From Candidatus Bipolaricaulota bacterium (GTDB lineage: Bacteria; Bipolaricaulota; Bipolaricaulia; UBA7950; UBA9294): a stretch of DNA of 64,000 nucleotides. The position numbers and the translations under genes were made by a program. Below the pieces are notes generated by a model. The model was given only the letters and a program-made list of their open reading frames with translations. It was not told the origin of the DNA and searched no databases. Below, one piece after another: positions 1 to 64,000 of the stretch. The DNA is taken from the NCBI GenBank assembly GCA_030606565.1, contig JAUWGE010000001.1, positions 126,301-190,300 on the forward strand, read 5' to 3'. Position 1 is the first letter of the stretch. Each line of letters opens with the position of its first letter.

Positions 1-1
1 A

Positions 2-235
2 GTGGAGCCAAATGTTGTGCCTTTGATCCTTGCTCGTGAGATTCAAGAGGCGCAAGGCGGATCCGTTGGGGTCACACCTTTCTTCGCGATACCCTACGGC
101 GATGGTGCCTTCATTGTGTCACTTGTGTTCCAGAATCACGACCGTGAAACCAATCGCCAAATGAAAGCCGTACTGGCAAATCTGTCAGTCGCCATAGCCT
201 CAAGAGAGCTCCTTGGGTTCTTAACTAGCAACTGA
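2..235 (+). CDS. C-terminal end of an unrecognised protein (cut by window edge)
   Basis: An open frame enters from the left edge and ends at TGA 233-235, so only the last ~77 residues are visible. The GTG at position 2 has no upstream sequence to judge and is probably internal. The fragment mixes hydrophobic strands with an amphipathic C-terminal helix. The stretch IPYGDGAFIVSLVFQNHD followed by a helix recalls the last strands and helix of a GAF- or PAS-like sensory fold, but that is only an impression. No catalytic motif is seen and no function can be assigned. Confidence 0.45.
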   Translation: MEPNVVPLILAREIQEAQGGSVGVTPFFAIPYGDGAFIVSLVFQNHDRETNRQMKAVLANLSVAIASRELLGFLTSN

Positions 236-593
236 GTGGCTAGTCGGGTGACACAATAGCGATCTCCTCCTTCAGCGAAGAACAAGCCCCATGCACACCC
301 CACGGAACACCAGCAATCCAGTGCGCCAACACGGGAACGACTTAACAGCGCCCTCCTCAATACAGCACGCTGCTGTGGAATAGATAGTTGTTGCGCTCCC
401 GCGGGAGCTGGACGCGGGTGGTTCGCGGATGGCTCGGAATCACATCTTGAAATGCAACATCTAAAGACGCTGGTTTCGCGTGTATAGAACGCAAAAGGCC
501 GCGCTGATCTGCCTGTTGTCAACTGGCGCAGATCGTAGGAAGCAATCAATGCTCGCGAGAAAAGTGCTTGTTGGGGAACGGCCTCAGCCGTTC
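236..593. other. Gene-free region, 358 bp
   Basis: No convincing coding frame was found. The open frame on the minus strand here has atypical composition (rich in Arg, Ser and Cys) and runs antisense into the neighbouring radical SAM gene. The only structures seen are a 7-bp inverted repeat GATCTGC/GCAGATC around 507-536 and the hairpin at 575-594 that follows the radical SAM gene. No promoter of good quality was noticed. Confidence 0.5.
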
Positions 594-594
594 C
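575..594 (-). terminator. Hairpin after the radical SAM gene
   Basis: The perfect 8-bp stem GGAACGGC/GCCGTTCC has a 4-nt loop and begins inside the stop codon of the minus-strand radical SAM gene. There is no T-run after it on the minus strand, so it may stabilise the 3' end or act weakly rather than as a canonical intrinsic terminator. Confidence 0.45.
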
Positions 595-1472
595 TAGTCG
601 AAGAGACCGGGTTGCGCGGCACTCGGCACCAGGTACGGCTTGACAGAGGTTGAGATCCCGTACTTGGCACATAGCTCGTGAAATCGCTTGTAGAGCCCGT
701 CGGCGTTCGGTGACGGGCAGTTGTAGGCCTCGCCGTAGGTTTCGACGTAGCGCGCCTTCAGCCCGGGAAATAGTTCGTCAAGTTTTTCGTAGAAGTGCGA
801 GCGCTGGCGATCGCGTATGCTCATTCCAAACCACGGGACGATCGCTTTCACCCCGCAGCGATGCGCTTCCTCGATGATCCCCATCACGTTCTCCTGTGTG
901 TCTTCGATGAACGGGAGCGTCGGCATGAGGGCGATCCGCGTCTCAAGACTCGCATCGCAAAGCTCCTTCAACGCCCGGAAGCGCGCCGAGGAAGGGGGAG
1001 CTCCCGGCTCGATCTTCTTTGACAACGCGTCGTCGATCGTCGTGATGGTGAGGGAGACCGCGGCGGTGTGAAACCGGGCGATCTTCTTTAGGATCGGGAT
1101 GTCACGCAGGACGAGATCGCTCTTGGTGACTACGTGAACGCCGAAGCCGCAATCGGCGATCGCCTCAAGCGCCCGGCGAGTCAGTCTTACTTCCTCTTCG
1201 AGCGGCATGTAGGCATCGTGCATCGAACCTGTGCCGATGATCCCCTTTTTGCGTTTTCGCGAAAGCTCATCACGGAGCAGATCGATCGCGTTTGTCTTTA
1301 TCAGGACTTCTCCGTCGAAGTCCTCGATCCCGTAGCACAGACTGCGCGAATCACAGTAGATGCAGTGGTGTTGGCATCCGCGATAGAGGTTCATCCCGTA
1401 GTCGAGACCGAAGTAGGTATCGATCCCCGAAACGCGGTTGATGATCGTCTTGGCACGAATCTCTCGGATCAT
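594..1472 (-). CDS. SPL-family radical SAM protein
   Basis: This 292-residue protein carries the radical SAM triad C-x3-C-x2-C (Cys33, 37, 40 in GCQHHCIYCDSR), which binds the 4Fe-4S cluster that cleaves S-adenosylmethionine. The stretches MHDAYMPLE, HVVTKSDLVLRD and LMPTLPFIED match the spore-photoproduct-lyase-like (SplB, COG1533) family. These proteins occur widely in non-sporulating bacteria and their substrate is usually unknown, so DNA photoproduct repair should not be assumed. ATG 1472 is chosen because MIREIRAKTI aligns with the usual family N-terminus. A GTG at 1478 is in frame but lies only 2 nt from a TACACT -10-like box (1481-1486). From the ATG that box is 8 nt away and no Shine-Dalgarno is present, which suggests a leaderless transcript. 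Confidence 0.85.
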   Translation of the reverse strand: MIREIRAKTIINRVSGIDTYFGLDYGMNLYRGCQHHCIYCDSRSLCYGIEDFDGEVLIKTNAIDLLRDELSRKRKKGIIGTGSMHDAYMPLEEEVRLTRRALEAIADCGFGVHVVTKSDLVLRDIPILKKIARFHTAAVSLTITTIDDALSKKIEPGAPPSSARFRALKELCDASLETRIALMPTLPFIEDTQENVMGIIEEAHRCGVKAIVPWFGMSIRDRQRSHFYEKLDELFPGLKARYVETYGEAYNCPSPNADGLYKRFHELCAKYGISTSVKPYLVPSAAQPGLFD

Positions 1473-1631
1473 GTCCACTTAGTGTACTGTAAGGAGCTCG
1501 CGGGATGTTCTTCTTCACGTTCCCCTCGACGCTGATCATCGTTCATGTACAAATAGGTGCAAGGATGAACACGACCTTCTTTTTCACTGGATAGCTCTTG
1601 TGTTTGGTCTTTGCTCTTAGCAGCTTTTCCC

Positions 1632-1660
1632 TTGACAACCCCTTTCTCTGCTCGTATACT
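1632..1660 (+). promoter_or_regulatory. Sigma-70 promoter of the DrrAB-like ABC operon
   Basis: TTGACA (1632-1637), a 17-nt spacer and TATACT (1655-1660) form a near-consensus promoter. It lies in the 341-bp gap before the ABC exporter genes and would leave a ~150-nt untranslated leader. That leader holds a short hairpin GGTCC/GGACC (1682-1695). Nothing else recognisable is seen in this gap. Confidence 0.8.
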
Positions 1661-1813
1661 GCTTACACTTTCTAAACCACCGGTCCCTAAGGACCACCTT
1701 TGGGGGTACGATAATGAGGAGTAACGCGCTCTAACTGAAGTCTGTCGGTCGCGGACGGCTCGTCTTTGATTTGCCGGTTGGTTTTCTCTTTCCCCTACTT
1801 TCAAGGAGTTATA

Positions 1814-2638
1814 ATGAGTACCCCTGCACTTGAGCTTAATCAGGTATGTAAGGTTTTCACCAAGAAGGAACGCGACAAGACCAAAGCTCGCTTTGCGCCT
1901 AAGAAAAGAGAGAAGGTCATCGCTCTTGACGATGTGAGCCTGTCGGTTAACCGACGGGAGATCTTCGGAGTCCTTGGCCCGAACGGGTCGGGAAAGTCGA
2001 CCCTGATCCGGCTCCTTTCTACCCTGCTGATCCCCGACAAGGGGACCATCCGCGTCTTTGGCCATGATGTCGAGAAGGAAGAATTCGCGGTGAAGCGGTT
2101 GATCAACCGTGTCTCGGTCGATGCCGCCTTCTTCAAGAAGTTTTCTCCTTTGGAGAACCTGACCTACGCCGCCCGGCTCTATGGGATGCCAATGCGCGAG
2201 GCACGCGAAAAGATGCGACAGATCATGCTTCGTCTAGGTTTAAAGGAGGAGACGTTCAACCAACCGATGGAGCACATGTCGCGCGGAATGCAGCAGAAGG
2301 TCGCTGTGGCGAGGGGGTTTCTTACCTCGCCCACGCTCTTGTTGTTGGATGAGCCAACAACCGGACTCGATCCACACTCCAAGCGCGACGTTCAAGGCTT
2401 TGTACGCCAGATCCGCGCCGAACACGACGCGACGATCCTCCTCACAACCCACGACATGGAGGAGGCAGATCGGCTGTGCGACCGGATCGCGATAATCGAT
2501 GAGGGAAAGATCATCGCCCTCGATACGCCAAAGGGGCTAAAAGAGCTGGTTAGCAAGCGAAACGGGCATGAACCGACCCTCGAGGACGTGTTCATCGAGC
2601 TGACGGGAAAGAAGATGGAGGAGAAGGAGGCGGAATGA
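1814..2638 (+). CDS. ABC transporter ATP-binding protein (DrrA-like)
   Basis: The 274-residue ATPase has Walker A GPNGSGKST, the signature MSRGMQQK with a non-canonical first residue, Walker B LLLLDEPTTGLDP and the H-loop TTHDMEEADRL. This pattern is typical of the CcmA/DrrA (COG1131) family, which energises ABC-2 type exporters or transport of lipids, antibiotics or polysaccharide. ATG 1814 is preceded by AGGAG at the right distance; upstream in-frame codons lack a ribosome site. An insertion of ~20 basic residues (KKERDKTKARFAPKKREK) precedes the core fold, as in some NatA-like proteins. It overlaps its permease by ATGA, so the two are co-translated. The substrate is unknown. Confidence 0.88.
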   Translation: MSTPALELNQVCKVFTKKERDKTKARFAPKKREKVIALDDVSLSVNRREIFGVLGPNGSGKSTLIRLLSTLLIPDKGTIRVFGHDVEKEEFAVKRLINRVSVDAAFFKKFSPLENLTYAARLYGMPMREAREKMRQIMLRLGLKEETFNQPMEHMSRGMQQKVAVARGFLTSPTLLLLDEPTTGLDPHSKRDVQGFVRQIRAEHDATILLTTHDMEEADRLCDRIAIIDEGKIIALDTPKGLKELVSKRNGHEPTLEDVFIELTGKKMEEKEAE

Positions 2639-3459
2639 ACACCCTAGTTCGTGAGATGCGTGGCGCGTTCGCCTTCATCGAGCGTAATATCAATCTGATC
2701 AAGCGCTACTGGGGCTGGGAGCTTGTGTGGCTGATCTACTCACTGGTCAACTCGCTTGCCGTTACCTATATCGGTGCGGGGATGGAGCGGATCAGCGGAC
2801 AGGCACTCGATACGCAGTACTTGATCACCTATCTCCTCGTGGGGACGCTGATCTGGTCGTACCTATCGGTGATCTTCTACTCGATCTCCGAGATGATAGC
2901 CTGGGAGCGCTGGGAGGGGACGATCGAGTACACGTTCATGGCCCCGGTATCGCGCCTTACTCACCTGGTGGGAACGACCCTGTTCGCCATCGTCTACGGG
3001 GTATTGCGGACGCTCGTCATCCTGGTGATCGTCGCATCGTTCTTCCGGCTCGATCTATCGGGGGCGAACATCCCAGGAGCGGTATTGCTGCTCCTAGCGG
3101 GAAGCGTCTCGTTCGTCGGCTTGGGGATCCTCGCCGCGGTCCTGCCGCTTCTCTACCCGGAACGGGGCGTACAGATGACAAACGCCGCCGCCGCGATCCT
3201 CCTCCTCATCTCCGGGGTTTACTACCCGGTGGAGATCCTCCCTGGATGGCTGCAGGTGATCGCCTCCGCCTCACCAGCGACTTACGTGATCAAGGGTATG
3301 CGGGCCTGCCTGCTGCACGGGGAATCGACCCGCGCGCTCATTTCGACCGTCCTTTTCTTGATCGGCGCTGGAATCGCGGTGATCGCCATGGGGCTTCTGA
3401 CCTTTCATCGGGTGGAGCGATACGCCAAGCGAGCTGGACGCCTGAAGCGGAGTGGTTAA
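2635..3459 (+). CDS. ABC-2 type transporter permease
   Basis: This 274-residue membrane protein has about six hydrophobic segments and belongs to the ABC-2 permease family. The stretch SGVYYPVEILPGWLQVIASASPATYVIKGMRA is a family hallmark around residues 193-225. It starts at an ATGA overlap with the ATPase gene and forms with it a minimal half-size exporter, presumably a 2+2 complex in the inner membrane. The stop codon lies immediately before a strong hairpin terminator. No substrate can be inferred from the neighbours, a radical SAM protein upstream and a TatT-like protein facing it downstream. Confidence 0.85.
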   Translation: MNTLVREMRGAFAFIERNINLIKRYWGWELVWLIYSLVNSLAVTYIGAGMERISGQALDTQYLITYLLVGTLIWSYLSVIFYSISEMIAWERWEGTIEYTFMAPVSRLTHLVGTTLFAIVYGVLRTLVILVIVASFFRLDLSGANIPGAVLLLLAGSVSFVGLGILAAVLPLLYPERGVQMTNAAAAILLLISGVYYPVEILPGWLQVIASASPATYVIKGMRACLLHGESTRALISTVLFLIGAGIAVIAMGLLTFHRVERYAKRAGRLKRSG

Positions 3460-3460
3460 A

Positions 3461-3487
3461 AAGGCCGCGGAGACTCCGCGGCCTTTG
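3461..3487. terminator. Bidirectional intrinsic terminator
   Basis: GGCCGCGG and CCGCGGCC form an 8-bp GC stem (3463-3470/3476-3483) with loop AGACT. The A-run before it gives TTTTT on the minus strand, and TTT follows on the plus strand. It sits between two converging genes and probably serves both. Confidence 0.8.
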
Positions 3488-3508
3488 TCATATCTTACTT
3501 TCTCCCTT

Positions 3509-4465
3509 CTACAGGTGTTTATTCACTTCCTCGAGGAACTCCTGCGCCTTCTCCTGAGAGATGGCATTGTAGAGCGGGTATTTATCGCCAATTGGCTCAT
3601 CAAGGACGCTTGTAAGAATGCGCGCTGCATCCTCCCAGAGTTCCTTCTCCATCAGGTAGAACTCCACAAAGAAAGTGCGGCTCTCGAAGTACTCGTTACA
3701 GACCGGATCGAACGGGCCAAAATCAGGACAATCTACACACTCAGAGCACAGCACCGGCTCGTCGACGACTTTACAGAAATAGCTTAAGGCCTCGTTGAAG
3801 TTCTTGCGGTACGTGCCTCCAGGAAGGCGAGGCATCCCACCCCAAAAAGCGCCGAGCGAACGATATGACCCGTAGCAGATGTAGGTCTCATCAAGCTCCA
3901 GGAGGCGCAGTGACATCGCTTCGGTCTTTTGGGGAACTTTTGCGAAGATCGCTTCGAGCTTATTAAACTCCGAGGCACGAAGCCAATTGGCATTCGTCCA
4001 GTAGAGTGCAGACATATCCGTCTCCGCCTGCACTGCAGCGATGAAGCTATCGTCTTGTTGAAGTGTAAAGAAGTCCGGGTTCATCCGCAGGCTTTTGAGT
4101 CCCCAATGCTTTCCCTTGAGATAGGTGTCTCTCTCGTTTGGTTCCCCGCCCAGGAAGGCATCGGCTAAGGTGTAATAACATTGAGATAGCTTGTTGACCA
4201 AATCCTTCAGTTCCAGGTCAATGGCTAGTTCACCGACTCGGTCCTCTTTCGTCTCATCAAGGTCCTCAGGGATACCAAGGGCGGTCTTGAACGCGGTGAT
4301 GGCTGTCTCTAACTGCGCCCGCCCTTCATCAGAGTACTCAATCATCACGTCGGTACCAGGGAAGAGCGCCAGTGCCGCCTCCAGATCCGCCACCTCATCT
4401 TGGCCGGTCACAGTAAGCGGCACTAACAGCAGTAAACAACCAACAAATAAGAAAAATCTCCTCAT
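3509..4465 (-). CDS. TatT-like secreted TPR protein (TRAP transporter T-component family)
   Basis: A signal peptide (MRRFFLFVGCLLLLVPLTVTGQ) precedes an all-helical 318-residue protein. The order of motifs matches the TatT family (TP0956-like): ALYWTNANWLRASEFNK, then LELDETYICYGSYRSLGAFWG, MPRLPGG, FFVEFYLMEKE and NAISQEKAQEFLEEV. TatT proteins are periplasmic trimeric TPR partners of TRAP transporters. There is no lipobox, and no TRAP permease or solute receptor gene is visible nearby, so the partner is unknown. A cysteine-rich insert CSECVDCPDF near residue 240 could bind metal or form disulfides. Start ATG 4465 has a strong Shine-Dalgarno (AGGAGGGGG). Its own promoter is divergent from that of ferredoxin. 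Confidence 0.75.
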   Translation of the reverse strand: MRRFFLFVGCLLLLVPLTVTGQDEVADLEAALALFPGTDVMIEYSDEGRAQLETAITAFKTALGIPEDLDETKEDRVGELAIDLELKDLVNKLSQCYYTLADAFLGGEPNERDTYLKGKHWGLKSLRMNPDFFTLQQDDSFIAAVQAETDMSALYWTNANWLRASEFNKLEAIFAKVPQKTEAMSLRLLELDETYICYGSYRSLGAFWGGMPRLPGGTYRKNFNEALSYFCKVVDEPVLCSECVDCPDFGPFDPVCNEYFESRTFFVEFYLMEKELWEDAARILTSVLDEPIGDKYPLYNAISQEKAQEFLEEVNKHL

Positions 4466-4497
4466 CTTTTCCCCCTCCTAGAACGATTTGTTCACCT

Positions 4498-4526
4498 ACT
4501 ATATCGCAAGCCTCTCCCTTCGCCAA
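4498..4526 (-). promoter_or_regulatory. Sigma-70 promoter for the TatT-like gene
   Basis: On the minus strand TTGGCG (4526-4521), 17 nt and TATAGT (4503-4498) lie 32 nt before the start codon. Its -35 box is only 5 bp from the -35 box of the divergent ferredoxin promoter, so the two probably share regulators or compete for polymerase. Confidence 0.7.
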
Positions 4527-4531
4527 GGAGG

Positions 4532-4560
4532 TTGGCCTCGTTTGCGTGGTATGTTATATT
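4532..4560 (+). promoter_or_regulatory. Sigma-70 promoter of the ferredoxin gene
   Basis: TTGGCC (4532-4537), a 17-nt spacer and TATATT (4555-4560) precede a short leader with a strong ribosome site GGAGGAGG at 4584-4591. Confidence 0.65.
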
Positions 4561-4596
4561 TCCGAGAAAGACTTTTATCCGAAGGAGGAGGAAATA

Positions 4597-4779
4597 ATGT
4601 TAAACCCAACGGTGGATAAGGACCTCTGCGTCAGCTGTGGTCTGTGCTCCCAGGTCTGTCCCGAGGTGTTCGAGGAAGGGCCGGAGGGAATAGGGCAGGT
4701 CAAGGCCGATGCTGACTTAAACGCCGCCTGCATTCAAGACGCGGTTGATCAGTGTCCAGTCGGCGCGATCAGCGCCTAA
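4597..4779 (+). CDS. Single-cluster [4Fe-4S] ferredoxin
   Basis: This 60-residue acidic protein carries CVSCGLCSQVCPEVF near the N-terminus and QCPVGAIS near the C-terminus. The four ligands are therefore three Cys of the first motif plus the distal Cys before Pro, with two more Cys (CSQVC region and ACIQ) placed as in the Thermotoga-type ferredoxin where they form a disulfide. It carries low-potential electrons between soluble oxidoreductases. Start ATG 4597 is set by the GGAGGAGG site just upstream; the frame is open further up without a ribosome site. It is monocistronic, between its own promoter and a terminator. Confidence 0.92.
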   Translation: MLNPTVDKDLCVSCGLCSQVCPEVFEEGPEGIGQVKADADLNAACIQDAVDQCPVGAISA

Positions 4780-4821
4780 GCTCAACGTCGGGATAAATCC
4801 CAACGCCATAAAGATAAGGAC

Positions 4822-4856
4822 GTAGCGTCGCAGCTAGTCTGCGACGTTACTCTTTT
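4822..4856 (+). terminator. Intrinsic terminator after ferredoxin
   Basis: A 12-bp stem (GTAGCGTCGCAG/CTGCGACGTTAC, one G-T pair, 4822-4833/4839-4850) with loop CTAGT is followed by TCTTTT. Confidence 0.8.
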
Positions 4857-4901
4857 GCCCTACGGGACTTACCCTGTCAGCCCACAGTGGAATCTGTGGT
4901 A

Positions 4902-4930
4902 TTGTCTGAGTGGCCGCTACGTGCTAGCAT
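4902..4930 (+). promoter_or_regulatory. Sigma-70 promoter of the patatin gene
   Basis: TTGTCT (4902-4907), a 17-nt spacer and TAGCAT (4925-4930) end 13 nt before ATG 4944, leaving a very short leader. Confidence 0.6.
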
Positions 4931-4943
4931 AGGACGGTGATCG

Positions 4944-5831
4944 ATGGTGCAAAAAAAGAAGGTCGGTCTTGCTCTCGGTAGCGGTGGCGCGCGTGGTTCG
5001 GCACACGTAGGAGTCCTGAAAGTCCTAGAGGAAAACAAAATCCGGCCTGATGTCATTGTGGGAACAAGCATGGGAGCCGAGGTGGGCGGGGCGTACGCTG
5101 CTGGGATAGAGGTCGATGAGCTAGCGGCAATATGGCAGTCGATGACCTTTGGTAGGGTGGTCAAAACCCTCCTACCAACTATTCCCTGGTCCGGATGGAG
5201 CTCCGGAGGAGAGGTGTTGCGCACAATCCGCAGGCTTGTGGGAGATCTTACGATCGAGGAGCTCCCTCTCACCTACGCTGCGGTTGCGACCGACCTACAA
5301 ACCGGCCTCCCTTATATCATCACAGAAGGTTCCCTCGCGCAGGCGATCCGAGCGAGTCTCTCTGTGCCTGGTCTATTCACGCCCGTCTGGATTGATGGGC
5401 ACCTTTTGATTGACGGTGGGGTCTCAAATCCGGTTCCAGTCGATGTCACCCGTCAACTCGGTGCTGAAATGGTGATCGCCGTTGATGTCCTTGTGCACCC
5501 TAAAGAGGTACGCCTCTCTGGAATCCCGGTCCCCGACTACCGCGAGCGAATCCTGGGGATCATCAAGAGGATGGAGAGTTCACAACCTGTTGAGAACGAA
5601 ACGCGCCGATTCTACCCGAGTGTCTTTACCGTCCTGTTTCAGATGTCGACCGTCTTCCAAAGACGCATCAGCGAGCTATCCTTGCAGGTTCATCCCCCAG
5701 ATGTCCTAATTCAACCGGACTTCTCCCCTACCCCTCCTTGCTACAGCGATGTGAAAAATGGGATCAAAGCAGGGGAGGAAGCAGCCCGACGCGCTCTCCC
5801 CACGATCTACAAACTCCTTTACTCCCAATGA
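4944..5831 (+). CDS. Patatin-like phospholipase (RssA/NTE family)
   Basis: The 295-residue protein has the oxyanion-hole motif GSGGARG (residues 12-18), nucleophile elbow GTSMG with Ser42 and the D-G-G motif with Asp157 (LLIDGGVSNPVPV). Together they give the Ser-Asp dyad of patatin hydrolases, which release fatty acids from phospholipids or related esters. No signal peptide or membrane segment is present, so it probably acts at the cytoplasmic face of the membrane. The remaining 100 residues are helical with no additional domain recognised. It is followed within 30 bp by an EamA permease, possibly co-transcribed. Confidence 0.88.
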   Translation: MVQKKKVGLALGSGGARGSAHVGVLKVLEENKIRPDVIVGTSMGAEVGGAYAAGIEVDELAAIWQSMTFGRVVKTLLPTIPWSGWSSGGEVLRTIRRLVGDLTIEELPLTYAAVATDLQTGLPYIITEGSLAQAIRASLSVPGLFTPVWIDGHLLIDGGVSNPVPVDVTRQLGAEMVIAVDVLVHPKEVRLSGIPVPDYRERILGIIKRMESSQPVENETRRFYPSVFTVLFQMSTVFQRRISELSLQVHPPDVLIQPDFSPTPPCYSDVKNGIKAGEEAARRALPTIYKLLYSQ

Positions 5832-5856
5832 GCAAGCTTCACTCGGGCGAAGTGCG

Positions 5857-6741
5857 ATGACCCGACGCCCGGGCTTCTACAGCCTCATCTTTATCGCCAT
5901 CGTCGCTGTCTCCTTCGGCGCGATCCTGATCCGGCTTGCTGATGACGCCCCGATTCTGACAATCGCCACCTGGCGGTTGGTAGTCTCTTTTATCCTTTTG
6001 GCTCCTCTTGCCCTGCAACGCCGCGCTACCGCAGCGCTGAGCCACCGCGAGCGTCTCCTCTCCATCTTAAGCGGCGTTTTCCTAGCACTCCACTTCATCC
6101 TGTGGATCTCGTCCTTGCGCTACACTTCGGTGGCAAGTTCGGTGGTGCTCGTTTCTACTAATCCAATTTTTGTCGGGTTGGGGTCACGTTTTTTGTTAAA
6201 AGAGCGCTTTTCCCGCTCGCTAGCCTTGGCAATCCTCCTCTCCGTCTCGGGTGGATTCCTTATCGGCTGGGGAGACATACGGATTGGAGGAGAAGCTCTG
6301 TACGGCGATCTGTTGGCCCTTGGTGGGGCGGTTATGGCCTCAGCCTATTACCTACTCGGGCGACGTGTTAGACAGCACGCACCCCTTGCCGGCTACATCT
6401 TCCTGAGCTACGGGACCGCGGCAGTCCTCCTACTTACTGTCTGTCTCGCTTTACGCCAGCCGCTCACTGGCTTTTCCAGCACTACCTACCTCTATCTTGT
6501 TCTACTTGCAGTAGGGCCACAACTTATCGGGCACAGCACTTTCAACTGGGCGCTCAAGTACGTCTCCGCTTCCACAGTGGCGATACTCATCCTTGGGGAG
6601 CCCATCTGCGCGAGCTTATTCGCTTACCTCATTTTGGGAGAGGGCCTTACCTTGTTGAAAGGAATTGGGGCGATGATCATACTTATCGGCATCTACTTGA
6701 GCTTACATGAGGAGGAGGTTGCCAATGAACGAGGCCTGTAA
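5857..6741 (+). CDS. EamA/DMT family transporter
   Basis: The 294-residue protein has ten predicted membrane segments in two EamA repeats. Hallmarks include TWRLVVSFILLAPL in repeat 1, SSVVLVSTNPIFVGLGS, and the C-terminal ASTVAILILGEPICASLFAYLILGE. Such drug/metabolite permeases export or import small metabolites, often amino acids or purines; the substrate is not predictable. ATG 5857 is the first in-frame codon placed at the first membrane segment and has only a weak Shine-Dalgarno. Its 3' end overlaps the start of ahcY by 17 nt, which hints at coupling. Confidence 0.85.
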   Translation: MTRRPGFYSLIFIAIVAVSFGAILIRLADDAPILTIATWRLVVSFILLAPLALQRRATAALSHRERLLSILSGVFLALHFILWISSLRYTSVASSVVLVSTNPIFVGLGSRFLLKERFSRSLALAILLSVSGGFLIGWGDIRIGGEALYGDLLALGGAVMASAYYLLGRRVRQHAPLAGYIFLSYGTAAVLLLTVCLALRQPLTGFSSTTYLYLVLLAVGPQLIGHSTFNWALKYVSASTVAILILGEPICASLFAYLILGEGLTLLKGIGAMIILIGIYLSLHEEEVANERGL

Positions 6742-7954
6742 GAGGGTGGTACAGGGGAGAAAGAAAATAGATTGGGCCGCCTCGCATATGGACCTGCTTA
6801 ACCACCTGCGCACACAGTTCCAGCGAGAAGAGCCGTTTGCTTCACACCGAATTGGGATGAGCATCCACCTGGAGGCGAAGACGGCCTGTCTGGCAATCCT
6901 TCTACGCGACGGAGGAGCACAGGTCTTCGTCACAGGAAGTAATCCGCTCTCCACCCAGGACGATGTAGCTGCCGCACTGGCCGAGGAGGCGGGAATATCA
7001 GTTCACGCCCGTCATGGAGTAAACGAAGCGGAGTACTTTAATCACCTGCGCGAGGTGCTCGCTGGGAAGCCAGACCTCATCCTCGACGACGGAGGCGACC
7101 TCGTAGGGCTCCTACACAAGGAGATAGAGGGGGAGGTGATCGGCGGGTGCGAGGAGACAACAACCGGTGTCAACCGACTACGCGTTCTCGCCCGTGCAGG
7201 GAGGCTACGCTTTCCCATGTTCGCAGTGAATGATGCTAAGATGAAGTATCTATTTGACAACCGCTACGGAACCGGTCAGTCGGTATGGAACGGGATTCTG
7301 CGTTCCACCAACCTCCTGGTGGCGGGGAAAACTGTCCTTATCGCTGGATACGGCTGGTGCGGCCGTGGGATCGCTATGCGAGCGTGTGGCCTGGGAGCCA
7401 GGGTAACCGTCTCCGAGGTCGACCCGGTGCGAGCTGTGGAAGCAGTAATGGATGGGTTCGCCGTCGCGCCGCTCGCCGAGGTGATCGGCCAGGCCGACCT
7501 ACTCATCACCTCAACCGGGTGCAGTGATGTCGTCACCGTAGAGGCTCTCAAGAACGCAAAGGACGGTCTCTTGCTCGCCAACGCTGGCCACTTTGACGTG
7601 GAGATCGACAAACATGCCCTAGCCAAACTTGCCGCCTCCCAGCGGGACGTGCGCGAGGGAATCCGTGAATTTACCCTTAAAAACGGACATCGACTTTACC
7701 TCCTCGGGGAGGGGCGGCTGGTCAACCTTGTTCTTGGCGATGGGCATCCTGTGGAGATCATGGACATCTCTTTCGCTCTGCAAGCATTGACCCTCCGACA
7801 CATCGTGGAGAACGCCCCACTTTCGCCAACTCTGTACGCAGTCCCACCGCAGATCGATCGGCAGGTCGCACGGATGAAGCTTAAGGCACTGGGCGTACGG
7901 ATCGACACCTTAACTGAAACCCAGCAAAGCTACCTCGGCCTGTCATCTTCTTAA
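6725..7954 (+). CDS. ahcY: Adenosylhomocysteinase
   Basis: This enzyme hydrolyses S-adenosylhomocysteine to adenosine and homocysteine, removing the inhibitory by-product of methyl transfer. The 409-residue length fits the shorter archaeal/Thermotoga-type enzymes. Visible are LDDGGDLV and EETTTGVNRL in the substrate half, NDAKMKYLFDNRYGTGQS with the catalytic Lys/Asp region, and the NAD-binding Rossmann motif GYGWCGRGIA followed by VTVSEVDP. ATG 6725 is favoured by GAGGAGG 7 nt upstream. It overlaps the end of the EamA gene, so export or uptake of a purine- or methionine-related metabolite by that permease is possible but unproven. Some family members prefer S-inosylhomocysteine. Confidence 0.93.
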   Translation: MNEACKRVVQGRKKIDWAASHMDLLNHLRTQFQREEPFASHRIGMSIHLEAKTACLAILLRDGGAQVFVTGSNPLSTQDDVAAALAEEAGISVHARHGVNEAEYFNHLREVLAGKPDLILDDGGDLVGLLHKEIEGEVIGGCEETTTGVNRLRVLARAGRLRFPMFAVNDAKMKYLFDNRYGTGQSVWNGILRSTNLLVAGKTVLIAGYGWCGRGIAMRACGLGARVTVSEVDPVRAVEAVMDGFAVAPLAEVIGQADLLITSTGCSDVVTVEALKNAKDGLLLANAGHFDVEIDKHALAKLAASQRDVREGIREFTLKNGHRLYLLGEGRLVNLVLGDGHPVEIMDISFALQALTLRHIVENAPLSPTLYAVPPQIDRQVARMKLKALGVRIDTLTETQQSYLGLSSS

Positions 7955-8012
7955 CCGCTCCTTTCTCCGCGTTGCTTAACGGGGTACAATCGAAATAAGA
8001 GGGGTGAGACGT

Positions 8013-9185
8013 TTGAAAAACCGATCGGTCGTGAGGAAGGCCTTGACGGTATTGTTTCCAACGATCATTCTGGTGCTCGTCTTAGGGGTCGGAGGGGCAC
8101 AGCAGACGAATACCGAGCTCTTCTTGCCCCTATCTCAGATCTATCAATACATCAAAAGCTGCTTTTACTGGCCAGAACGGATCGACGACCAGGAGGCCCT
8201 GTACGGCGCGATGAAGGGGATGGTGAAGCAACTCAACGACCCGCACAGCGAGTTCCTTGATCCTAACGACTACGAACGCTTTGAAAACAGCCTGCAGTCC
8301 GAGTTTAGCGGAGTTGGAATTGAGATCACAATTAAAGATGGTATCCTAACGGTCATTGCCCCACTTGCGGAGACTCCAGCTGAGCAGGCAGGGGTGCTAG
8401 CCGGTGATCAAGTCCTTAAGATCGACGGCGAGCCGACTGTGGAGATAACCCTTACTGAGGCATCGGTCAAAATCAGAGGGGAAGTGGGAACGACTGTCGT
8501 CCTACTTGTGCGACACAAGGACGGTCGTGAAGAGGAAATCTCAATAGTTCGTGGTACGATTCCGCTTGTGTCGGTCACCAGCAAACTAGTCGCAGCCGAT
8601 AGGATCGGTTACATTCGCATCTCGCGCTTTAGCGAGGATGTCACTCTGGAACTCGACACTGCCTTACTGGGGTTTGACCTCGATGGCCTCGACGGACTGA
8701 TCCTTGACTTGCGGAACAATGGAGGGGGGTTCACGGAGGGAGCAGTCCGCGTTGCAAGTCGATTCATCGACAGCGGGCTCATCTTCACTAGCAAAGGACG
8801 GATCAGTGGCCCTCAGAAGTACTGGTCGACGGGAAACGTTGTGCCCAACTTGCCACTTGTGGTCCTGATCAACGGGGGAACTGCAAGCGCGGCTGAAATT
8901 GTCGCCGGCGCCATTCGCGATAACAACATGGGCATTTTGATCGGGGAGCAGTCGTTCGGGAAAGGGGTCATGCAGATTCTGCGAGAGTTTCCCGATGGCT
9001 CTGCACTCAAGTTGACTACCGCAGAGTATTTCACCCCACTAGAACACGCCGTGCATGGTGTCGGCCTCCCCCCGGATATCGAGGTGGCTGAAGACGAGGA
9101 CCCAATTGAGGTAGCGATCGCCTGGATCGACGCTCACCTCGGGGTGCTGATGCCTATCCCCCTCAACGACAGGAACGACATGTGA
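8013..9185 (+). CDS. S41 family C-terminal processing peptidase (CtpA-like) with PDZ domain
   Basis: A ~390-residue periplasmic protease. An N-terminal hydrophobic segment (ALTVLFPTIILVLVLGVGGA) is a signal or anchor, then a helical cap, a PDZ domain (roughly 95-185: FSGVGIEI, LAETPAEQAGVLAGDQVLKIDG) and the S41 core. The catalytic Ser is in NGGTASAAEIV and the Lys 25 residues later in GKGVMQ, the usual Ser-Lys dyad. Such enzymes trim or degrade envelope proteins from their C-termini. TTG 8013 is favoured by GAGGGG 8 nt upstream; GTG 8004 is an in-frame alternative with poor spacing. A TACAAT -10-like box lies at 7985-7990 without a clear -35. Confidence 0.9.
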   Translation: MKNRSVVRKALTVLFPTIILVLVLGVGGAQQTNTELFLPLSQIYQYIKSCFYWPERIDDQEALYGAMKGMVKQLNDPHSEFLDPNDYERFENSLQSEFSGVGIEITIKDGILTVIAPLAETPAEQAGVLAGDQVLKIDGEPTVEITLTEASVKIRGEVGTTVVLLVRHKDGREEEISIVRGTIPLVSVTSKLVAADRIGYIRISRFSEDVTLELDTALLGFDLDGLDGLILDLRNNGGGFTEGAVRVASRFIDSGLIFTSKGRISGPQKYWSTGNVVPNLPLVVLINGGTASAAEIVAGAIRDNNMGILIGEQSFGKGVMQILREFPDGSALKLTTAEYFTPLEHAVHGVGLPPDIEVAEDEDPIEVAIAWIDAHLGVLMPIPLNDRNDM

Positions 9186-9287
9186 GGTTTTCCTTTACCG
9201 GTACAGGCGGCTGGAAAACGGCCCCACTTGCTGGTCGATGATATTGTGACTCGTAACCCGAAACGAGAAGGGATTTAAACTGTTGCC

Positions 9288-10505
9288 ATGAGGAACTACG
9301 ATGTGGTGGTGGTAGGTGGTGGTCCGGCCGGTGCAGTGGCAGCGCGTCACGCCACCGTGGTTGGGGCACGTGTGCTCCTGATCGAACAAGGGGACGGCTC
9401 CGGAGAACCGGCCCGATGCACCGGTCTAGTCAGTCCCCGCACCCTTGACTTACTAGGTGCCTCGACCACAAGCGTCCTGCGGGAGATCCGCGGTGGAACC
9501 CTTCACGCCCCAGGGGGGAGGACCCTCAATATCCGTGCGGACACGGTCAAGGCGGTCGTGCTTGACCGTGGGAGGCTCAACCGCGAGCTGATCGAGTTGG
9601 CAGCCTCCGCCGGCGTTGAGGTGAGAACCCATACACGAGCCGTCGCTGCAACGACCGGCCGCGTTTGGATAAAACATCAAAGAAATAAGGAGGAGTTAAA
9701 AACCGCTGTAATCATTGGGGCCGATGGTCCACAAAGCGCCATTGCTTCGTGGTTTTCCCTACCACATCCAACTCAACTCCTCGTGGCAAGTCAAGTGGTG
9801 GTTACAGAAGACCACCTCACTCCGGACGGCATAGAGGTCTTCTTTGGAAGCGATGTTGCTCCCGGATTCTTCGCCTGGGCAGTCCCTGCTGAGGAGAGAT
9901 GCCTGCGCGTCGGCCTCGCTGCCCCCTTGGGAACCGACACAACTGCCCTTCTTACCCGGTTTCTGGGGCGACGCTTCCCCGGAGAGGTGGTCGAGCAAAT
10001 CAGGGGGATAATCCCGATTGGCACGGTCGAAACGACGGTGGGAGATGGAGTGCTCCTCGTTGGAGACGCTGCGGGACAGGTGAAGCCAACCTCTGGAGGA
10101 GGGATCTACACCGGTGGGATGTGTGCCCGAATCGCCGGTGAGATCGCAGGTTATGCCGCCCTGGCTGGAAAACCAAATCGCACTACACTCGCCGAGTATG
10201 AGCGTCGCTGGCAACGGGAAATCGGCCGCGAGTTGCGTTTTGGCCTCGCCGCTCGTCGCGCTCTCTTCGCTCTCTCAAATAGCGAAATCGATGTGATCTT
10301 CGCCGCCATCGACGAGCCATTGATTCTCAGTCTGATCGCCAAGAAGGGGGACATCGATTACCCGAGCCGGCTCGTCCACTCCTTCCTCCCCCATCAGAAG
10401 TTGTGGCCAAGGCTCCTTGCCCTCATCACCGCCCTTGGCGGCTGGGGAAAAATCGAGGAACTGGCACGGCTCGCCTTTGCCCCGCGCGACCATGTCACCC
10501 TATAA
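9288..10505 (+). CDS. FAD-dependent oxidoreductase, geranylgeranyl reductase family
   Basis: The 405-residue flavoprotein begins with the dinucleotide-binding VVVGGGPAGAVAARHA and has the family motifs CTGLVSPRTLDLLG (residues 46-59) and VGDAAGQVKPTSGGGIYTGG (the FAD-phosphate GD motif and GG loop). Members of COG0644 reduce isoprenoid chains such as geranylgeranyl groups or menaquinone side chains, or act on other hydrophobic substrates, using FADH2. The exact substrate is not determined here. The ATG has no good ribosome site. It ends 12 bp before the O-antigen-ligase gene, likely the same transcript. Confidence 0.82.
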   Translation: MRNYDVVVVGGGPAGAVAARHATVVGARVLLIEQGDGSGEPARCTGLVSPRTLDLLGASTTSVLREIRGGTLHAPGGRTLNIRADTVKAVVLDRGRLNRELIELAASAGVEVRTHTRAVAATTGRVWIKHQRNKEELKTAVIIGADGPQSAIASWFSLPHPTQLLVASQVVVTEDHLTPDGIEVFFGSDVAPGFFAWAVPAEERCLRVGLAAPLGTDTTALLTRFLGRRFPGEVVEQIRGIIPIGTVETTVGDGVLLVGDAAGQVKPTSGGGIYTGGMCARIAGEIAGYAALAGKPNRTTLAEYERRWQREIGRELRFGLAARRALFALSNSEIDVIFAAIDEPLILSLIAKKGDIDYPSRLVHSFLPHQKLWPRLLALITALGGWGKIEELARLAFAPRDHVTL

Positions 10506-10517
10506 TGCCTAAAGATC

Positions 10518-12590
10518 ATGGCGAAAAAGTCCGCAAAGAGGAAGAAGACACCGCAGAACTGGCGTTCTAAGATCCTGTTTGAACGCGTGATGGTCTACTT
10601 GATCGCCCTGTTCGTCTTCGTCTTGCCGCTTTTTATCTGGCCAGGGAGCACGGAGTACGGCTACGATAAGTCGATTTTCGCTCTCATCGGGATCTCGATC
10701 CTTCTTATTCTCTGGGGAGGCTCCACCTGGCTAAAAGGGGAGTGGCGAATCCGCCTTCCCTGGATAACCTTCCCCGCCCTCGGATTGATCCTTGTCTCCC
10801 TCCTCTCGCTCACCCATGCTATAAACGGCCGCGTGGTGATCCAAAGCCTCACGCTCCTCGCGTTCTTCTTCCTGTTTTACCTGGTAGTAACAAACCTCGT
10901 AAAGGAGAAGCGTGACGTTGCCCTGATCCTCTATTGCCTTCTTCTATCGTCATTTTTGGCCTCGCTCTACGGCCTTTTGCAGTACCTAGGAGTGATGCTC
11001 GGGGCAAGCGGTGGGCATGGTCTTGGAGAGATGATATCCACGATGGGGAACCGCAACTATTTGGGTGGATTCACCGCCTACCTCCTTTTCCCCTCTGTCA
11101 TCCTGATCGTTCGGCTCCGTTCTCGGCTCCTACGTGCCCTTGCTATCGGGCTTATTTCCTTCAACTTTGGGACGGCAATGCTCGTCAACCAAATGGGAGT
11201 GGTTGTCGCACTGATCGTCGCCGCGGTTGCGTTTCTCATTGGGTGGGCCATCTTCCGGCCGATTGATCCGATCCGCCAAAACCGCGGATGGCTTATCGCT
11301 TTTCTTTTCCTTCTTCTTTTCACCTTTCTCGTCGAGGCCCCGTCCGGGCCTCTCAATTCGGTCGTCGGACTTTCAGCGGATGGGAGTTCTTGGATCGCCC
11401 AGTTCTGGGCGCGAAACTCAGGTAAGGTTCGTTCGTGGGACTGGTGGGTCGGCTGGGAGATGTTCAAGGATCACCCCGTCGTTGGGGTGGGGCTCGGTAA
11501 CTACAAGCTTAACTTCATTCCGTACAAGGCGAAGTTCCTCGCGTCCCCTCAGGGGGCAGGCTACAACTTCCACATCGCCCGCGCGGCACAGGCGCATAAC
11601 GAGTATGTGCAGGTGACGGCGGAGCTCGGCTCACTCGGGATCCTCGCTCTCCTCGCCCTGCTGATCACAGCTCCCATCTGTTTTTGGATTAGGCTCCACC
11701 GTAACTTAAATGAAGGAGACCGCTTCGATCTGCTCCTTTTTTCCTGTGGAGTCGTTGCGTTCCTGGTGCACGCCCTGGTCAGCTTCCCCGCTCACCTTCC
11801 TGCCTCCTGCCTCGTTCTTGTCCTTGTGCTTGGCCTCGCCTCCTCGCGCACCTACGGCGAGGCAGCCGAGGTGCGCGTCAGCCTCAAGAAATGGCCGCTC
11901 AAAGTCTTCGTCACAGTGCTCATCGCTTTTTGCCTGCTTGTCTCCGTAATCGCTGCCCGCGACTTCTCCGCTGACCTTCTCCTTGGCCAGGGAATCAGGC
12001 AGCTTCAGATGGGACAGTTCCGGCTCGCCGAAGCGACCCTCGAACGAAGCGCCCGTCTCGACTTCTGTCCCCGCCAAGTCTACTATCACCTTGCCACGGC
12101 GAAGATTAAACAGGGCCGCTACGAAGAGGCAAGGGTTGATCTGGAGCTGTGCCGCACCCGCTTCGTCGTGGAAAACCTCTATCTCAATCTGGCAAGCCTA
12201 GCCGCGAACCTGGGGGACTTGAAGACGGCACGGCAGGACTTAGAGCTGCTACTGGCTACCCATCCCCATCCCACCCTTCAAATCCAGGCTGAGTACCTGG
12301 ATAAGTACCTGGAAGCGATAATCACCATCCAAGAAGGGGACTACAACCGCGCCACGGACATACTGGAAACGCTTATCCAGAAACACCCAACCTTCGAGCG
12401 GTCCTACATCGCCCTTGGCGATCTGTACCGGATGAGGGGAATGCCAGTCAACGCGCGCAAGAACTATGAAAAGGCCCTTGAATTGATCGATGAGAAGCTC
12501 ACTAAGGCGAAACTGCGCAGTGAGATCGAGGTTCTCATAAAGGAGAAGGAGGCCGTGGAGGCCAGTCTCACCAAATTGCCTTCCTCTTGA
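10518..12590 (+). CDS. O-antigen ligase/polymerase-like membrane protein with C-terminal TPRs
   Basis: The 690-residue protein opens with a basic stretch, then about a dozen membrane segments. A large periplasmic loop holds WEMFKDHPVVGVGLGNY and AQAHNEYVQVTAELGSLG, the Wzy_C (O-antigen ligase) signature with its His-Asn-Glu. After the last membrane segment (about 460-480) the final ~200 residues form TPR-like helical repeats, for example LGQGIRQLQMGQFRLAEATL and DYNRATDILETLIQKHP. This WaaL/PglL-like plus TPR arrangement is seen in candidate-phylum and thermophilic genomes, where it probably joins or polymerises lipid-linked glycans on the outer face of the inner membrane. There are no glycosyltransferases nearby. 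Confidence 0.82.
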   Translation: MAKKSAKRKKTPQNWRSKILFERVMVYLIALFVFVLPLFIWPGSTEYGYDKSIFALIGISILLILWGGSTWLKGEWRIRLPWITFPALGLILVSLLSLTHAINGRVVIQSLTLLAFFFLFYLVVTNLVKEKRDVALILYCLLLSSFLASLYGLLQYLGVMLGASGGHGLGEMISTMGNRNYLGGFTAYLLFPSVILIVRLRSRLLRALAIGLISFNFGTAMLVNQMGVVVALIVAAVAFLIGWAIFRPIDPIRQNRGWLIAFLFLLLFTFLVEAPSGPLNSVVGLSADGSSWIAQFWARNSGKVRSWDWWVGWEMFKDHPVVGVGLGNYKLNFIPYKAKFLASPQGAGYNFHIARAAQAHNEYVQVTAELGSLGILALLALLITAPICFWIRLHRNLNEGDRFDLLLFSCGVVAFLVHALVSFPAHLPASCLVLVLVLGLASSRTYGEAAEVRVSLKKWPLKVFVTVLIAFCLLVSVIAARDFSADLLLGQGIRQLQMGQFRLAEATLERSARLDFCPRQVYYHLATAKIKQGRYEEARVDLELCRTRFVVENLYLNLASLAANLGDLKTARQDLELLLATHPHPTLQIQAEYLDKYLEAIITIQEGDYNRATDILETLIQKHPTFERSYIALGDLYRMRGMPVNARKNYEKALELIDEKLTKAKLRSEIEVLIKEKEAVEASLTKLPSS

Positions 12591-12597
12591 ACCTTCC

Positions 12598-12626
12598 TTG
12601 AAAGCGCTTCCCGCCCCTCCTATACT
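12598..12626 (+). promoter_or_regulatory. Sigma-70 promoter of secA
   Basis: TTGAAA (12598-12603), a 17-nt spacer and TATACT (12621-12626) lie only 16 nt from the secA ATG. The transcript would carry a leader of about 10 nt without a Shine-Dalgarno. Confidence 0.75.
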
Positions 12627-12642
12627 GAAAGTGTGATTTCTT

Positions 12643-15210
12643 ATGGCAATTGAAGTCATCAAACGAAGCCTCGACTACCTCTTGGGGCAGACAAACACCC
12701 AGCAGCTTAAGCGCTTCCGTTCTCACCTGCGGGCGATAAACACATTATCAAAAGAGATGGAACGCCTTTCCGACGTGGCGCTCCAAGCCAAAACAGAGGA
12801 ATTTCGAAGACGTCTTGAGGCAGGAGAGACAAAGGACAAAATTCGAAATGAGGCGTTTGCTGTGGTGCGCGAGGTCGCTGTGCGCACTGTACAGATGCGA
12901 CCATTCGACGTACAGATCATAGGGGCAATTGCCCTCGATGAACAGAAGATCGCGGAGATGCAAACCGGGGAGGGGAAAACCCTTGTTGCCACCCTCCCCG
13001 CCTACCTGAACGCACTGGTGGGGAAGGTGCACGTGGTAACCGTGAATGATTACCTCGCCCGCCGCGACCGGGAGTGGATGGGCCCGATCTACGAGTTCCT
13101 CGGCCTGTCTGTCGGCCTCCTTCAGGAGGGGATGGAGACCGAGGAGAGAAAATCCGCCTACGCTGCCAATATCACCTATGGAACGAACAACCAGTTCGGG
13201 TTCGACTACCTGCGTGATAACATGGTTCTCTCCACCGACCAAAAAGTCCAGGGACCTCTCGACTACGCGATAGTTGACGAGATCGATAACATCTTGATCG
13301 ACGAGGCACGCACCCCGCTCATCATCTCCGGTTCCACCGCCCAGTCAATCGACCGCTACCGCAAGTTCGCGTCGCTTGTCCGCCGATTCAAGAAGGATGC
13401 AGATTTCGAGATCGACGAGGAGACACGCCGGCTCACCCTCACCGACACAGGGATCCACAAGGGCGAGGAGGCTCTGTCTCTTGAGAACCTATTCGCCCCG
13501 GAGAACACCGACACCCTCCACCACCTTGAGACGGCACTACGCGCGCTGCACTTATTTAAGAAAGAGCATGACTACATCGTTAAGGACGGCCGGGTGATGA
13601 TCGTTGACGAGTTCACCGGGCGGCTGATGCCCGATCGCCGCTACTCCGACGGCCTCCATCAGGCGCTTGAGGCGAAAGAGGGAATGATGGTACAGCGCGA
13701 GTCGCAGACCCTCGCCCAGATCACACTACAGCACTACTTCCAGCTCTATAAGAGAATCTGCGGGATGACCGGCACCGCAAAGACCGAGGAGGAGGAGTTC
13801 AAGCAAATCTACGCCTTGCCAGTACTCGCCATCCTCACCAACCGACCGCTCATCCGCGAGGCGAAACCCGACGTGATCTTCCGCACCCGCAAGGCGAAGT
13901 TCGAGGCGATGGCCGAGGAAGTGGAAAGACTTCACAAGATAGGAAGACCGGTCCTGATCGGGACCAACTCGATCGAGAAATCAGAGCGGCTCGCAGCCTT
14001 GTTCAAGGAGCGCGACCTTCCGCACCATGTGTTAAACGCCAAGTACCACGAGCAGGAGGCGGAGATCATCAAGGAAGCCGGCAAGCCTGGGGCGATTACC
14101 GTCGCCACCAACATGGCCGGCCGTGGGACTGACATCAAGCTCGGCGATGGAGTCGCCGAACTCGGCGGCCTGCATGTCATGGGCGGTCAGCGCCACGAAT
14201 CCCGCCGGATCGACAACCAGCTCCTCGGCCGCTCGGGGCGTCAAGGGGATCCCGGCTCCTCCCAGTTTTACCTCTCACTCGAAGACGACCTCTTGCGTAT
14301 CTTCGGTGGAGACCGGATCGCCTCCGTAATGGATCGATTGGGAATGGAGGAGGGGCAGGCGATCGAACACGACCTCCTCACCGGTGCTATTCGTCGCGCA
14401 CAGAAGCGTGTAGAAGGGCGCAACTTCGAGATCCGAAAGCGTCTCCTTGAATATGACCTCGTCCTTGCTAAGCAGCGCGAGGCGATCTACTCCCTGCGCG
14501 ATCGGTTCCTCTTACCGCCACGCGATGAAGCGGATTCCCTTCCCATGGATGGCCTCGATGACTATCTAGGCGAGCTGCTCGAAGAGTACGCTGAGGGGCT
14601 TATCGCCGACTACGCCAATGCCTCCCGACCCAAGGAAGAATGGAACTTAAAGGGGTTGACCCACGAACTCTCAGCTGCCATTCCCGTCTCGCCACAGACC
14701 CTGGAGGGGAAGGGACCTGATGAGCTCCACAGCGAAGTGGTCGATTGCCTCCATCGCGCCCTCTCCCGGCAGAAGGAGCAGCTCGGCGCGCGCTTCCCCC
14801 TAATCGCACGGTATCTCATTCTCACTACCGTCGATGAGGCCTGGCTTTCCCACCTCTACACCCTCGATGACCTGAAGGAGGGGATCGGATGGACCGCCTA
14901 CGGGGGAACTGACCCGCTCGTCGCCTTCAAGCGTGAGTCGTTCGCGCTCTTTCAGGAAATGCTCGCCCGCGCGGCGCAAAAGATCGTCCGCTCTCTCATC
15001 AATCCACGTCTCGCTGCTCCGGGAGGGGCACGGCAGCCAACCCCTACTCAAGAGGTGAGCTACGTCCACGCACCTGCGGGATCGGTGAGTACAACAGCGA
15101 CAAAACCGAAGCGAAACCCTGTCGTGGCTGTTAAAAAGCCCGGCCGTAACGATCCCTGTCCCTGTGGATCGGGGAAGAAGTACAAAAAGTGCTGCGGCCG
15201 GAATGCTTAG
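12643..15210 (+). CDS. secA: Preprotein translocase ATPase SecA
   Basis: SecA drives unfolded preproteins through SecYEG by ATP hydrolysis. The 855-residue protein shows the N-terminal RAINTLSKEMERLSD region, Walker A QTGEGKT (107-113), VDEIDNILIDEARTPLIISG of the first nucleotide domain, the helicase-like second domain ATNMAGRGTDIKL and GRSGRQGDPGSSQFYLSLED, and the C-terminal zinc motif CPCGSGKKYKKCCG, which binds SecB or ribosomes. The length is normal. No secM-like leader is present; instead the promoter sits almost on the start codon. SecG is encoded 15 kb away in this window. Confidence 0.98.
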   Translation: MAIEVIKRSLDYLLGQTNTQQLKRFRSHLRAINTLSKEMERLSDVALQAKTEEFRRRLEAGETKDKIRNEAFAVVREVAVRTVQMRPFDVQIIGAIALDEQKIAEMQTGEGKTLVATLPAYLNALVGKVHVVTVNDYLARRDREWMGPIYEFLGLSVGLLQEGMETEERKSAYAANITYGTNNQFGFDYLRDNMVLSTDQKVQGPLDYAIVDEIDNILIDEARTPLIISGSTAQSIDRYRKFASLVRRFKKDADFEIDEETRRLTLTDTGIHKGEEALSLENLFAPENTDTLHHLETALRALHLFKKEHDYIVKDGRVMIVDEFTGRLMPDRRYSDGLHQALEAKEGMMVQRESQTLAQITLQHYFQLYKRICGMTGTAKTEEEEFKQIYALPVLAILTNRPLIREAKPDVIFRTRKAKFEAMAEEVERLHKIGRPVLIGTNSIEKSERLAALFKERDLPHHVLNAKYHEQEAEIIKEAGKPGAITVATNMAGRGTDIKLGDGVAELGGLHVMGGQRHESRRIDNQLLGRSGRQGDPGSSQFYLSLEDDLLRIFGGDRIASVMDRLGMEEGQAIEHDLLTGAIRRAQKRVEGRNFEIRKRLLEYDLVLAKQREAIYSLRDRFLLPPRDEADSLPMDGLDDYLGELLEEYAEGLIADYANASRPKEEWNLKGLTHELSAAIPVSPQTLEGKGPDELHSEVVDCLHRALSRQKEQLGARFPLIARYLILTTVDEAWLSHLYTLDDLKEGIGWTAYGGTDPLVAFKRESFALFQEMLARAAQKIVRSLINPRLAAPGGARQPTPTQEVSYVHAPAGSVSTTATKPKRNPVVAVKKPGRNDPCPCGSGKKYKKCCGRNA

Positions 15211-15452
15211 GAGATCCGTTCCAACAGGAGCTCGTCGTCTGTGACGAAGAGCCTGATCAACTCGAAAACTTCCGTATCTTGCTTCTCCTGCCCTGACAGC
15301 TCGTAGGTGATCTCCCTCTTACGCATCATCACTAACCGGTTTCCCAGAGCGATCGCCTGCTCCATGTTGTAGGTAACCATGATCGTGGTGAGATTCCTTG
15401 GTTCCACAAACTCAAGCGTCAAGCGCCAGAGACGATTAAGGTTCCACTTTCC
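15207..15452 (-). pseudogene. Remnant of an ABC transporter ATPase (C-terminal quarter)
   Basis: On the minus strand ~80 residues match the end of an ABC ATPase: LEFVEPRNLTTIMVTYNM followed by EQAIALGNRLVMM and the usual downstream strand. Walker A, signature and Walker B are all absent, and an in-frame TAA (15455-15453) closes the frame just upstream. The H-loop histidine expected in MVTHNM is Tyr here. The best family match by eye is the PhnK-like COG1101 group. A short open stretch on the opposite strand (15420-15557) is also of unclear origin. The piece overlaps the end of secA by 4 bp and looks like debris of a lost transporter. Confidence 0.65.
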
Positions 15453-15560
15453 TTAAAGACCTTCGCCAGGGCGGGCGATCTGATCGAGGAGACAAACCCG
15501 CGTCTCTTGAGGGCCCACTTCAACACTCCCTCCTTTGTGCTGCTTCAGGTGACTTAGTCC

Positions 15561-15589
15561 TTGACAGCTTCAGACGATTCTGTTAGGAT
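15561..15589 (+). promoter_or_regulatory. Sigma-70 promoter of the livGFHM leader
   Basis: TTGACA (15561-15566), 17 nt and TAGGAT (15584-15589). It is followed at once by a ribosome site, a 26-codon ORF, a hairpin and an intrinsic terminator before the first transporter gene. Confidence 0.75.
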
Positions 15590-15607
15590 GCGTCTATAGG
15601 AGGAAAG

Positions 15608-15688
15608 ATGCGACAGGCTTCTATCCTGGAGGTGCGAACGGCTAGCGATACTTTTAATTGCTACTTTATGATTCATTGGGCTAACTAG
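15608..15688 (+). CDS. Putative 26-residue leader peptide of the livGFHM operon
   Basis: ATG 15608 follows GGAGGA with ideal spacing and lies ~20 nt from the promoter. The peptide ends FNCYFMIHWAN, a run of aromatic and large hydrophobic codons. Its stop codon TAG (15686-15688) falls inside the left arm of the 11-bp hairpin that precedes the terminator. The layout of promoter, short ORF, hairpin, terminator and amino-acid transporter is that of translation-coupled attenuation. The peptide is not homologous to any leader I know, so function is inferred from position alone. Confidence 0.5.
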   Translation: MRQASILEVRTASDTFNCYFMIHWAN

Positions 15689-15711
15689 TAGCGCCTGAGA
15701 GGCGCTACTAG
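15685..15711 (+). promoter_or_regulatory. Leader hairpin overlapping the leader-ORF stop codon
   Basis: CTAGTAGCGCC (15685-15695) and GGCGCTACTAG (15701-15711) form a perfect 11-bp stem with loop TGAGA. The segment AGTAGC (15687-15692) can alternatively pair with GCTACT (15660-15665) inside the leader ORF, so ribosome position could switch structures. Confidence 0.6.
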
Positions 15712-15713
15712 AC

Positions 15714-15748
15714 CCGCAAACCGAAAGCCGAAAGGCTTGCGGTTTTTT
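15714..15748 (+). terminator. Intrinsic terminator (attenuator) before livG
   Basis: CCGCAA pairs with TTGCGG (15714-15719/15737-15742) around an inner GCC-GAAA-GGC hairpin, or AACCG with CGGTT, followed by TTTTTT (15743-15748). It lies between the leader ORF and the first transporter gene, where it can only attenuate. Confidence 0.8.
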
Positions 15749-15775
15749 CTTTGCCTGCAACGTGAGGAGGAAAGA

Positions 15776-16549
15776 GTGCTTGTTGTCGAAGACCTTGCCA
15801 AGCAGTTTGGTGGGCTACACGCTGTGGACAGTTGTTCGTTCACGGTAAAGCGAGGTACGATCACCGGGCTGATCGGGCCGAATGGAGCAGGCAAGACTAC
15901 AGTGTTCAATCTCCTCACCGGTTTTCTCAAACCCGATAGCGGCGAGGTTCACCGTGCGGAGGAGAACATCACAGGCCTACCACCCCATCGCGTCTTCCGC
16001 CAGGGAATTTGTAGAACCTTCCAGATTCCGCGTGAATTGAAGGAGATGACGGTTGTGGAAAACCTGATGCTCGTACCCTCCGGACAGCTCGGCGAAAGGA
16101 TGTGGAACCCATTCTTTCGGCCACGGAGGGTGCGTCAGCAGGAGCGTACGATCTGTGATAAGGCGTTTGAAGTCCTGGACTTCTTGCAGCTTTCCCATCT
16201 AAAAGACGAGTATGCGGGGAGCCTCTCCGGCGGCCAGAAGAAGCTCCTGGAACTGGCTCGAACCATGATGGTCGACCCCAGAGTGGTCCTGCTCGATGAA
16301 CCCGGTGCGGGAGTAAACCGCACCCTTTTAAAACGCCTAGCCAGTTCCATTGAACGGTTGTGCAGAGAGACGGGGACAACCTTCCTCATTGTCGAACACG
16401 ATATGGACTTTATCATGAGACTCTGCACCCCGGTGATCGTGATGAGCGAAGGGCGCAAATTGATGGAGGGAACTCCCGCAGAGGTCCAGCAAGACCAACA
16501 GGTACTCGACGCCTACCTCGGGGGACAGTATGTCGCTATTGACGGGTGA
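15776..16549 (+). CDS. livG: Branched-chain/hydrophobic amino acid ABC transporter ATPase LivG
   Basis: This 257-residue ATPase has Walker A GPNGAGKTT, the LivG-type FRQGICRTFQIPRELKEMTV segment, signature LSGGQKKLLELAR and Walker B VVLLDEPGAGVN. It energises a HAAT-family importer. Start GTG 15776 is preceded by GAGGAGG; codons further upstream lie within the terminator and cannot be used. It overlaps livF by 20 nt. The order livG-livF-livH-livM is unusual in placing both ATPases first. The regulatory leader upstream contains a short ORF and an attenuator. The substrate could be branched-chain or aromatic amino acids, since Liv systems are known to carry Phe as well. Confidence 0.9.
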   Translation: MLVVEDLAKQFGGLHAVDSCSFTVKRGTITGLIGPNGAGKTTVFNLLTGFLKPDSGEVHRAEENITGLPPHRVFRQGICRTFQIPRELKEMTVVENLMLVPSGQLGERMWNPFFRPRRVRQQERTICDKAFEVLDFLQLSHLKDEYAGSLSGGQKKLLELARTMMVDPRVVLLDEPGAGVNRTLLKRLASSIERLCRETGTTFLIVEHDMDFIMRLCTPVIVMSEGRKLMEGTPAEVQQDQQVLDAYLGGQYVAIDG

Positions 16550-17234
16550 GGGGATCCATAGTGGTTACGGAGATATGGAGGTCCTTCACGACGTCTCCTT
16601 CCGCATAGAGGAGAAAGAGATCATCTCGATCATTGGTCCAAACGGGGCCGGAAAGTCGACCCTGTTGAAAACAATCTTCGGGTTGCTCAAACCCACAAAG
16701 GGAAGTGTCACCTTTAAGGAAAACAGTATCACTGGGCTGGCGCCTGATCGAATCGTCCGCTTGGGTATGGCCTATGTTCCCCAAGTGGAGAACGTCTTCC
16801 CCTCACTCACCGCCCAGGAGAATCTGGAGATGGGCGCCTTTATCCGCAAAGATGATTTCAGCGACCGATTGGAAGAGGTCTATGAACTCTTCCCCCTCCT
16901 CAAGGAGCGGCGGCGGCAGCGGGTAGGGAAGATGAGTGGGGGCGAACGGCAGATGGTAGCGATGGGCCGAGCACTGATGCTCGACCCGGAGTTGCTCATG
17001 TTAGACGAACCCTCCGCTGCTTTGGCGCCGAAGTTGGCGGAGATGATCTTTGAAAGAATCACCGCGATCAACGAGACCGGCGTTTCGATCCTCATTGTGG
17101 AACAGAACGCCAAGGAATCCTTGAAGCTGGCTGACCGGGGGTACGTTCTGGCCAGTGGACAGAACCGCTTCGAAGATACAGGTGAGAACCTGTTGGCCAA
17201 CGAGGAGATCGGGCAGCTCTACCTGGGCGGGTAG
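16530..17234 (+). CDS. livF: Branched-chain amino acid ABC transporter ATPase LivF
   Basis: The 234-residue ATPase has Walker A GPNGAGKST, the LivF hallmarks GMAYVPQVENVFPSLTAQENLEMG and MSGGERQMVAMGRALM, Walker B LLMLDEPSAALAP and ILIVEQNAKESL. It is the second nucleotide-binding subunit of the importer and pairs with LivG. ATG 16530 is inside the livG coding end, suggesting coupling of translation. The invariant Gly of the usual SLGLAP motif reads SAALAP here, a minor difference. Confidence 0.9.
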   Translation: MSLLTGEGIHSGYGDMEVLHDVSFRIEEKEIISIIGPNGAGKSTLLKTIFGLLKPTKGSVTFKENSITGLAPDRIVRLGMAYVPQVENVFPSLTAQENLEMGAFIRKDDFSDRLEEVYELFPLLKERRRQRVGKMSGGERQMVAMGRALMLDPELLMLDEPSAALAPKLAEMIFERITAINETGVSILIVEQNAKESLKLADRGYVLASGQNRFEDTGENLLANEEIGQLYLGG

Positions 17235-17243
17235 AGGAAACAA

Positions 17244-18167
17244 ATGCAGATACTATCAAGAATTCCACAGTTGCTTATATACGGTGTCATCTCAGGGAGT
17301 ATCCTTTCCCTGGGAGGGATTGGCGTCTCCCTCACCTACAGCATCCTGGGTTTCGCCAACTTCGCTCATGGTGATTTCATGGCCCTTGGCGCATACATCG
17401 CCCTTGGACTATTTACTCTAACCGCTGGACTGGGAATTCCCAGTACTCCTCTTGGTCCACTCTCCTTCGGATTCGGTTTCATCCTCTCCTTTATTCTAGC
17501 TATGGGGCTGACTGCCTTGACGGTAGTCCTGATCGACCGGTTCCTCTTTAAACGGTTGCGGCACACTAGCTCGATCATTCTGATGATGTCTTCAATTGGA
17601 GTCGCATTGGGCCTACGGAACGTCCTTCAATTCTTCTGGGGGCCGCAGCCGCACTACTACATAGAGAAGATACAACTGGCTATCGTGATCCCTGGGGTAG
17701 GCGTTAGGATCAAGCCCGACCAGGTGTTTATCATTATCGCCGCTATAGTATCGGTCGGATTGGTCCACTACTTTTTGCAACATACCAAGATGGGTAAGGC
17801 GATGCGTGCTACTGCGGATAATATGGCGCTTGCCCGAGTAACGGGTATCAATACGGAACGGGTGATCCTTTGGACATGGGTGATTGGCGCTGCCTTAGCA
17901 GCAACGGCAGGGATCCTCGCCGGGATTGAGAACAAGTTCATCACCCCGGAGTTAGGGTGGCAGATGCTCCTGTCTATCTTTGCCTCCGTCGTCCTGGGTG
18001 GACTTGGCAACCCTTACGGGGCGATCCTTGGAGGGATGATCATCGGCCTTTCCGAAGAGGTCTCAACCGCGTTCATATCCACCGGGTATAAACCGGCTGT
18101 GGCCTTCATCATCATGATCATCATGTTGCTGATCAAGCCAACCGGACTGCTAGGGAAGAGGCGATAA
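17244..18167 (+). CDS. livH: Branched-chain amino acid ABC transporter permease LivH
   Basis: This 307-residue inner-membrane permease has about eight hydrophobic segments. Family motifs are SLTYSILGFANFAHGDFMALGAY near the start, GKAMRATADNMALARVTGI in the cytoplasmic coupling region and a glycine-rich VLGGLGNPYGAILGGMIIGL. It forms a heterodimer with LivM. It starts 9 bp after livF and its stop overlaps the livM start (TAATG). Confidence 0.9.
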   Translation: MQILSRIPQLLIYGVISGSILSLGGIGVSLTYSILGFANFAHGDFMALGAYIALGLFTLTAGLGIPSTPLGPLSFGFGFILSFILAMGLTALTVVLIDRFLFKRLRHTSSIILMMSSIGVALGLRNVLQFFWGPQPHYYIEKIQLAIVIPGVGVRIKPDQVFIIIAAIVSVGLVHYFLQHTKMGKAMRATADNMALARVTGINTERVILWTWVIGAALAATAGILAGIENKFITPELGWQMLLSIFASVVLGGLGNPYGAILGGMIIGLSEEVSTAFISTGYKPAVAFIIMIIMLLIKPTGLLGKRR

Positions 18168-19198
18168 TGGACACGATTGTCGGAATAATAAACTACATCG
18201 TCTTCTTCGCTATCACTGCTGGCACCTACGGAATCCTTTCCCTGGGCTTAAACATCCAGTGGGGGTATACCGGCCTATTCAACATCGGGATCGCTGGATT
18301 CTACGCGGTGGGCGCATATACAGCGGCCCTGGTCTCTGGCCCGCCGCCTGGCGCATGGGATGGTCGCATCTTCGGGGGGTTTGAGCTCCCCTTCCTCGTT
18401 GGGCTGCTGGCGGCGGCCGTCGTCTGTGGGATCGTCGCCCTATTAGTCGGCATTCCCACTCTGCGCCTCAGAGCGGATTACCTCGCGATCGCCACCATCG
18501 GGATAGCTGAGACGATCCGACTGGTGCTAAAGAACGAGTCCTGGCTCACCAATGGTGTGTGGGGCCTGCAGCAGATCCCTTCCCCATTGTATGATCCAAT
18601 CCGCGCAGGGGTCACGAGATTCCTGGGTGGGCACCCTGACCTGCCGCCATGGTTACACGATCTGATCTTTAAGTCGTATAACTGGTTTTATCTCCTTTTA
18701 GTTCTGGGCATCCTCTTTATCCTCTATCTCATCATGCAGCGTCTCGTGCGCTCCCCCTGGGGACGCGCGGTAAAGGCCATCCGCGAAGATGAGGATGCCG
18801 CTGCGATGTCAGGTAAGAACACCTTCTCCTTCAAGATACAGGCCCTCGTGCTAGGCGCGATGATCATGGGGATCGGCGGGAGCCTCTACGCCCACTACGC
18901 CAGGTTTATCTCTCCCGCCTCGTTCAAACCCCTCTACGGGACCTTTCTTGTCTGGGTGATGTTGGTCCTGGGAGGAAGCGGGAACAACAAAGGCGCCATC
19001 CTCGGTAGCTTTGTCGTATGGGGGATCTGGGCGGGGACCGACTTTTTGACCGGCTACTTCCCCTTTACCGCCACACAGGCAGCTTCTCTTCGAATTATCA
19101 TTATTGCAGTATTGCTGGAAGTCATTCTACTATGGCGCCCGCAGGGGCTGTTACAGCGAGAAAAGCGCCCCCCAACGATCCTCAAGAAAAAGGCGTGA
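18167..19198 (+). CDS. livM: Branched-chain amino acid ABC transporter permease LivM
   Basis: The 343-residue second permease shows the LivM motifs LGLNIQWGYTGLFNIGIAGFYA, LRLRADYLAIATIGIAE, GRAVKAIREDEDAAAMSGK and VLGGSGNNKGAILGS. Length and topology are normal for the family. Its end converges with livK on the opposite strand at a distance of 95 bp. The hairpin between them has a T-run only in the livK direction. Confidence 0.9.
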   Translation: MDTIVGIINYIVFFAITAGTYGILSLGLNIQWGYTGLFNIGIAGFYAVGAYTAALVSGPPPGAWDGRIFGGFELPFLVGLLAAAVVCGIVALLVGIPTLRLRADYLAIATIGIAETIRLVLKNESWLTNGVWGLQQIPSPLYDPIRAGVTRFLGGHPDLPPWLHDLIFKSYNWFYLLLVLGILFILYLIMQRLVRSPWGRAVKAIREDEDAAAMSGKNTFSFKIQALVLGAMIMGIGGSLYAHYARFISPASFKPLYGTFLVWVMLVLGGSGNNKGAILGSFVVWGIWAGTDFLTGYFPFTATQAASLRIIIIAVLLEVILLWRPQGLLQREKRPPTILKKKA

Positions 19199-19232
19199 AA
19201 AACGGGGGGCGGCCCGATAAGGTCACCCCCCG
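19198..19232 (-). terminator. Intrinsic terminator after livK
   Basis: On the minus strand CGGGGGG (19232-19226) and CCCCCCG (19209-19203) pair, followed by TTTTT (19202-19198). On the plus strand the same hairpin lacks a T-run. Confidence 0.7.
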
Positions 19233-19293
19233 GGAACAGGAGAGACGAAGGTATCTCCCTCCTGCAATCTGTCTTACCCTTGGTCTTCTCTAG

Positions 19294-20505
19294 TTATCCA
19301 GAAGTCTCCATGAGATCAATGACCTTACACCCTTCGATTTTCCAGATCAGGATTTTTCCCAGAACATCCCCGGTGTCTGTAAAATCTACTACTCCAGAGA
19401 CGCCCTGGTAGTTGATCTCTTTTCCTTGTTTTAGGAGTGAAACCGCCTTGTCCCACTCACCGTAGAAGACCTCCACTCCGGGAGAATTGGCAACAGCACG
19501 CAGGTTGTCGCGAATCGCTGGACCTGTAGCCTCCCCTGCTCTGACCATGGCGAGAGCGATCAGCATGACCGCATCGTACGCCTGGAAGTTGTAAGGGACA
19601 GCGCTAGGACCAAACGCGGCGTTGAAATCAGCGGAGAACTCATCCGCTCTAAACCCAGCGGCCGCTACTGTGCCGTATGCCCCCTCAATGGGGCCGGTGC
19701 CTTCCGCCTCGTTGCATCCCGGGCCGGATGCAACTGCTTCTCCCTTCATCCCGTCGGAGAAGAAGAAATCACCCTGGTAGCCGGCCTCAACCGCTTCCAC
19801 AATCTGTTTGTTCCCATCCACCGGGTAACTGATCATGACGATCGCATCGGGATCCCCGGCTATGAGCTTGTCCACCTCACCCCGGTAAGAGGGCTTGTTT
19901 TCCTCGTAGGGGACCATCGCCAATACCTGGCCACCGTACTCCTCAAACGTGTCTTTAAGGGTGTCTGCTAGGCCTTTGCCATAATCGTTGTTCACGTATA
20001 TGACGGAAATCGTCTTGTAGTTAAGAAGCAGGACCATCCGGGCCATAACCACGCCTTGTATGTCATCGGGGACAACCGTCCTGAATACGTAGTCGTTGTC
20101 GTCCAAGGCAGAGACCGAAGCGGCTGATGAGGCGGGTGAAATCAAGACCACCTCAGCGGGGATGGTCACGCTGGAACACGCTACGGTAACGCCACTGGAG
20201 AGGGCTCCCATGATTGCCGGGACCTTATCGAGTTCCACCAGTTTACTGGCGGCATCGCGCCCGACATCGGGGGAGGTCGCTGTATCCCGTACTACTAACC
20301 CCAGTTGCGTGCCTAATACTCCGCCCGCGGCGTTGATCTGATCAACGGCCAACTGAGCGCCGTCCACAATCGGAGGACCAAACGGGCCTAGACCTCCGGT
20401 CAGCGCCATCAGGGCACCGATCTTAATCGTCTCCGCCGCAGTGGCGGTGATCGCCAATCCCAAAACTAGCCCAACTACCAACAGACAAACTGAAACTCGT
20501 CGCAT
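19294..20505 (-). CDS. livK: Branched-chain/hydrophobic amino acid ABC transporter substrate-binding protein
   Basis: A cleavable signal peptide (MRRVSVCLLVVGLVLGLA followed by ITATA) precedes a type I periplasmic binding protein: IKIGALMALTGGLGPFGPPIVDGAQLAVDQIN, then SSVTIPAEVVLISPASSAAS and YVNNDYGKGLADTLKD. At 403 residues it fits the LivJ/LivK (Peripla_BP_6) family, which delivers leucine-type or related substrates to LivHM. It has no lipobox. It is transcribed toward livM but on the other strand from its own strong promoter and leader, so receptor and channel levels can be set separately. Confidence 0.9.
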   Translation of the reverse strand: MRRVSVCLLVVGLVLGLAITATAAETIKIGALMALTGGLGPFGPPIVDGAQLAVDQINAAGGVLGTQLGLVVRDTATSPDVGRDAASKLVELDKVPAIMGALSSGVTVACSSVTIPAEVVLISPASSAASVSALDDNDYVFRTVVPDDIQGVVMARMVLLLNYKTISVIYVNNDYGKGLADTLKDTFEEYGGQVLAMVPYEENKPSYRGEVDKLIAGDPDAIVMISYPVDGNKQIVEAVEAGYQGDFFFSDGMKGEAVASGPGCNEAEGTGPIEGAYGTVAAAGFRADEFSADFNAAFGPSAVPYNFQAYDAVMLIALAMVRAGEATGPAIRDNLRAVANSPGVEVFYGEWDKAVSLLKQGKEINYQGVSGVVDFTDTGDVLGKILIWKIEGCKVIDLMETSG

Positions 20506-20603
20506 GTTAACCTCCCTGAATATTTATGTGCCTACCTATACAGTCTCTAGCAGTCTCTTCGGAACGCTCACCTCCTTTCTCGACCTAGCGGATAAGGCCA
20601 CCC

Positions 20604-20635
20604 AAAAATAAAGACCACAGGCATTGCCTGTAGTC
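20604..20635 (-). terminator. Intrinsic terminator (attenuator) in the livK leader
   Basis: On the minus strand GACTACAGGC and GCCTGTGGTC (20635-20626/20622-20613) form a 10-bp stem with one G-T pair and loop AAT, followed by TTTATTTTT. It lies 98 bp before the livK start and 180 nt after a strong promoter, so it should attenuate livK. It could also stop read-through from the upstream amino acid operon. Confidence 0.75.
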
Positions 20636-20640
20636 GTCTT

Positions 20641-20693
20641 CCTGCCTTATCTTGAGCTTTACCTATTGTTTAGGTTAGCTCAAACAAGGCAGG
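20641..20693 (-). promoter_or_regulatory. Three-tier leader hairpin upstream of the livK attenuator
   Basis: CCTGCCTT/AAGGCAGG (20693-20686/20648-20641), TTGAGCT/AGCTCAA (20683-20677/20658-20652) and ACCTA/TAGGT (20675-20671/20665-20661) stack into one long interrupted stem. It overlaps the end and stop codon of the leader ORF and ends 5 nt before the terminator stem. Confidence 0.65.
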
Positions 20694-20780
20694 CATCCAC
20701 AGAATAAAATAATGAACGACGTAAAGGGAACCGGTAACTACGCCTTCAGTCTCTCTTCGATACCCTTTTGCCGTGTTCAT
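20670..20780 (-). CDS. Putative 36-residue leader peptide of livK
   Basis: ATG 20780 lies 10 nt after a TATAGT -10 box, so the message is nearly leaderless and has no Shine-Dalgarno. The peptide ends with LYVVHYFILWMPALFELT, again a cluster of aromatic and large hydrophobic residues that resembles the YFMIHW segment of the livG leader. The stop codon is inside the three-tier hairpin. This is a prediction from layout; no homologue is known to me. Confidence 0.42.
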   Translation of the reverse strand: MNTAKGYRRETEGVVTGSLYVVHYFILWMPALFELT

Positions 20781-20790
20781 AGTTATCCCC

Positions 20791-20819
20791 ACTATAGCAT
20801 GTATCCGCCACGCTGTCAA
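20791..20819 (-). promoter_or_regulatory. Sigma-70 promoter of the livK leader
   Basis: On the minus strand TTGACA (20819-20814), exactly 17 nt and TATAGT (20796-20791) form one of the best promoters in the window. It lies 290 bp before livK and just after the end of the upstream amino acid permease gene. Confidence 0.85.
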
Positions 20820-20852
20820 GAGCAACACCTGCGTCCGTCAAGAGATCGTTTA

Positions 20853-21500
20853 TTACAAGCCAGGAACGTGAGCTCTATTCTCCAAAGACCGCAGGAGGCG
20901 ATTGGCGATCGTGACCAGACCCAAGTAGAGCAACCCAACGACCAGGAACACCTCAAAGAAGCGGAACGTCTCGTAGGCGATCAACCGCCCCTGGCCTGTC
21001 AGGTCAACGAGGGTGACAAGGTAGGCGAGCGAGGAATACTTAATGAGGTACACGATCTCGTTGGAGCAGGCGGGAAGAGCCTTTCGTAACATTTGGGGGA
21101 GGATGATCGACAGAACAGCCTGAAGCCTTCCCATGCCCAAGGCGCGTGCGGCTTCCAACTGCCCACTTTTTATGGAGAGGATCGCACCGCGAAAGTACTC
21201 GGAGTGGTAGGCCCCGCTGCATAGGCTGAACGCGACGATGGCGGAGACAAACGGACTGAGCACAAGACCGAAGCGCGGAAGGCCGTAATAGATGATAAAA
21301 AGCTGCACCAACAGCGGTGTCCCCCGGAAGAGCGCCTGGTACACCCAAGCCAGAGACGACAGTAGAAGCCCGCCATAACTTCGCCCCAGCGCAACCGTGA
21401 TCCCGATCGCAAGGCCAATGGGTACTGAACAGACGATGAGTTGGAGCGTGATGGACATCCCTTGAAATAGGCGAGGAAGCGCCCCTGCGAGGAAGCTCAT
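20853..21500 (-). CDS. Polar amino acid ABC transporter permease
   Basis: The 215-residue HisM/GlnP-type permease has about five membrane segments. Visible motifs are GMSITLQLIVCSVPIGLAIG at the start, the family's R-G-T-P-L-L-V-Q-L (FRGTPLLVQLFIIYYGLP) and the coupling loop QLEAARALGMGRLQAVLSIILPQ (EAA motif). It overlaps the preceding permease gene by ATGA. With its partner it forms the membrane pore. No cognate ATPase gene (HisP/GlnQ type) is seen in this window, so it must be encoded elsewhere. Confidence 0.88.
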   Translation of the reverse strand: MSFLAGALPRLFQGMSITLQLIVCSVPIGLAIGITVALGRSYGGLLLSSLAWVYQALFRGTPLLVQLFIIYYGLPRFGLVLSPFVSAIVAFSLCSGAYHSEYFRGAILSIKSGQLEAARALGMGRLQAVLSIILPQMLRKALPACSNEIVYLIKYSSLAYLVTLVDLTGQGRLIAYETFRFFEVFLVVGLLYLGLVTIANRLLRSLENRAHVPGL

Positions 21501-22192
21501 CGACTGCTCTCCTTCGCACGATCTCCAAGGCCGGGGATGCGAGTGCGTCGCTCCATTACCCAGAAGACTAAGACGCCAAGATAGGTAAGGACGAGGTAGA
21601 TAGCGGCCACAGTCAGGTAGATCGTCATCGTGGCGTAAGTTCGCGCAACGATGAACTTGCCCCTGCTCAGTAGCTCAACAACGCCGACAGCAAATGCCAA
21701 CGCAGTATCTTTGAGGACGATGGAATACTCATTGGCAAGCCCTGGAAGTGAGAAGTGAAGAGCCTGAGGGAGGAGCACCAACCAGATTGCTTGAGGTTTG
21801 CTCATTCCCAGGGACCGGGCTGCCGCCATTTGACCCTCTCCCACTGCTAACAGGCTGCCACGGTAGATCTGGGATTGATAAGCGGCGCTGCGCAGCCCCA
21901 GCGCCAAGACCACGGCGAGGAAGGGAGAGAGGGAGACCCCTTCGATGCTTCCCAACCCGAAATAGAACAAGAACAGAAGAACGAGGGCGGGAAACCCCCG
22001 GAATATCCTGTCATATATGGCAGCGACCCATTTGCACCAGCGTGTGCCATACACGTGGACGAGTGCTAAGGGAACCCCGAGAAGAAAGCCGACTCCCAGA
22101 CAGGTGGCGATCAACGCCATCGTGATGTACGCACCCTGAAGGAGCGTGGGCAAGGAGCGCACGATCAAGTTCAAGCTGTCTGTGAAACTCAT
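21497..22192 (-). CDS. Polar amino acid ABC transporter permease
   Basis: The second HisQ/GlnP-type permease is 231 residues long with similar topology. FRGFPALVLLFLFYFGLG replaces the usual RGTPLLVQ segment, and the EAA loop reads GQMAAARSLGMSKPQAIWLVLLPQ. The C-terminus ERRTRIPGLGDRAKE resembles HisQ-type tails. It is separated from the binding-protein gene by 52 bp that hold a GC-rich hairpin, which may lower permease expression relative to the receptor. Confidence 0.87.
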   Translation of the reverse strand: MSFTDSLNLIVRSLPTLLQGAYITMALIATCLGVGFLLGVPLALVHVYGTRWCKWVAAIYDRIFRGFPALVLLFLFYFGLGSIEGVSLSPFLAVVLALGLRSAAYQSQIYRGSLLAVGEGQMAAARSLGMSKPQAIWLVLLPQALHFSLPGLANEYSIVLKDTALAFAVGVVELLSRGKFIVARTYATMTIYLTVAAIYLVLTYLGVLVFWVMERRTRIPGLGDRAKESSR

Positions 22193-22206
22193 GCCTTGAT
22201 GGAGGA

Positions 22207-22233
22207 AGAGAGGGGAGCTCTGCTCCCCTCTCT
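22207..22233 (-). terminator. GC-rich hairpin between receptor and permease genes
   Basis: GAGAGGGGAG (22208-22217) and CTCCCCTCTC (22223-22232) form a 10-bp stem with a 5-nt loop. On the minus strand only TTCC follows, so it is a partial terminator or an mRNA-stabilising structure at the end of the receptor message. Confidence 0.6.
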
Positions 22234-22244
22234 CCTTATAGGGC

Positions 22245-23030
22245 TTAGTCTCCGATGAGCCACTTCTCTACAAGACGGTCCCATTCGTCGCTTGCCTTGA
22301 TGCGTTTGAGACCCTCGTTTAACAGGGAAAGCAGCTCGTCATCGCCTTTACGGACCGCGTAACCGTAGATTTCACCGGTGTTGATCGTCCCCACGATCGT
22401 TGCATCCCGGCCAGCTATGGCGGAGCGTGCGGTCGGCTCGTCCATGACCGCGGCGTCGACACGGCCTATCAGGAGATCCTCTACCGCGAGCAGGAAGCTG
22501 TCGTAAAGCTTGAGCTTGACAGCAACGCCTTCGTCTACGAGGTTCTCCTCGATCCAGGTCTGTGAGGTCGTCCCCCGCTGCACGCCGATGGTCCTGCCAG
22601 CGGCGATGGCCGAGAAGATGTTGAACTGAGGAAAGGGCTCTCCCTCTTCATCTACCTCTTCCCGCACGATTACAGCAAGGTCGATCGACCAGTAGGGATC
22701 GGTGAAATCGACCTGTTCTAGACGCTTTTGGGTGATGGTCATCCCCGAGGCGATCATGTCGATATTCCCAATCTTCAAGGTGGGAATGATCGCGTCCCAA
22801 TCGATAGGAACGATCTTTACCTCAAAGTCCATCTCACCCGCGATCCACTGGACCACCTCCACGTCGAAGCCAGCCGGGTCTCCATTCTCGTCGATGTAGG
22901 AGAAGGGCGGGAACGCAGCATCGATACCGTCGACATAGAGAGGTTTCTCGCCTGCCACAGAAAGAAGAGCGAAGCTCGTCAACAACAGACAAAGTGCAAC
23001 AGCAAACCGCACAGAAACTCGTACAAACAT
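22245..23030 (-). CDS. Polar amino acid ABC transporter substrate-binding protein
   Basis: A signal peptide (to about AGEK, residue 29) precedes a 261-residue SBP_bac_3 receptor: FPPFSYIDENGDPAGFDVEV, IPTLKIGNIDMIASGMTIT, RLEQVDFTDPYWS and VDAAVMDEPTARS. Family members bind glutamine, histidine, lysine/arginine/ornithine, cystine or related ligands; specificity cannot be read with confidence. The leader upstream encodes a short peptide with five His in eight codons, which makes histidine the best guess. ATG 23030 follows AGGAGG. It lacks a lipobox Cys. Confidence 0.87.
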   Translation of the reverse strand: MFVRVSVRFAVALCLLLTSFALLSVAGEKPLYVDGIDAAFPPFSYIDENGDPAGFDVEVVQWIAGEMDFEVKIVPIDWDAIIPTLKIGNIDMIASGMTITQKRLEQVDFTDPYWSIDLAVIVREEVDEEGEPFPQFNIFSAIAAGRTIGVQRGTTSQTWIEENLVDEGVAVKLKLYDSFLLAVEDLLIGRVDAAVMDEPTARSAIAGRDATIVGTINTGEIYGYAVRKGDDELLSLLNEGLKRIKASDEWDRLVEKWLIGD

Positions 23031-23135
23031 GTTATCCTCCTAATTGAAAAGGCTTTTAACTAGGTTATTTTCTGCTAATTTGACACGGCAATGAATGCCC
23101 ATCGGTTGGTAAAACACAACGAGCAAACAATAAGA

Positions 23136-23258
23136 GTGGTTTTAGAGTGAACGGTCCCAGGAGGGACCGTGATGCGCGTGGAGGTGAGCATGCAGCCGAA
23201 TCGTGTTGACGCTAATTGGTCCAAGCCGATTAACGGTTTGCACGAAAACCACCTCCAC
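23136..23258 (-). promoter_or_regulatory. Leader with competing pairings upstream of the polar amino acid operon
   Basis: The ribosome-site segment GTGGAGGTGGTTTT (23258-23245) can pair either with CACCTCCAC (23186-23178, inside the His codons) or with AAAACCAC (23143-23136, after the stop). Between these lies a perfect hairpin ACGGTCCC/GGGACCGT (23170-23163/23158-23151, loop TCCT). No T-run follows, so control of translation, Rho access or RNA stability is more likely than an intrinsic terminator. Confidence 0.45.
23142..23243 (-). CDS. Putative 33-residue His-rich leader peptide
   Basis: GTG 23243 follows GGAGGTGG with good spacing. Residues 18-25 read HAHLHAHH, five His codons in eight, then GPSWDRSL and TAA. 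This resembles the logic of the enteric his leader peptide, in which scarce His-tRNA stalls the ribosome. It sits between a TTGACA promoter and a polar amino acid transporter operon. The His run is followed directly by an 8-bp hairpin. I infer a His-responsive leader; there is no homology evidence. Confidence 0.5.
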   Translation of the reverse strand: MQTVNRLGPISVNTIRLHAHLHAHHGPSWDRSL

Positions 23259-23272
23259 TGTTGGATGAAACC

Positions 23273-23301
23273 ACCTTACCCGTTAGCTGCTTCATTGTCA
23301 A
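23273..23301 (-). promoter_or_regulatory. Promoter of the polar amino acid operon leader
   Basis: On the minus strand TTGACA (23301-23296), 17 nt and TAAGGT (23278-23273). The -35 is perfect and the -10 is weak. It is divergent from the hrcA promoter, whose -35 box starts 33 bp away. Confidence 0.5.
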
Positions 23302-23333
23302 GTCTTAGATGAGGCAACAGAGGACCCCCTACA

Positions 23334-23362
23334 TTGACAACAAAGGTCGGAGGGGCTATCAT
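23334..23362 (+). promoter_or_regulatory. Sigma-70 promoter of the hrcA-grpE-dnaK-dnaJ operon
   Basis: TTGACA (23334-23339), 17 nt and TATCAT (23357-23362), with the CIRCE operator beginning at the next base. Confidence 0.85.
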
Positions 23363-23389
23363 TTAGCAAACACCATTGGAGAGTGCTAA
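23363..23389 (+). promoter_or_regulatory. CIRCE operator (HrcA binding site)
   Basis: TTAGCAAAC-N9-GAGTGCTAA matches the CIRCE consensus TTAGCACTC-N9-GAGTGCTAA in 16 of 18 positions with the exact spacer. It covers the likely transcription start of hrcA, so HrcA would repress its own operon until heat titrates it. Confidence 0.9.
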
Positions 23390-23397
23390 GAGCCAGA

Positions 23398-24456
23398 ATG
23401 ACCCTTCCAGAAAGACAAAGGCTTATCTTGAAAGAGATCGTCGACCGCTACATCCGGCGGCGCGAGCCCGTCTCCTCGAGGATGATCCTCGATGATTACG
23501 GGTTACTTGTCAGTTCCGCCACCGTACGCAACGACATGAACGATTTGGAAGCAGCCGGATACATCGAGAAACCGTACGCCTCCTCCGGACGGATCCCGAC
23601 CAAGAAGGGATATCGCTTCTTCGTCGACTGGCTCCTCGACCTCTCCGAACTGACAAAGAAAGAACGCCTAGAAGTGGTAGAGGCTTACGGGGTGCGCTGC
23701 CTGGAAGTGGGAGAGGCGATGCGCCAGACAGCTTTCCTGTTGGGGAACATCACCGGCTACGCAGGGTTCGTCATTCCACCTCGCTTGGAGGAGACCCGCC
23801 TCGACCAAATAGTCCTGATAAGAATGGACCCACGGATGGTCCTTCTGGTAATCGTCTCTGATATCGGCGTCGTCGAACACAAACTGATCCCGCTCGAAAA
23901 GGATCTCTCCGCGGAAGAGATCAATCGGATGACACAGTTAATCAACGACACCCTGTGTGGGGTAAGCCTCGACGCGGTGCGAGAACTGACGCTTGAAGAT
24001 GGACCGGAAGGATGGTATGAGCCACCTGTGCGCCAGGCGCTATCAGTCTTGCGCCACATCCTAGAGCGACGGACCCGTCAGTGCCTTTACTTCGAGGGAA
24101 TTTTGAACCTCGCTGATAGCTTGCAGGAGGTGGCCCCTGCTCGTGCGATGGAGCGTTTCGCCAGCTTGATCCACGCTGTGCAAGACGAGCGCGCATTTAC
24201 CGAGGCAATCCGAACAATCCGTGGGGACAGAGAAGGAGTAATGGCCGCAGTTAGCAGCTGTCCGCTCCCTGGCCTAGAGGAGTACAGCGTGGTAACCTCC
24301 GACTATCGTCCGCATTCCGGGGTACTCGGTGTGATCGCTCCCCTATGGATGGACTATGGCAAGGCGCTCTCGACGACAAGCTACATTGCAAACCGCTTGG
24401 AGGCACTCCTTGTTGGCTCCTGCAAGGCAGGCTTGAGGGGACAAGATGGTGGATAA
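23398..24456 (+). CDS. hrcA: Heat-inducible transcription repressor HrcA
   Basis: HrcA binds CIRCE and represses heat-shock genes. The 352-residue protein has the N-terminal winged helix (RQRLILKEIVDRYIRRREPVSS, then SSATVRNDMNDLEAAGYIEKPYASSGRIPTKKGYR) and the HrcA-specific dimerisation domain ending PHSGVLGVIAPLWMDYGKALS, close to the usual GPTRMDY-like signature. ATG 23398 lies after CIRCE and is preferred; GTG 23383 is in frame but inside the operator. It heads the four-gene heat-shock operon. Confidence 0.95.
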   Translation: MTLPERQRLILKEIVDRYIRRREPVSSRMILDDYGLLVSSATVRNDMNDLEAAGYIEKPYASSGRIPTKKGYRFFVDWLLDLSELTKKERLEVVEAYGVRCLEVGEAMRQTAFLLGNITGYAGFVIPPRLEETRLDQIVLIRMDPRMVLLVIVSDIGVVEHKLIPLEKDLSAEEINRMTQLINDTLCGVSLDAVRELTLEDGPEGWYEPPVRQALSVLRHILERRTRQCLYFEGILNLADSLQEVAPARAMERFASLIHAVQDERAFTEAIRTIRGDREGVMAAVSSCPLPGLEEYSVVTSDYRPHSGVLGVIAPLWMDYGKALSTTSYIANRLEALLVGSCKAGLRGQDGG

Positions 24457-24474
24457 AAAAAGGAAACAAGGGAT

Positions 24475-25017
24475 ATGACAGAAGAAATGAAAGAGAAAAT
24501 ACAAGGGGTTGAAGCCGAGGAACAAGAGCTCCCCACTAAAGACGGCCTTTTGGTCGAGAAGGAAGCGGAGATCCGTTCCTACGTCGATCGACTCAAGCGA
24601 CTGCAGGCAGAGTTCGAGAACTACAAGAAGCGGGGGCTGCGCGAGATGGCCAATCTGGAAGAGCGGATTTCTGATCGAGAGATCCTCGATTTCCTCCCCC
24701 TGTACGACAACTTGCAGCGCGCATTCACGAGCTTCTCAGGGAACAACGACGCTCAGTCGTTCATCGAAGGGATAGAGCAGATCTTCGCCCAGTTCGATGA
24801 GATCCTTAAGCAAAAGGGGGTCTCTCCCATCGAGGCGGTTGGAAATCTCTTCGATCCAGCCAAGCATGAGGCCTTGCTAAGTGTTGAAAGCGACAAAGAG
24901 CGAAACGAAATCCTCGAGGAGTTCGAGCGAGGATACATATGCAATGGACGCGTCCTGCGGCCAAGCAAGGTCAAAGTGAGTAAAGGGAAGACTGAAACGG
25001 AGGAGGAAAAGACATGA
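24475..25017 (+). CDS. grpE: Nucleotide exchange factor GrpE
   Basis: The 180-residue GrpE has a long N-terminal coiled coil ([22 protein letters not shown]) and the C-terminal beta domain signature [41 protein letters not shown]. It releases ADP from DnaK. The stop overlaps dnaK by ATGA. The start ATG has a modest Shine-Dalgarno (AAGGGA). Confidence 0.94.
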
Positions 25018-26855
25018 GAGAGAAGCTCATCGGAATCGATTTAGGAACGACGAATTCCTGTATCGCCGTCCTGGAGGGCGGAGCACCGGAGGTGATCACA
25101 AACACGGAAGGAGAGAGGGTAACCGCCTCGGTGGTTGCCTTCACCGACACAGGGGAAAGGTTGGTCGGCCGACTAGCAAAGCGCCAAGCGATCACAAACC
25201 CGAAACACACGGTCGCCTCGATCAAGCGAGAAATGGGAACCGACCACCGGGTGAAGATCGAACTTGACGGGAAAGTCGAAGAATACACCCCGGAGCAGAT
25301 CTCGGCGATGATCATACAGAAGCTGAAGAAGGATGCCGAGGAGCACCTGGGAGGCAAGGTTAAAAAGGCAGTGATCACTGTTCCCGCTTACTTCAATGAC
25401 TCGCAGCGCCAAGCGACCAAGGACGCAGGGAAGATCGCCGGGCTGGAAGTGATGCGTATCATCAACGAGCCAACCGCTGCCGCCCTTGCCTACGGCCTCG
25501 ACAAGACTGAGGAACAGACGATCCTTGTCTTTGACCTCGGTGGAGGGACGTTCGATGTATCAATCCTAGAGATCGGCGAAGGCGTATTCGAGGTTGTCGC
25601 CACCGATGGCGACACCCGGCTTGGCGGGGACGACTTCGACCGCCGGATCACCGATTGGCTGGTGGAAGAGTTCCGTAAGGATACCGGGATCGACCTCACG
25701 AGCGATCCGAGTGCGATGCAACGGCTGAAGGACGCGGCCGAGGCCGCAAAGATGGAACTCTCCAGTCGCAAGGAGACGACGATCAACCTCCCCTACATCA
25801 CCGCGGATGCGACTGGGCCCAAACACCTAGAGAAGAAGCTGACCCGGGCTAAGTTCGAGCAGATGATTGACGATTACCTAAATCGAACGATCGATATCGT
25901 CGAAGCGACCCTGCACGAGGCAGGAAAAAGCGCTGATGACATCGATCAAGTGATCTTGGTCGGGGGATCAACGCGCATCCCCAAGGTGCAGGAGCTCATC
26001 AGTTCGCGGATCCCGGGGAAGATCAATCGGGAGATCAACCCCGATGAGGTCGTCGCCGCCGGTGCAGCGATCCAGGGCGGGGTCCTCGCCGGTGAGGTGG
26101 ACGAAATCGTCCTCCTTGACGTCACCCCACTCACCCTCGCCATTGAAACCCTCGGTGAAATCGCTACGCCCCTGATCGAACGAAACACGACCATTCCTAC
26201 TGAGAAAACGAAAACGTTCACCACAGCAGCGGACAATCAGCCGAGTGTAGAGATCCACGTCCTCCAGGGGGAGCGAAAGATGGCCGCAGACAACAAGTCG
26301 CTAGGGAAGTTTCAGTTGACTGGTCTCCCCCCTGCTCCGCGCGGGATTCCACAGATCGATGTTACGTTCAATATCGACTCGGACGGAATTCTAAACGTGG
26401 CTGCCAAGGACAAGGCAACCGCAAAGAGCGCTTCGATCACGATCAAGGATTCCTCCCGCCTCGATGAGAGCGAGATTGAGCGGATGCGGCGCGAGGCTGA
26501 GGAGCACAGCGAGGAGGACAAGAAAAAAGCAGAAGAGATCGAGGTGCGAAATCAGGCAGATCAGCTCGTCTATTCGGTGGAGAAGACTCTCTTAGACCTG
26601 GGAGAGAAGGTCACTCAGGATAAACGAGGCGAGATCGAGGATCACCTCCGTCGGCTGAAGGAGAAGCTGTCCCAGAACGCGAACATGGAGGAGATCCGCC
26701 AAGCGATGGAGTCCCTTTCTAAGAGTTCGCAGCAGCTTGCAGAGGAGGCCTATAAGCAAGCGGCTTCGCAAAAAGAAGAGCCTAGTGATGCGTCTAAAGG
26801 TGACGATGACGAGGGGAATGGCGACTACATCGACGCCGAGTACGACGATAAATAA
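25014..26855 (+). CDS. dnaK: Chaperone protein DnaK (Hsp70)
   Basis: The 613-residue Hsp70 shows [10 protein letters not shown] at the start, [18 protein letters not shown]-type [26 protein letters not shown] and the substrate-binding [14 protein letters not shown], with an acidic disordered tail ([17 protein letters not shown]). It folds nascent and damaged proteins in the cytoplasm with DnaJ and GrpE. Compared with E. coli it is ~25 residues shorter, lacking the GDDDEKAKLAS-type insertion in the first lobe, as in Gram-positive and deep-branching forms. Confidence 0.98.
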
Positions 26856-26870
26856 GAAGAAGGGGGCGGC

Positions 26871-27986
26871 GTGGCCAAGCGAGACTACTATGAGGTGCTC
26901 GGAGTAGCCCGCGACACAAGCCAGGAGGGGATCAAGAAGGCCTTCCGCCAGAAGGCGAAACAGTTTCACCCTGACAAGAACCCAAAAGAGCGCAAGAAGG
27001 CCGAGGAGGAGTTTAAGCGAGTAGCGGAAGCCTACGAAGTCCTCTCCGATCCGGATAAGCGGGCGCAATACGACCGCTACGGCCACGCTGGCCCAACGCA
27101 GGGATTCGACTTCAGCTCAACCGACTTTCGCCGGGCACGCCAAGCCTACTCCGATTTCGGTTTTGGCGCGGTCGACAACCTCTTTGACCTCTTCTTTCGC
27201 CAGGGAGCCCCTCGTACTGTCACGCGCCAGCAACGCGTGCTGCAAGGAGAGGATATCGAGTACAAGCTGCGCATTACGCTGGAGGACGCTGCCTCTGGAA
27301 CGAGGATGAAAATCACCGCCCCTCGTCTCATCCCCTGCCACCGCTGTCAGGGATCCGGGATGGAACCGGGAACATCCAAGCGCGCCTGCCCAACCTGTAG
27401 AGGGAGAGGACAGGTGGAGTACCGGCAACAAAGTCTCTTGGGGAGTTTTGTCAACATCCGTACCTGCCCTGAATGTAACGGCAAAGGTGAGATAATCGAG
27501 CAGCCATGCCACCGCTGCCGAGGCACCGGTCGGGTGAAGGAGAAGAGCAAGATCTCGATTAACGTCCCCGCGGGGGTGGACAACGGCTCGCGCCTGAGAC
27601 TGAAAGGACAGGGAAACGCTGGACCGAGCGGCGGTCCAGCCGGCGACCTGTACATCATCATCGAGGTGATTCCCCACCCCAAGTTCCAGCGCGGGGGGCA
27701 AGACATCCACTCCAAGGTAAGAATCAACTATCCCCAAGCGGCCCTGGGAACAAAAGTGAAGGTCGATACCCTGTGGGGGAAGGAAACGGTCAGTATCCCT
27801 GCCGGAACGCAGCCTGGTACGGTCATCCGAATGCGGGGTAAAGGGATGCCGAATCTAAACGGTACCAGAAAAGGAGACCACTTCGTTGAGGTAGGGGTGG
27901 GTGTCCCCACGCGGCTCTCTGCGGCACAACGCAGCGCCCTCCTCGAGCTTCAGAAGACCTTTCCAGAAACAGAGGATCAGTCGTGA
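26871..27986 (+). CDS. dnaJ: Chaperone protein DnaJ
   Basis: The 371-residue type I J-protein has a J domain with HPD at residues 33-35, a Phe-rich rather than strongly Gly-rich linker ([15 protein letters not shown]) and four zinc repeats: [24 protein letters not shown] and CHRCRGTG. Two C-terminal substrate domains follow. It stimulates DnaK ATPase activity. It starts with GTG 26871 behind AGGGGGCGG. The G/F linker is shorter than usual. Its last 10 nt overlap the end of rdgB on the opposite strand. Confidence 0.96.
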
Positions 27987-28570
27987 GCAAGCTCTCTTAG
28001 AACCTGTTTGATCCCCTCGATCGCCCGCCGCCGGTGGCTGATCCGGTTCTTATCAACAAGCGTCATCTCGGCAAGAGTACGCGAGAAGCCATCGGGGATA
28101 AACAATGGGTCGTAGCCAAACCCCCCTTCTCCTTCGAGCTTACGAGCAATCCTCCCTGTGAGGATGCCCTCACGCACAAACTCTCGCCCGTCAGGAAAGC
28201 ACAGCACAGCCACCGCTATGAAGCGAGCCCTCCGGTCGCGCACCCCGGCAAGGCGTTCGAGGAGGAGGGTGTTGTTTCGCTCGTAGTTGACTGGGACGCC
28301 GGCGAAACGAGCGGAGTGAACACCGGGCTCTCCCCCTAGAGCATCAACCTCCAACCCTGCGTCCTCAGCAAGAACGGGAAGTCCTGTCTCTGCGCAGATC
28401 GTCCGCGCCTTGAGCCTGGCATTCTCCTCAAAGCTCAATCCGGTCTCCTCCACCGATTTGAAAGGGCGGGCATGAAAGGTGAGAAGCTCTACACCCTCGA
28501 GATCGGCCAGGAGCTCCCGCAACTCGCTTAACTTCCCCTCGTTTTTTGTCCCGAGGAGAAGGAGGATCAT
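27977..28570 (-). CDS. rdgB: XTP/dITP pyrophosphatase (RdgB/HAM1)
   Basis: The 197-residue house-cleaning enzyme hydrolyses dITP, XTP and ITP to monophosphates. It has the N-terminal [15 protein letters not shown], the catalytic [23 protein letters not shown] and the C-terminal [11 protein letters not shown] and ISHRRRAI, all typical of the family. It is the last gene of the secG-dppD-dppF-rdgB run, and its start overlaps dppF by ATGA. Confidence 0.95.
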
Positions 28571-29607
28571 CCTGTCCGGACCGGCCGCAGGCTCAGCGAG
28601 TCAGCGAAATGACAGGTGGCAAAGTGCTCATTACCCAGATCGCGATAGACCGGGGCCTCCGTTTTGCAGGTATCTTTCGCGTAACGACAGCGCGGATGGA
28701 AGTAGCAACCGGAGGGTGGATTTACCGGGCTGGGGACATCCCCCTCGAGGAGAATCCGTTCCACATTGTAATCAGGGTCCGGAACCGGAACTGCGGACAT
28801 CAACGCCTCGGTGTATGGGTGCTTCGGGTTTGTGAAGAGCTCCTCGGTCTTGCACAACTCCACAATCTTCCCCAGGTACATCACCGCTACCCGGTCGCTT
28901 ATGTGCTTAACCACGGAGAGGTCATGGGCAATAAACAAGTACGTAAGACTAAACTCTTCCTGCAGATCTTCAAGCATGTTTAACACCTGCGCCTGAATGG
29001 AGACATCAAGCGCGGAGACCGGTTCGTCAGCTATAATCAGTTGGGGGTCGAGGGCAAGGGCGCGTGCCACTCCGATCCTCTGCCGCTGACCACCTGAAAA
29101 CTCGTGTGGATAACGCTTCATGTGATCCGGTTTCAGCCCAACTGCGCCGAGGAGCTCGCGAACACGGTTCTCCCGTTCTCTCCCCTTGGCCACTCTGTGC
29201 ACAAGCAACGGCTCTCCCACAATCGCCCCCACGGTCATACGAGGGTTCAAAGATGAGTAAGGATCCTGGAAGATGACCTGCATATCTCGACGGAGCGCCT
29301 TGAGCGTCTTGCGAGAAGCGGTGGCAACATCCACCTCTTTATACTCTTCGCCCTGGCCAGCAAGTTTCTTACTACGAAAGCGAACCTCCCCCGCGGTCGG
29401 TTCGATCAAACGAAGGATCGTACGGCCGGTCGTCGTCTTCCCACAGCCGCTCTCACCCACCAAACCGAGGGTCTCCCCCTCCTTGATGTACATGTCGATA
29501 TCATCAACCGCTTTAACATGGGCCACCACACGCCTCAGGACCCCTTTTCGCACGGGAAAGTACTTCTTCAGGTTCTTCACATCGAGTAGGATGTTGTAAG
29601 AAGACAA
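28567..29607 (-). CDS. Oligopeptide/dipeptide ABC transporter ATPase (DppF/OppF)
   Basis: The 346-residue ATPase has Walker [10 protein letters not shown], signature [16 protein letters not shown], Walker [22 protein letters not shown] and a C-terminal oligo_HPY extension ([19 protein letters not shown], then [14 protein letters not shown]). It is one of two nucleotide-binding subunits of a peptide or nickel/sugar-type importer. The permease and binding-protein genes are not in this window. It follows dppD by 17 bp. Confidence 0.9.
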
Positions 29608-29624
29608 GCTCTATCACCTCTTTG

Positions 29625-30608
29625 TCATTCGTACAGCCAACAAGCAGCCAAGTGGCAAGAAGCCACTTCTTTAAGCGGCGGGATCTTTGTCTTGCAGATT
29701 TCCATTGCCTGCGGACACCGCGGCTCAAACCCGCACCCTTCTGGAACCTCAAACGGATCAGGAACAACCCCCTTGATGGGAATGAGGCGTTCCTTCTTCG
29801 TCGTCGCAAGCGATGGGATTGAGTTCATCAGCCCCTGGGTGTACGGGTGCTTGGTGTTATGGAAGATCTCGCTGGCCGTCGCTCTTTCGACGATCTTCCC
29901 CAGATACATGATGACCACGTCGTCGGCCATCTGTGCAATCACCCCAAGGTCATGAGTGATAAACTGGATTGCGGTGTTAAAATTCTCGCGCAGACCGTTC
30001 ATCAGGTCAAGAACCTGCGCCTCGATCGTCACGTCAAGGGCTGTGGTAGGCTCGTCGGCGATCAGAAGCGACGGGTTACAGGAGAGCGCCATGGCGATCA
30101 TCGCGCGCTGGCGCATCCCGCCGGAGAGCTGATGTGGGTACTCATCGACACGCTGCTCTGGAACAGGAATCCCCACTGCGTATAGCATCTCGATCGCCTT
30201 CTTGCGCGCCTCTTTCTTTTTTAAGTGCTGGTGGAGGATGATCGCTTCCATGATTTGGTTCCCAATCGTATACACCGGATTTAAAGAGGTCATCGGCTCC
30301 TGGAATATCATAGCGATCTCGTTTCCGCGAATCGAGCGGTATTCCCTCCCTTTAGGATTAAGCCCGGTCAGGTCTGTGACTTTTCCATCGCGGTGGTATA
30401 GTATCTCCCCGGTCTCTATCCTTCCGGGCGGTGTTTGGATGAGCCCCATAACCGATAGCGCAGCCACGGTCTTTCCGCACCCGCTCTCGCCGACTACCCC
30501 CAGCGTCTTCTCCGGTTCGATGGTGAAGTCAACCCCGTCCACAGCCCGTACCACACCGTCCTCGGTGTAGAAGTACGTCTTGAGATCCCTTACCTCAATT
30601 AACGGCAC
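29625..30608 (-). CDS. Oligopeptide/dipeptide ABC transporter ATPase (DppD/OppD)
   Basis: The 327-residue partner ATPase has Walker A GESGCGKT, signature [15 protein letters not shown], Walker [21 protein letters not shown] and the extension [15 protein letters not shown] with [14 protein letters not shown]. Start GTG 30608 is set by AAGGAGG upstream. It sits 26 bp after secG. The pairing of secG with isolated dpp ATPases is not a known functional link and probably reflects transcription convenience. Confidence 0.9.
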
Positions 30609-30634
30609 CGCTATCTTCCCTCCTTACCGCAGTT

Positions 30635-30859
30635 CTACAGGACTGACAGGATGAATCCCAGAACCATGTACACAGTCGCCAATGCGGCGGTTAGCGTCCT
30701 CTTAGGATCCTTGACCACATCGCGTCCGAACACGGTACTCGAAGCCCCTGAGCCAAAAGCCCCGCCGAGCCCCGAATGCTCGCTCATCTGAAGAAGAATC
30801 AACCCCATCAGGGCAAAACAGTCAAGGAAAAACAAAGCCTCCAGTATCACTCTAAACAT
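30635..30859 (-). CDS. secG: Preprotein translocase subunit SecG
   Basis: The 74-residue protein has two membrane segments separated by a Gly/Ser loop: FALMGLILLQMSEHSGLGGAFGSGASSTVFGRD, then LTAALATVYMVLGFILSVL. This is the SecG fold, an accessory subunit of SecYEG that assists SecA cycling. ATG 30859 is the first codon of a likely four-gene operon with its own extended -10 promoter. Confidence 0.92.
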   Translation of the reverse strand: MFRVILEALFFLDCFALMGLILLQMSEHSGLGGAFGSGASSTVFGRDVVKDPKRTLTAALATVYMVLGFILSVL

Positions 30860-30909
30860 ACAACATCGATCCTTTCACGACTCTCTGCTTTGATTTACCC
30901 AAGCAATGC

Positions 30910-30938
30910 ATTATAGCATAAGTCCCCCAACCCCACAA
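30910..30938 (-). promoter_or_regulatory. Promoter of the secG operon (extended -10)
   Basis: On the minus strand TTGTGG (30938-30933), 17 nt, then TGC immediately before a perfect TATAAT (30915-30910). The TG motif marks an extended -10 promoter. Confidence 0.75.
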
Positions 30939-30950
30939 AGGTGATCCTTC

Positions 30951-30979
30951 TTGCAGGGGCTTACAGGTTTCCGTATGCT
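30951..30979 (+). promoter_or_regulatory. Possible promoter of pyrG
   Basis: TTGCAG (30951-30956), 17 nt and TATGCT (30974-30979), 36 bp before the pyrG start. Its -35 box begins 13 bp beyond that of the divergent secG promoter. Confidence 0.45.
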
Positions 30980-31015
30980 GTATCAGCACTTGAGAGCGGG
31001 CACGGGAGGCTAGAG

Positions 31016-32626
31016 TTGCGCAAGTTTATTTTCGTCACCGGGGGCGTCCTCTCCGGCCTTGGCAAAGGGGTGATTGCGGCCTCGATCGGGCTGCTGTTCA
31101 AGCTCAGAGGGTATCGCGTCACGCTTCAGAAGATCGATCCTTACCTAAACATCGACGCTGGGACGATGAATCCCTTCGAGCACGGAGAGGTGTTCGTCAC
31201 CTGCGACGGGAAGGAGACCGACCTCGACATCGGCCGTTACGAGCGGTTCCTCGATGAGGAGCTCTCAGCAGTAAACTATATCACCACCGGGCAGGTCTAC
31301 TGGAATGTTATCCGCCAGGAACGCGCCGGTGCCTTCCTCGGGAAGACGGTGCAAGTGATCCCGCACATTACCGACGAGATCAAGCGATTGATCCAACTCC
31401 CCTTGACTCAGAACAAGGCTGGGATTGGGGTGATCGAGGTAGGTGGAACCGTTGGGGATATCGAGGTCCTTCCCTTCCTGGAAGCGCTGCGGCAACTGAA
31501 GGACGAGCTCCCCCGCGAGGACACGTTCTTCGTCCACCTCACCCTCCTCCCTCATCTTGCAAGCACGGATGAAATCAAAACCAAACCAACGCAACACAGC
31601 GTGAAAGAGCTACGGGCAATCGGAATCCAACCGGACATGATCGTGGCCCGTTGCGACCGCTCCCTCGCCGACTCGATCAAGGACAAGATTGCCTTATTCT
31701 GCGACGTTCCTCAACAGAACGTGATCGAGGACCTCGATCTTCCCTCGATCTACGACGTTCCGTTAACGATGAAGGATCAGGGACTCGACCGTCGCATCGC
31801 TGAGGGACTTGGCCTCCCTCAGCAGGAGGCGAAAGTAGATCGGTGGCAAGCTCTGACCAAGCGGTTGCAAGAGCCATCACAGCGCGTGAGGATTGGGATT
31901 GTGGGAAAATACGTCCAACTCAGAGACTCCTATATGAGCATAAATGAGGCATTCCTTCACGCCGGGATCGCCCTGGATGTAGGGGTCGACCTAGAGTGGA
32001 TCTCGGCCGAGGCCATCTTCCATGAAGGCCCAAAGGCCCAATTGAGCGGCCTCGACGGTCTATTGATTCCGGGTGGGTTCGGCGATCGTGGAATCGAAGG
32101 AAAGGTGAAAGCTGTCGGGTACGTGCGAAAGAAGAGGATTCCCTTCTTTGGAATCTGTCTAGGGCTACAGTGTGCAGTGATCGAATACGCCAGGGAACAC
32201 CTCAGCCTCCCCAAAGCAAACAGCTCCGAGTTTGACCCCGCCACGCCTCACCCGGTGATAGATCTTCTCGAGGAACAGACTACAGTCACTGAAAAAGGGG
32301 GGACGATGCGCCTGGGAGCGTACGAAGCGGTCCTGCGAGAGGACTCCAAGAGCTATTCCTGTTACGGCGTCCAACGGATCTATGAGCGCCATCGCCACCG
32401 CTACGAGTTCAACCCACGCTATCGCCAGCAGTTTGAAAATGCCGGGGCACGGATCGCAGCCACCTCTCCCGACGATTGGTTGGTGGAGATCATCGAGATT
32501 GTGGAACATCCCTGGTTTGTTGGAGTTCAATTCCACCCCGAATTTAAGTCCCACTTTCTCTCCCCACACCCCCTCTTCTGCGGATTTATTAAAGCATGTC
32601 TAAAACGAAGATCTTCCTCACCATAG
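31016..32626 (+). CDS. pyrG: CTP synthase
   Basis: CTP synthase aminates UTP to CTP using glutamine. The ~536-residue enzyme begins RKFIFVTGGVLSGLGKG (P-loop of the synthetase domain), shows DPYLNIDAGTMNPFEHGEVF and GGTVGDIE, and ends with a class I glutaminase domain whose nucleophile Cys lies in GICLGLQ, with GVQFHPEF near the end. Start TTG 31016 is chosen because GGGAGG precedes it and MRKFIFVTGG is the canonical N-terminus; the frame is open further upstream. Its end overlaps lptC by 31 nt. Confidence 0.97.
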   Translation: MRKFIFVTGGVLSGLGKGVIAASIGLLFKLRGYRVTLQKIDPYLNIDAGTMNPFEHGEVFVTCDGKETDLDIGRYERFLDEELSAVNYITTGQVYWNVIRQERAGAFLGKTVQVIPHITDEIKRLIQLPLTQNKAGIGVIEVGGTVGDIEVLPFLEALRQLKDELPREDTFFVHLTLLPHLASTDEIKTKPTQHSVKELRAIGIQPDMIVARCDRSLADSIKDKIALFCDVPQQNVIEDLDLPSIYDVPLTMKDQGLDRRIAEGLGLPQQEAKVDRWQALTKRLQEPSQRVRIGIVGKYVQLRDSYMSINEAFLHAGIALDVGVDLEWISAEAIFHEGPKAQLSGLDGLLIPGGFGDRGIEGKVKAVGYVRKKRIPFFGICLGLQCAVIEYAREHLSLPKANSSEFDPATPHPVIDLLEEQTTVTEKGGTMRLGAYEAVLREDSKSYSCYGVQRIYERHRHRYEFNPRYRQQFENAGARIAATSPDDWLVEIIEIVEHPWFVGVQFHPEFKSHFLSPHPLFCGFIKACLKRRSSSP

Positions 32627-33390
32627 GCCTCCTCCTAATCGGAGCTGGGATTATTCTCCTCTTTCTTTCCTCTTCCCGGCAGGAGGAAACATCGCCACCG
32701 ACACAGGCGCAAGGGGTGAGCCTATACGGCTACGACGAAGAAGGTGCACTAAGTTGGGGCATAGAAGCGCAGGAAGGGAAGATGAAGGACGATAAGGGGA
32801 GCCTCTCCGAGGTAGAGGTCATCTTCTACGCCGATGGAAAGGAACGGTTGCAGGCAAGGGCCGATACTCTCACCTTCGAGAAAAGAGAGGTAACCCTCAG
32901 TGGGAATGTAGAGGTCATTCGTCACGACGGCTACCACCTCCAGACCGAGGCGATCACTTGGGTCGAGGCAGTGGGAGAACTTACCGCAACTCGGGTAAGA
33001 ATTACCTTGACAGCGGCGAGGTTGGAAGCGGGACAATTTCGCTATGATCTTAAAAGCGAGCACTCTTTTCTCGAAGAAGGAGTTACTGCTACACTCGACC
33101 GCTCCCCCCCGCTCCATATCGTGGGGGACAAAGCGGAGGAGAAAGATGGGAGGCTGATCCTCACTGGCGGGGTATCGGTGCAGCGGGGTGAGGAAACCTA
33201 CCACTGCGCTAGAATTACGTACGATCCGGGGACCGAAGAGACTCAACTTTCTGAAGAGGTGAATGGAACATTTCCCGCAGGGACGATCCGCGCGGAATTG
33301 GTCACCTTAAGCTCCGATGGACTCAGTACTGGCGGCGGGGTGCACCTCCTTCTCAACCACCGTTTCTTTGAAGGTACGGACGGTGCTTGA
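32596..33390 (+). CDS. LPS export LptC/LptA-like protein
   Basis: One N-terminal membrane anchor (IFLTIGLLLIGAGIILLFLS) precedes a beta-rich periplasmic region of 230 residues with repeated jelly-roll strands, such as LQARADTLTFEKREVTLSGNVEVIRHDGYHLQTEAITWV and GDKAEEKDGRLILTGGVSVQRGEETYHCARITYD. LptC and LptA share this fold and form the bridge that moves lipopolysaccharide to the outer membrane. The length (264) exceeds E. coli LptC (191), so it may combine LptC with part of an LptA/OstA repeat. The gene order pyrG-lptC-lptB supports the call. Confidence 0.78.
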   Translation: MSKTKIFLTIGLLLIGAGIILLFLSSSRQEETSPPTQAQGVSLYGYDEEGALSWGIEAQEGKMKDDKGSLSEVEVIFYADGKERLQARADTLTFEKREVTLSGNVEVIRHDGYHLQTEAITWVEAVGELTATRVRITLTAARLEAGQFRYDLKSEHSFLEEGVTATLDRSPPLHIVGDKAEEKDGRLILTGGVSVQRGEETYHCARITYDPGTEETQLSEEVNGTFPAGTIRAELVTLSSDGLSTGGGVHLLLNHRFFEGTDGA

Positions 33391-34096
33391 AGGGAAAGGA
33401 CTGACTAAGAGCTACAAAGGACGACGCGTCGTTGATCGACTCTCCATGCGAGTCGAAAGAGGGGAGATAATCGGTCTTCTCGGTCCAAACGGCGCTGGAA
33501 AGACGACGACTTTTTACATGCTGATTGGGTTCATCGCCGCCGAGGAAGGGGAGGTTCTCCTCGACGGAAAGGACATCTCCATGTTGCCCTTCTACCGCCG
33601 GACGAGACTGGGAATCAGCTACCTCCCACAGGAGCCTTCGGTCTTCACTCGCGCAAGCGCGGAGGAGAATCTCGACCTCGTATTGGAATGGTCCACCGCG
33701 CCAGGAAAGAGGTTAAAAATCCGTGAGGAACTGTTGCACGAGTTCGGCCTCGAGGGTCTGCGCACGCGGTGGGCCAGGACCCTCTCCTCGGGGGAACGAC
33801 GCCGACTGGAGATCGCCCGCGCGCTCGCTACCTCTCCTTCCTATATCCTTCTCGATGAACCGTTCTCGGGGATCGACCCAATCTCCGTAACCGATTTACA
33901 AGAACAGATCATCACCCTTAAGAGCCAGGGAATTGGACTGGTCATCACCGACCATAACGTGCGCGACACCCTCTCCATCACTGACTATGCTTACCTGATC
34001 AACGAGGGGCGGGTGATCACTGAGGGAACTCCAGAGAAGATCCTTAACGATCCGCTGGCTCGTCGATTCTACTTGGGAGAGCGCTTTCAGGCGTAA
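33383..34096 (+). CDS. lptB: LPS export ABC transporter ATPase LptB
   Basis: The 237-residue ATPase has Walker A GPNGAGKTTTFYMLIGFI, the LptB-specific LGISYLPQEPSVFTRASAEENL, signature LSSGERRRLEIARALA, Walker B YILLDEPFSGIDPI and H-loop ITDHNVRDTLSI. It powers extraction of LPS from the inner membrane with LptFG, whose genes are not seen here. GTG 33383 gives the expected N-terminus (VLEGKGLTKSYKGRRVV) and overlaps the end of lptC. The last 53 nt overlap lgt tail-to-tail. Confidence 0.94.
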   Translation: MLEGKGLTKSYKGRRVVDRLSMRVERGEIIGLLGPNGAGKTTTFYMLIGFIAAEEGEVLLDGKDISMLPFYRRTRLGISYLPQEPSVFTRASAEENLDLVLEWSTAPGKRLKIREELLHEFGLEGLRTRWARTLSSGERRRLEIARALATSPSYILLDEPFSGIDPISVTDLQEQIITLKSQGIGLVITDHNVRDTLSITDYAYLINEGRVITEGTPEKILNDPLARRFYLGERFQA

Positions 34097-34859
34097 GCCG
34101 TTGGTAGAGGCGTCGCCAGAAGATGAATCCGCCAAAGCCGATGACGAGCACCGCGCTGATCACATGTGCAGCACGGACCGGTCCAAGCCACAGACTATCT
34201 GCGCGGGTGAAGCTAACAAGCGAACGGGCAAGCGAATAGAGGATAAAATACATCGCGGTGGAAAAGCCGTCATGATATTCCTTCTTCCTGATCCACCACA
34301 GGTAGAAAAAGATAATTAGGTTGAGGATCATCTCGTAGATCATCGAGGGATGGGTAGCAAGACCAGGGTAGGCCATCCCAGCAGGCGATTCGGGCGGGAA
34401 GTGAATTCCCCACGGGAGGTTTGTGGGGAGGCCGTAAGCGTCGCCGTTCATCAGGTTGCCAATCCGACCGATCGCCTGGCCGAGGATGAGGCTGGGGGAA
34501 AGGGCGTCGGTGAGCACCCAGAACGTCACCCTCTTCACGCGAGAGAAGATGTAGACGACAATCGTTCCAGCGATCACTCCTCCGTGAATGGCGAGCCCTC
34601 CCTCCCACACCTTGACAATATCTGCGAGATGGTGGCTGTAGTAACTCCATTGAAAGGCGACGTAGTAGATCCGCGCGCCGATGATCGCCACCGGGATCGT
34701 CCACAAAAGGAGGTCAAAGAGATCTTCAGTAGACAGGGCAAGGTTCTTGCGCCGCACCTCACTTAAAAGAAGAACAAAGCCGAGCGTAATGGCGATCACG
34801 TACATCAGGCCGTAGTAGCGTATGACGATCGGCCCGATTTTAACCAGGATCGGATGCAT
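34044..34859 (-). CDS. lgt: Prolipoprotein diacylglyceryl transferase
   Basis: Lgt transfers diacylglycerol from phosphatidylglycerol to the lipobox Cys of prolipoproteins, the first step of lipoprotein maturation. The 271-residue protein has seven membrane segments, GGLAIHGGVIAG with the essential His, and the signature GRIGNLMNGDAYGLPTNLPWG with the essential Arg. The C-terminal tail is coded within the 3' end of lptB on the other strand. Lnt, the last enzyme of the same pathway, is encoded divergently 35 bp away. The lipoproteins at 36.4-39.1 kb are probable substrates. Confidence 0.95.
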   Translation of the reverse strand: MHPILVKIGPIVIRYYGLMYVIAITLGFVLLLSEVRRKNLALSTEDLFDLLLWTIPVAIIGARIYYVAFQWSYYSHHLADIVKVWEGGLAIHGGVIAGTIVVYIFSRVKRVTFWVLTDALSPSLILGQAIGRIGNLMNGDAYGLPTNLPWGIHFPPESPAGMAYPGLATHPSMIYEMILNLIIFFYLWWIRKKEYHDGFSTAMYFILYSLARSLVSFTRADSLWLGPVRAAHVISAVLVIGFGGFIFWRRLYQRLTPESALPSRIDEPADR

Positions 34860-34894
34860 GACTTACCCCCATATATCGATATGATGAAGAGTAT

Positions 34895-36373
34895 ATGAGC
34901 GCCTACCGCGGAAGAAAAGCCTTACTCGCGCTGTTTGCTGGAGCGGCGATCGCCCTGTCCATGCCGGGCTTCAGGCTTGGTCCCCTCGCCTTTGTCGCTC
35001 TTGTCCCACTCTTTCTCGCCCTCGAGGAGGGAAAAGGGTTCTTGATGGGGTTTCTCACCGGTGTTACCTTCTTTGCCATCGACCTGCGTTGGCTACTCAC
35101 CCTTTATCGATTCAACCCTCTCGTCGTCCCAGGCTACCTCCTTCTCGTTATTTACTTAGCTTCTTATTTGGGGCTGTTCGGACTCATCATGGGCTGGCTT
35201 GGTAAAAAATGGGGATATGATGGAACGCTACTCATCCTGGCACCTCTTTCCTTCACCCTCCTGGAGATCCTGCGAACGCACGGTCCACTCGGGAACGGTT
35301 TCTCAGCCCTCTATCAGAGCTTGTACCGTTTTCCCGAGCTGATTCAGGTGGTGGCTCTCGCCGGGCCGTGGGCCCTCAGCGCCGCGATCGTCTTTGTCAA
35401 TACCTCCGTTTACCTTGCACTCCGTAAGCGACCGGCCTATCTCCTAACCGGCCTAGGAATGATAGGGTTCCTCGCTGGGCTCTTTTTACTGCCGATTCCA
35501 CAGGACGGGGAGCCGCTCAAAACAGCAGTCATCTCCTCGAACGTCTCCCAAGAGGTGAAGCTCAACGGGCGAAACCTACTTCCTCTTTTAGAGAAGTACA
35601 TCGCGCTGGGGAAGGAAGCAGCTACCCAAAACCCTGATCTCATCGTCTTTCCGGAGTCGATCCTCCCAGGCTATATTCTTCGCGACGAGAGGCTCCTTCC
35701 TGAATTCACCCGCCTTGCACAGGAGGCAGGTTCACACGTCCTCTTCGGAACAGGCGACATCCGCAGTGGAAAGATCTACAATAGCGTCGCTCTTATCTCT
35801 CCCACAGGTGAGATCTTAGACATCTACAGCATGGTCTACCCAGTCCCGTTCGGTGAATATATCCCGGGAAGGAGGTTGTTAGCGAAAATCGGCCTTGGCA
35901 GCTTTGCCGCCTCTTTCCTCCCCCAGGACCTCGCACGCGGGGAGGGGCTCACTCCAATTGGAGGGATCGGCACGCCAATTTGCTTTGAGTCAACCTTACC
36001 TGCTATCATACGAGGATTCACCGCTAATGGTGCCACCCTGCTCGTTACGGTGACCAATGACGCCTGGTTCCTGAAGAGCTCGGAACTGCGTGCACACTTC
36101 GCTTGCGCGGTCTTCCGCGCTGTCGAGACAAGGCGCTACCTGATCCAGGCAGCAAATGGAGGAATCTCCGGCATCATCGACCTGCGGGGAAGGATTCTAA
36201 GAGAGATCACAGGTGAAGGAATTATCTCGGCCGAGGTAGTGCAGAGGAAAGATCGGTCCCTATACACCCGCTGGGGCGAATCGCCACTCTACGCGGCATT
36301 CGCCGTGGGGGGACTCGCCGCCGTGCTAATGTGGAAGAGAAAGGGTCGCCAGGGGCGGAACCAGAACCGCTAG
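34895..36373 (+). CDS. lnt: Apolipoprotein N-acyltransferase, atypical active site
   Basis: Lnt N-acylates the lipobox Cys of diacylated lipoproteins. The 492-residue protein has about eight membrane segments and a nitrilase-like domain with Glu254 (VFPESILPG) and nucleophile Cys363 (TPICFESTLPA), then TNDAWF. The third catalytic residue, normally Lys in Y-x-K-x-H-L-V-P-F-G-E, aligns with Met313 (IYSMVYPVPFGEYIP). This raises the question of whether acylation still occurs. A TATGAT box ends 9 nt before the ATG and no Shine-Dalgarno is seen. The domain order and length are otherwise normal. Confidence 0.88.
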   Translation: MSAYRGRKALLALFAGAAIALSMPGFRLGPLAFVALVPLFLALEEGKGFLMGFLTGVTFFAIDLRWLLTLYRFNPLVVPGYLLLVIYLASYLGLFGLIMGWLGKKWGYDGTLLILAPLSFTLLEILRTHGPLGNGFSALYQSLYRFPELIQVVALAGPWALSAAIVFVNTSVYLALRKRPAYLLTGLGMIGFLAGLFLLPIPQDGEPLKTAVISSNVSQEVKLNGRNLLPLLEKYIALGKEAATQNPDLIVFPESILPGYILRDERLLPEFTRLAQEAGSHVLFGTGDIRSGKIYNSVALISPTGEILDIYSMVYPVPFGEYIPGRRLLAKIGLGSFAASFLPQDLARGEGLTPIGGIGTPICFESTLPAIIRGFTANGATLLVTVTNDAWFLKSSELRAHFACAVFRAVETRRYLIQAANGGISGIIDLRGRILREITGEGIISAEVVQRKDRSLYTRWGESPLYAAFAVGGLAAVLMWKRKGRQGRNQNR

Positions 36374-36394
36374 GGCGGGGAGTAGACCCCGCCC
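36373..36394. terminator. GC hairpin between lnt and a converging lipoprotein gene
   Basis: GGGCGGGG (36373-36380) and CCCCGCCC (36387-36394) form an 8-bp stem beginning in the lnt stop codon, with no T-run on either strand. It resembles the hairpin at 37700-37725 in sequence and in its position on a stop codon. Confidence 0.5.
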
Positions 36395-36410
36395 CAGTAC
36401 GATCCTTATT

Positions 36411-37676
36411 CTATGGTTCTATGGTTACCGTCGCCTCGCCGCTCGCAGTGACCTCGTGCCCATCATCGTCTTCGGCCTTAGCGGTCACCGTGTTCGTAAT
36501 GCTCTCCTCGACGGTCCCGGTCACCACAGCTTTGAAGTCGCAATTGTAGAAGCTACCAACAGGGATCAGCGGCAGCGGCGGCGTGCAGCTCGTAGTCTGC
36601 ACCTCGGTCAGGTCGCCGTAGAGGTCATCGATCAGCGAGGTGAGAGTGACGCTCCTAGCGCCGGTGTTGTCCACGCGAACGGTGAAGACGACAGTGCTAC
36701 CCGACTGTACCGAGGCGGGGTCAGCGGTCTTGCTTACCGCGATCGATGTTCCCCAGCAGGGTATCCCATAGGTAGCCAACAGGAATGGGACGTAGTATGG
36801 GCTAGGATAGGCCGGTACGATGGACTTCCCTGTCACTACCGCGGTGACCTCGTCTGGGATACAGTCGGTCGGTCCTACACCGTCACCCAGCACCGCGTTC
36901 ATGTCGGTTATTCCATCATCTCCACCCAGATAAGTCAGGGGAATCGTCAGGGTTAGCACGGTTCCCGCCAGTGTGTAAGCCGCATCGCCTACATCCGTAA
37001 AGCCCGGGGTTTTGTAGATGTCGTAGTTACCCGCCGCATTAACGAAGAAGAGGGAAACGAAATAATCACTCCCGATCGCTTGTGCAGCAAAGGGACCACA
37101 CGGGCAGAAATAGAAGTTTGCAGAAGGGATGCCGGTCGCCACAATTTCATCGGTATCAAAACAGACAAAGCCCGCGAGGTCTCCCGGGCCAACCGCCATA
37201 CCCGGCGCGGGGATCGTCGGTGATGCAGTCAGGTTGATGGTGACGGTCAGCGTAGTGGAAGTGCGCGAGGTGCTTATCCCGGTGATGTCGTATGTTCCCA
37301 GGCCAAAGACATCCCCAGCGGCGTCAACAAGAGCCGCGTTGATCGGGGGCTTGATGGTGACGGTGGCGGAGCCGGTGATACTGGGATAGCCCACCCGAGT
37401 TGCTGTTATCGTGGCATTAGTGACGACGGAGACAGCCGGCGGAGCCATGTATACACCGGCTGAGGTGATTGTACCCGTACCCGGACCGCTGGAGACACTC
37501 CAGATCACAGCGACCGGGTTACCGAGGTGATCGACCGCGGTGAAGGTGACGGTCCCTCCCCCCTCCACAATCGCTGAGGTTGGAGTGACAACAAGCGATG
37601 TTAAGCGCATGCACCCTGCCAACGCCAATCCAATAACTCCTAAGATCAAGCCGACTAAGAGAATTCTCTTTGACAT
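36411..37676 (-). CDS. Lipoprotein with Ig-like and DUF11-type domains
   Basis: A lipoprotein signal (lipobox LAGC, Cys22) precedes 400 residues of low-charge beta-rich sequence. Residues 26-110 look like a bacterial Ig-like (Big_2) domain (LVVTPTSAIVEGGGTVTFTA). A middle region of ~190 residues resembles surface or sugar-binding modules (LVDAAGDVFGLGTYDITGIS). Residues ~325-421 form a DUF11-type repeat (VSKTADPASVQSGSTVVFTV, VRVDNTGARS). It is probably displayed on the cell surface. A strong AAGGAGG precedes the start. It lies downstream of another lipoprotein gene with a hairpin between them. No enzyme motif is seen. Confidence 0.72.
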   Translation of the reverse strand: MSKRILLVGLILGVIGLALAGCMRLTSLVVTPTSAIVEGGGTVTFTAVDHLGNPVAVIWSVSSGPGTGTITSAGVYMAPPAVSVVTNATITATRVGYPSITGSATVTIKPPINAALVDAAGDVFGLGTYDITGISTSRTSTTLTVTINLTASPTIPAPGMAVGPGDLAGFVCFDTDEIVATGIPSANFYFCPCGPFAAQAIGSDYFVSLFFVNAAGNYDIYKTPGFTDVGDAAYTLAGTVLTLTIPLTYLGGDDGITDMNAVLGDGVGPTDCIPDEVTAVVTGKSIVPAYPSPYYVPFLLATYGIPCWGTSIAVSKTADPASVQSGSTVVFTVRVDNTGARSVTLTSLIDDLYGDLTEVQTTSCTPPLPLIPVGSFYNCDFKAVVTGTVEESITNTVTAKAEDDDGHEVTASGEATVTIEP

Positions 37677-37699
37677 CTAAACCTCCTTATGGGACCCGC

Positions 37700-37725
37700 T
37701 AGGGGCGGAGAGATCCTCGCCCCTA
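37700..37725 (-). terminator. Hairpin between two lipoprotein genes
   Basis: TAGGGGCG (37700-37707) and CGCCCCTA (37718-37725) form an 8-bp stem that starts in the stop codon of the upstream gene on the minus strand. No T-run follows and the next Shine-Dalgarno is 20 nt away, so it more likely adjusts expression or RNA stability than ends transcription. Confidence 0.45.
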
Positions 37726-39093
37726 TGGCCCATTTTTACTATCTCTTATTGCAGGGTTCACGTTATCGCCGGTTAAAGTGAGTGGAGTAACCGTGCCATC
37801 TGTAAAGGAGACTTTATAGATGTTACAGGGAACGCCCACTTTTCTAACAAAGGCGAGTCCGGAACCATCCTCCAACCAGTAGGGACAGAACTCATCTTTA
37901 GTTGTATCGGTGATCTGTCCTGACGTAACAGTGCCTGTAATGAGACTGTTAACATACGCCTCCAGGGTGCGCTCATTGCTCGCAGTTCCAGTAGTCGAGA
38001 TGTTTATGACGTAGATGTCGCTCTTTCCGGCCCCAGCTTTATTGCTGGAAAAGGCGATCTTTGTCCCATCAGGCGACCAGGCTGGCTTGGAGATCCCATC
38101 GGGGAGGTCAAGCGCTGGGGTAACAGCTGGGAACCCCGTCGGGGAGGCATCCCCATAACGGTGAGTATGAGCAGTGCTACTGGCGGGCCAGAGCTGCGTG
38201 GCAGTGGTAGTGGGGCTATTCCACAACCAGAGTGCGCTTCCAGTGCTTGTGTTGTTCTTCTCGGAGACAAAGGCGATTTTGTCGCTAGTCGGTGAGTAGG
38301 CCGGGGCCCAGGAGGGCGATTGTGGCAGCTGCGTTGGGGTCCCTCCCACAGCGTCTATGGTATAGATCTGCCACGTTGTGTCAGATGGCGTCTGCGCGGC
38401 GTTCGACGCGTAGGCGATCTTGCTCCCATCATACGACCAGCTCGGCTGGATCTCATTGCTCGGGGTCTGAGTCGTCAGTTGGCTTATATGAACACCCGTT
38501 ACGGTCATGGTATGGATATCCCAGTTGGTGCCATCCTCCTCTGCATAGGCGATCTTGTCCCGCGTTCCACGGATCACGTCCGGGAACAGCTCGTCGTTCA
38601 TGGGGCTGTCGTAGATCAGTCCGTCACCGCTCCCATCAGCCATCGTTCGATAAATACCGTAGTTGTTTCCACTGCGCTTACTGGCAAAGAAGACCATCTC
38701 TTGCCCAACGACGACTGTTGCACTATCCATCCCCGTTCTGCCATCGTTGTCCGTGACAGTCAGGATAACCGTGTAGATCCCCCCGACTGCGTAAGGGTGA
38801 GTGAACGAACTGGTAGGTATTGTTGTCCCGTTATTCTTGGTCGATCCATCCCCGTAGTCAACCTCGTAGCTCACGATCGTTCCATCTGGGTCGTTCGATC
38901 CACTGATGTCAAAGGTGACCGTCACCGGCACCTGCTGGGTATCTGCCGGAAGTGTCACGACGAGCAGGGCGATCGGAGCCTGTCCAAAGAACCCCCGACA
39001 AGCAGCGAGTCCCACCATCAAGCCGAGCAGAAGCAGAACGGCAATGAAGTGTTTGAGCCTATTTTTCCTAGCAGCGCTTCTCGTTGCAGGCAT
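37723..39093 (-). CDS. Lipoprotein with PKD domain and TolB-like beta-propeller
   Basis: After a lipobox (GLAAC, Cys32) a PKD domain spans ~42-130 (FDISGSNDPDGTIVSYEVDYGDG, TVILTVTDNDG). The rest is a PD40/TolB-type propeller with repeated blades: SWSYDGSKIAYASN, YSPTSDKIAFVSE, WSPDGTKIAFSSN and LEDGSGLAFVRK. Such proteins are periplasmic or surface scaffolds that bind partners or glycans; no catalytic role is indicated. It is 456 residues long, Ser/Thr-rich and poor in Lys, unlike cytoplasmic neighbours. It probably heads a two-gene operon with the following lipoprotein and faces away from the ECF sigma gene. Confidence 0.78.
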   Translation of the reverse strand: MPATRSAARKNRLKHFIAVLLLLGLMVGLAACRGFFGQAPIALLVVTLPADTQQVPVTVTFDISGSNDPDGTIVSYEVDYGDGSTKNNGTTIPTSSFTHPYAVGGIYTVILTVTDNDGRTGMDSATVVVGQEMVFFASKRSGNNYGIYRTMADGSGDGLIYDSPMNDELFPDVIRGTRDKIAYAEEDGTNWDIHTMTVTGVHISQLTTQTPSNEIQPSWSYDGSKIAYASNAAQTPSDTTWQIYTIDAVGGTPTQLPQSPSWAPAYSPTSDKIAFVSEKNNTSTGSALWLWNSPTTTATQLWPASSTAHTHRYGDASPTGFPAVTPALDLPDGISKPAWSPDGTKIAFSSNKAGAGKSDIYVINISTTGTASNERTLEAYVNSLITGTVTSGQITDTTKDEFCPYWLEDGSGLAFVRKVGVPCNIYKVSFTDGTVTPLTLTGDNVNPAIRDSKNGP

Positions 39094-39245
39094 CTGTTTG
39101 ACCTCCTCATGAGATCACTTCACAATGAGAATAAAATAAACACCAATCGCTCCAGTCTATCTCTCTTCGTTACTCTAATTACAGGGACGGTGGCCAGAGG
39201 GATAGGGAGAGTTCGTCACAGCCCGAGGTGACCGATGTCGGAGGC

Positions 39246-39275
39246 GAAACTTTCCCTGTGTGAAAGGTGTATATT
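39246..39275 (+). promoter_or_regulatory. Possible ECF-type promoter of the sigma factor operon
   Basis: GAAACTT (39246-39252) followed after 16 nt by GTATATT (39269-39275) fits the AAC-containing -35 of ECF promoters. No sigma-70 -35 is present. ECF genes are commonly autoregulated, which makes this a candidate self-promoter. Confidence 0.4.
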
Positions 39276-39299
39276 GTAGGCGAGGAGGACTAAAGAGGC

Positions 39300-39860
39300 G
39301 TGTACCGCGTTCAAGATGAGGTGAGTTTATTGAGAGCATCATTAGAAGGGGAGACCGAGGCATGGGGAGAGATTGTTGTCCGTTATAAGGAGGCGGTCTT
39401 CGGCCTGTGTTTAGGGTTTCTACGCAATCGAGCCGACGCCGAGGATATCACTCATGATACCTTCATCCGCGCTTACGAAAACCTGCGACGCTACCGGCTT
39501 GAAAAACGTTTCTCTACATGGATCTTTACCATCGCTTCCAACCTGTGTCGCAACCGCCTCCGCCACCGCAGGTATCATCCTGTCATTTCTCCTTCCGACC
39601 CGGTGAGCGGCGGACTTGACCCGGCGGCGGTGGTCGCACAGGAGGACCGCTGGACGCGGGTGCGAGAAGGGCTCGATGTTCTTCCTTATGGCTATCGAGC
39701 CCCGCTTATCCTGCGTTACTACAATGACCTTTCCTACCGGGAAATCGCTGAGGTCCTCTCGCTTCCGGAAGGAACGGTAAAAACGCGGATCCATAGAGGG
39801 AAAGTAATGTTAAAACAGGCAATCGAGAAGGACGGAGTGATTCATTATGAGAGAGGATAA
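39300..39860 (+). CDS. ECF-family RNA polymerase sigma factor
   Basis: The 186-residue sigma has region 2 (VVRYKEAVFGLCLGFLRNRADAEDITHDTFIRAYENLRRYR and FSTWIFTIASNLCRNRLRHRR) and region 4 (LPYGYRAPLILRYYNDLSYREIAEVLSLPEGTVKTRIHRGK). Regions 1 and 3 are missing, as in group 4 (ECF) sigmas. It directs polymerase to a small regulon, usually for envelope functions. GTG 39300 follows GAGGAGG. It overlaps the next gene, a membrane protein in the anti-sigma position, by 14 nt. Likely targets are this operon and perhaps the divergent lipoproteins. Confidence 0.93.
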   Translation: MYRVQDEVSLLRASLEGETEAWGEIVVRYKEAVFGLCLGFLRNRADAEDITHDTFIRAYENLRRYRLEKRFSTWIFTIASNLCRNRLRHRRYHPVISPSDPVSGGLDPAAVVAQEDRWTRVREGLDVLPYGYRAPLILRYYNDLSYREIAEVLSLPEGTVKTRIHRGKVMLKQAIEKDGVIHYERG

Positions 39861-40416
39861 CCTGGAAGAGACATTAAAGAACGTTTTGCAACGCGAGGTA
39901 AGCGACGAAGCGTTCCACATCGAGGGCTTGGAAGAGAGGATAGTAACTGAACTGGCCGGGCAGCTCCCCAAAAGCAGCCCCTTAGAGGCGCTCAAGCGGT
40001 TGTTGGCACCTACGCGTGGTGCACGTCTCGGCCAGCTAGCTGTAATCGGGGCAACGGCCGCGGTCTTCCTCGTACTTGGGGCATTCCTTGCCGGTCATCT
40101 TCCCTTCCTGGAAGGGAACCCTAGATTGGCGGTAACGCCGAGCGGAAATGAGGTTCTCTTCATCATGCCAGCCATAGGGGCGCAGAGCGTTACCGTGGTC
40201 GGAAGCTTCAACGACTGGGAGGCAACTCCTCTTTCCGACGAGAATGGCGACGGGATTTGGACAAAAAGCATCTCACTTCCACCCGGCCGTTATGAATACG
40301 CTTTCGTTATCGACGGTCGCTGGTGGGGACAAGATCCACTTGCCGATGAGTACGTGCGTAGCTTCGGAGAGTACAACTCCGTCCGCTACGTAGGGCTGGC
40401 AGGAGATGGCGCATGA
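39847..40416 (+). CDS. Putative membrane anti-sigma factor with extracytoplasmic glycogen-binding (CBM48-like) domain
   Basis: Residues 1-60 are cytoplasmic and charged, one membrane segment spans about 63-84, and residues ~100-185 form a glycogen-binding/isoamylase-N-type domain: VTVVGSFNDWEATPLSDENG, GIWTKSISLPPGRYEYAFVI, DGRWWGQDP. The position directly after an ECF sigma, the overlap and the topology suggest an anti-sigma; no zinc (ZAS) motif H-x3-C-x2-C is present. The outer domain would make polysaccharide or another carbohydrate the sensed ligand, though CBM48 modules also act as protein scaffolds. Confidence 0.7.
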   Translation: MREDNLEETLKNVLQREVSDEAFHIEGLEERIVTELAGQLPKSSPLEALKRLLAPTRGARLGQLAVIGATAAVFLVLGAFLAGHLPFLEGNPRLAVTPSGNEVLFIMPAIGAQSVTVVGSFNDWEATPLSDENGDGIWTKSISLPPGRYEYAFVIDGRWWGQDPLADEYVRSFGEYNSVRYVGLAGDGA

Positions 40417-41183
40417 ACAGGTGCATTATGAAGGCATACCTCATCACTTTTGCGTGGATTAGCGTTCTACTTCTGAGTGAAACGGGTGTTGCTCTGGCTT
40501 CGCAGACCGATGTTTTGACCACCCTTCGGGAGGTTGGTTTGTCTTCAGCTACTGCTGTCCGAATCTCAACAGCGCTTGAGTTGGGATTATCCTTAGACCA
40601 CCTGGGTCAATATGCGCCCGAGGAGATTGCTCAGTGGTTCAAGGTAAAAGAGGGTCCTCTAGATGACAAAGAGGCGATTCTCCTCACAATCACTCAGGCA
40701 TTGGAAGACGGCCTTCCGGCTGCGATGCTTATAGATAAAGTAAAGCAAGGGCTTGGCCAAATCTACGACGATAAAAAAAACATTATACCTCAGCCCAGGC
40801 ATCCTTTGCCACAGATCAGACACGAGATCTCCGTGCGAGCTCAACTTCTTGCCGGGGTGGAGGGTCTTCTCCATGGGAAAAATATCTTTGTCTCCGAAGA
40901 GGCGCGGGCTGGCTTAACTGTTCTTCCTCTTCGCCGTTTTGATGCCTTAGTCACAAACATTGCAGATGCTCTTGGAGACTACCTTGAGGGAGATGGGAAC
41001 CCATATGATGGCTTCCTGCTCTATCAGGCAATGAGCACCCGCCTGCGGAACCAGTCCTCAGCGGAGTCGGTTATCCCTGCCGGGGAGTCGATTATCCCTG
41101 CCGAGGATGTCGATCTCGTCCTGGACCGCATAGAACCGGGAGATCTGACACCCACAGTTTTAAAAGCACTCAATCAATCATAA
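40413..41183 (+). CDS. Secreted protein of unknown function in the ECF operon
   Basis: I do not recognise this 256-residue protein. It has a signal peptide (cleavage near ALASQ, residue 30) and a helical, acidic mature part without Cys. A seven-residue repeat ESVIPAG-ESIIPAE lies near residue 220, encoded by a nearly identical 21-nt tandem repeat. The ATG overlaps the stop of the anti-sigma gene (ATGA) and the next gene starts 13 bp later, so it is translated as part of the ECF operon. It may regulate the anti-sigma or be a substrate of the pathway. Confidence 0.65.
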   Translation: MNRCIMKAYLITFAWISVLLLSETGVALASQTDVLTTLREVGLSSATAVRISTALELGLSLDHLGQYAPEEIAQWFKVKEGPLDDKEAILLTITQALEDGLPAAMLIDKVKQGLGQIYDDKKNIIPQPRHPLPQIRHEISVRAQLLAGVEGLLHGKNIFVSEEARAGLTVLPLRRFDALVTNIADALGDYLEGDGNPYDGFLLYQAMSTRLRNQSSAESVIPAGESIIPAEDVDLVLDRIEPGDLTPTVLKALNQS

Positions 41184-41196
41184 AAAGGAGGAAAAA

Positions 41197-43062
41197 ATGA
41201 TCAAGAAATGGCTAACGACGGGAACGGTACTACTGAGTCTGTTCTTCCTGTTAGGTTTGGTCGGTCTAGCCCAGCCAGTTGCTCCACTGGGAATCATCAT
41301 CGAGCCTCCCGCACCAGGAGGGCTCGAAGCGATAATTTGGGTCGACGAGCCAGCGTATCAGATTAATGAGTATCTGCAAGTACACTTCGAGGTGAACGAA
41401 GATGCGTATATCTACGTCTGGGACATCGATCCTACGGGAGGAGCCTGTCTCATCTACCCCAACAACTACGAATCAAACAATTACGTCTCTGCAGGTCCGC
41501 ATACTATCCCGGGAGTGGGAACATATCACCTACGGGTACAGGAACCTACCGGCACAGAGCGGCTGCAGATTGTTGCCACAAAGAGCTCCGTCGATGGGAT
41601 TGTCCAGTTTTTCGGCGGATTCTCCCCAGGATCGCCATTCGCCTGTTCCCCATCGGGACGCCAGGCCGCAAGCCAGATAGACGTTGTCAAATCGATCATC
41701 GAGACAACGGTCCCTGAGGATGAACGGGCGTTCGACTTTACGAGCTTTGAGATTGTCTCCGGTCCAGTCGCACCGTACGGGACGCTCATCGTCAACTCAT
41801 TTCCCCCAGGCGCCTGGATCACGCTTAACGGCACCTACGTCGGATACACGCCCCGCACCCTCCACGTCCGCCAGGGCATATACCGGATTATCCTAAGCAA
41901 GGAGGGATATCAAGACTGGAGCTACATGCGGTACATCCGCGGTGGAGACACGCATACGATTAATGCCACGCTCCAACCACTTCCCTCCGTTAACCAGCCA
42001 CCGGTCGCCTCCTTCACCATCTCACCACCCTCTCCTGGGGTGTCGGAGTGGGTCCGCTTTGACGGTTCTTCTTCTTACGATCCTGACGGAACTATCAGCC
42101 CCTACAATTGGAACTTCGGGGATGGCACAACCGCTTCGGGGGTGAGTCGCTATCACCAGTTCACCGCCCCGGGGACGTACATGGTCACCCTCACCGTCAC
42201 CGACGATGATGGGGCGTCCGATACAGAGACCCATACTGTACAGGTCGGCCCGACAAACCAACCACCGGTCGCCTCCTTCACCTACTCGCCACTTTCTCCG
42301 GGCCTCGGAGAGCAGATAACGCTAAATGCTACCATGTCCTACGACCCAGATGGATACATCGTCTCCTACCTGTGGGATCGTGACGGCGATGGAATCAACG
42401 ACGCAAGTGGCACGCTCGTTACTGTTAGCTACTACGACGTGGGAGTGCACGTGGTTCGCCTCACCGTAGTCGACAACGGTGGCCTTTCCTCGACAATAAC
42501 CCAAGGGATCATTATCACCGGGGGCGGCATTCCCGGTGGGCCGCCGATGGGCGGAATCCCAGGGATCTTCGTATGGGGCACTAACACATGGCACATCACA
42601 GTAAACGCTGGTTCCACCTGGACCAGCGCCCATAGCTACAAACTGGAACTGCGCACCGACGGCTCGTTTGAGAACGTCAACCAGACGATAAGCGGTGGGG
42701 TTGCCCCTATGGGAATCGTCCCCACCCCCACCGAGGGCGGCAAGACACTAACCTTCCAGGAAAGCTTAAGCAGTGGGAGTATAGATCACACCTTCACCGT
42801 CTCCAATGCAAAGAGCATCTGGATGAGCCTGAAGCTCGACATCGACGGGGATGGAACCCTGGAGGAATCGCCAAGCTTCGTCTACCTGCGTAACTTCATG
42901 GTCCACCCGTTGAGCGCCCCGTTCGTGGTGGGACTGCCGAGTGGGAGCAGTGGACCGCTTGTACCGCGCATGAACTTCAGGATTGGCCATGCGTTCACCT
43001 ACACCTCCACGGTACGCTTCATCTGGTGGACGACCGATATCACCACCCTGGAAGGCCACTGA
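41197..43062 (+). CDS. Large secreted protein: DUF4384, PEGA and two PKD domains
   Basis: After a signal peptide (~26 residues), DUF4384 spans ~45-130 (EYLQVHFEVNEDAYIYVWDI, LIYPNNYESNNYV, TGTERLQIVA). PEGA covers ~193-262 (GTLIVNSFPPGAWITLNGTY). PKD domains span ~268-350 (FDGSSSYDPDGTISPYNWNF) and ~355-440. The last 170 residues are beta-rich and unassigned, with a Gly/Pro linker at 443-456. DUF4384 is common in envelope proteins linked to serine kinases and stress; PEGA and PKD are surface modules. As the last gene of the ECF operon it is the likely effector, probably anchored to or wrapping the cell surface. A strong terminator follows. Confidence 0.82.
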   Translation: MIKKWLTTGTVLLSLFFLLGLVGLAQPVAPLGIIIEPPAPGGLEAIIWVDEPAYQINEYLQVHFEVNEDAYIYVWDIDPTGGACLIYPNNYESNNYVSAGPHTIPGVGTYHLRVQEPTGTERLQIVATKSSVDGIVQFFGGFSPGSPFACSPSGRQAASQIDVVKSIIETTVPEDERAFDFTSFEIVSGPVAPYGTLIVNSFPPGAWITLNGTYVGYTPRTLHVRQGIYRIILSKEGYQDWSYMRYIRGGDTHTINATLQPLPSVNQPPVASFTISPPSPGVSEWVRFDGSSSYDPDGTISPYNWNFGDGTTASGVSRYHQFTAPGTYMVTLTVTDDDGASDTETHTVQVGPTNQPPVASFTYSPLSPGLGEQITLNATMSYDPDGYIVSYLWDRDGDGINDASGTLVTVSYYDVGVHVVRLTVVDNGGLSSTITQGIIITGGGIPGGPPMGGIPGIFVWGTNTWHITVNAGSTWTSAHSYKLELRTDGSFENVNQTISGGVAPMGIVPTPTEGGKTLTFQESLSSGSIDHTFTVSNAKSIWMSLKLDIDGDGTLEESPSFVYLRNFMVHPLSAPFVVGLPSGSSGPLVPRMNFRIGHAFTYTSTVRFIWWTTDITTLEGH

Positions 43063-43089
43063 AGAACCCGCTATAGGCATAGCGAAAGA

Positions 43090-43119
43090 AAGGGGTCGCG
43101 ACGTCGCGGCCCCTTTTTC
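43090..43119 (+). terminator. Intrinsic terminator of the ECF operon
   Basis: AAGGGG-T-CGCGA pairs with the complementary TCGCG-G-CCCCTT through one G-T pair (43090-43115), giving a stem of up to 12 bp, followed by TTTTTCTT. Confidence 0.85.
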
Positions 43120-43132
43120 TTCATACGTGAAG

Positions 43133-43162
43133 TTGTCCCTCAAGTTCCTCTCGGTGTAAGAT
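43133..43162 (+). promoter_or_regulatory. Promoter of the 43.2-kb gene and mraY
   Basis: TTGTCC (43133-43138), 18 nt and TAAGAT (43157-43162). The -10 ends 9 nt before the ATG, and there is no Shine-Dalgarno, so the transcript would be leaderless. Confidence 0.45.
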
Positions 43163-43171
43163 AGCCGCGCG

Positions 43172-44509
43172 ATGACAGGTCATTTTCTGGCGATCAATTG
43201 GGAGCTCAAACACCCTGAGGTCAGGGAAGAAGGGTTCTTCGAAGGGCCGTCCTTTGCCTCGTTCGACGCTCTTTTAATCGATCCGAACCCGGTCAGTGAC
43301 CTCTGGGTGTACGACGTGCCCCCAGAGAAGGATGGGGTGCGTCGCACTTACACCGACAGCGATCGCGGGTTCGGCCGTACGCTTTCGCGCTTGATGGCGA
43401 AGCGCCGCGCTGAAGCGGCCGATCTCTTACACAAGGCAAGCGGCATCATCGTCTGTCGCTTGCGTCCGCGCGGAGAGCCACTGGAAGTAATGGCACAAGG
43501 TGCGCCCGGCGAGCGGATCGACCGCTACAGTTGGCTCCCCACTGTTTCACTCGTTGACCGCCACCATCAGCTCACCTTCCCGGCGAACAGCCGCTTTCTC
43601 CCACGATGTGGAAAGGATGTAGTCTTCGAGGGAACAGGAGATCCGTTTGAAGACTATTTGCACGAGTTTAAGGGGAGAATCCTCTATCGAGCCGTCTATC
43701 AGGATCTCCTCTCTACCCCGATCTCTCATTTCGCTACGGTCCTCGCCTGCAATAAAGTTGGAGATGTTATCGCGCTTCAAATTCCGTTCGATGAGGGGAG
43801 GCTTGTCCTCCTTCCTCCACTTGAGGGGGTCTCCCCAGCACGGGAAGCAGCCGCCTTGCTGAAGGCAGTCTCAACTGCGGTCCTTCATCCCGCCTTCGCC
43901 CCAAAGCCGGACTGGCTTCCTGCCTATCCCCTTCCCGGGGAGGATGCTCTGCGCGACGAACTTTCGAGCCTTACCAGTCGTCGGGAGAAGCTCAACCTTA
44001 AAGTAGAGGAAGTTGCCTCCCGACTGGAGGAAACGACGAAGTACAACAGGATCCTGTACTCCAAGGGCCGTTTTACCTTCCTTTCTGCTGTAGCAGACTC
44101 CTTCCGTGCTCTTGGATTCACGGTTGAGAAGTCGAACTACGACTTGCTTCTGCGCTCCGATGAGGGGGATGCCATCGGTGTAGCCTCGGCCTCGGAGGAG
44201 GCAATGATTGGTCTCGCTCCCTACCGACGTCTCCTCGACTGGGTCGACCGTGCTCGTACCGAAGGGGAGGGTCCCAACAAGGGAATCTTGGTGGTAAGTG
44301 GCTCGCGCGAACTCGATCCGAAACGGCGGCCGACTCAATTTACCCCCGATGTACTGCGGGGGTGCAAGTCACAGGGGTTCTGTCTCCTGACAACCTACGA
44401 GCTGTATAAGCTAGTACGGCAGGCACTCGAGGAGAAGGATAAGAAGGTACTGGCAACTTTGAGACGCAAGCTCCTTGAGTCCGACGGTGAGTTCCGCGGA
44501 AGCGGTTGA
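43172..44509 (+). CDS. Unknown protein with coiled coil and degenerate restriction-endonuclease-like C-terminal domain
   Basis: The 445-residue cytoplasmic protein is not recognised over residues 1-255. Residues 258-292 are a coiled coil (RDELSSLTSRREKLNLKVEE). Residues ~293-415 match the layout of a nuclease-like domain often found at protein ends: ILYSKGRFTFLSAVADSFRALGF, NYDLLLRSD, then PNKGILVVSGSRELDP and FCLLTTYELYKLV. The ExK of the PD-(D/E)xK core is absent (GVASAS in its place), so catalysis is doubtful. It is translationally linked to mraY (TTGA overlap). It could be a scaffold or a nucleotide-related sensor. Confidence 0.6.
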   Translation: MTGHFLAINWELKHPEVREEGFFEGPSFASFDALLIDPNPVSDLWVYDVPPEKDGVRRTYTDSDRGFGRTLSRLMAKRRAEAADLLHKASGIIVCRLRPRGEPLEVMAQGAPGERIDRYSWLPTVSLVDRHHQLTFPANSRFLPRCGKDVVFEGTGDPFEDYLHEFKGRILYRAVYQDLLSTPISHFATVLACNKVGDVIALQIPFDEGRLVLLPPLEGVSPAREAAALLKAVSTAVLHPAFAPKPDWLPAYPLPGEDALRDELSSLTSRREKLNLKVEEVASRLEETTKYNRILYSKGRFTFLSAVADSFRALGFTVEKSNYDLLLRSDEGDAIGVASASEEAMIGLAPYRRLLDWVDRARTEGEGPNKGILVVSGSRELDPKRRPTQFTPDVLRGCKSQGFCLLTTYELYKLVRQALEEKDKKVLATLRRKLLESDGEFRGSG

Positions 44510-45501
44510 AGGTGGTGCTTCCCGTCGTTCTCTGCCTCTTCCTCGTTCCGGTGACGGCCATTGTTGCCCACCTCTTTGCCGCGGGAATGCGGCGAGCCTC
44601 ACTTGGCCAACGGATCCGGGAATACGGACCCCACCTTCACGAGAGTAAAAGCGGAACCCCAACCATGGGTGGCGCAGTCATCCTCCTTCTATGGGGGATC
44701 TGCTTGCCTCTCTTACACTACTTTCAGCTTCTCTCTCGCGAAGGGTTGTTCATATTTCTCGGTGGCCTCTTGTGCGGAGGGATCGGGTTACTCGATGATC
44801 TCCTTTCCCTGCAACACAAGCGCTCGTTGGGCCTCTCCCCCTCTCAGAAGGTCATCCTTGTTACTGGTCTTACCGCCATTCTCTTCTTCTTGTTTCCGCA
44901 TGCAGTACGTACCCCGCTTCACGTCCCCTTCTCATCGCTAATCCTGTCTCCCTCTGCGATCCTCACCTTCCTCCTGGTATGGAGCGTTTTCCTGGCGACC
45001 ACGAACAGCATGAACCTGACTGATGGTCTCGACGGGCTAGCAACCGGAGTTACGATCCTCATGCTTCTCGGGTATCTTTTCCTCTCCCCCGAGCAAGAGT
45101 TTCATAACGTTATCCTTCCCCTCGGGGGAATCCTGATCGGTTTCCTGTGGGTGAACGCCTATCCGGCGTGTCTCTTCCTGGGAGACGTCGGCTCGTTCGC
45201 ATTGGGAGGTACCATCGCTTCACTCGCTATTGTAAGTGGTACGGCGCTCATCCTCCCTTTACTCGCCGGGCTCCTCGTCCTCGAGTCGGGGTCGGTCATA
45301 CTACAGGTCTGCTACTACCGACTAACCAAAAAGAGGATCTTCAAGATCAGCCCGCTGCATCACCACTTTGAGCACGCAGAAGGGATCGACTACTCCTATC
45401 TTCTTCCAACGGTGGAGTGGCCGGAGCCGAAGATCGTTACCAGGTTATGGATTCTTCAAGGACTTTTTGTCGGATTAGGGATCCTTGCCGCGCGACTTTA
45501 G
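44506..45501 (+). CDS. mraY: Phospho-N-acetylmuramoyl-pentapeptide transferase MraY
   Basis: MraY moves phospho-MurNAc-pentapeptide from UDP to undecaprenyl phosphate, making lipid I. The 331-residue protein has ~10 membrane segments, HLHESKSGTPTMGG, the catalytic LLDDLL, NSMNLTDGLDGLATG, FLGDVGSFALGG and the C-terminal ISPLHHHFEH. Start TTG 44506 overlaps the preceding stop codon (TTGA). It stands apart from any dcw cluster, next to an unknown gene and a gatA remnant, which is unusual for mraY. Confidence 0.94.
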   Translation: MKVVLPVVLCLFLVPVTAIVAHLFAAGMRRASLGQRIREYGPHLHESKSGTPTMGGAVILLLWGICLPLLHYFQLLSREGLFIFLGGLLCGGIGLLDDLLSLQHKRSLGLSPSQKVILVTGLTAILFFLFPHAVRTPLHVPFSSLILSPSAILTFLLVWSVFLATTNSMNLTDGLDGLATGVTILMLLGYLFLSPEQEFHNVILPLGGILIGFLWVNAYPACLFLGDVGSFALGGTIASLAIVSGTALILPLLAGLLVLESGSVILQVCYYRLTKKRIFKISPLHHHFEHAEGIDYSYLLPTVEWPEPKIVTRLWILQGLFVGLGILAARL

Positions 45502-45833
45502 GAAAGTCCCTGCTCGAACGCGGCCGCCCCACGCAGGCGCTTAACCGCTGTCGCCTCAAAAATAGGCATGAAACCCTCGAAGAACCGCGAGCCGCAGGTA
45601 AAGGGGAAACCCAACGTGGAGATATTATCCTTCACCGCGATCGGAAGCCCACGTAGCGGCAGATCGGCCTTCTCCCTCGCCTCGTCGATAAGCGCTTTCA
45701 AATCAGCAAGGACAAGGTAAGCGCGCACGTCCTTCTCCCTCGCCTCAATGCTCGCAAACAGCCCCTGGAGCACCTCTTCAATGCAGACCAAACTAGAGGC
45801 GAGGGAAGAGAGGGGTTTATAAAGGGTAGTCAC
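45498..45833 (-). pseudogene. gatA: gatA fragment (N-terminal ~110 residues of an amidase)
   Basis: A frame starting at GTG 45833 behind AAGGGAG encodes the first quarter of a GatA/amidase: LPLRGLPIAVKDNISTLGFP, then FTCGSRFFEGF and EATAVKRLRGA. It includes the catalytic Lys but lacks the Ser-cis-Ser signature. Similarity stops at RLRGA and the frame ends a few codons later, 4 bp inside the end of mraY. An intact gatA should have ~480 residues. The junction with mraY and the adjacent tRNA-Leu suggest a deletion or recombination scar. The same open frame read upstream passes through the tRNA and is not coding there. Confidence 0.75.
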
Positions 45834-45849
45834 GTCATCTCCCTTGATC

Positions 45850-45935
<86 letters not shown>

Positions 45936-46001
45936 ACATTAGGACGTTAGAAGTTTAAGTAGCCCTTCATCACGTGTCAAGAAGCCTTCTATTAACGCCA
46001 G

Positions 46002-46778
46002 TTAGCGTTCGCGCCATGCCGAAAACTCGTCTCGGAAGTCCCTGAGAGCCTCTAAATCGATCTCGGCCCGCAGCACCCCCTCCCGAACCCCGAGGGCAGC
46101 TACCTTCACCCCCCACGGGTCGACGACCATGCTCCGCCCCAGTAACCCTCTCCCCACGGCGTTACAGGCGATGATATATCCCTGGTTCTCCACCGCTCGC
46201 GCCTGGCAGAGACTCTCCCATGCCTCCATGCGCGCCGAGGGCCAGGCAGCCGGGATAAGGAACACTTCCGCTCCCTGCTCACTCATCCCTCGAAAAAGCT
46301 CGGGAAAACGCAGGTCGTAACAGATGGCAATCCCCAAGCGCCCAATCTTCGTCTTCACCACTTCACTGCCCTCGCCTGGGGTGAGGAGATCCCGCTCCTG
46401 CGAGCGGTAGCTGAGCAAGTGGGCCTTGCGATAGGACCCAATAAGTTTCCCCTCACGATCAAGAAGAACGGCGGTATTGTAGAGTCTCTCCCTCTGCCGT
46501 TCTACAATGCTTCCGCCCAACAGGTAAATCCCCAGTCCCCTCGCCACCTTACGCAAGAATGAGACCGTTTCTCCCTCAAGCGCCTCCGCCTTCCTCGAAT
46601 AGGAAGAAAAATCAGAGTAGCCTACACGCCACAGTTCCGGCAAGAGCACAAGGTCAGCCCCACGCGCCCCATAGAGGAGACGTTCCACTCGAGCAAGGCG
46701 CCGGGCGTCCCCCTCCTCCACAAGCGCCGGTTGAATGACCGCTACGCCGATTTTCTCTCCCTGTCCAGATTCCTTCAT
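46002..46778 (-). CDS. Carbon-nitrogen hydrolase (nitrilase superfamily, Nit2/omega-amidase-like)
   Basis: The 258-residue enzyme has the Glu-Lys-Cys triad: DLVLLPELW, SYRKAHLL and GIAICYDLRFPELFR. The closing NAVGRGLLGRSMVVDPWG is also typical. Members hydrolyse amides such as alpha-ketoglutaramate or deaminated glutathione. The substrate here is undetermined. There is no Shine-Dalgarno; a TAGACT -10-like box ends 11 nt before the ATG. It is divergent from the Crp/Fnr gene. Confidence 0.87.
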   Translation of the reverse strand: MKESGQGEKIGVAVIQPALVEEGDARRLARVERLLYGARGADLVLLPELWRVGYSDFSSYSRKAEALEGETVSFLRKVARGLGIYLLGGSIVERQRERLYNTAVLLDREGKLIGSYRKAHLLSYRSQERDLLTPGEGSEVVKTKIGRLGIAICYDLRFPELFRGMSEQGAEVFLIPAAWPSARMEAWESLCQARAVENQGYIIACNAVGRGLLGRSMVVDPWGVKVAALGVREGVLRAEIDLEALRDFRDEFSAWRER

Positions 46779-46789
46779 GTTAAATTCTT

Positions 46790-46819
46790 AGTCTAACCTG
46801 CGTTACGGCGAACGTGCAA
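46790..46819 (-). promoter_or_regulatory. Possible promoter of the nitrilase-family gene
   Basis: On the minus strand TTGCAC (46819-46814), 18 nt and TAGACT (46795-46790), leaving a leader of about 5 nt. Confidence 0.45.
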
Positions 46820-46838
46820 CCGAGATCCCCGAGGGGAC

Positions 46839-46867
46839 TTGGTTTTCAATGTGATATCTGTTACAAT
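46839..46867 (+). promoter_or_regulatory. Promoter of the Crp/Fnr gene
   Basis: TTGGTT (46839-46844), 17 nt and TACAAT (46862-46867), with a Crp-like palindrome lying across the -10 box. Confidence 0.65.
46850..46865 (+). promoter_or_regulatory. Crp/Fnr-type operator in the promoter of its own gene
   Basis: TGTGA-N6-TTACA differs from the Crp consensus TGTGA-N6-TCACA at one base. It occupies the spacer and the -10 box of the promoter of the downstream Crp/Fnr gene, a position expected to repress. This suggests negative autoregulation. Confidence 0.5.
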
Positions 46868-46956
46868 GCGGGACGTTTGACCCCCGTGTCGGGGTGATGA
46901 GGGGGTGGAGAAAAGGTGATAGGCGAACGAGCAGCCTTACGGTAGAGGGGGTAGGC

Positions 46957-47631
46957 ATGGTCGATCTCAAAGATTTTCGCATCTTTTCCGATCTTAAGGG
47001 AAAGGACTTAGATAAGCTCCGGGAAAGCGTACGTAAGATCAAGTATGGCCGGGGAGAGATCATCTTCCAGGAGGGGGCACCAGCATTCGGTTTCTATCTT
47101 ATATTCGAGGGGATGGTCAAGCTCGTCAAGCGCAGCATGCGCGCAAAGAGCCAGATCCTAAAGATTGTTGGCCCAGGCGAGATCCTCGGGGAGACGACTC
47201 TGTTCGACAAAGGGAGTCATAACGCTTACGCCAAAACACTCGAACCAGTGGTGGTCGGGTTCATCGAGCGCGGAGATTTCTTCTACTTCCTCGAGCGTCA
47301 CCCAAAGACTATCTTCCGCCTGTACGAGAAACTCTCTGGGGAGCTCAAGGCGTTCCAGAACAAGCTGGCCGAGCGATCCTACTCATCGAGCAAGGAGCGC
47401 CTAGCCCGACTTATCCTCCATCTGGGGAAAAGCGGAGTAGAACTCTCCCGGGCCGAGTTGGCGGAGATGGCTGGCGTATCTTCCAAGACGGCAATTCGGA
47501 CTTTGAGTGAACTCGAAAGCAGGTCAATCATCGCAATCGAAAGCCGCAAGATCAAGATTCTACGCGAGGATTACCTGCAAAAGATCATGGAGCCCTTCTC
47601 CGTAGATCTCACGACCAACTTGATCATCTGA
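46957..47631 (+). CDS. Crp/Fnr family transcriptional regulator
   Basis: The 224-residue protein has a cyclic-nucleotide-type beta-roll (GRGEIIFQEGAPAFGFYLIFEGMVKLVKRS, PGEILGETTLFDKGSHNAYAKTLE), a long dimer helix and a winged helix (LSRAELAEMAGVSSKTAIRTLSELESRSII). There are no Fnr cysteines. The Arg-x-Ser of cAMP binding is not obvious (SHNAYAKT), so the effector is unknown. ATG 46957 is chosen because GAGGGGGTAGG precedes it and it opens at the usual domain start. It is followed by a histidine kinase in the same direction. Confidence 0.9.
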   Translation: MVDLKDFRIFSDLKGKDLDKLRESVRKIKYGRGEIIFQEGAPAFGFYLIFEGMVKLVKRSMRAKSQILKIVGPGEILGETTLFDKGSHNAYAKTLEPVVVGFIERGDFFYFLERHPKTIFRLYEKLSGELKAFQNKLAERSYSSSKERLARLILHLGKSGVELSRAELAEMAGVSSKTAIRTLSELESRSIIAIESRKIKILREDYLQKIMEPFSVDLTTNLII

Positions 47632-47764
47632 AGCTCACAAGAAGAACGTCTCCCAAGCAGGTGACCGGTGTCCTTTCGGGTTCGACCTATATTTTTTATA
47701 GTTGCAATGGGCATTTCTAGCAATTTGGAGGGCCGAAACGTCGTTCAAGGACGGTTCATTATTG

Positions 47765-49612
47765 GTGAGCGGATTGAACGCGGTGGAGAGAGCGATTATT
47801 GTCATTATCGCGTATGGTATCGCGATCCTCGCAGTTGCACTCCTCAGTACCGCAGGCTACCCCCCTATCGGGCTTACCTTCACTTCTCTTTCCGTAGCTC
47901 TGATCCTCGGTGCTTACTGGCTACAACTTAGGGGAGGCCTTCTTCTCGGGTTAACCACAGCGTTTATCGGGATTCTGTTACTGTTATCCTTCGGGATGAA
48001 ACAACCATCTCTCTTACTGGCCCTTGTGACAATGGACCTCGCTTTGGGAGGAGGGATCGGTCTGGTAAACCGGAAAAGAGAACTTCGCCGGGAAAAATGG
48101 CGGCGGGCGAAGAGCTTTCAGGATCGCTACGACGAGGAAATCTTCGAGAACTCTCTCAACGTTATCCACTTCATCGACAAAGACGGGACGATCCTGAAAC
48201 GGAACGAGACCTCTCGGAGCACGATTGGCTACCCGACCAAGCGGTCTTTACAACTCTCAGAGTACGTCCATCCAGAAGATATTGACCAAATGAAGGTCGA
48301 GCTTTTGCGCCTGTTCGAACGTAGAGAAGTACGAGACGTAAAGCTTAGGTTCATCTCGCAGAAGCGCACGGTAATCCCGGTTGAAATTAAGGCAACGCGA
48401 GCGACGGAACGGGTAGCGGTGATGGAAGCGTGCAACCTCTGCCAGCAGGTGGAACTGGAGCGTCGCCTGATGGAGACGGAGGCACGCTACCGCTACCTGA
48501 TCGAGGACGCGATCGACACCCTTGACTCGGGGATCATTATTACCGACAGCAAACGGCAGGTAGTGTGGGCAAACGAAACGCTCGCTCGCTTCTTCGGAAT
48601 TGACCGTGAGCGCCTGATCGGGATTGACGCTCTGCGCGCCTTTGGTCGCTACGTCGGCGCCTTTGAGAAAGCGGAGGACTTCGGCCAAGTGGTAGAGGAG
48701 GCAATCGGGAACGGAAATAGAATCGACTCCTATACTTGCCGTGTCCGTCCCAGCCTGGGACGAGAGGAGCGGGTCCTCGAGTATCGATCGATCCCGATCG
48801 AGACGGAAAGGTATAAGGGAGGCCGCATCGACCACTACATCGACATTACAACGATAAAGCGGTTGGAGGAAGGCTTGCGCGAGAAGACAAAACACCTGGA
48901 GCGAAGCAACGAGAAGCTGGAGGAGTTCTCACGCGTCGTCGCGCACGACCTGAAAGACCCCTTGCGCACAGTGGAGACGTTCAGCGGTTTCCTACTAGAG
49001 GACTATGCGGACCGGCTCGACGAAGAAGGGGCGGATCACCTGCGCACATTGAAGAACGCCTCGGCTCGGATGCGGCAATTGATCGACGACCTTCACGATC
49101 TCTCCAGCATCCACATGGATGCCACTTCGTTTGAGCGAATCACCGTGAAGCGCGTCCTGGAAGAGATCAAAGAGGATCTTGATGTTCGCCTGCGCGGGGT
49201 CAATCTGCAGGTGGAAGACGATCTACCCGCGGTGATGGGAAGCAAGACGCGTATCAGTCAACTATTCCGCAACCTAATTGTCAATGCAGTAAAGTTCAAC
49301 GACAAGGCGCTCCCGACGGTACGCGTCGGCTGGTCAAAGGAGTCAAATAACAGAGGAACGGTTGCGCTTTTCGTACAGGACAACGGAATTGGAATAGAAT
49401 CTCGATATCACGAGAAGATTTTCGGACTATTTGAGAAACTGAACCCTAGAGAGCACTATGAAGGTACCGGAGCGGGCCTTGCGATCTGCAAGCGGATCGT
49501 GGAGGAACACGGGGGGGAGATCTGGGTGGAATCGGAGGTTGGGAAAGGAACTACGTTCTACTTTACCATCCCCAAAGCGGCAGCCAAGAAAGAGGTGAAC
49601 ATCCATGCTTAA
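47765..49612 (+). CDS. Membrane-bound PAS-domain sensor histidine kinase
   Basis: Three or four membrane helices (about residues 10-100) are followed by PAS 1 (~125-230, EIFENSLNVIHFIDKDGTIL), PAS 2 (~240-365, DAIDTLDSGIIITDSKRQVV), a coiled linker and a phytochrome-type kinase core. The core has the H-box FSRVVAHDLKDPLRT (His394), N-box NLIVNAVKFND, G1 DNGIGIE, F-box FGLFEKL and G2 GTGAGLAI. GTG 47765 is preferred because AAGGACGG lies 9 nt upstream; in-frame TTG codons further upstream are possible. It overlaps its response regulator by 8 nt. The signal is unknown. Confidence 0.9.
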   Translation: MSGLNAVERAIIVIIAYGIAILAVALLSTAGYPPIGLTFTSLSVALILGAYWLQLRGGLLLGLTTAFIGILLLLSFGMKQPSLLLALVTMDLALGGGIGLVNRKRELRREKWRRAKSFQDRYDEEIFENSLNVIHFIDKDGTILKRNETSRSTIGYPTKRSLQLSEYVHPEDIDQMKVELLRLFERREVRDVKLRFISQKRTVIPVEIKATRATERVAVMEACNLCQQVELERRLMETEARYRYLIEDAIDTLDSGIIITDSKRQVVWANETLARFFGIDRERLIGIDALRAFGRYVGAFEKAEDFGQVVEEAIGNGNRIDSYTCRVRPSLGREERVLEYRSIPIETERYKGGRIDHYIDITTIKRLEEGLREKTKHLERSNEKLEEFSRVVAHDLKDPLRTVETFSGFLLEDYADRLDEEGADHLRTLKNASARMRQLIDDLHDLSSIHMDATSFERITVKRVLEEIKEDLDVRLRGVNLQVEDDLPAVMGSKTRISQLFRNLIVNAVKFNDKALPTVRVGWSKESNNRGTVALFVQDNGIGIESRYHEKIFGLFEKLNPREHYEGTGAGLAICKRIVEEHGGEIWVESEVGKGTTFYFTIPKAAAKKEVNIHA

Positions 49613-50039
49613 CCCAGAGAAGATCAAAGTCCTTGTCGTCGAGGATAACCCCAACGACGTCACGATCATCAAGCGGGCCATGAGGAAGAGCGAGGTCAAG
49701 TGCGAGCTGTCCTTCGCCCGTGATGGAGAAGAGGCTCTTAACTTCCTCTACCGCCAGGGCGAGTTCGAAGACGCGCCACGGCCCGATCTGATCCTACTTG
49801 ACTTGAGACTCCCCAAGATCGATGGACTCGAAGTTCTGGCCAAGATCAAGGACGACAATCGCCTGCGGCGAATTCCGGTGATCGTTCTCACCATCTCCAC
49901 ATCCCAGGAGGATATGGTGAAGGCCTACGATAGCGGCGCAGCGAGTTATATGACCAAACCGGTCGACTCAAAGGACTTCGAACGCCTGATTCAAACCGTG
50001 CAGGACTATTGGCGGGTTGCCAGGACACCCCCCGAGTAA
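49605..50039 (+). CDS. Single-domain response regulator (Rcp1/CheY-like)
   Basis: The 144-residue receiver domain has the acidic pair VVEDNPNDV (Glu13-Asp14), phospho-acceptor Asp66 (LILLDLRLPKIDG), Thr96 in VLTIS and Lys118 (YMTKPVD). It has no output domain. The insert RDGEEALNFLYRQGEFEDAPRPD is typical of Rcp1-type regulators that accompany phytochrome-like kinases, agreeing with the upstream kinase. It overlaps the kinase gene. The target must be another protein. Confidence 0.93.
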   Translation: MLNPEKIKVLVVEDNPNDVTIIKRAMRKSEVKCELSFARDGEEALNFLYRQGEFEDAPRPDLILLDLRLPKIDGLEVLAKIKDDNRLRRIPVIVLTISTSQEDMVKAYDSGAASYMTKPVDSKDFERLIQTVQDYWRVARTPPE

Positions 50040-50423
50040 GAAGGACATACGACACTCTCTTTCTGGACTGGTGAGTCCACCATTCGTCGTAAACACCCTC
50101 TGCTTCCTTGACCCCTGCCCTCATGCAGCCTGCTTCCTACACGTAACCTATCGATAGCTTTAAGACAAGGAGCAAGAGATGCATGTTTGCTGCGAGGAGC
50201 CTGGGGACGCAAGGGGAAAAGGCCCTTATCGTTACCTCCTTACCTGTACCCTCTGCCCCTTCCTCGCACAGCCGTATGACATCTCCAGCCAGCGGTTGTT
50301 CAAAAGCTGCTAAGGTAGAGGTGCAAGAGAACAGCCAACGGTTCTCACCCTGGGAAGGCGGGTAAAAGGCAGCAGGCCCGCCTTCCCTAACCCCCAACAT
50401 CTATACGCCCTGAGGTGTCTCCT
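50040..50423. other. Gene-free region with several stem-loops, 384 bp
   Basis: No convincing coding frame was found. Structures seen: an interrupted stem TACGAC...GTCGTA with inner GGACT/AGTCC (50048-50091); GAGAAC/GTTCTC (50327-50346); and a perfect 11-bp stem GGGAAGGCGGG/CCCGCCTTCCC (50352-50362/50377-50387). None is followed by a T-run. It lies between two converging genes and may contain 3' ends of both transcripts or a small structured RNA. Confidence 0.45.
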
Positions 50424-51308
50424 TTAATTTCCTCTAGCCATCCCGACCAGCGCAACTACAAGTATCACTACTGCCACTAGGCCCAAGACCCTCGCCACGA
50501 ATACCTCTTTTTCTTTCCCCACGCTGGGCGAAGTAAGCAACCCTCTTTCACCCTCAACCAGGAAAGCATGTACTGCACGCGCGAGGTCTTGCGCCTCTTC
50601 ACGCTCCTTCCAGGTGAGCTCTTTGTCACCCATAGATGCGAGGTGCCTAATCGCTTGCAGGATATCATCAGGGAGATTCTCCGGCGGAGGCAAGGTCTCC
50701 TCCGAGCCCATAAGAATCGGTTCGAGTGAGGCGTCGATTCGGGCAATCGTCTCCTGGTTCATGAGGGTGCGAGTGGCAAAGGCTGCGTTGAACATCCACT
50801 GATCTCGCGCCTCTGTCAGGTTCTCCAGGGTGAGAGTAAAGACCTCGTCAAGGAGGGTCCTCAACTCCTTGATCTCTGCAAACAGTCCCTCGTCTGCTGC
50901 TTGCGCGAAGAGGATGAAGTCATTCTCTTCCATCGCGGCAATCGCCGCGATCTGTTCCTGGTAAGTCGCGCAAAAGGAAGCAACGCTCCCCTGCAGGTCG
51001 ACAAGATAAACGACAGTTTCTACACGCTGTGAGTCGCTCTGAATAATTAATCCCATATGCAGCTTCCCAAGGTGCTGGGATAACTCCTCGCACGCCTTGT
51101 CCAGGCCGGAAGGGACGATCACTTCAGAGCCGATAAACAAGTAATTGGTATATGAGTCATGCAAGGCATATAGGGACGCAAAGGCGGTGTAGACGTCGGC
51201 AAATACGGAACCAATGTAGGCACAAGATCCGGCCGCAGGAAACGGAAACGAGAACACAAGTATAACAATAAAGGCCAGCAACAATAGGCGATGAAGCATA
51301 AACCTCAT
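50424..51308 (-). CDS. Membrane-anchored secreted protein of unknown function
   Basis: I do not recognise this ~294-residue protein. It begins with a signal peptide (MLHRLLLLAFIVILVFSF, cleaved near PAAGS), continues as a helical extracytoplasmic region and ends with a membrane helix (VARVLGLVAVVILVVALVGM) and a short tail ARGN. It is therefore exposed outside and anchored at the C-terminus. Cys residues are few. ATG 51308 or 51299 could be the start; neither has an ideal ribosome site. It is divergent from the BMP transporter operon. Confidence 0.65.
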   Translation of the reverse strand: MRFMLHRLLLLAFIVILVFSFPFPAAGSCAYIGSVFADVYTAFASLYALHDSYTNYLFIGSEVIVPSGLDKACEELSQHLGKLHMGLIIQSDSQRVETVVYLVDLQGSVASFCATYQEQIAAIAAMEENDFILFAQAADEGLFAEIKELRTLLDEVFTLTLENLTEARDQWMFNAAFATRTLMNQETIARIDASLEPILMGSEETLPPPENLPDDILQAIRHLASMGDKELTWKEREEAQDLARAVHAFLVEGERGLLTSPSVGKEKEVFVARVLGLVAVVILVVALVGMARGN

Positions 51309-51352
51309 TGTAAGGCTGAAAGCAACGGTGAACAAAGCAGTCCGTTTAAAAC

Positions 51353-51381
51353 TTGGTATCGCCTTCCTATGTGTGTAGAAT
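51353..51381 (+). promoter_or_regulatory. Sigma-70 promoter of the BMP transporter operon
   Basis: TTGGTA (51353-51358), 17 nt and TAGAAT (51376-51381), 58 bp before the receptor gene, which has a strong AAGGAGG. Confidence 0.7.
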
Positions 51382-51439
51382 GAAGTGAAAGAGGGCTGCT
51401 GGATTATTCAGCATTGGGCTAGAGGAAAAGGAGGTACCA

Positions 51440-52624
51440 ATGAAGAGGATTTTGACCCTGTTGGCGGTAGTATTGTTGGGGATCTCCCTGGTCGGGATGA
51501 TCGGCTTGGGGAACGGAAAGGTAGCTCTTGTGTTGGATGTCGGCGGACGAGGGGACCTCTCGTTCAACGACATGGGATTTTGGGGAGCGGCAAGGGCAGC
51601 CGAGGACTTCGGGTTGGAAGTCGTAGACGTCTCAAGCGCGACCCCGGCCGACTACCTGCCCAACATACAGGCAACGTCCGCATCCGGGGAGTACGATCTG
51701 ATCATCGGCGTGGGATTCCTGCTTGGCGATGCGATGAACGCCGTCGCACCCAACTACCCCGATCAGAAGTACGCCGCGATCGACGTGGACACGTTCACGG
51801 CCAACCAACCCAACATCATGAACCTGGTGTTCAAGGAAGAGCAGATGTCGGCGCTGGTCGGAGCCCTCGGCGCGATGGCCGCTGCGCACCACGGCTACCG
51901 CTACGTCGGAGCGGTCCTAGGAATGGAGATTCCCGTTCTGTTCCACTTCGAGGCTGGCTACCGCTTTGGGATGGACTGGGGTCTCCAGAAGTACATGGAG
52001 CATGAAGGACTCGCTGAGAAGCCGGAGGTCGGCCTTCTCTCTGTGTACACAGGATCATTCGATAACATTGCTCTCGGGAAATCCACCACAGAAGCACAAT
52101 TGGCGCAGGGTGCCATTGCGGTCTACAACGTCGCCGGCCCCTTGGGAATCGGTGACCTCGAGGCGATCACGGAGTACCACCTCAACGCCAGAACCGAGAC
52201 GGGACCTCCGTACTACTTCGGCGTCGACGCCAATCAGGACTGGATGGGTTTCGGTATGCACACCCTTGCCAGCGGGATGAAGCTCGTGGACGTCGCCGTG
52301 TACAAAGCGATCGAGTCGGTGGTGAACGGAACGTTCGTCGGCGGGTCCAACGTGTTCGAGTTGTCCAACGGCGGAGTCAAAATCAGCAAGGCCAAGGACT
52401 TACTTGACTCGATCGAAGCGGGTCTCAAGGGCAAGAGGATCGAATACGCGGATCAATACACGATTATCGAGAACTGGGCTGAGAATCGTAACACGGTTCC
52501 TGCCTGGATCTGGGAGGCGGTTGACGAGCTGGAAGCGGCGATTCTCGACGGGTCGATCGTGGTTCCGACCGCGAATACAACCGGTGAGATCAACGCAATC
52601 CGCGACAAGTATCCGCTGCTGTAA
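51440..52624 (+). CDS. BMP-family ABC transporter substrate-binding protein (nucleoside type)
   Basis: A signal peptide (MKRILTLLAVVLLGISLVGM) without lipobox Cys precedes a type I binding protein of the Bmp/PnrA family. Features include LVLDVGGRGDLSFNDMGFWG, DLIIGVGFLLGDAMNAVAPN, YPDQKYAAIDVDTF and GVDANQDWMG. PnrA-like members bind purine nucleosides. The pocket Asp (GRGDLSFND) and Trp/Phe residues agree with nucleoside recognition. It is followed by a terminator-like hairpin and then two permeases. With the phosphorylase and deaminase at 62-64 kb it supports nucleoside salvage. Confidence 0.88.
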   Translation: MKRILTLLAVVLLGISLVGMIGLGNGKVALVLDVGGRGDLSFNDMGFWGAARAAEDFGLEVVDVSSATPADYLPNIQATSASGEYDLIIGVGFLLGDAMNAVAPNYPDQKYAAIDVDTFTANQPNIMNLVFKEEQMSALVGALGAMAAAHHGYRYVGAVLGMEIPVLFHFEAGYRFGMDWGLQKYMEHEGLAEKPEVGLLSVYTGSFDNIALGKSTTEAQLAQGAIAVYNVAGPLGIGDLEAITEYHLNARTETGPPYYFGVDANQDWMGFGMHTLASGMKLVDVAVYKAIESVVNGTFVGGSNVFELSNGGVKISKAKDLLDSIEAGLKGKRIEYADQYTIIENWAENRNTVPAWIWEAVDELEAAILDGSIVVPTANTTGEINAIRDKYPLL

Positions 52625-52647
52625 TTGGTGTAACGATTCTAAATGAG

Positions 52648-52682
52648 GCGGGAGAATGGGAAATCCCTTCTCCCGCTTCTTT
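52648..52682 (+). terminator. Terminator between BMP receptor and permease genes
   Basis: GCGGGAGAA and TTCTCCCGC form a 9-bp stem (52648-52656/52668-52676) with an inner GGGA-AA-TCCC, followed by TTCTTT. It probably stops most transcripts after the receptor gene. Confidence 0.75.
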
Positions 52683-52708
52683 ATACCCCATACCCCCTGG
52701 GAGCACGG

Positions 52709-52843
52709 ATGAGTACCGAGATTTCTGAACCCGGGCTCCGATTGTTCGGTGCGACGAAACGCGCCTTGCCCGCGCTCAACCCAGCGCTTGAGTCCTTGTT
52801 GGCCGTCTTCGTTGGGCTGCTCATGGGCCGGTGTGACAAGTAA
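52709..52843 (+). pseudogene. Truncated duplicate of the permease N-terminus
   Basis: ATG 52709 opens a 44-codon frame whose product RLFGATKRALPALNPALESL followed by LAVFVGLLMG mirrors the start of the next gene (RLLRGVHRTLTGLHPALESL then LAALVGMAVG). It stops at TAA 52841-52843, 9 bp before the real permease ATG. A GGGAG ribosome site precedes it. It is most simply a remnant of a tandem duplication, though a short membrane peptide could still be made. Confidence 0.65.
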
Positions 52844-52852
52844 GGAGGGTGC

Positions 52853-54007
52853 ATGAGGGAGAACCAAGGGACATCTGAATCCCGTCTCTTGCGGGGTGTT
52901 CATCGAACCTTGACCGGGCTGCACCCGGCTTTGGAATCGCTCCTCGCTGCCTTGGTCGGCATGGCAGTCGGTGCCATCCTCATGCGTATCTGGGGTTACA
53001 ACCCTTGGAAGGCCTACGCTGCATTGTTTAGGGGCGCGTACGGAAGTGCCTTTGGGCGGGCAAGCTCACTCGCCCGTGGCGTTCCTCTCGTGTTTACGGC
53101 GATGACCTTCGCGATCTGCATGCGCGCTGGGATGTTCAACATCGGAGCCGAAGGTCAAGTCTTCTTGGGAGCCGCGGCCGCGATTACTGTGGCATTCTTC
53201 CACCTGCCCCCTGGACTTCACCTGATCGTCGGCCTCGTGTTTGCGATGATCGCCGGAGCGGCGTGGAGCATCGGTCCAGCGCTACTGAAGGTTACGCGCG
53301 GCGTTCACGAGGTCATCTCGACTATAATGTTCAACTGGATCGCACGATTCCTTGTGTTCTTCTTGGTTGTCAACGTGCTGGTTGACCCGCGTCGAGCCGA
53401 AAAGACTCTCAGCATACCGGTTTCCGCCCGCTTCCCGGTTCTCGTCTCTCGTACGGACCTTTCCTACTCAATCTTCCTCGCCATTGCTTTTGCTCTCGTG
53501 ATCTACTTCGTCCTTTGGCACACGGTGGTTGGCTACGAAATCCGGGCCGCAGGGCTTAATCCAACTGCAGCACGATACGGTGGTATCAACAGCAAGCGTA
53601 CGATACTTCTCAGCTTCATCCTCGGTGGAATCGGTGCCGGACTGGCAGGAGCCAGTATTGTGATGGGACAACCCCCTACTTACGCGATGTTCAGCGGTCT
53701 GCCAATGATCACGAATACCGGGTTCGACGGAATGGCCGTAGCTATGGTGGGCCGAAATCACCCGATCGGAATCCTTGTCGCTGCCGTCTTCTTCGGAGGG
53801 TTGACCGCAGGAGGCCGAACAATGCAGATCTTCGCATCAACACCTCTTGAGGTTGTACGCGTGGTCACAGGCGTCATCGTGATCACAATGGCGATTCCCG
53901 AACTGCTAAGGATCTTCCCCCGCATCAAAGGGGAACTTGTGAAGATCTTAGCCTTGATCCGAAAACTGCATCAGAAGCGTGCCTCACAATCAGAGGAGTC
54001 GCCCTAG
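52853..54007 (+). CDS. Nucleoside-type ABC transporter permease (BmpB/YufP-like, COG4603)
   Basis: The 384-residue permease has ~9 membrane segments. Family features are RMRIWGYNPWKAYAALFRGA-like positioning after the first helix, AGMFNIGAEGQVFLGAAAA, the coupling loop EIRAAGLNPTAARYGGI and GLPMITNTGFDGMAVAMVGRNHP. It is the first half of the pore for the BMP receptor. AAGGAGG precedes ATG 52853. A truncated copy of its N-terminus lies just upstream. Confidence 0.9.
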   Translation: MRENQGTSESRLLRGVHRTLTGLHPALESLLAALVGMAVGAILMRIWGYNPWKAYAALFRGAYGSAFGRASSLARGVPLVFTAMTFAICMRAGMFNIGAEGQVFLGAAAAITVAFFHLPPGLHLIVGLVFAMIAGAAWSIGPALLKVTRGVHEVISTIMFNWIARFLVFFLVVNVLVDPRRAEKTLSIPVSARFPVLVSRTDLSYSIFLAIAFALVIYFVLWHTVVGYEIRAAGLNPTAARYGGINSKRTILLSFILGGIGAGLAGASIVMGQPPTYAMFSGLPMITNTGFDGMAVAMVGRNHPIGILVAAVFFGGLTAGGRTMQIFASTPLEVVRVVTGVIVITMAIPELLRIFPRIKGELVKILALIRKLHQKRASQSEESP

Positions 54008-54016
54008 GGGGTCCAC

Positions 54017-54913
54017 ATGGACATAAGCCAAATCGGAAGTATCCTAATCATCACGCTGCATGCGATGGTTCCGATTTGCCTGACGGCGGTCGGCGAGATC
54101 ATCGGTGAGACCGCAGGCCTGTTTAATATTGGGTTGGAAGGAATCCTGCTCACAAGTGCCTTTACTGGGGTTCTCGGAGCCAAGGCAGGGGGCGCGGTGG
54201 TCGGACTCCTTGTTGGAATGGGCACAGGAGCGATCATCAGTCTCATCTTCTCCGTGATCAACACATATTGGAAGGGAAACCAGATGATCACAGGGATCGG
54301 GATCAATCTCTTTGCACTGGGGTTTGTTGCCTTTGGCCTGATCGTTCTCGGTTCTCCAGGATTCCATCCTGTGCCCCCAGAGGGACGCCTGGTCGCGATT
54401 CGGACGCCCTGGGGCAGACTCAGTCCGATTATCTTCGTCACGCTGATCGTCCCGTTTGTGGCTCACTGGTTTCTCAATCGAACGCGCGCCGGCCTGATCC
54501 TGAAGGCGACCGGAGAGAGTCCCGAAGCAGCGGACGTCGCCGGGATCCGCGTCAACTTGGTGCGCCTCCTTGCCACGACGTTCGGTGGTATTCTCGCCGG
54601 CCTTGCCGGGGCGTACATCAGCGTTTCATGGATCGGATCGGTCACAAAGCAGATCTCGGCGGGGCGTGGATTCATCTCCCTTGCCACAGTGGTGTTTAGC
54701 GGTTTGAATCCCCTTTTGGCCCTTCTCGGCGCCTTCGTGTTTGGCCTGTTTGAGAGTATTGCGATATGGATTCGCAATCTCCCAGCCGCACGTATGATTC
54801 CTTGGCAGTTTGTCGCCATGATTCCCTACGTGGTGACGCTGCTCGTCGTGTCGGGAGCGATCGGACGGGTTCGCTTTCCCAAATCCCTGGGGAAACCGTA
54901 CATCCGAGAGTAA
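54017..54913 (+). CDS. Nucleoside-type ABC transporter permease (COG1079)
   Basis: The 298-residue second permease has LTAVGEIIGETAGLFNIGLEGILLTSAF, LKATGESPEAADVAGIRVNLVR (coupling loop) and GRGFISLATVVFSGLNPLLA, all typical of the family. It starts 9 bp after the first permease gene. Its stop codon is only 3 bp from the stop of the ATPase gene, which lies on the opposite strand. Confidence 0.9.
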   Translation: MDISQIGSILIITLHAMVPICLTAVGEIIGETAGLFNIGLEGILLTSAFTGVLGAKAGGAVVGLLVGMGTGAIISLIFSVINTYWKGNQMITGIGINLFALGFVAFGLIVLGSPGFHPVPPEGRLVAIRTPWGRLSPIIFVTLIVPFVAHWFLNRTRAGLILKATGESPEAADVAGIRVNLVRLLATTFGGILAGLAGAYISVSWIGSVTKQISAGRGFISLATVVFSGLNPLLALLGAFVFGLFESIAIWIRNLPAARMIPWQFVAMIPYVVTLLVVSGAIGRVRFPKSLGKPYIRE

Positions 54914-54916
54914 GGG

Positions 54917-56500
54917 CTAGCTCCTCACACCGGCCATAAGTGAGCCAACCTCTGCCCGGTTCGCTCCCTTTCCCTCGACAATGGCTACCATCTCTCCTTC
55001 AAACATGACACCTATGCGATCCGATAGGGACATCACCTCATCTAAGTCTTCAGAGACGAGGAGGATCGCTGAGCCCTCTTCCCGCAGACTCATGAACAGA
55101 TTCCACGTTTGGTTTAGAGCCTTAGTATCGAGTCCCTCTGTGGGGTGAACCGCTATGAGCACCCTTGGCCTTCTCCAGGTCTCACGAGCGAGGATGAGAC
55201 GTTGAATATTCCCGCCTGATAGGATCCTCGTCTCCGTTCTCCACAGATCAGGCACAATGGCATTGAAGTTCGAGATCAGTTCTTTTGAGTGTTCCGTAAT
55301 CCGCGCCCTCCTCAAGATACCACTACTGGAAAACGGAGAGGTTCTATAATCCTTCAGCATAACGTTCTCAGCAACGGTCATCCCTTCGATGACCCCGGCC
55401 TCGCGACGCTTTTCCGGAATGTGTGAAACCCCAGCCTTGATGAACTCGCGCGGCGGGCAGTTGGTCATATCTTTTCCAAACAGGTGGACCCGTCCCTGTG
55501 TGGCACGCCGCAACCCAGTAACGACCTCCACCAACTCGGACTGACCGTTCCCTGCAACGCCGGCGATCCCAAAGATCTCTCCTGCGTGTAGGTTAAAGGA
55601 GACACCACGTAGCGCCAATCTGCGTTCGGCACCAAGAGCGTGTACACCCTGAACCTCCAACACTACTTTCTCGGATCTATTTGTCTCCCGTTCAAGATGG
55701 ATCGGAGTATGCTTGCCGAAGACCCACTGTGTCAGTTCGGCCTCGCTTGTCTTTGAAGCCATCGTCGTCCCCATCATCTTGCCCAACTTGAGAACGGTCA
55801 CCCGGTCGGAGACCTTCATCACTTCCTTCATCTTGTGAGTGATAAACACGATCCCATACTCTGCTTGGGTCATACCCCGAAGGACGGCAAATAGGCTGTC
55901 CGCCTCTTCCGGCGTCAGCAGGGAGGTCGGTTCATCCAGGATGAGAACCTCAGGATTGTGATAAAGGACCTTCATGATCTCTACCCTCTGCTGCTCCCCA
56001 GCAGAGAGGTCTTCGATTCTCGCGCTGGGATCGACCTTAAGGCCGAATCGTGCTGAAAGCTCCCTTAACCTCTCCTCAATTCGGGAAAGAGGCACGGTGA
56101 ACCCGCCATCAGATAGACCAAGTGCAACGTTCTGCGCTACTGTGAACGGCCGGACAAGCATCAGTTCTTGATGAACCATACCTATCCCGTAGGCGAGGCC
56201 ATCCCTCGGTGACTTGAAGAAGACCTTCTTACCTTTCACATAGATATGCCCGCTTGAAGGAAGGTAAAATCCAGAGAGGATATTGGCTATCACTGTTTTT
56301 CCAGCCCCATTCTCCCCCAGGAGGGTGTGAACCTCACCTGCCCTGACATCAAAATCTATGTGATCCAGTATGAGGTGTTCCCAAACCCCGGGGAAACCTT
56401 TCGAGACCCCCTTCGCTTCTAGGAGGATCCTCCCCTTAGAAGAGCGCTGTTCAGTCTCGTCTTTTAACCGCGTTTCTTCTTCTTCAATCTTTCCTGGCAC
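54917..56500 (-). CDS. Nucleoside-type ABC transporter ATPase (COG3845, YufO-like)
   Basis: The 527-residue protein contains two fused ATPase domains. The first has Walker A GENGAGKTV, signature LSAGEQQRVEIMKVLY and Walker B VLILDEPTSLLTP. The second has the degenerate P-loop GVAGNGQSELVEVVTG, SHIPEKRREAGVI and signature LSGGNIQRLILARE. This duplication is typical of RbsA/YufO ATPases that pair with COG4603/COG1079 permeases. It is encoded opposite and convergent to them. Start GTG 56500 follows AAGGGG. A TATACT box lies about 65 bp upstream without a clear -35. Confidence 0.9.
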   Translation of the reverse strand: MPGKIEEEETRLKDETEQRSSKGRILLEAKGVSKGFPGVWEHLILDHIDFDVRAGEVHTLLGENGAGKTVIANILSGFYLPSSGHIYVKGKKVFFKSPRDGLAYGIGMVHQELMLVRPFTVAQNVALGLSDGGFTVPLSRIEERLRELSARFGLKVDPSARIEDLSAGEQQRVEIMKVLYHNPEVLILDEPTSLLTPEEADSLFAVLRGMTQAEYGIVFITHKMKEVMKVSDRVTVLKLGKMMGTTMASKTSEAELTQWVFGKHTPIHLERETNRSEKVVLEVQGVHALGAERRLALRGVSFNLHAGEIFGIAGVAGNGQSELVEVVTGLRRATQGRVHLFGKDMTNCPPREFIKAGVSHIPEKRREAGVIEGMTVAENVMLKDYRTSPFSSSGILRRARITEHSKELISNFNAIVPDLWRTETRILSGGNIQRLILARETWRRPRVLIAVHPTEGLDTKALNQTWNLFMSLREEGSAILLVSEDLDEVMSLSDRIGVMFEGEMVAIVEGKGANRAEVGSLMAGVRS

Positions 56501-56593
56501 AGTTCACTGCCCCTTGGTTAAAATTCCACTTTTCAGTAAAGGCTCCTTACGTCTTATAAGTATAGCGCAAAGACTTCCGCGAGGTATGTACGG

Positions 56594-56622
56594 TTGACTT
56601 ATCCTCCAGCAGAGCCTATGAT
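56594..56622 (+). promoter_or_regulatory. Sigma-70 promoter of the PhnD-like operon
   Basis: TTGACT (56594-56599), 17 nt and TATGAT (56617-56622), about 90 bp before the receptor gene. The leader contains a small GGTG...CACC hairpin with a CCCTC/GAGGG core. Confidence 0.7.
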
Positions 56623-56715
56623 GGTGTTATCAATATCACATCGGGGGTGGCATATCGAACAGAAAGTGAAGGTGACACCCTCGGAGGGCACCGTAAACTT
56701 CTAGGAGGTGGCAGT

Positions 56716-57723
56716 ATGCGTAGGATAGTGGTTTTGGCACTAGTGGCCATTTTGGCACTAGGAATCCTGGGTTGGGCACAAGTGGGATCAAGCCCAGATA
56801 ACCCAATCTACATGCTCCTTGTTCCCTCGACCGAGGGGGCAACCGTCGAGGCAGTTGGAAAGGCTATCGCCGAGGACCTGTTCGAGATGACCGGCCTGTA
56901 CATCGTGGCAAGCCTTCAAGCCGACTACACGGCGATGATCGAGGCGTTTGCTGCATCGGAAGGAGACACGTGCGGCTTCCCGACGACCGACCAGTACATC
57001 CGGATCTACAACCGAACGGGCGGGAACGTCTCCCCGCGGCTTGCTGCTGAGCGCTATGGAAATGATTACTACTTTGCTAGCGTCTATGCCCGCCGCGACT
57101 CCGGGATCGAAACGCTGGAGGATATGAACGGCAAGATCTGGATCTACAACGAGACAGGCTCTACATCCGGCTACGTCCTTCCACACGACGTATTCGAAGT
57201 CAACGGAATCACCGTCGGTAGCGTTGTGGAGAGTGGGGGGCACACGAACTCCATGGTGGCGTTGATCGAGAGACAGGGCGACTTCTGCACCGGCTACGGC
57301 TCCCCGCCGCTCTCACCGGGATGGGTAAATGCGATCGCGCCAGACTTCCGTTGGCAGTATGGAATGGATCCGGAGATGTGGATTTGGGACCAGGCGCTCG
57401 GTGAACTCTACGCTCCGGGAGTGCGGGGGGTCTGCGTCGACCTGCGCCGCGCCGTCCGCAAGATTTACGATCTTGAGAACGTGCTGACGGATATCGGCGT
57501 CGTCATGACCTTCGGCCCGGTCCCGAACGACTGCCTCTGCTTCGGTCCAGGCTTCCCGGAGGACATCGCTGACATCATCGTCGAGGCGGTTAAGACCCAC
57601 ATCGCCACTGAGGAAGGGCTGGCCCTGTGGAATGACCCGAACTTCTACGAGTGGACCGCTGTCTCCGAGATCACCGATTCCTACTACGACTCCTACCGCG
57701 ATCTTCTTGGGATCGAGAAGTAG
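56716..57723 (+). CDS. PhnD-like phosphate/phosphonate/phosphite ABC transporter receptor
   Basis: A signal peptide (to about LGWAQ, residue 22) precedes a 335-residue type II binding protein of the PhnD family: YMLLVPSTEGATVEAVGKAI, ADYTAMIEAFAASEGDTCGF, RRDSGIETLEDMNGK, TSGYVLPHDVFEVNGI and SGGHTNSMVALIERQGDFCTG. Four Cys in the mature protein suggest disulfides. The ligand pocket Ser/Thr-Ser (GSTSGY) is kept, which fits an anionic phosphorus compound, though the exact ligand is open. ATG 56716 follows AGGAGG. Confidence 0.82.
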   Translation: MRRIVVLALVAILALGILGWAQVGSSPDNPIYMLLVPSTEGATVEAVGKAIAEDLFEMTGLYIVASLQADYTAMIEAFAASEGDTCGFPTTDQYIRIYNRTGGNVSPRLAAERYGNDYYFASVYARRDSGIETLEDMNGKIWIYNETGSTSGYVLPHDVFEVNGITVGSVVESGGHTNSMVALIERQGDFCTGYGSPPLSPGWVNAIAPDFRWQYGMDPEMWIWDQALGELYAPGVRGVCVDLRRAVRKIYDLENVLTDIGVVMTFGPVPNDCLCFGPGFPEDIADIIVEAVKTHIATEEGLALWNDPNFYEWTAVSEITDSYYDSYRDLLGIEK

Positions 57724-57757
57724 GAGTCTGCGATAACGCGGAAAACGAGCCAAGATA

Positions 57758-57789
57758 GCGGGAGGGGAAAATCCCCTCCCGCTTTTTTT
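57758..57789 (+). terminator. Strong terminator between PhnD-like and PhnC-like genes
   Basis: GCGGGAGGGG and CCCCTCCCGC (57758-57767/57773-57782) form a perfect 10-bp stem followed by seven T. Only read-through should reach the ATPase and permeases. Confidence 0.9.
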
Positions 57790-57809
57790 ATAGGGCTAAA
57801 GGATTGATC

Positions 57810-58580
57810 ATGGCCGATCACTTAGTAGTTGAGCACCTGACCAAGGTCTATGAGCGCGGTGATGTTCTCGCCCTGGACGATATCTCCTTCTCGGTGGAAA
57901 AAGGCGAGTTCCTCGTTCTCATCGGTCTATCAGGTTCCGGGAAATCGACGCTTCTTCGCTGCATCAACCGGCTGATCGAGCCGACAGCAGGAAAAGTTTA
58001 CTTTGACGGGATCGACGTCACGGCCGCATCATCTCGAGATCTGCGCCAATTGCGACGCCGCATGGCAATGATCTTTCAGCAATTCAACCTGGTGAGACGC
58101 TCGTCAGTGCTCACAAACGTCCTTTCCGGACGGTTGGGATACGTCAACCCTTGGCTGTCGGCCACCCACCAGTTTCCCCATTCTGAGATCAAGATGGCGA
58201 TGGCCAATCTCGAGCGGGTGGGGATCCCAGAGCAGGCCTACAAGCGTGCGGACGAACTCTCCGGCGGACAACAGCAGCGGGTCGGTATTGCCCGCGCCCT
58301 GATGCAGACGCCAGAGTTGCTCATGGCCGATGAGCCGGTCTCGGCGCTCGACCCCGCCACCTCCCACTCCGTGATGCGCTACCTGGAACTGATGAATCGT
58401 GAAGACGGGGTCACCGTGCTCGCCAGTCTCCACTTCCTTTCCCTTGCGCGCCGTTATGGAACCCGCATCCTCGCCCTAAAGGACGGGAAGATCGTGTACG
58501 AAGGACTCCCCTCCGAGATCGACGAGGCGCGCTTCAAGGAGATCTATGGCGAAGAGGCCGAGCAGGTTGAAGTCCACTAA
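57810..58580 (+). CDS. phnC: Phosphonate-type ABC transporter ATPase (PhnC-like)
   Basis: The 256-residue ATPase has Walker A GLSGSGKST, the PhnC-specific RRRMAMIFQQFNLVRRSSVLTNVLSGRLGY, signature LSGGQQQRVGIARALM and Walker [24 protein letters not shown] 57810 follows AAAGGA. It overlaps the first permease by 35 nt. The context (PhnD-like receptor, two PhnE-like permeases) gives a complete PhnCDE-type importer, without lyase genes, so phosphate, phosphite or phosphonate are all possible. Confidence 0.92.
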   Translation: MADHLVVEHLTKVYERGDVLALDDISFSVEKGEFLVLIGLSGSGKSTLLRCINRLIEPTAGKVYFDGIDVTAASSRDLRQLRRRMAMIFQQFNLVRRSSVLTNVLSGRLGYVNPWLSATHQFPHSEIKMAMANLERVGIPEQAYKRADELSGGQQQRVGIARALMQTPELLMADEPVSALDPATSHSVMRYLELMNREDGVTVLASLHFLSLARRYGTRILALKDGKIVYEGLPSEIDEARFKEIYGEEAEQVEVH

Positions 58581-59856
58581 GGCGAACAGCCTCCTAACAC
58601 GGTTGGGGGCGATAAGACCAAGGCTATTCGCTTTTCTATTGGACTGGGCATCGTGGGGATATGTGGCCTACGCCGTCATGTTTCTCATCAATCGCTACTG
58701 GTTCGTTCGCTACGTGAACTTCTACGGCACGTTGACCCTCCCACCCTGGGGTTGGCCCCTCGTCGTCCTTGCGACCCTCGAGCTAGTGGTGCTCAGCCAT
58801 GCCTTCGGACACAGCATCGGGTTGAGCCTATTCGGACTGGAGTTGCTCACTCACTCACATCGCTTCCCAACAGTGCGGGACCGAGCCAGCCGTTACCTAT
58901 GGTGGCACGCCTCGGCCCTTTTACTTCCGGTCAGCCTGTGGCGATCAGGGCGGGAGTGCCTCTTACTCCACGACGTTCGATCAAAGACATGCATGGTGCC
59001 CCTCGCCGAGGTGAAGGACGAGCTTCCTGTAACCAAACCACGACCGTGGTACCTGACGAATCGCGGCTTGATGACGGTTGCTCTTATCGGGCTCACCTTC
59101 TGGGTCGGATGGCTGACAACGCAGATCAACCTGCAGCGCCTCTTCAGCCGCGCTCCCAAATCGGCTTACCTGTGGAAGGCGCTTGTCACACCCGATTTTG
59201 AACACCTCGCCATGCCTGACCCGGAGCTAAAGGACTCGATCATGGGGGGGATGCTCGAGTCGATCTTCATGGCCCTGTTGGCCACGATCTTCGGAGGTCT
59301 TATCGCCTTCCCTTTAAGTTTCCTTGGGGCACGCAACATCATGGGGTTCAGTCCACTCGGTTGGCTGATCTTCACGCTGGCGCGCGCGTTCTTCAACGTC
59401 TTCCGATCGATCGAGTCGATCCTGTGGGCGGTCGTCTTCGCGGTGTGGGTCGGGTTCGGCCCGTTTGCTGGCGTATTGGCATTGACGATTCACACCATCG
59501 CCGCGCTAGGTAAACTTTATTCAGAACAGGTCGAGTCGATCGATCCTGGACCCTTAGAGGCGATTGCTGCCACCGGCGCCCGCCGCTGGCAGGTCGTCCT
59601 CTACGGGGTCATCCCACAGATTATCCCCTCCTACCTCGCCTTCTCCCTCTACCGTTGGGACATCAACGTGCGCATGTCCACGGTGATCGCTCTCGTCGGT
59701 GGGGGTGGGATCGGGCGCATTCTTTTCTACTACAAGGGGCAGGTGGGGCGCCTCTCAAACGCGTGGAATCAGGTGGGAGCAGTGGTCTTTACCATAGTCG
59801 CTGTGGTCTGGCTACTCGACTATATCAGCGGCCGCGTGAGGGAGAAGATCATCTAG
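58546..59856 (+). CDS. PhnE-like permease with N-terminal RDD-like domain
   Basis: The 436-residue protein joins two modules. Residues ~22-160 look like an RDD membrane domain: RPRLFAFLLDWASWGYVAY, HAFGHSIGLSLFGLELLTH, RDRASRYLWWHASALLLPVS. Residues ~180-436 are a PhnE permease: MLESIFMALLATIFGGLIAF, FRSIESILWAVVFAVWVGFG, SEQVESIDPGPLEAIAATGA (coupling loop) and NVRMSTVIALVGGGGIG. Usual PhnE proteins have ~260-280 residues, so the N-terminal extension is extra. The terminal basic Asp-Asp motif of RDD is weaker here than in its paralogue. The start overlaps phnC. Confidence 0.85.
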   Translation: MAKRPSRLKSTKANSLLTRLGAIRPRLFAFLLDWASWGYVAYAVMFLINRYWFVRYVNFYGTLTLPPWGWPLVVLATLELVVLSHAFGHSIGLSLFGLELLTHSHRFPTVRDRASRYLWWHASALLLPVSLWRSGRECLLLHDVRSKTCMVPLAEVKDELPVTKPRPWYLTNRGLMTVALIGLTFWVGWLTTQINLQRLFSRAPKSAYLWKALVTPDFEHLAMPDPELKDSIMGGMLESIFMALLATIFGGLIAFPLSFLGARNIMGFSPLGWLIFTLARAFFNVFRSIESILWAVVFAVWVGFGPFAGVLALTIHTIAALGKLYSEQVESIDPGPLEAIAATGARRWQVVLYGVIPQIIPSYLAFSLYRWDINVRMSTVIALVGGGGIGRILFYYKGQVGRLSNAWNQVGAVVFTIVAVVWLLDYISGRVREKII

Positions 59857-59857
59857 G

Positions 59858-61084
59858 ATGAAAGACCGTTACTACGCCGGATTCATGCAGGAAAAGCCGC
59901 GTTGGATGAGAAGCCTCGCCGATCTGCGAGGGCGACTGTTCGTTTTTATCACTGATGCGATCGCTCTTATCTACCTGTGGACCATGGTCTCCTACTGCTC
60001 GAATACCTTCATGTTTCACACCAAAAGCTTTGTCACGCTCCCGTGGTGGGTGATGCTCCTCGTGGTTATTGAGGCTACCGCGCTGTGGGAGAACTTTGGA
60101 GTATCAGTAGGGATGAAACTCCTTGGATTGCGCCTCACCAGCGCGGACGGCAGCGCTCCATCACTGGGAGACCGCGCTTTGCGCTATCTCACCTGGCACT
60201 TCTCCGGGCTCCCCCTTGTGGGAGTGGTGGCAGCAAAGGATGGGCAGGCATGGCACGATCGATTAAGCGGGCTACGGGTGGTGGGCGCTGAGGATGTGGA
60301 GACGGAGAGGTACCCCTGGTACCGCCGGAGCTGGTCGATCGCGTTGTTGGTGTTGTTGATCGTCACCCTGGTGACGGCGATGCTCGTTACACGCGTCGAC
60401 TTCGTGAAGTTCTTCACCGGTGCTCCGAAAACCGGCAGGATTTGGAGGGCGTTCTTGAGCCCAGAATGGTCACTTCTTGGTGATGGGATCCGTCTCCTCA
60501 TCGTCACCGTCTTCATGGCGTTCATGGCGACGCTGTTCGGGGTGCTGATTGCGGTGCCGTTAAGCTTCCTCGCCGCGCGTAACCTCACGCAGGGGTTGAT
60601 CGGTCGCACGGTGTATACGATTGTGCGCGGTGCCATGAGTATCACACGCTCGATCGAGCCGATCATCTGGGCGATCATCTTTGTCGTCTGGGTTCGGGTG
60701 GGGGCGTTTCCAGGTGTATTGGCACTCTTTGTTCACTCGGTAGCTGATCTCACTAAGCTCTACTCCGAGCGGCTGGAATCGATCGACCCTGGTCCGGTGG
60801 AAGCAATAAGGGCCACCGGAGCGAATAAACTGCAGGTGATCATCTATGGGATCATCCCTCAGATCATAAACCCCTACCTCTCGTTCACCCTTTATCGCTG
60901 GGACATCAACGTCCGCATGGCAACGATTATCGGGATCGTTGGTGGAGGAGGGATCGGCCAACGCCTCTACCAGTACACCAGACTCTGGCGCTGGAGCGAG
61001 GCCGGTTTGCTGATGCTCCTCATTATGATCGTTGTCTGGATGATGGACTACACCTCCTCCCGGCTGCGCGCCCGCCTCGGCTAG
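59858..61084 (+). CDS. PhnE-like permease with N-terminal RDD domain
   Basis: The 408-residue paralogue has a clearer RDD module (residues ~22-145): RGRLFVFITDAIALIYL, FGVSVGMKLLGLRLTSADG, SLGDRALRYLTWH and AWHDRLSGLRVV. Then a PhnE core follows: VTVFMAFMATLFGVLIAVPL, ITRSIEPIIWAIIFVVWVRV, SERLESIDPGPVEAIRATGA and INVRMATIIGIVGGGGIGQR. The two permeases probably form a heterodimer and arose by duplication after the fusion. It begins 1 bp after the previous stop. An octamer-repeat hairpin follows. Confidence 0.88.
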   Translation: MKDRYYAGFMQEKPRWMRSLADLRGRLFVFITDAIALIYLWTMVSYCSNTFMFHTKSFVTLPWWVMLLVVIEATALWENFGVSVGMKLLGLRLTSADGSAPSLGDRALRYLTWHFSGLPLVGVVAAKDGQAWHDRLSGLRVVGAEDVETERYPWYRRSWSIALLVLLIVTLVTAMLVTRVDFVKFFTGAPKTGRIWRAFLSPEWSLLGDGIRLLIVTVFMAFMATLFGVLIAVPLSFLAARNLTQGLIGRTVYTIVRGAMSITRSIEPIIWAIIFVVWVRVGAFPGVLALFVHSVADLTKLYSERLESIDPGPVEAIRATGANKLQVIIYGIIPQIINPYLSFTLYRWDINVRMATIIGIVGGGGIGQRLYQYTRLWRWSEAGLLMLLIMIVVWMMDYTSSRLRARLG

Positions 61085-61125
61085 AAGAGCGGACCACAGA
61101 TCTGTAAGAGTCGGGCCTTCCCCTT

Positions 61126-61256
61126 CTGAGTGATTTAACGAGTGAGCAATCGGTTGAGAGATTGAATGATTTAGTGATTGAGTAATTGAGTGATTTATCT
61201 CCACAATCTCTCAATCCCCCGCTCATTCAATCTCTCAATTCTCCGATCTCCCGATT
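61126..61256. repeat. Inverted octamer-repeat element, copy 1
   Basis: The left arm (61126-61196) is a degenerate 8-bp tandem repeat with consensus GATTGAGT, for example GATTGAAT-GATTTAGT then GATTGAGT-AATTGAGT. The right arm (61203-61256) repeats the complement (AATCTCTC, ATTCAATC). GAGAGATTGAATGA on the left pairs with TCATTCAATCTCTC on the right, so the RNA folds into a long imperfect hairpin. It separates two converging genes and ends at the stop codon of the small minus-strand gene. A related element lies at 63392-63487. Confidence 0.75.
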
Positions 61257-61464
61257 AAGAGACCAGATTCTCCAGGTACTCCTGAATGTCCTCCAGCCCG
61301 TAGGTAGTTTTAAGCGCCTCGTTGTCCTCCAACCATGCATCCTTGATCGTATCATCACGCCTAATCTCGATGTCCTTGATCCCAAGGCTCGCCACCATTC
61401 GGTTGGCTTCCTCTTCAATTTGCCTATCCTTCACGCGAAATAGAAATCGGGAAAAATCCGGCAT
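61255..61464 (-). CDS. Small conserved-looking protein of unknown function
   Basis: The 69-residue acidic protein (MPDFSRFLFRVKDRQIEEEA at its start) is not recognised. It is predicted helical, with no signal peptide, membrane segment or Cys. A strong GGAGGTGG ribosome site and a TATACT promoter make it a convincing gene. The charged composition would suit a protein-binding or antitoxin-like role, but nothing supports a specific function. Confidence 0.7.
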   Translation of the reverse strand: MPDFSRFLFRVKDRQIEEEANRMVASLGIKDIEIRRDDTIKDAWLEDNEALKTTYGLEDIQEYLENLVS

Positions 61465-61484
61465 CTTTCCACCTCCAAAGCTAA

Positions 61485-61513
61485 AGTATACCGATTCGAT
61501 GCGAGCACGTCAG
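61485..61513 (-). promoter_or_regulatory. Sigma-70 promoter of the small minus-strand gene
   Basis: On the minus strand CTGACG (61513-61508), 17 nt and TATACT (61490-61485), 20 nt before the start codon. Confidence 0.65.
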
Positions 61514-61561
61514 GCTCTGCAAGGCTCGACTCCCCTAGGAGATCAGGATACCCTCTCAAGT

Positions 61562-62083
61562 ATGCCAAAAACCACGTCTGGAAAGATCAAGGTCATCCGC
61601 GTCAAGGAAGAGGGCTGTCCACAGCTACTTGTGCTGCTTTCCGCAATCCATGCGGAGGAACACCCCGCAGATCCACAGACGCTCAAGGACGTCGAGATGG
61701 GTGTACGGGAGAGCCTTAAACGCTACGACGCATTCTCTTCCGATTCGAGTTGGTTCCTACTTGCCCTTTTCGATGGAGAGCCAGTCGGGTATGCCGCGCT
61801 TGTTCGTATTCCCAAACTCGACCAGCGCGTCGGTTTCCTCTACCTAGATGAGTTACATGTCCTCGATGGATACCGCCGCCATGGGGTGGGGACGGCCCTC
61901 ATCGGGGAGGCGTTCGCACTCCTCAACAGGCTCGGGCTTGCTGGAATCCGCCTTTTAACCCGGCCACAGAACTCATCAGCGCAGCGTTTCTACGAGAAGC
62001 ACGGTTTTTCCGGAAACCGCGCCATCCTCTACCAATGGGTGACTGGACCGAAGGAAGATTCCCTCCTAGAATCAGAGACATGA
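61562..62083 (+). CDS. GNAT family N-acetyltransferase
   Basis: The 173-residue protein has the GNAT acetyl-CoA motif (LDELHVLDGYRRHGVGTALI) and the last strand-helix unit GIRLLTRPQNSSAQRFYEKHGF. It acetylates an amine on an unknown small molecule or protein. ATG 61562 is chosen because the domain begins right after it; an earlier in-frame extension runs antisense to the small gene and is basic and low-complexity. No clear ribosome site is present. It overlaps the nucleoside phosphorylase start by ATGA. Confidence 0.85.
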   Translation: MPKTTSGKIKVIRVKEEGCPQLLVLLSAIHAEEHPADPQTLKDVEMGVRESLKRYDAFSSDSSWFLLALFDGEPVGYAALVRIPKLDQRVGFLYLDELHVLDGYRRHGVGTALIGEAFALLNRLGLAGIRLLTRPQNSSAQRFYEKHGFSGNRAILYQWVTGPKEDSLLESET

Positions 62084-63390
62084 GAACCGTTGACCTGATC
62101 AGAAAGAAGCGCGACGGAGGAAAGCTCACTCGGGAAGAGATCGAGTTTTTAATTGAAGGATGCGTGGAAAGGAGAATCCCTGACTACCAGGTTGCCGCCC
62201 TGTTGATGGCGATTTACTTCCAAGGGATGAACGATGAGGAGACAATCACTCTCACCGACGTGATGGCACATTCAGGTACTATGCTTGACCTCTCGGAGAT
62301 GCCCGGCTTCCCGGTCGATAAGCACTCGACCGGCGGGGTGGGGGACACGACTTCGCTTGTTCTCATACCTCTTCTTGCCGCAGCAGGCCTGACTGTGGCC
62401 AAACTCTCCGGCCGCGCTCTCGGACACACCGGGGGGACGATCGACAAGCTTGAATCGATCCCTGGGTTTCACACCGATCTTTCCCGCGAGGAGTTCCTCT
62501 CCCTGGTCAAGCGCTCGGGGGTTGCTCTCGCAGACCACACTGAGGACATAGTCCCGGCCGATCGGCTCCTCTACGAACTTCGCGATGTGACCGCCACGGT
62601 CGATTCCCTTCCGTTGATCGTCGCCTCGATCATGTCGAAGAAACTCGCCGGCGGAGCAAAGGGAATCGTCATCGACGTTAAGACTGGCGTCGGTGCGTTC
62701 CTTCCTCAGCTTAAGGACTCACGAAAGCTCGCAAACTCGCTTGTCTCAATCGGAACGCATCTCGGCCGAAAGGTCTCGGCCTTGATCACCGACATGTCGC
62801 AGCCGCTCGGGTACATGGTCGGAAACGCCCTGGAGGTGAAAGAGGCGATCGCCACCCTCAAAGGAGAGGGCCCACAGGACCTGAAGGATCTCTGCTGCGA
62901 GTTGGGGGCAGAGCTTCTCCTCTTTGCCGGAAAGGAAAGTGCACGAAGCGCGGCAATCGAAACCCTGCGCGGCCTCCTGCACGACGGCTCAGCCCTGAAG
63001 AAGTTTAAAGAGATGGTGAAAAACCAAGGCGGCGACCCGTCCATCATCGACGAGCCTTCACGACTTCCAACGGCAGCCACAAGGGCGGAGATTCTGGCTT
63101 CTCATTCAGGTACCTTAGTTGGGGTTGACGCGCTTGCTGTCGGCCGGGCGGCAAACCTCCTCGGCGCCGGGCGGTTCGTCAAACAGTACACGATCGATCC
63201 CGCTGTCGGGGTCGAGTTGCTGCGCAAAGTGGGTGACCGTGTGCAAGCAGATGAGCCGCTGGCGGTCCTCCACGTGAACGACGTAACAAACCTTGAGCAG
63301 GCACGCGCCCTGGTGAAGGAAGCCTACGAGATCCGCAAGGGCCCGATCACACCGCGTCCGCTGATCATTGAACGGATCACGGAAGATTGA
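62080..63390 (+). CDS. pdp: Pyrimidine-nucleoside phosphorylase
   Basis: This enzyme cleaves uridine, thymidine or deoxyuridine with phosphate to base and (deoxy)ribose-1-phosphate. The 436-residue protein starts RTVDLIRKKRDGGKLTREEI and has the phosphate-binding VDKHSTGGVGDTTSL, the signature SGRALGHTGGTIDKLESIPG and KLAGGAKGIVIDVKTGVGAF. The C-terminal barrel-sandwich motif (GVELLRKVGDRVQADEPLAVLH) is also present. The ATGA overlap with the GNAT gene couples the two. Together with cdd it forms a pyrimidine salvage pair. Confidence 0.95.
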   Translation: MRTVDLIRKKRDGGKLTREEIEFLIEGCVERRIPDYQVAALLMAIYFQGMNDEETITLTDVMAHSGTMLDLSEMPGFPVDKHSTGGVGDTTSLVLIPLLAAAGLTVAKLSGRALGHTGGTIDKLESIPGFHTDLSREEFLSLVKRSGVALADHTEDIVPADRLLYELRDVTATVDSLPLIVASIMSKKLAGGAKGIVIDVKTGVGAFLPQLKDSRKLANSLVSIGTHLGRKVSALITDMSQPLGYMVGNALEVKEAIATLKGEGPQDLKDLCCELGAELLLFAGKESARSAAIETLRGLLHDGSALKKFKEMVKNQGGDPSIIDEPSRLPTAATRAEILASHSGTLVGVDALAVGRAANLLGAGRFVKQYTIDPAVGVELLRKVGDRVQADEPLAVLHVNDVTNLEQARALVKEAYEIRKGPITPRPLIIERITED

Positions 63391-63391
63391 A

Positions 63392-63487
63392 TAATTTCGC
63401 GATTGAGAGATTTAGTAATTGAATCATTAAAGCTTTTAGTCGCCCGATCTCCCGTTTACTCAATCATCCGATCATTCAATCACTCAC
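63392..63487. repeat. Inverted octamer-repeat element, copy 2
   Basis: The left arm reads GATTGAGA-GATTTAGT then AATTGAAT; the right arm reads CCGATCTCCCG then CAATCATC, CAATCACT. CCGATCTCCCG and TTGAGAGATT are shared exactly with copy 1. Like copy 1 it lies between converging genes (phosphorylase and cytidine deaminase) and could form a long hairpin. Confidence 0.7.
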
Positions 63488-63490
63488 TTT

Positions 63491-63868
63491 CTAAAGTGAG
63501 AACGCCTCTGGAAGCAGGTCTCGGATCGTCGTGCGCTTGAACTCACCCTGTGGATTTCCCATAAGAACCTCAAGATCGGGGGCGTGCTCGTAGAGGACTT
63601 GGCGACAGGCGCCGCAGGGTCGGCAGTGCTCGGCGTCACATATAACCGCGATCTTCACAAAGTCGTGTTCCCCTTCAGAAATCGCCTTAGAAAGAGCGAT
63701 CCTCTCCGCACAGATTGACAGGCTGTTCACAACGTTCTCCACATTCACACCTGTGTAGACCTTCCCGTCAGCACAGAGAAGGGCCGCCCCAACCGGAAAA
63801 TTCGAGTAGGGACAGTAAGCGTACTTTCGCACCTCGATCGCCAGGTTCAACAGCGCCTGATCGTCCAT
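63491..63868 (-). CDS. cdd: Cytidine deaminase
   Basis: Cdd deaminates cytidine and deoxycytidine to uridine forms. The 125-residue tetrameric type is indicated by YAYCPYSNFPVGAALL, the catalytic CAERIAL (Cys-Ala-Glu) and the zinc ligands PCGACRQ. ATG 63868 gives the normal family N-terminus; the frame extends 19 codons further without a better ribosome site. It converges on the nucleoside phosphorylase and completes a route from cytidine to uracil plus ribose-1-phosphate. Confidence 0.95.
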   Translation of the reverse strand: MDDQALLNLAIEVRKYAYCPYSNFPVGAALLCADGKVYTGVNVENVVNSLSICAERIALSKAISEGEHDFVKIAVICDAEHCRPCGACRQVLYEHAPDLEVLMGNPQGEFKRTTIRDLLPEAFSL

Positions 63869-64000
63869 CAGAAACGGATCACCAATCCTACACTGCCGGT
63901 AAGAGCTCCTACTTTGATCCCCCACCAGGTTGTTGATTGAGAAAGAGGAAGAAGGAACCGCGCTCGGCCGTACAACCGCAAAAACGGCGGCCCTACCTCC
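63869..64000. other. Right-edge region, nothing assigned
   Basis: No coding frame was accepted. Near the edge GGCCG and CGGCC (about 63967-63993) could pair around an A-rich loop, which may be the 3' end of a gene outside the window. Confidence 0.35.

Follow-up and report, generated by a model that had tools for sequence, protein, structure and literature searches.

A conserved methionine in place of the catalytic lysine in Lnt-like proteins of one Bipolaricaulota family

In one family of the phylum Bipolaricaulota, Lnt occurs as a variant that is maintained across the clade: a conserved methionine has replaced the catalytic lysine and become fixed. The Glu-Lys-Cys triad is treated as defining both Lnt and the nitrilase superfamily. 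The gene through which the variant was recognized lies in a stretch of 64,000 nucleotides, hereafter the window, which belongs to a MAG of 1.8 Mb that is 91% complete.

The lnt-like gene of the window (positions 34895–36373, + strand) is an open reading frame of 492 aa without internal stop codons, and its product combines an LNT_N membrane domain with a nitrilase domain, being matched by both PF20154 and PF00795 in searches with Pfam profiles. Its score against the lnt equivalog TIGR00546 was 257 bits (cut-off, 132.9). The protein was modelled with AlphaFold2 at high confidence (pLDDT 95.3, pTM 0.94); the 24 best matches of the model in the PDB were all Lnt, with a TM-score of 0.87 to E. coli Lnt (8aq4). 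Alignment with phmmer pairs the segment IYSMVYPVPFGEYIP of the window protein with RYNKNHLVPFGEFVP of the E. coli enzyme, placing Met313 at the position of the catalytic Lys335. The initial annotation, which had reported methionine in place of this lysine with an ATG codon at 35831–35833 (+ strand), was therefore correct, coordinates included. The presence of the two other triad residues, also claimed there, is borne out by pairwise alignment with solved Lnt structures: Glu254 (35654–35656, +) is equivalent to E267, the general base, and Cys363 (35981–35983, +) to C387, the nucleophile, and each is conserved in every sequence read. Glu321 (35855–35857, +), likewise Glu in all sequences, corresponds to E343, which in E. 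coli is the partner of Lys335 (PMC5500888) and is left partnerless here. The equivalent of E. coli E389 is also present, W237 is replaced by Leu and Y388 by Phe; the latter two changes were found in the alignment in Lys-type relatives from Bipolaricaulota as well. The W237 position, residue 223 (35561–35563) in the window protein, is occupied by Leu or Ser in almost every Bipolaricaulota Lnt, Lys-types included. Homology and fold, and not possession of the full triad, place the window protein in the Lnt family. Since a defining catalytic feature, the lysine, was checked and is absent, the protein is to be classed as an Lnt-like variant rather than a proven Lnt.

The census covered a sample of 100 Bipolaricaulota genomes; f1–f9 are codes for families, f1 being the GTDB-level family of the window genome, and g-numbers denote genera. 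Aligning lnt of related genomes, the check proposed in the initial annotation, returned Glu-Met-Cys in all 22 readable f1 genes, which come from separate MAGs of 10 genera and whose products are between 89% and about 50% identical to the window protein. Four further f1 genes were unreadable at the methionine site, ending before it or being broken at it. In one f1 genome (G014; L128, 1334–2634) a frameshift interrupts lnt shortly before the active-site motif; this may reflect a true disruption or a faulty assembly. Methionine was also present in three f4 genes (L047 and L095 of genus g26, and L091 of g33), and lysine in 53 other Bipolaricaulota Lnts (f3, f4, f5, f7, f8 and f9) and six outgroup sequences. 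The methionine codon is ATG in 25 of 25 Met-type genes; the lysine codon of the remaining genes is AAG in 42 cases and AAA in 19, counts that include two non-Lnt paralogues which were later dropped. It had been suggested that one base of the assembly, at 35832, might be wrong, and AAG and ATG do differ by a single base. However, the same ATG recurs in 22 f1 genomes and in three f4 genomes of an independent clade, which refutes the suggestion and renders a sequencing or assembly error a negligible concern.

Methionine at this position was rare beyond these genomes. The DNA motif [YF]-x-M-x-x-P-V-P-F-G-E recovered 21 f1 genomes, serving as a positive control, and had no match elsewhere; the 22nd f1 gene (G011) has the LVPFGE form and was recovered by a second motif. 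Among sampled bacteria from other phyla, the Met motif was found in 0 of 278 genomes in its PVPFGE form and in 0 of 289 in its LVPFGE form, and the Lys motif in about 129 of the 278 (157 matches minus 28 from Bipolaricaulota), counts that pass over Lnts with a different loop, among which further Met cases are possible. No natural lysine-less Lnt or nitrilase was found in the literature searched, which is not proof of absence. Within the phylum, a tree of 86 rows with the motif columns excluded requires two changes, and in a more careful tree of 42 rows a single origin of methionine occurred in none of 200 bootstrap trees. Forcing the Met-types together cost 173 log-likelihood units, and a single origin was rejected (AU p=0.00014). 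Since the outgroup has lysine, parsimony reads both changes as Lys to Met, and the replacement therefore arose twice independently in Bipolaricaulota.

The Met-type genes evolve under purifying selection. Values of dN/dS were 0.13–0.30 between close Met-type pairs and 0.13–0.36 between Lys-type pairs; Glu254, Asn296, Glu321, Cys363, Glu365 and Arg408 are invariant among Met-types, and the model of the f4 protein L091 was of similarly high confidence to that of the window protein (pLDDT 94.2, pTM 0.92). Met313 itself is invariant in f1, its neighbours 312, 314 and 315 being variable, and no f1 gene has reverted to lysine, though one base would suffice. This pattern of substitution suggests that selection keeps the methionine itself, beyond tolerating the absence of lysine. 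N-acylation may have been lost, as the initial annotation had offered among its options, but the selection that holds the methionine and the other catalytic residues argues against simple decay. That the gene is heading for loss, N-acylation having become unnecessary, would agree with the frameshifted copy in G014 and with the absence of Lnt from genus g8 and families f2 and f6 (see below); this idea is disfavoured and appears very improbable given the low dN/dS, the intact state of the gene in nearly all f1 genomes and the invariance of the methionine among proteins as little as about 50% identical. Another proposal is that the Met-type protein is a pseudoenzyme, performing no acyl transfer and retained to bind lipids, lipoproteins or a partner. 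The inactivity of the E. coli K335A mutant, the lack of Lnt in some relatives and the failure of an altered mycobacterial homologue, BCG_2279c (Cys to Ser), to replace Lnt (PMC3850990) would fit it. However, selection on the Met-types is as strong as on the Lys-types, and Glu254 and Cys363, for which a protein kept purely for binding would have no use, are invariant in all of them; we consider a pseudoenzyme unlikely.

Lgt is the first enzyme of the lipoprotein pathway, and in the window its gene (34044–34859, − strand; PF01790) lies next to lnt in divergent orientation. Among the 33 f1 genomes, lgt (TIGR00544) was detected in 29 and LspA also in 29. Downstream of lnt, two genes (36411–39093, − strand) encode signal peptides with lipoboxes (LAGC and LAAC) and are possible substrates. 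The region between pyrG and lgt (32596–34096, + strand) contains an LptC-like gene and one for an ABC ATPase whose position makes it LptB-like. A closed Acetothermia genome has been reported to be without lipopolysaccharide genes (PMC6092417). LolCE gave no information as a proxy for function: no Bipolaricaulota protein matched it at the model cut-off, the Lys-type f4 genomes being as weak in this respect as f1. A second, Lys-type Lnt that would relax the constraint on the Met copy was sought and rejected for the window genome, the other match on the contig being a far shorter open frame of 261 aa; none of the f1 genomes has two full Lnt matches over the cut-off.

Some relatives have no Lnt over the cut-off. 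These include the four genomes of genus g8 within the f1 family (G010, G019, G025 and G030), which keep Omp85 and, beside pyrG, lgt; the one such locus inspected (G010; L125, 408–4123) has none of lptC, lptB and lnt next to lgt. The g8 genomes suggest that N-acylation may be dispensable in the f1-family group. Likewise, no Lnt over the cut-off was found in f2 (G033 and G034) and f6 (G039, G042, G045, G048, G051 and G054), with Omp85 present in all eight genomes, which are probably Lnt-less diderms. A lost outer membrane is not supported as the cause of Lnt loss, Omp85 being still present. Given that relatives which still look diderm have lost Lnt, the Met-type enzyme may itself face a demand that is relaxed or changed.

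Lys335 of E. coli Lnt acts with backbone amides of the nucleophile elbow to stabilise the oxyanion and is held by Glu343 at 2.8 Å; the K335A substitution abolishes activity (PMC5500888, PMC5500890). The initial annotation had listed substitution by another residue among its options, and this is the one we favour, the substitutes having the standing of candidates: Arg65 and Arg72 in f1, and Lys222 in both Met clades. Exactly two positive charges in the whole protein are f1-specific and conserved (Arg or Lys in ≥85% of f1 and <15% elsewhere), namely Arg65 (35087–35089, +; 26/26 f1 sequences) and Arg72 (35108–35110, +; 24/26). In the alignment and the model, Arg65, Thr69 and Arg72 are spaced i, i+4, i+7 and share one face of helix 65–72. 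By pairwise alignment and counting from the chain numbering, the two arginines are equivalent to N73 and T81 of the E. coli enzyme, which flank S78; the alignment of the membrane helices, at about 25% identity, could be off by one residue or more. In E. coli, residues A72–L101 form a lining of the catalytic cavity, and the S78W substitution there renders the enzyme inactive (PMC5500890). As an f1-specific conserved charge aligned to this cavity-lining segment, at the end of TM3 by homology, Arg65 is the leading candidate for the role of the lysine in f1. It cannot be the general answer, since the f4 Met clade is without Arg65 and Arg72; no other new conserved Lys or Arg was found in that clade.

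Lys222 (35558–35560, +), aligned next to the W237 position in arm 7, may play a permissive or a compensating part. Lys occupies this position in 24 of 25 Met-type genes and in only six Lys-type genes of Bipolaricaulota, including three that are the closest Lys-type sisters to the f4 Met clade. Since Lys335-bearing Lnts of other phyla also have it, Lys222 may be permissive rather than compensating. A conserved lysine elsewhere in the active site had been named as the finding that would overturn the annotated loss; the only highly conserved lysine is Lys222, and its occurrence in Lys-types of other phyla leaves no clear case of a relocated catalytic residue.

Taken together, the reading we prefer, with about even confidence, is that the Met-type protein is a working Lnt-type acyltransferase in which the role of the lysine has been taken over. 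Acyl transfer from phospholipid, dependent on Cys363 and Glu254, would be retained, and the acceptors would most likely be the lipoproteins that the neighbouring Lgt and LspA produce. Backbone amides of the nucleophile elbow would hold the oxyanion, aided by a positive charge from elsewhere; in f1 the most plausible source is Arg65 (with Arg72), at the periplasmic end of TM3, and it could in addition form a pair with the partnerless Glu321. The neighbouring lgt and the LspA kept in these genomes, the lack of a second Lnt and the retention of the fold and the rest of the active site speak for an active Lnt; against it count the inactivity of K335A in E. coli (PMC5500888, PMC5500890) and of the equivalent Ala mutant of AatD (PMC7943197). 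Going further, we hold it plausible, at somewhat less than even confidence, that lysine-independent catalysis in the nitrilase superfamily evolved twice, yielding an active Glu-Met-Cys Lnt: in one lineage the membrane domain (Arg65, TM3) would have taken over from the nitrilase domain as the source of the oxyanion charge, and in the other the charge would come from a different source or be lacking altogether.

A change of function would account for some of the same observations. An acyl-enzyme would still form on Cys363 and the methionine would be adapted to a different reaction or acceptor, such as another amine, a hydroxyl or slow deacylation of phospholipid. Methionine is conserved, and lysine not merely lost; f1 has further specific invariant residues (Arg65, Thr69, Phe136, Pro361 and Gly422); the W237 position is Leu or Ser across the phylum; and AatD exemplifies an Lnt relative with a new acceptor (PMC7943197). 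However, AatD retained its lysine, the change at W237 is common to the Lys-type relatives, and in f1 lnt adjoins lgt, with lipobox genes downstream in the window. A changed function seems rather improbable, though less so than a pseudoenzyme.

The lysine was required in the Lnt-type enzymes tested in the studies consulted, E. coli Lnt and AatD (PMC5500888, PMC5500890, PMC7943197). In Bipolaricaulota, the enzyme has been kept over long divergence with its Cys and Glu, methionine has been fixed and a second case has arisen, which makes the dispensability of the lysine and its possible replacements directly testable: either the enzyme works without lysine or it took another job. The finding bears on lipoprotein acylation in uncultured bacteria, and also on annotation, as the genes pass the lnt equivalog cut-off despite the missing catalytic residue.

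In E. coli Lnt, W237, E343, Y388 and E389 are essential, W237 for the second step. The window protein shares with this enzyme (PDB 5N6H, 8AQ3 and 8AQ4) the domain order, the fold and the equivalents of Glu267, Glu343, Cys387, Glu389, Asn314, His425 and Arg432, and differs from it in the replacement of Lys335, W237 and Y388 and in the new Arg65 and Arg72. Its nearest relatives, the Lys-type Lnts of f3, f4, f5, f7, f8 and f9, are roughly 30–44% identical to it and have the same loss of W237, but keep the lysine. Unlike the window protein, the Lys-types of f3, f5, f7, f8 and f9 carry a one-residue insertion before the E343 equivalent; in L028, L029, L030, L031 and L077 (f5, f7, f3, f8 and f9) VPFSTEY stands for VPFGEY and the E343 equivalent is shifted by one. 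AatD, the glycine N-acyltransferase of Enterobacterales, is a relative of Lnt with the same Cys mechanism, but acts on another acceptor, keeps Glu-Lys-Cys and requires the lysine (PMC7943197). The second Lnt homologues of mycobacteria, BCG_2279c and Rv2262c/2261c, resemble the Met-types in that one triad residue is changed (PMC3850990). There, however, the change is Cys to Ser, and the canonical Lnt, BCG_2070c, is also present and is not replaced by BCG_2279c (PMC3850990), whereas in f1 it is the sole Lnt that is altered, at the lysine, with the cysteine kept.
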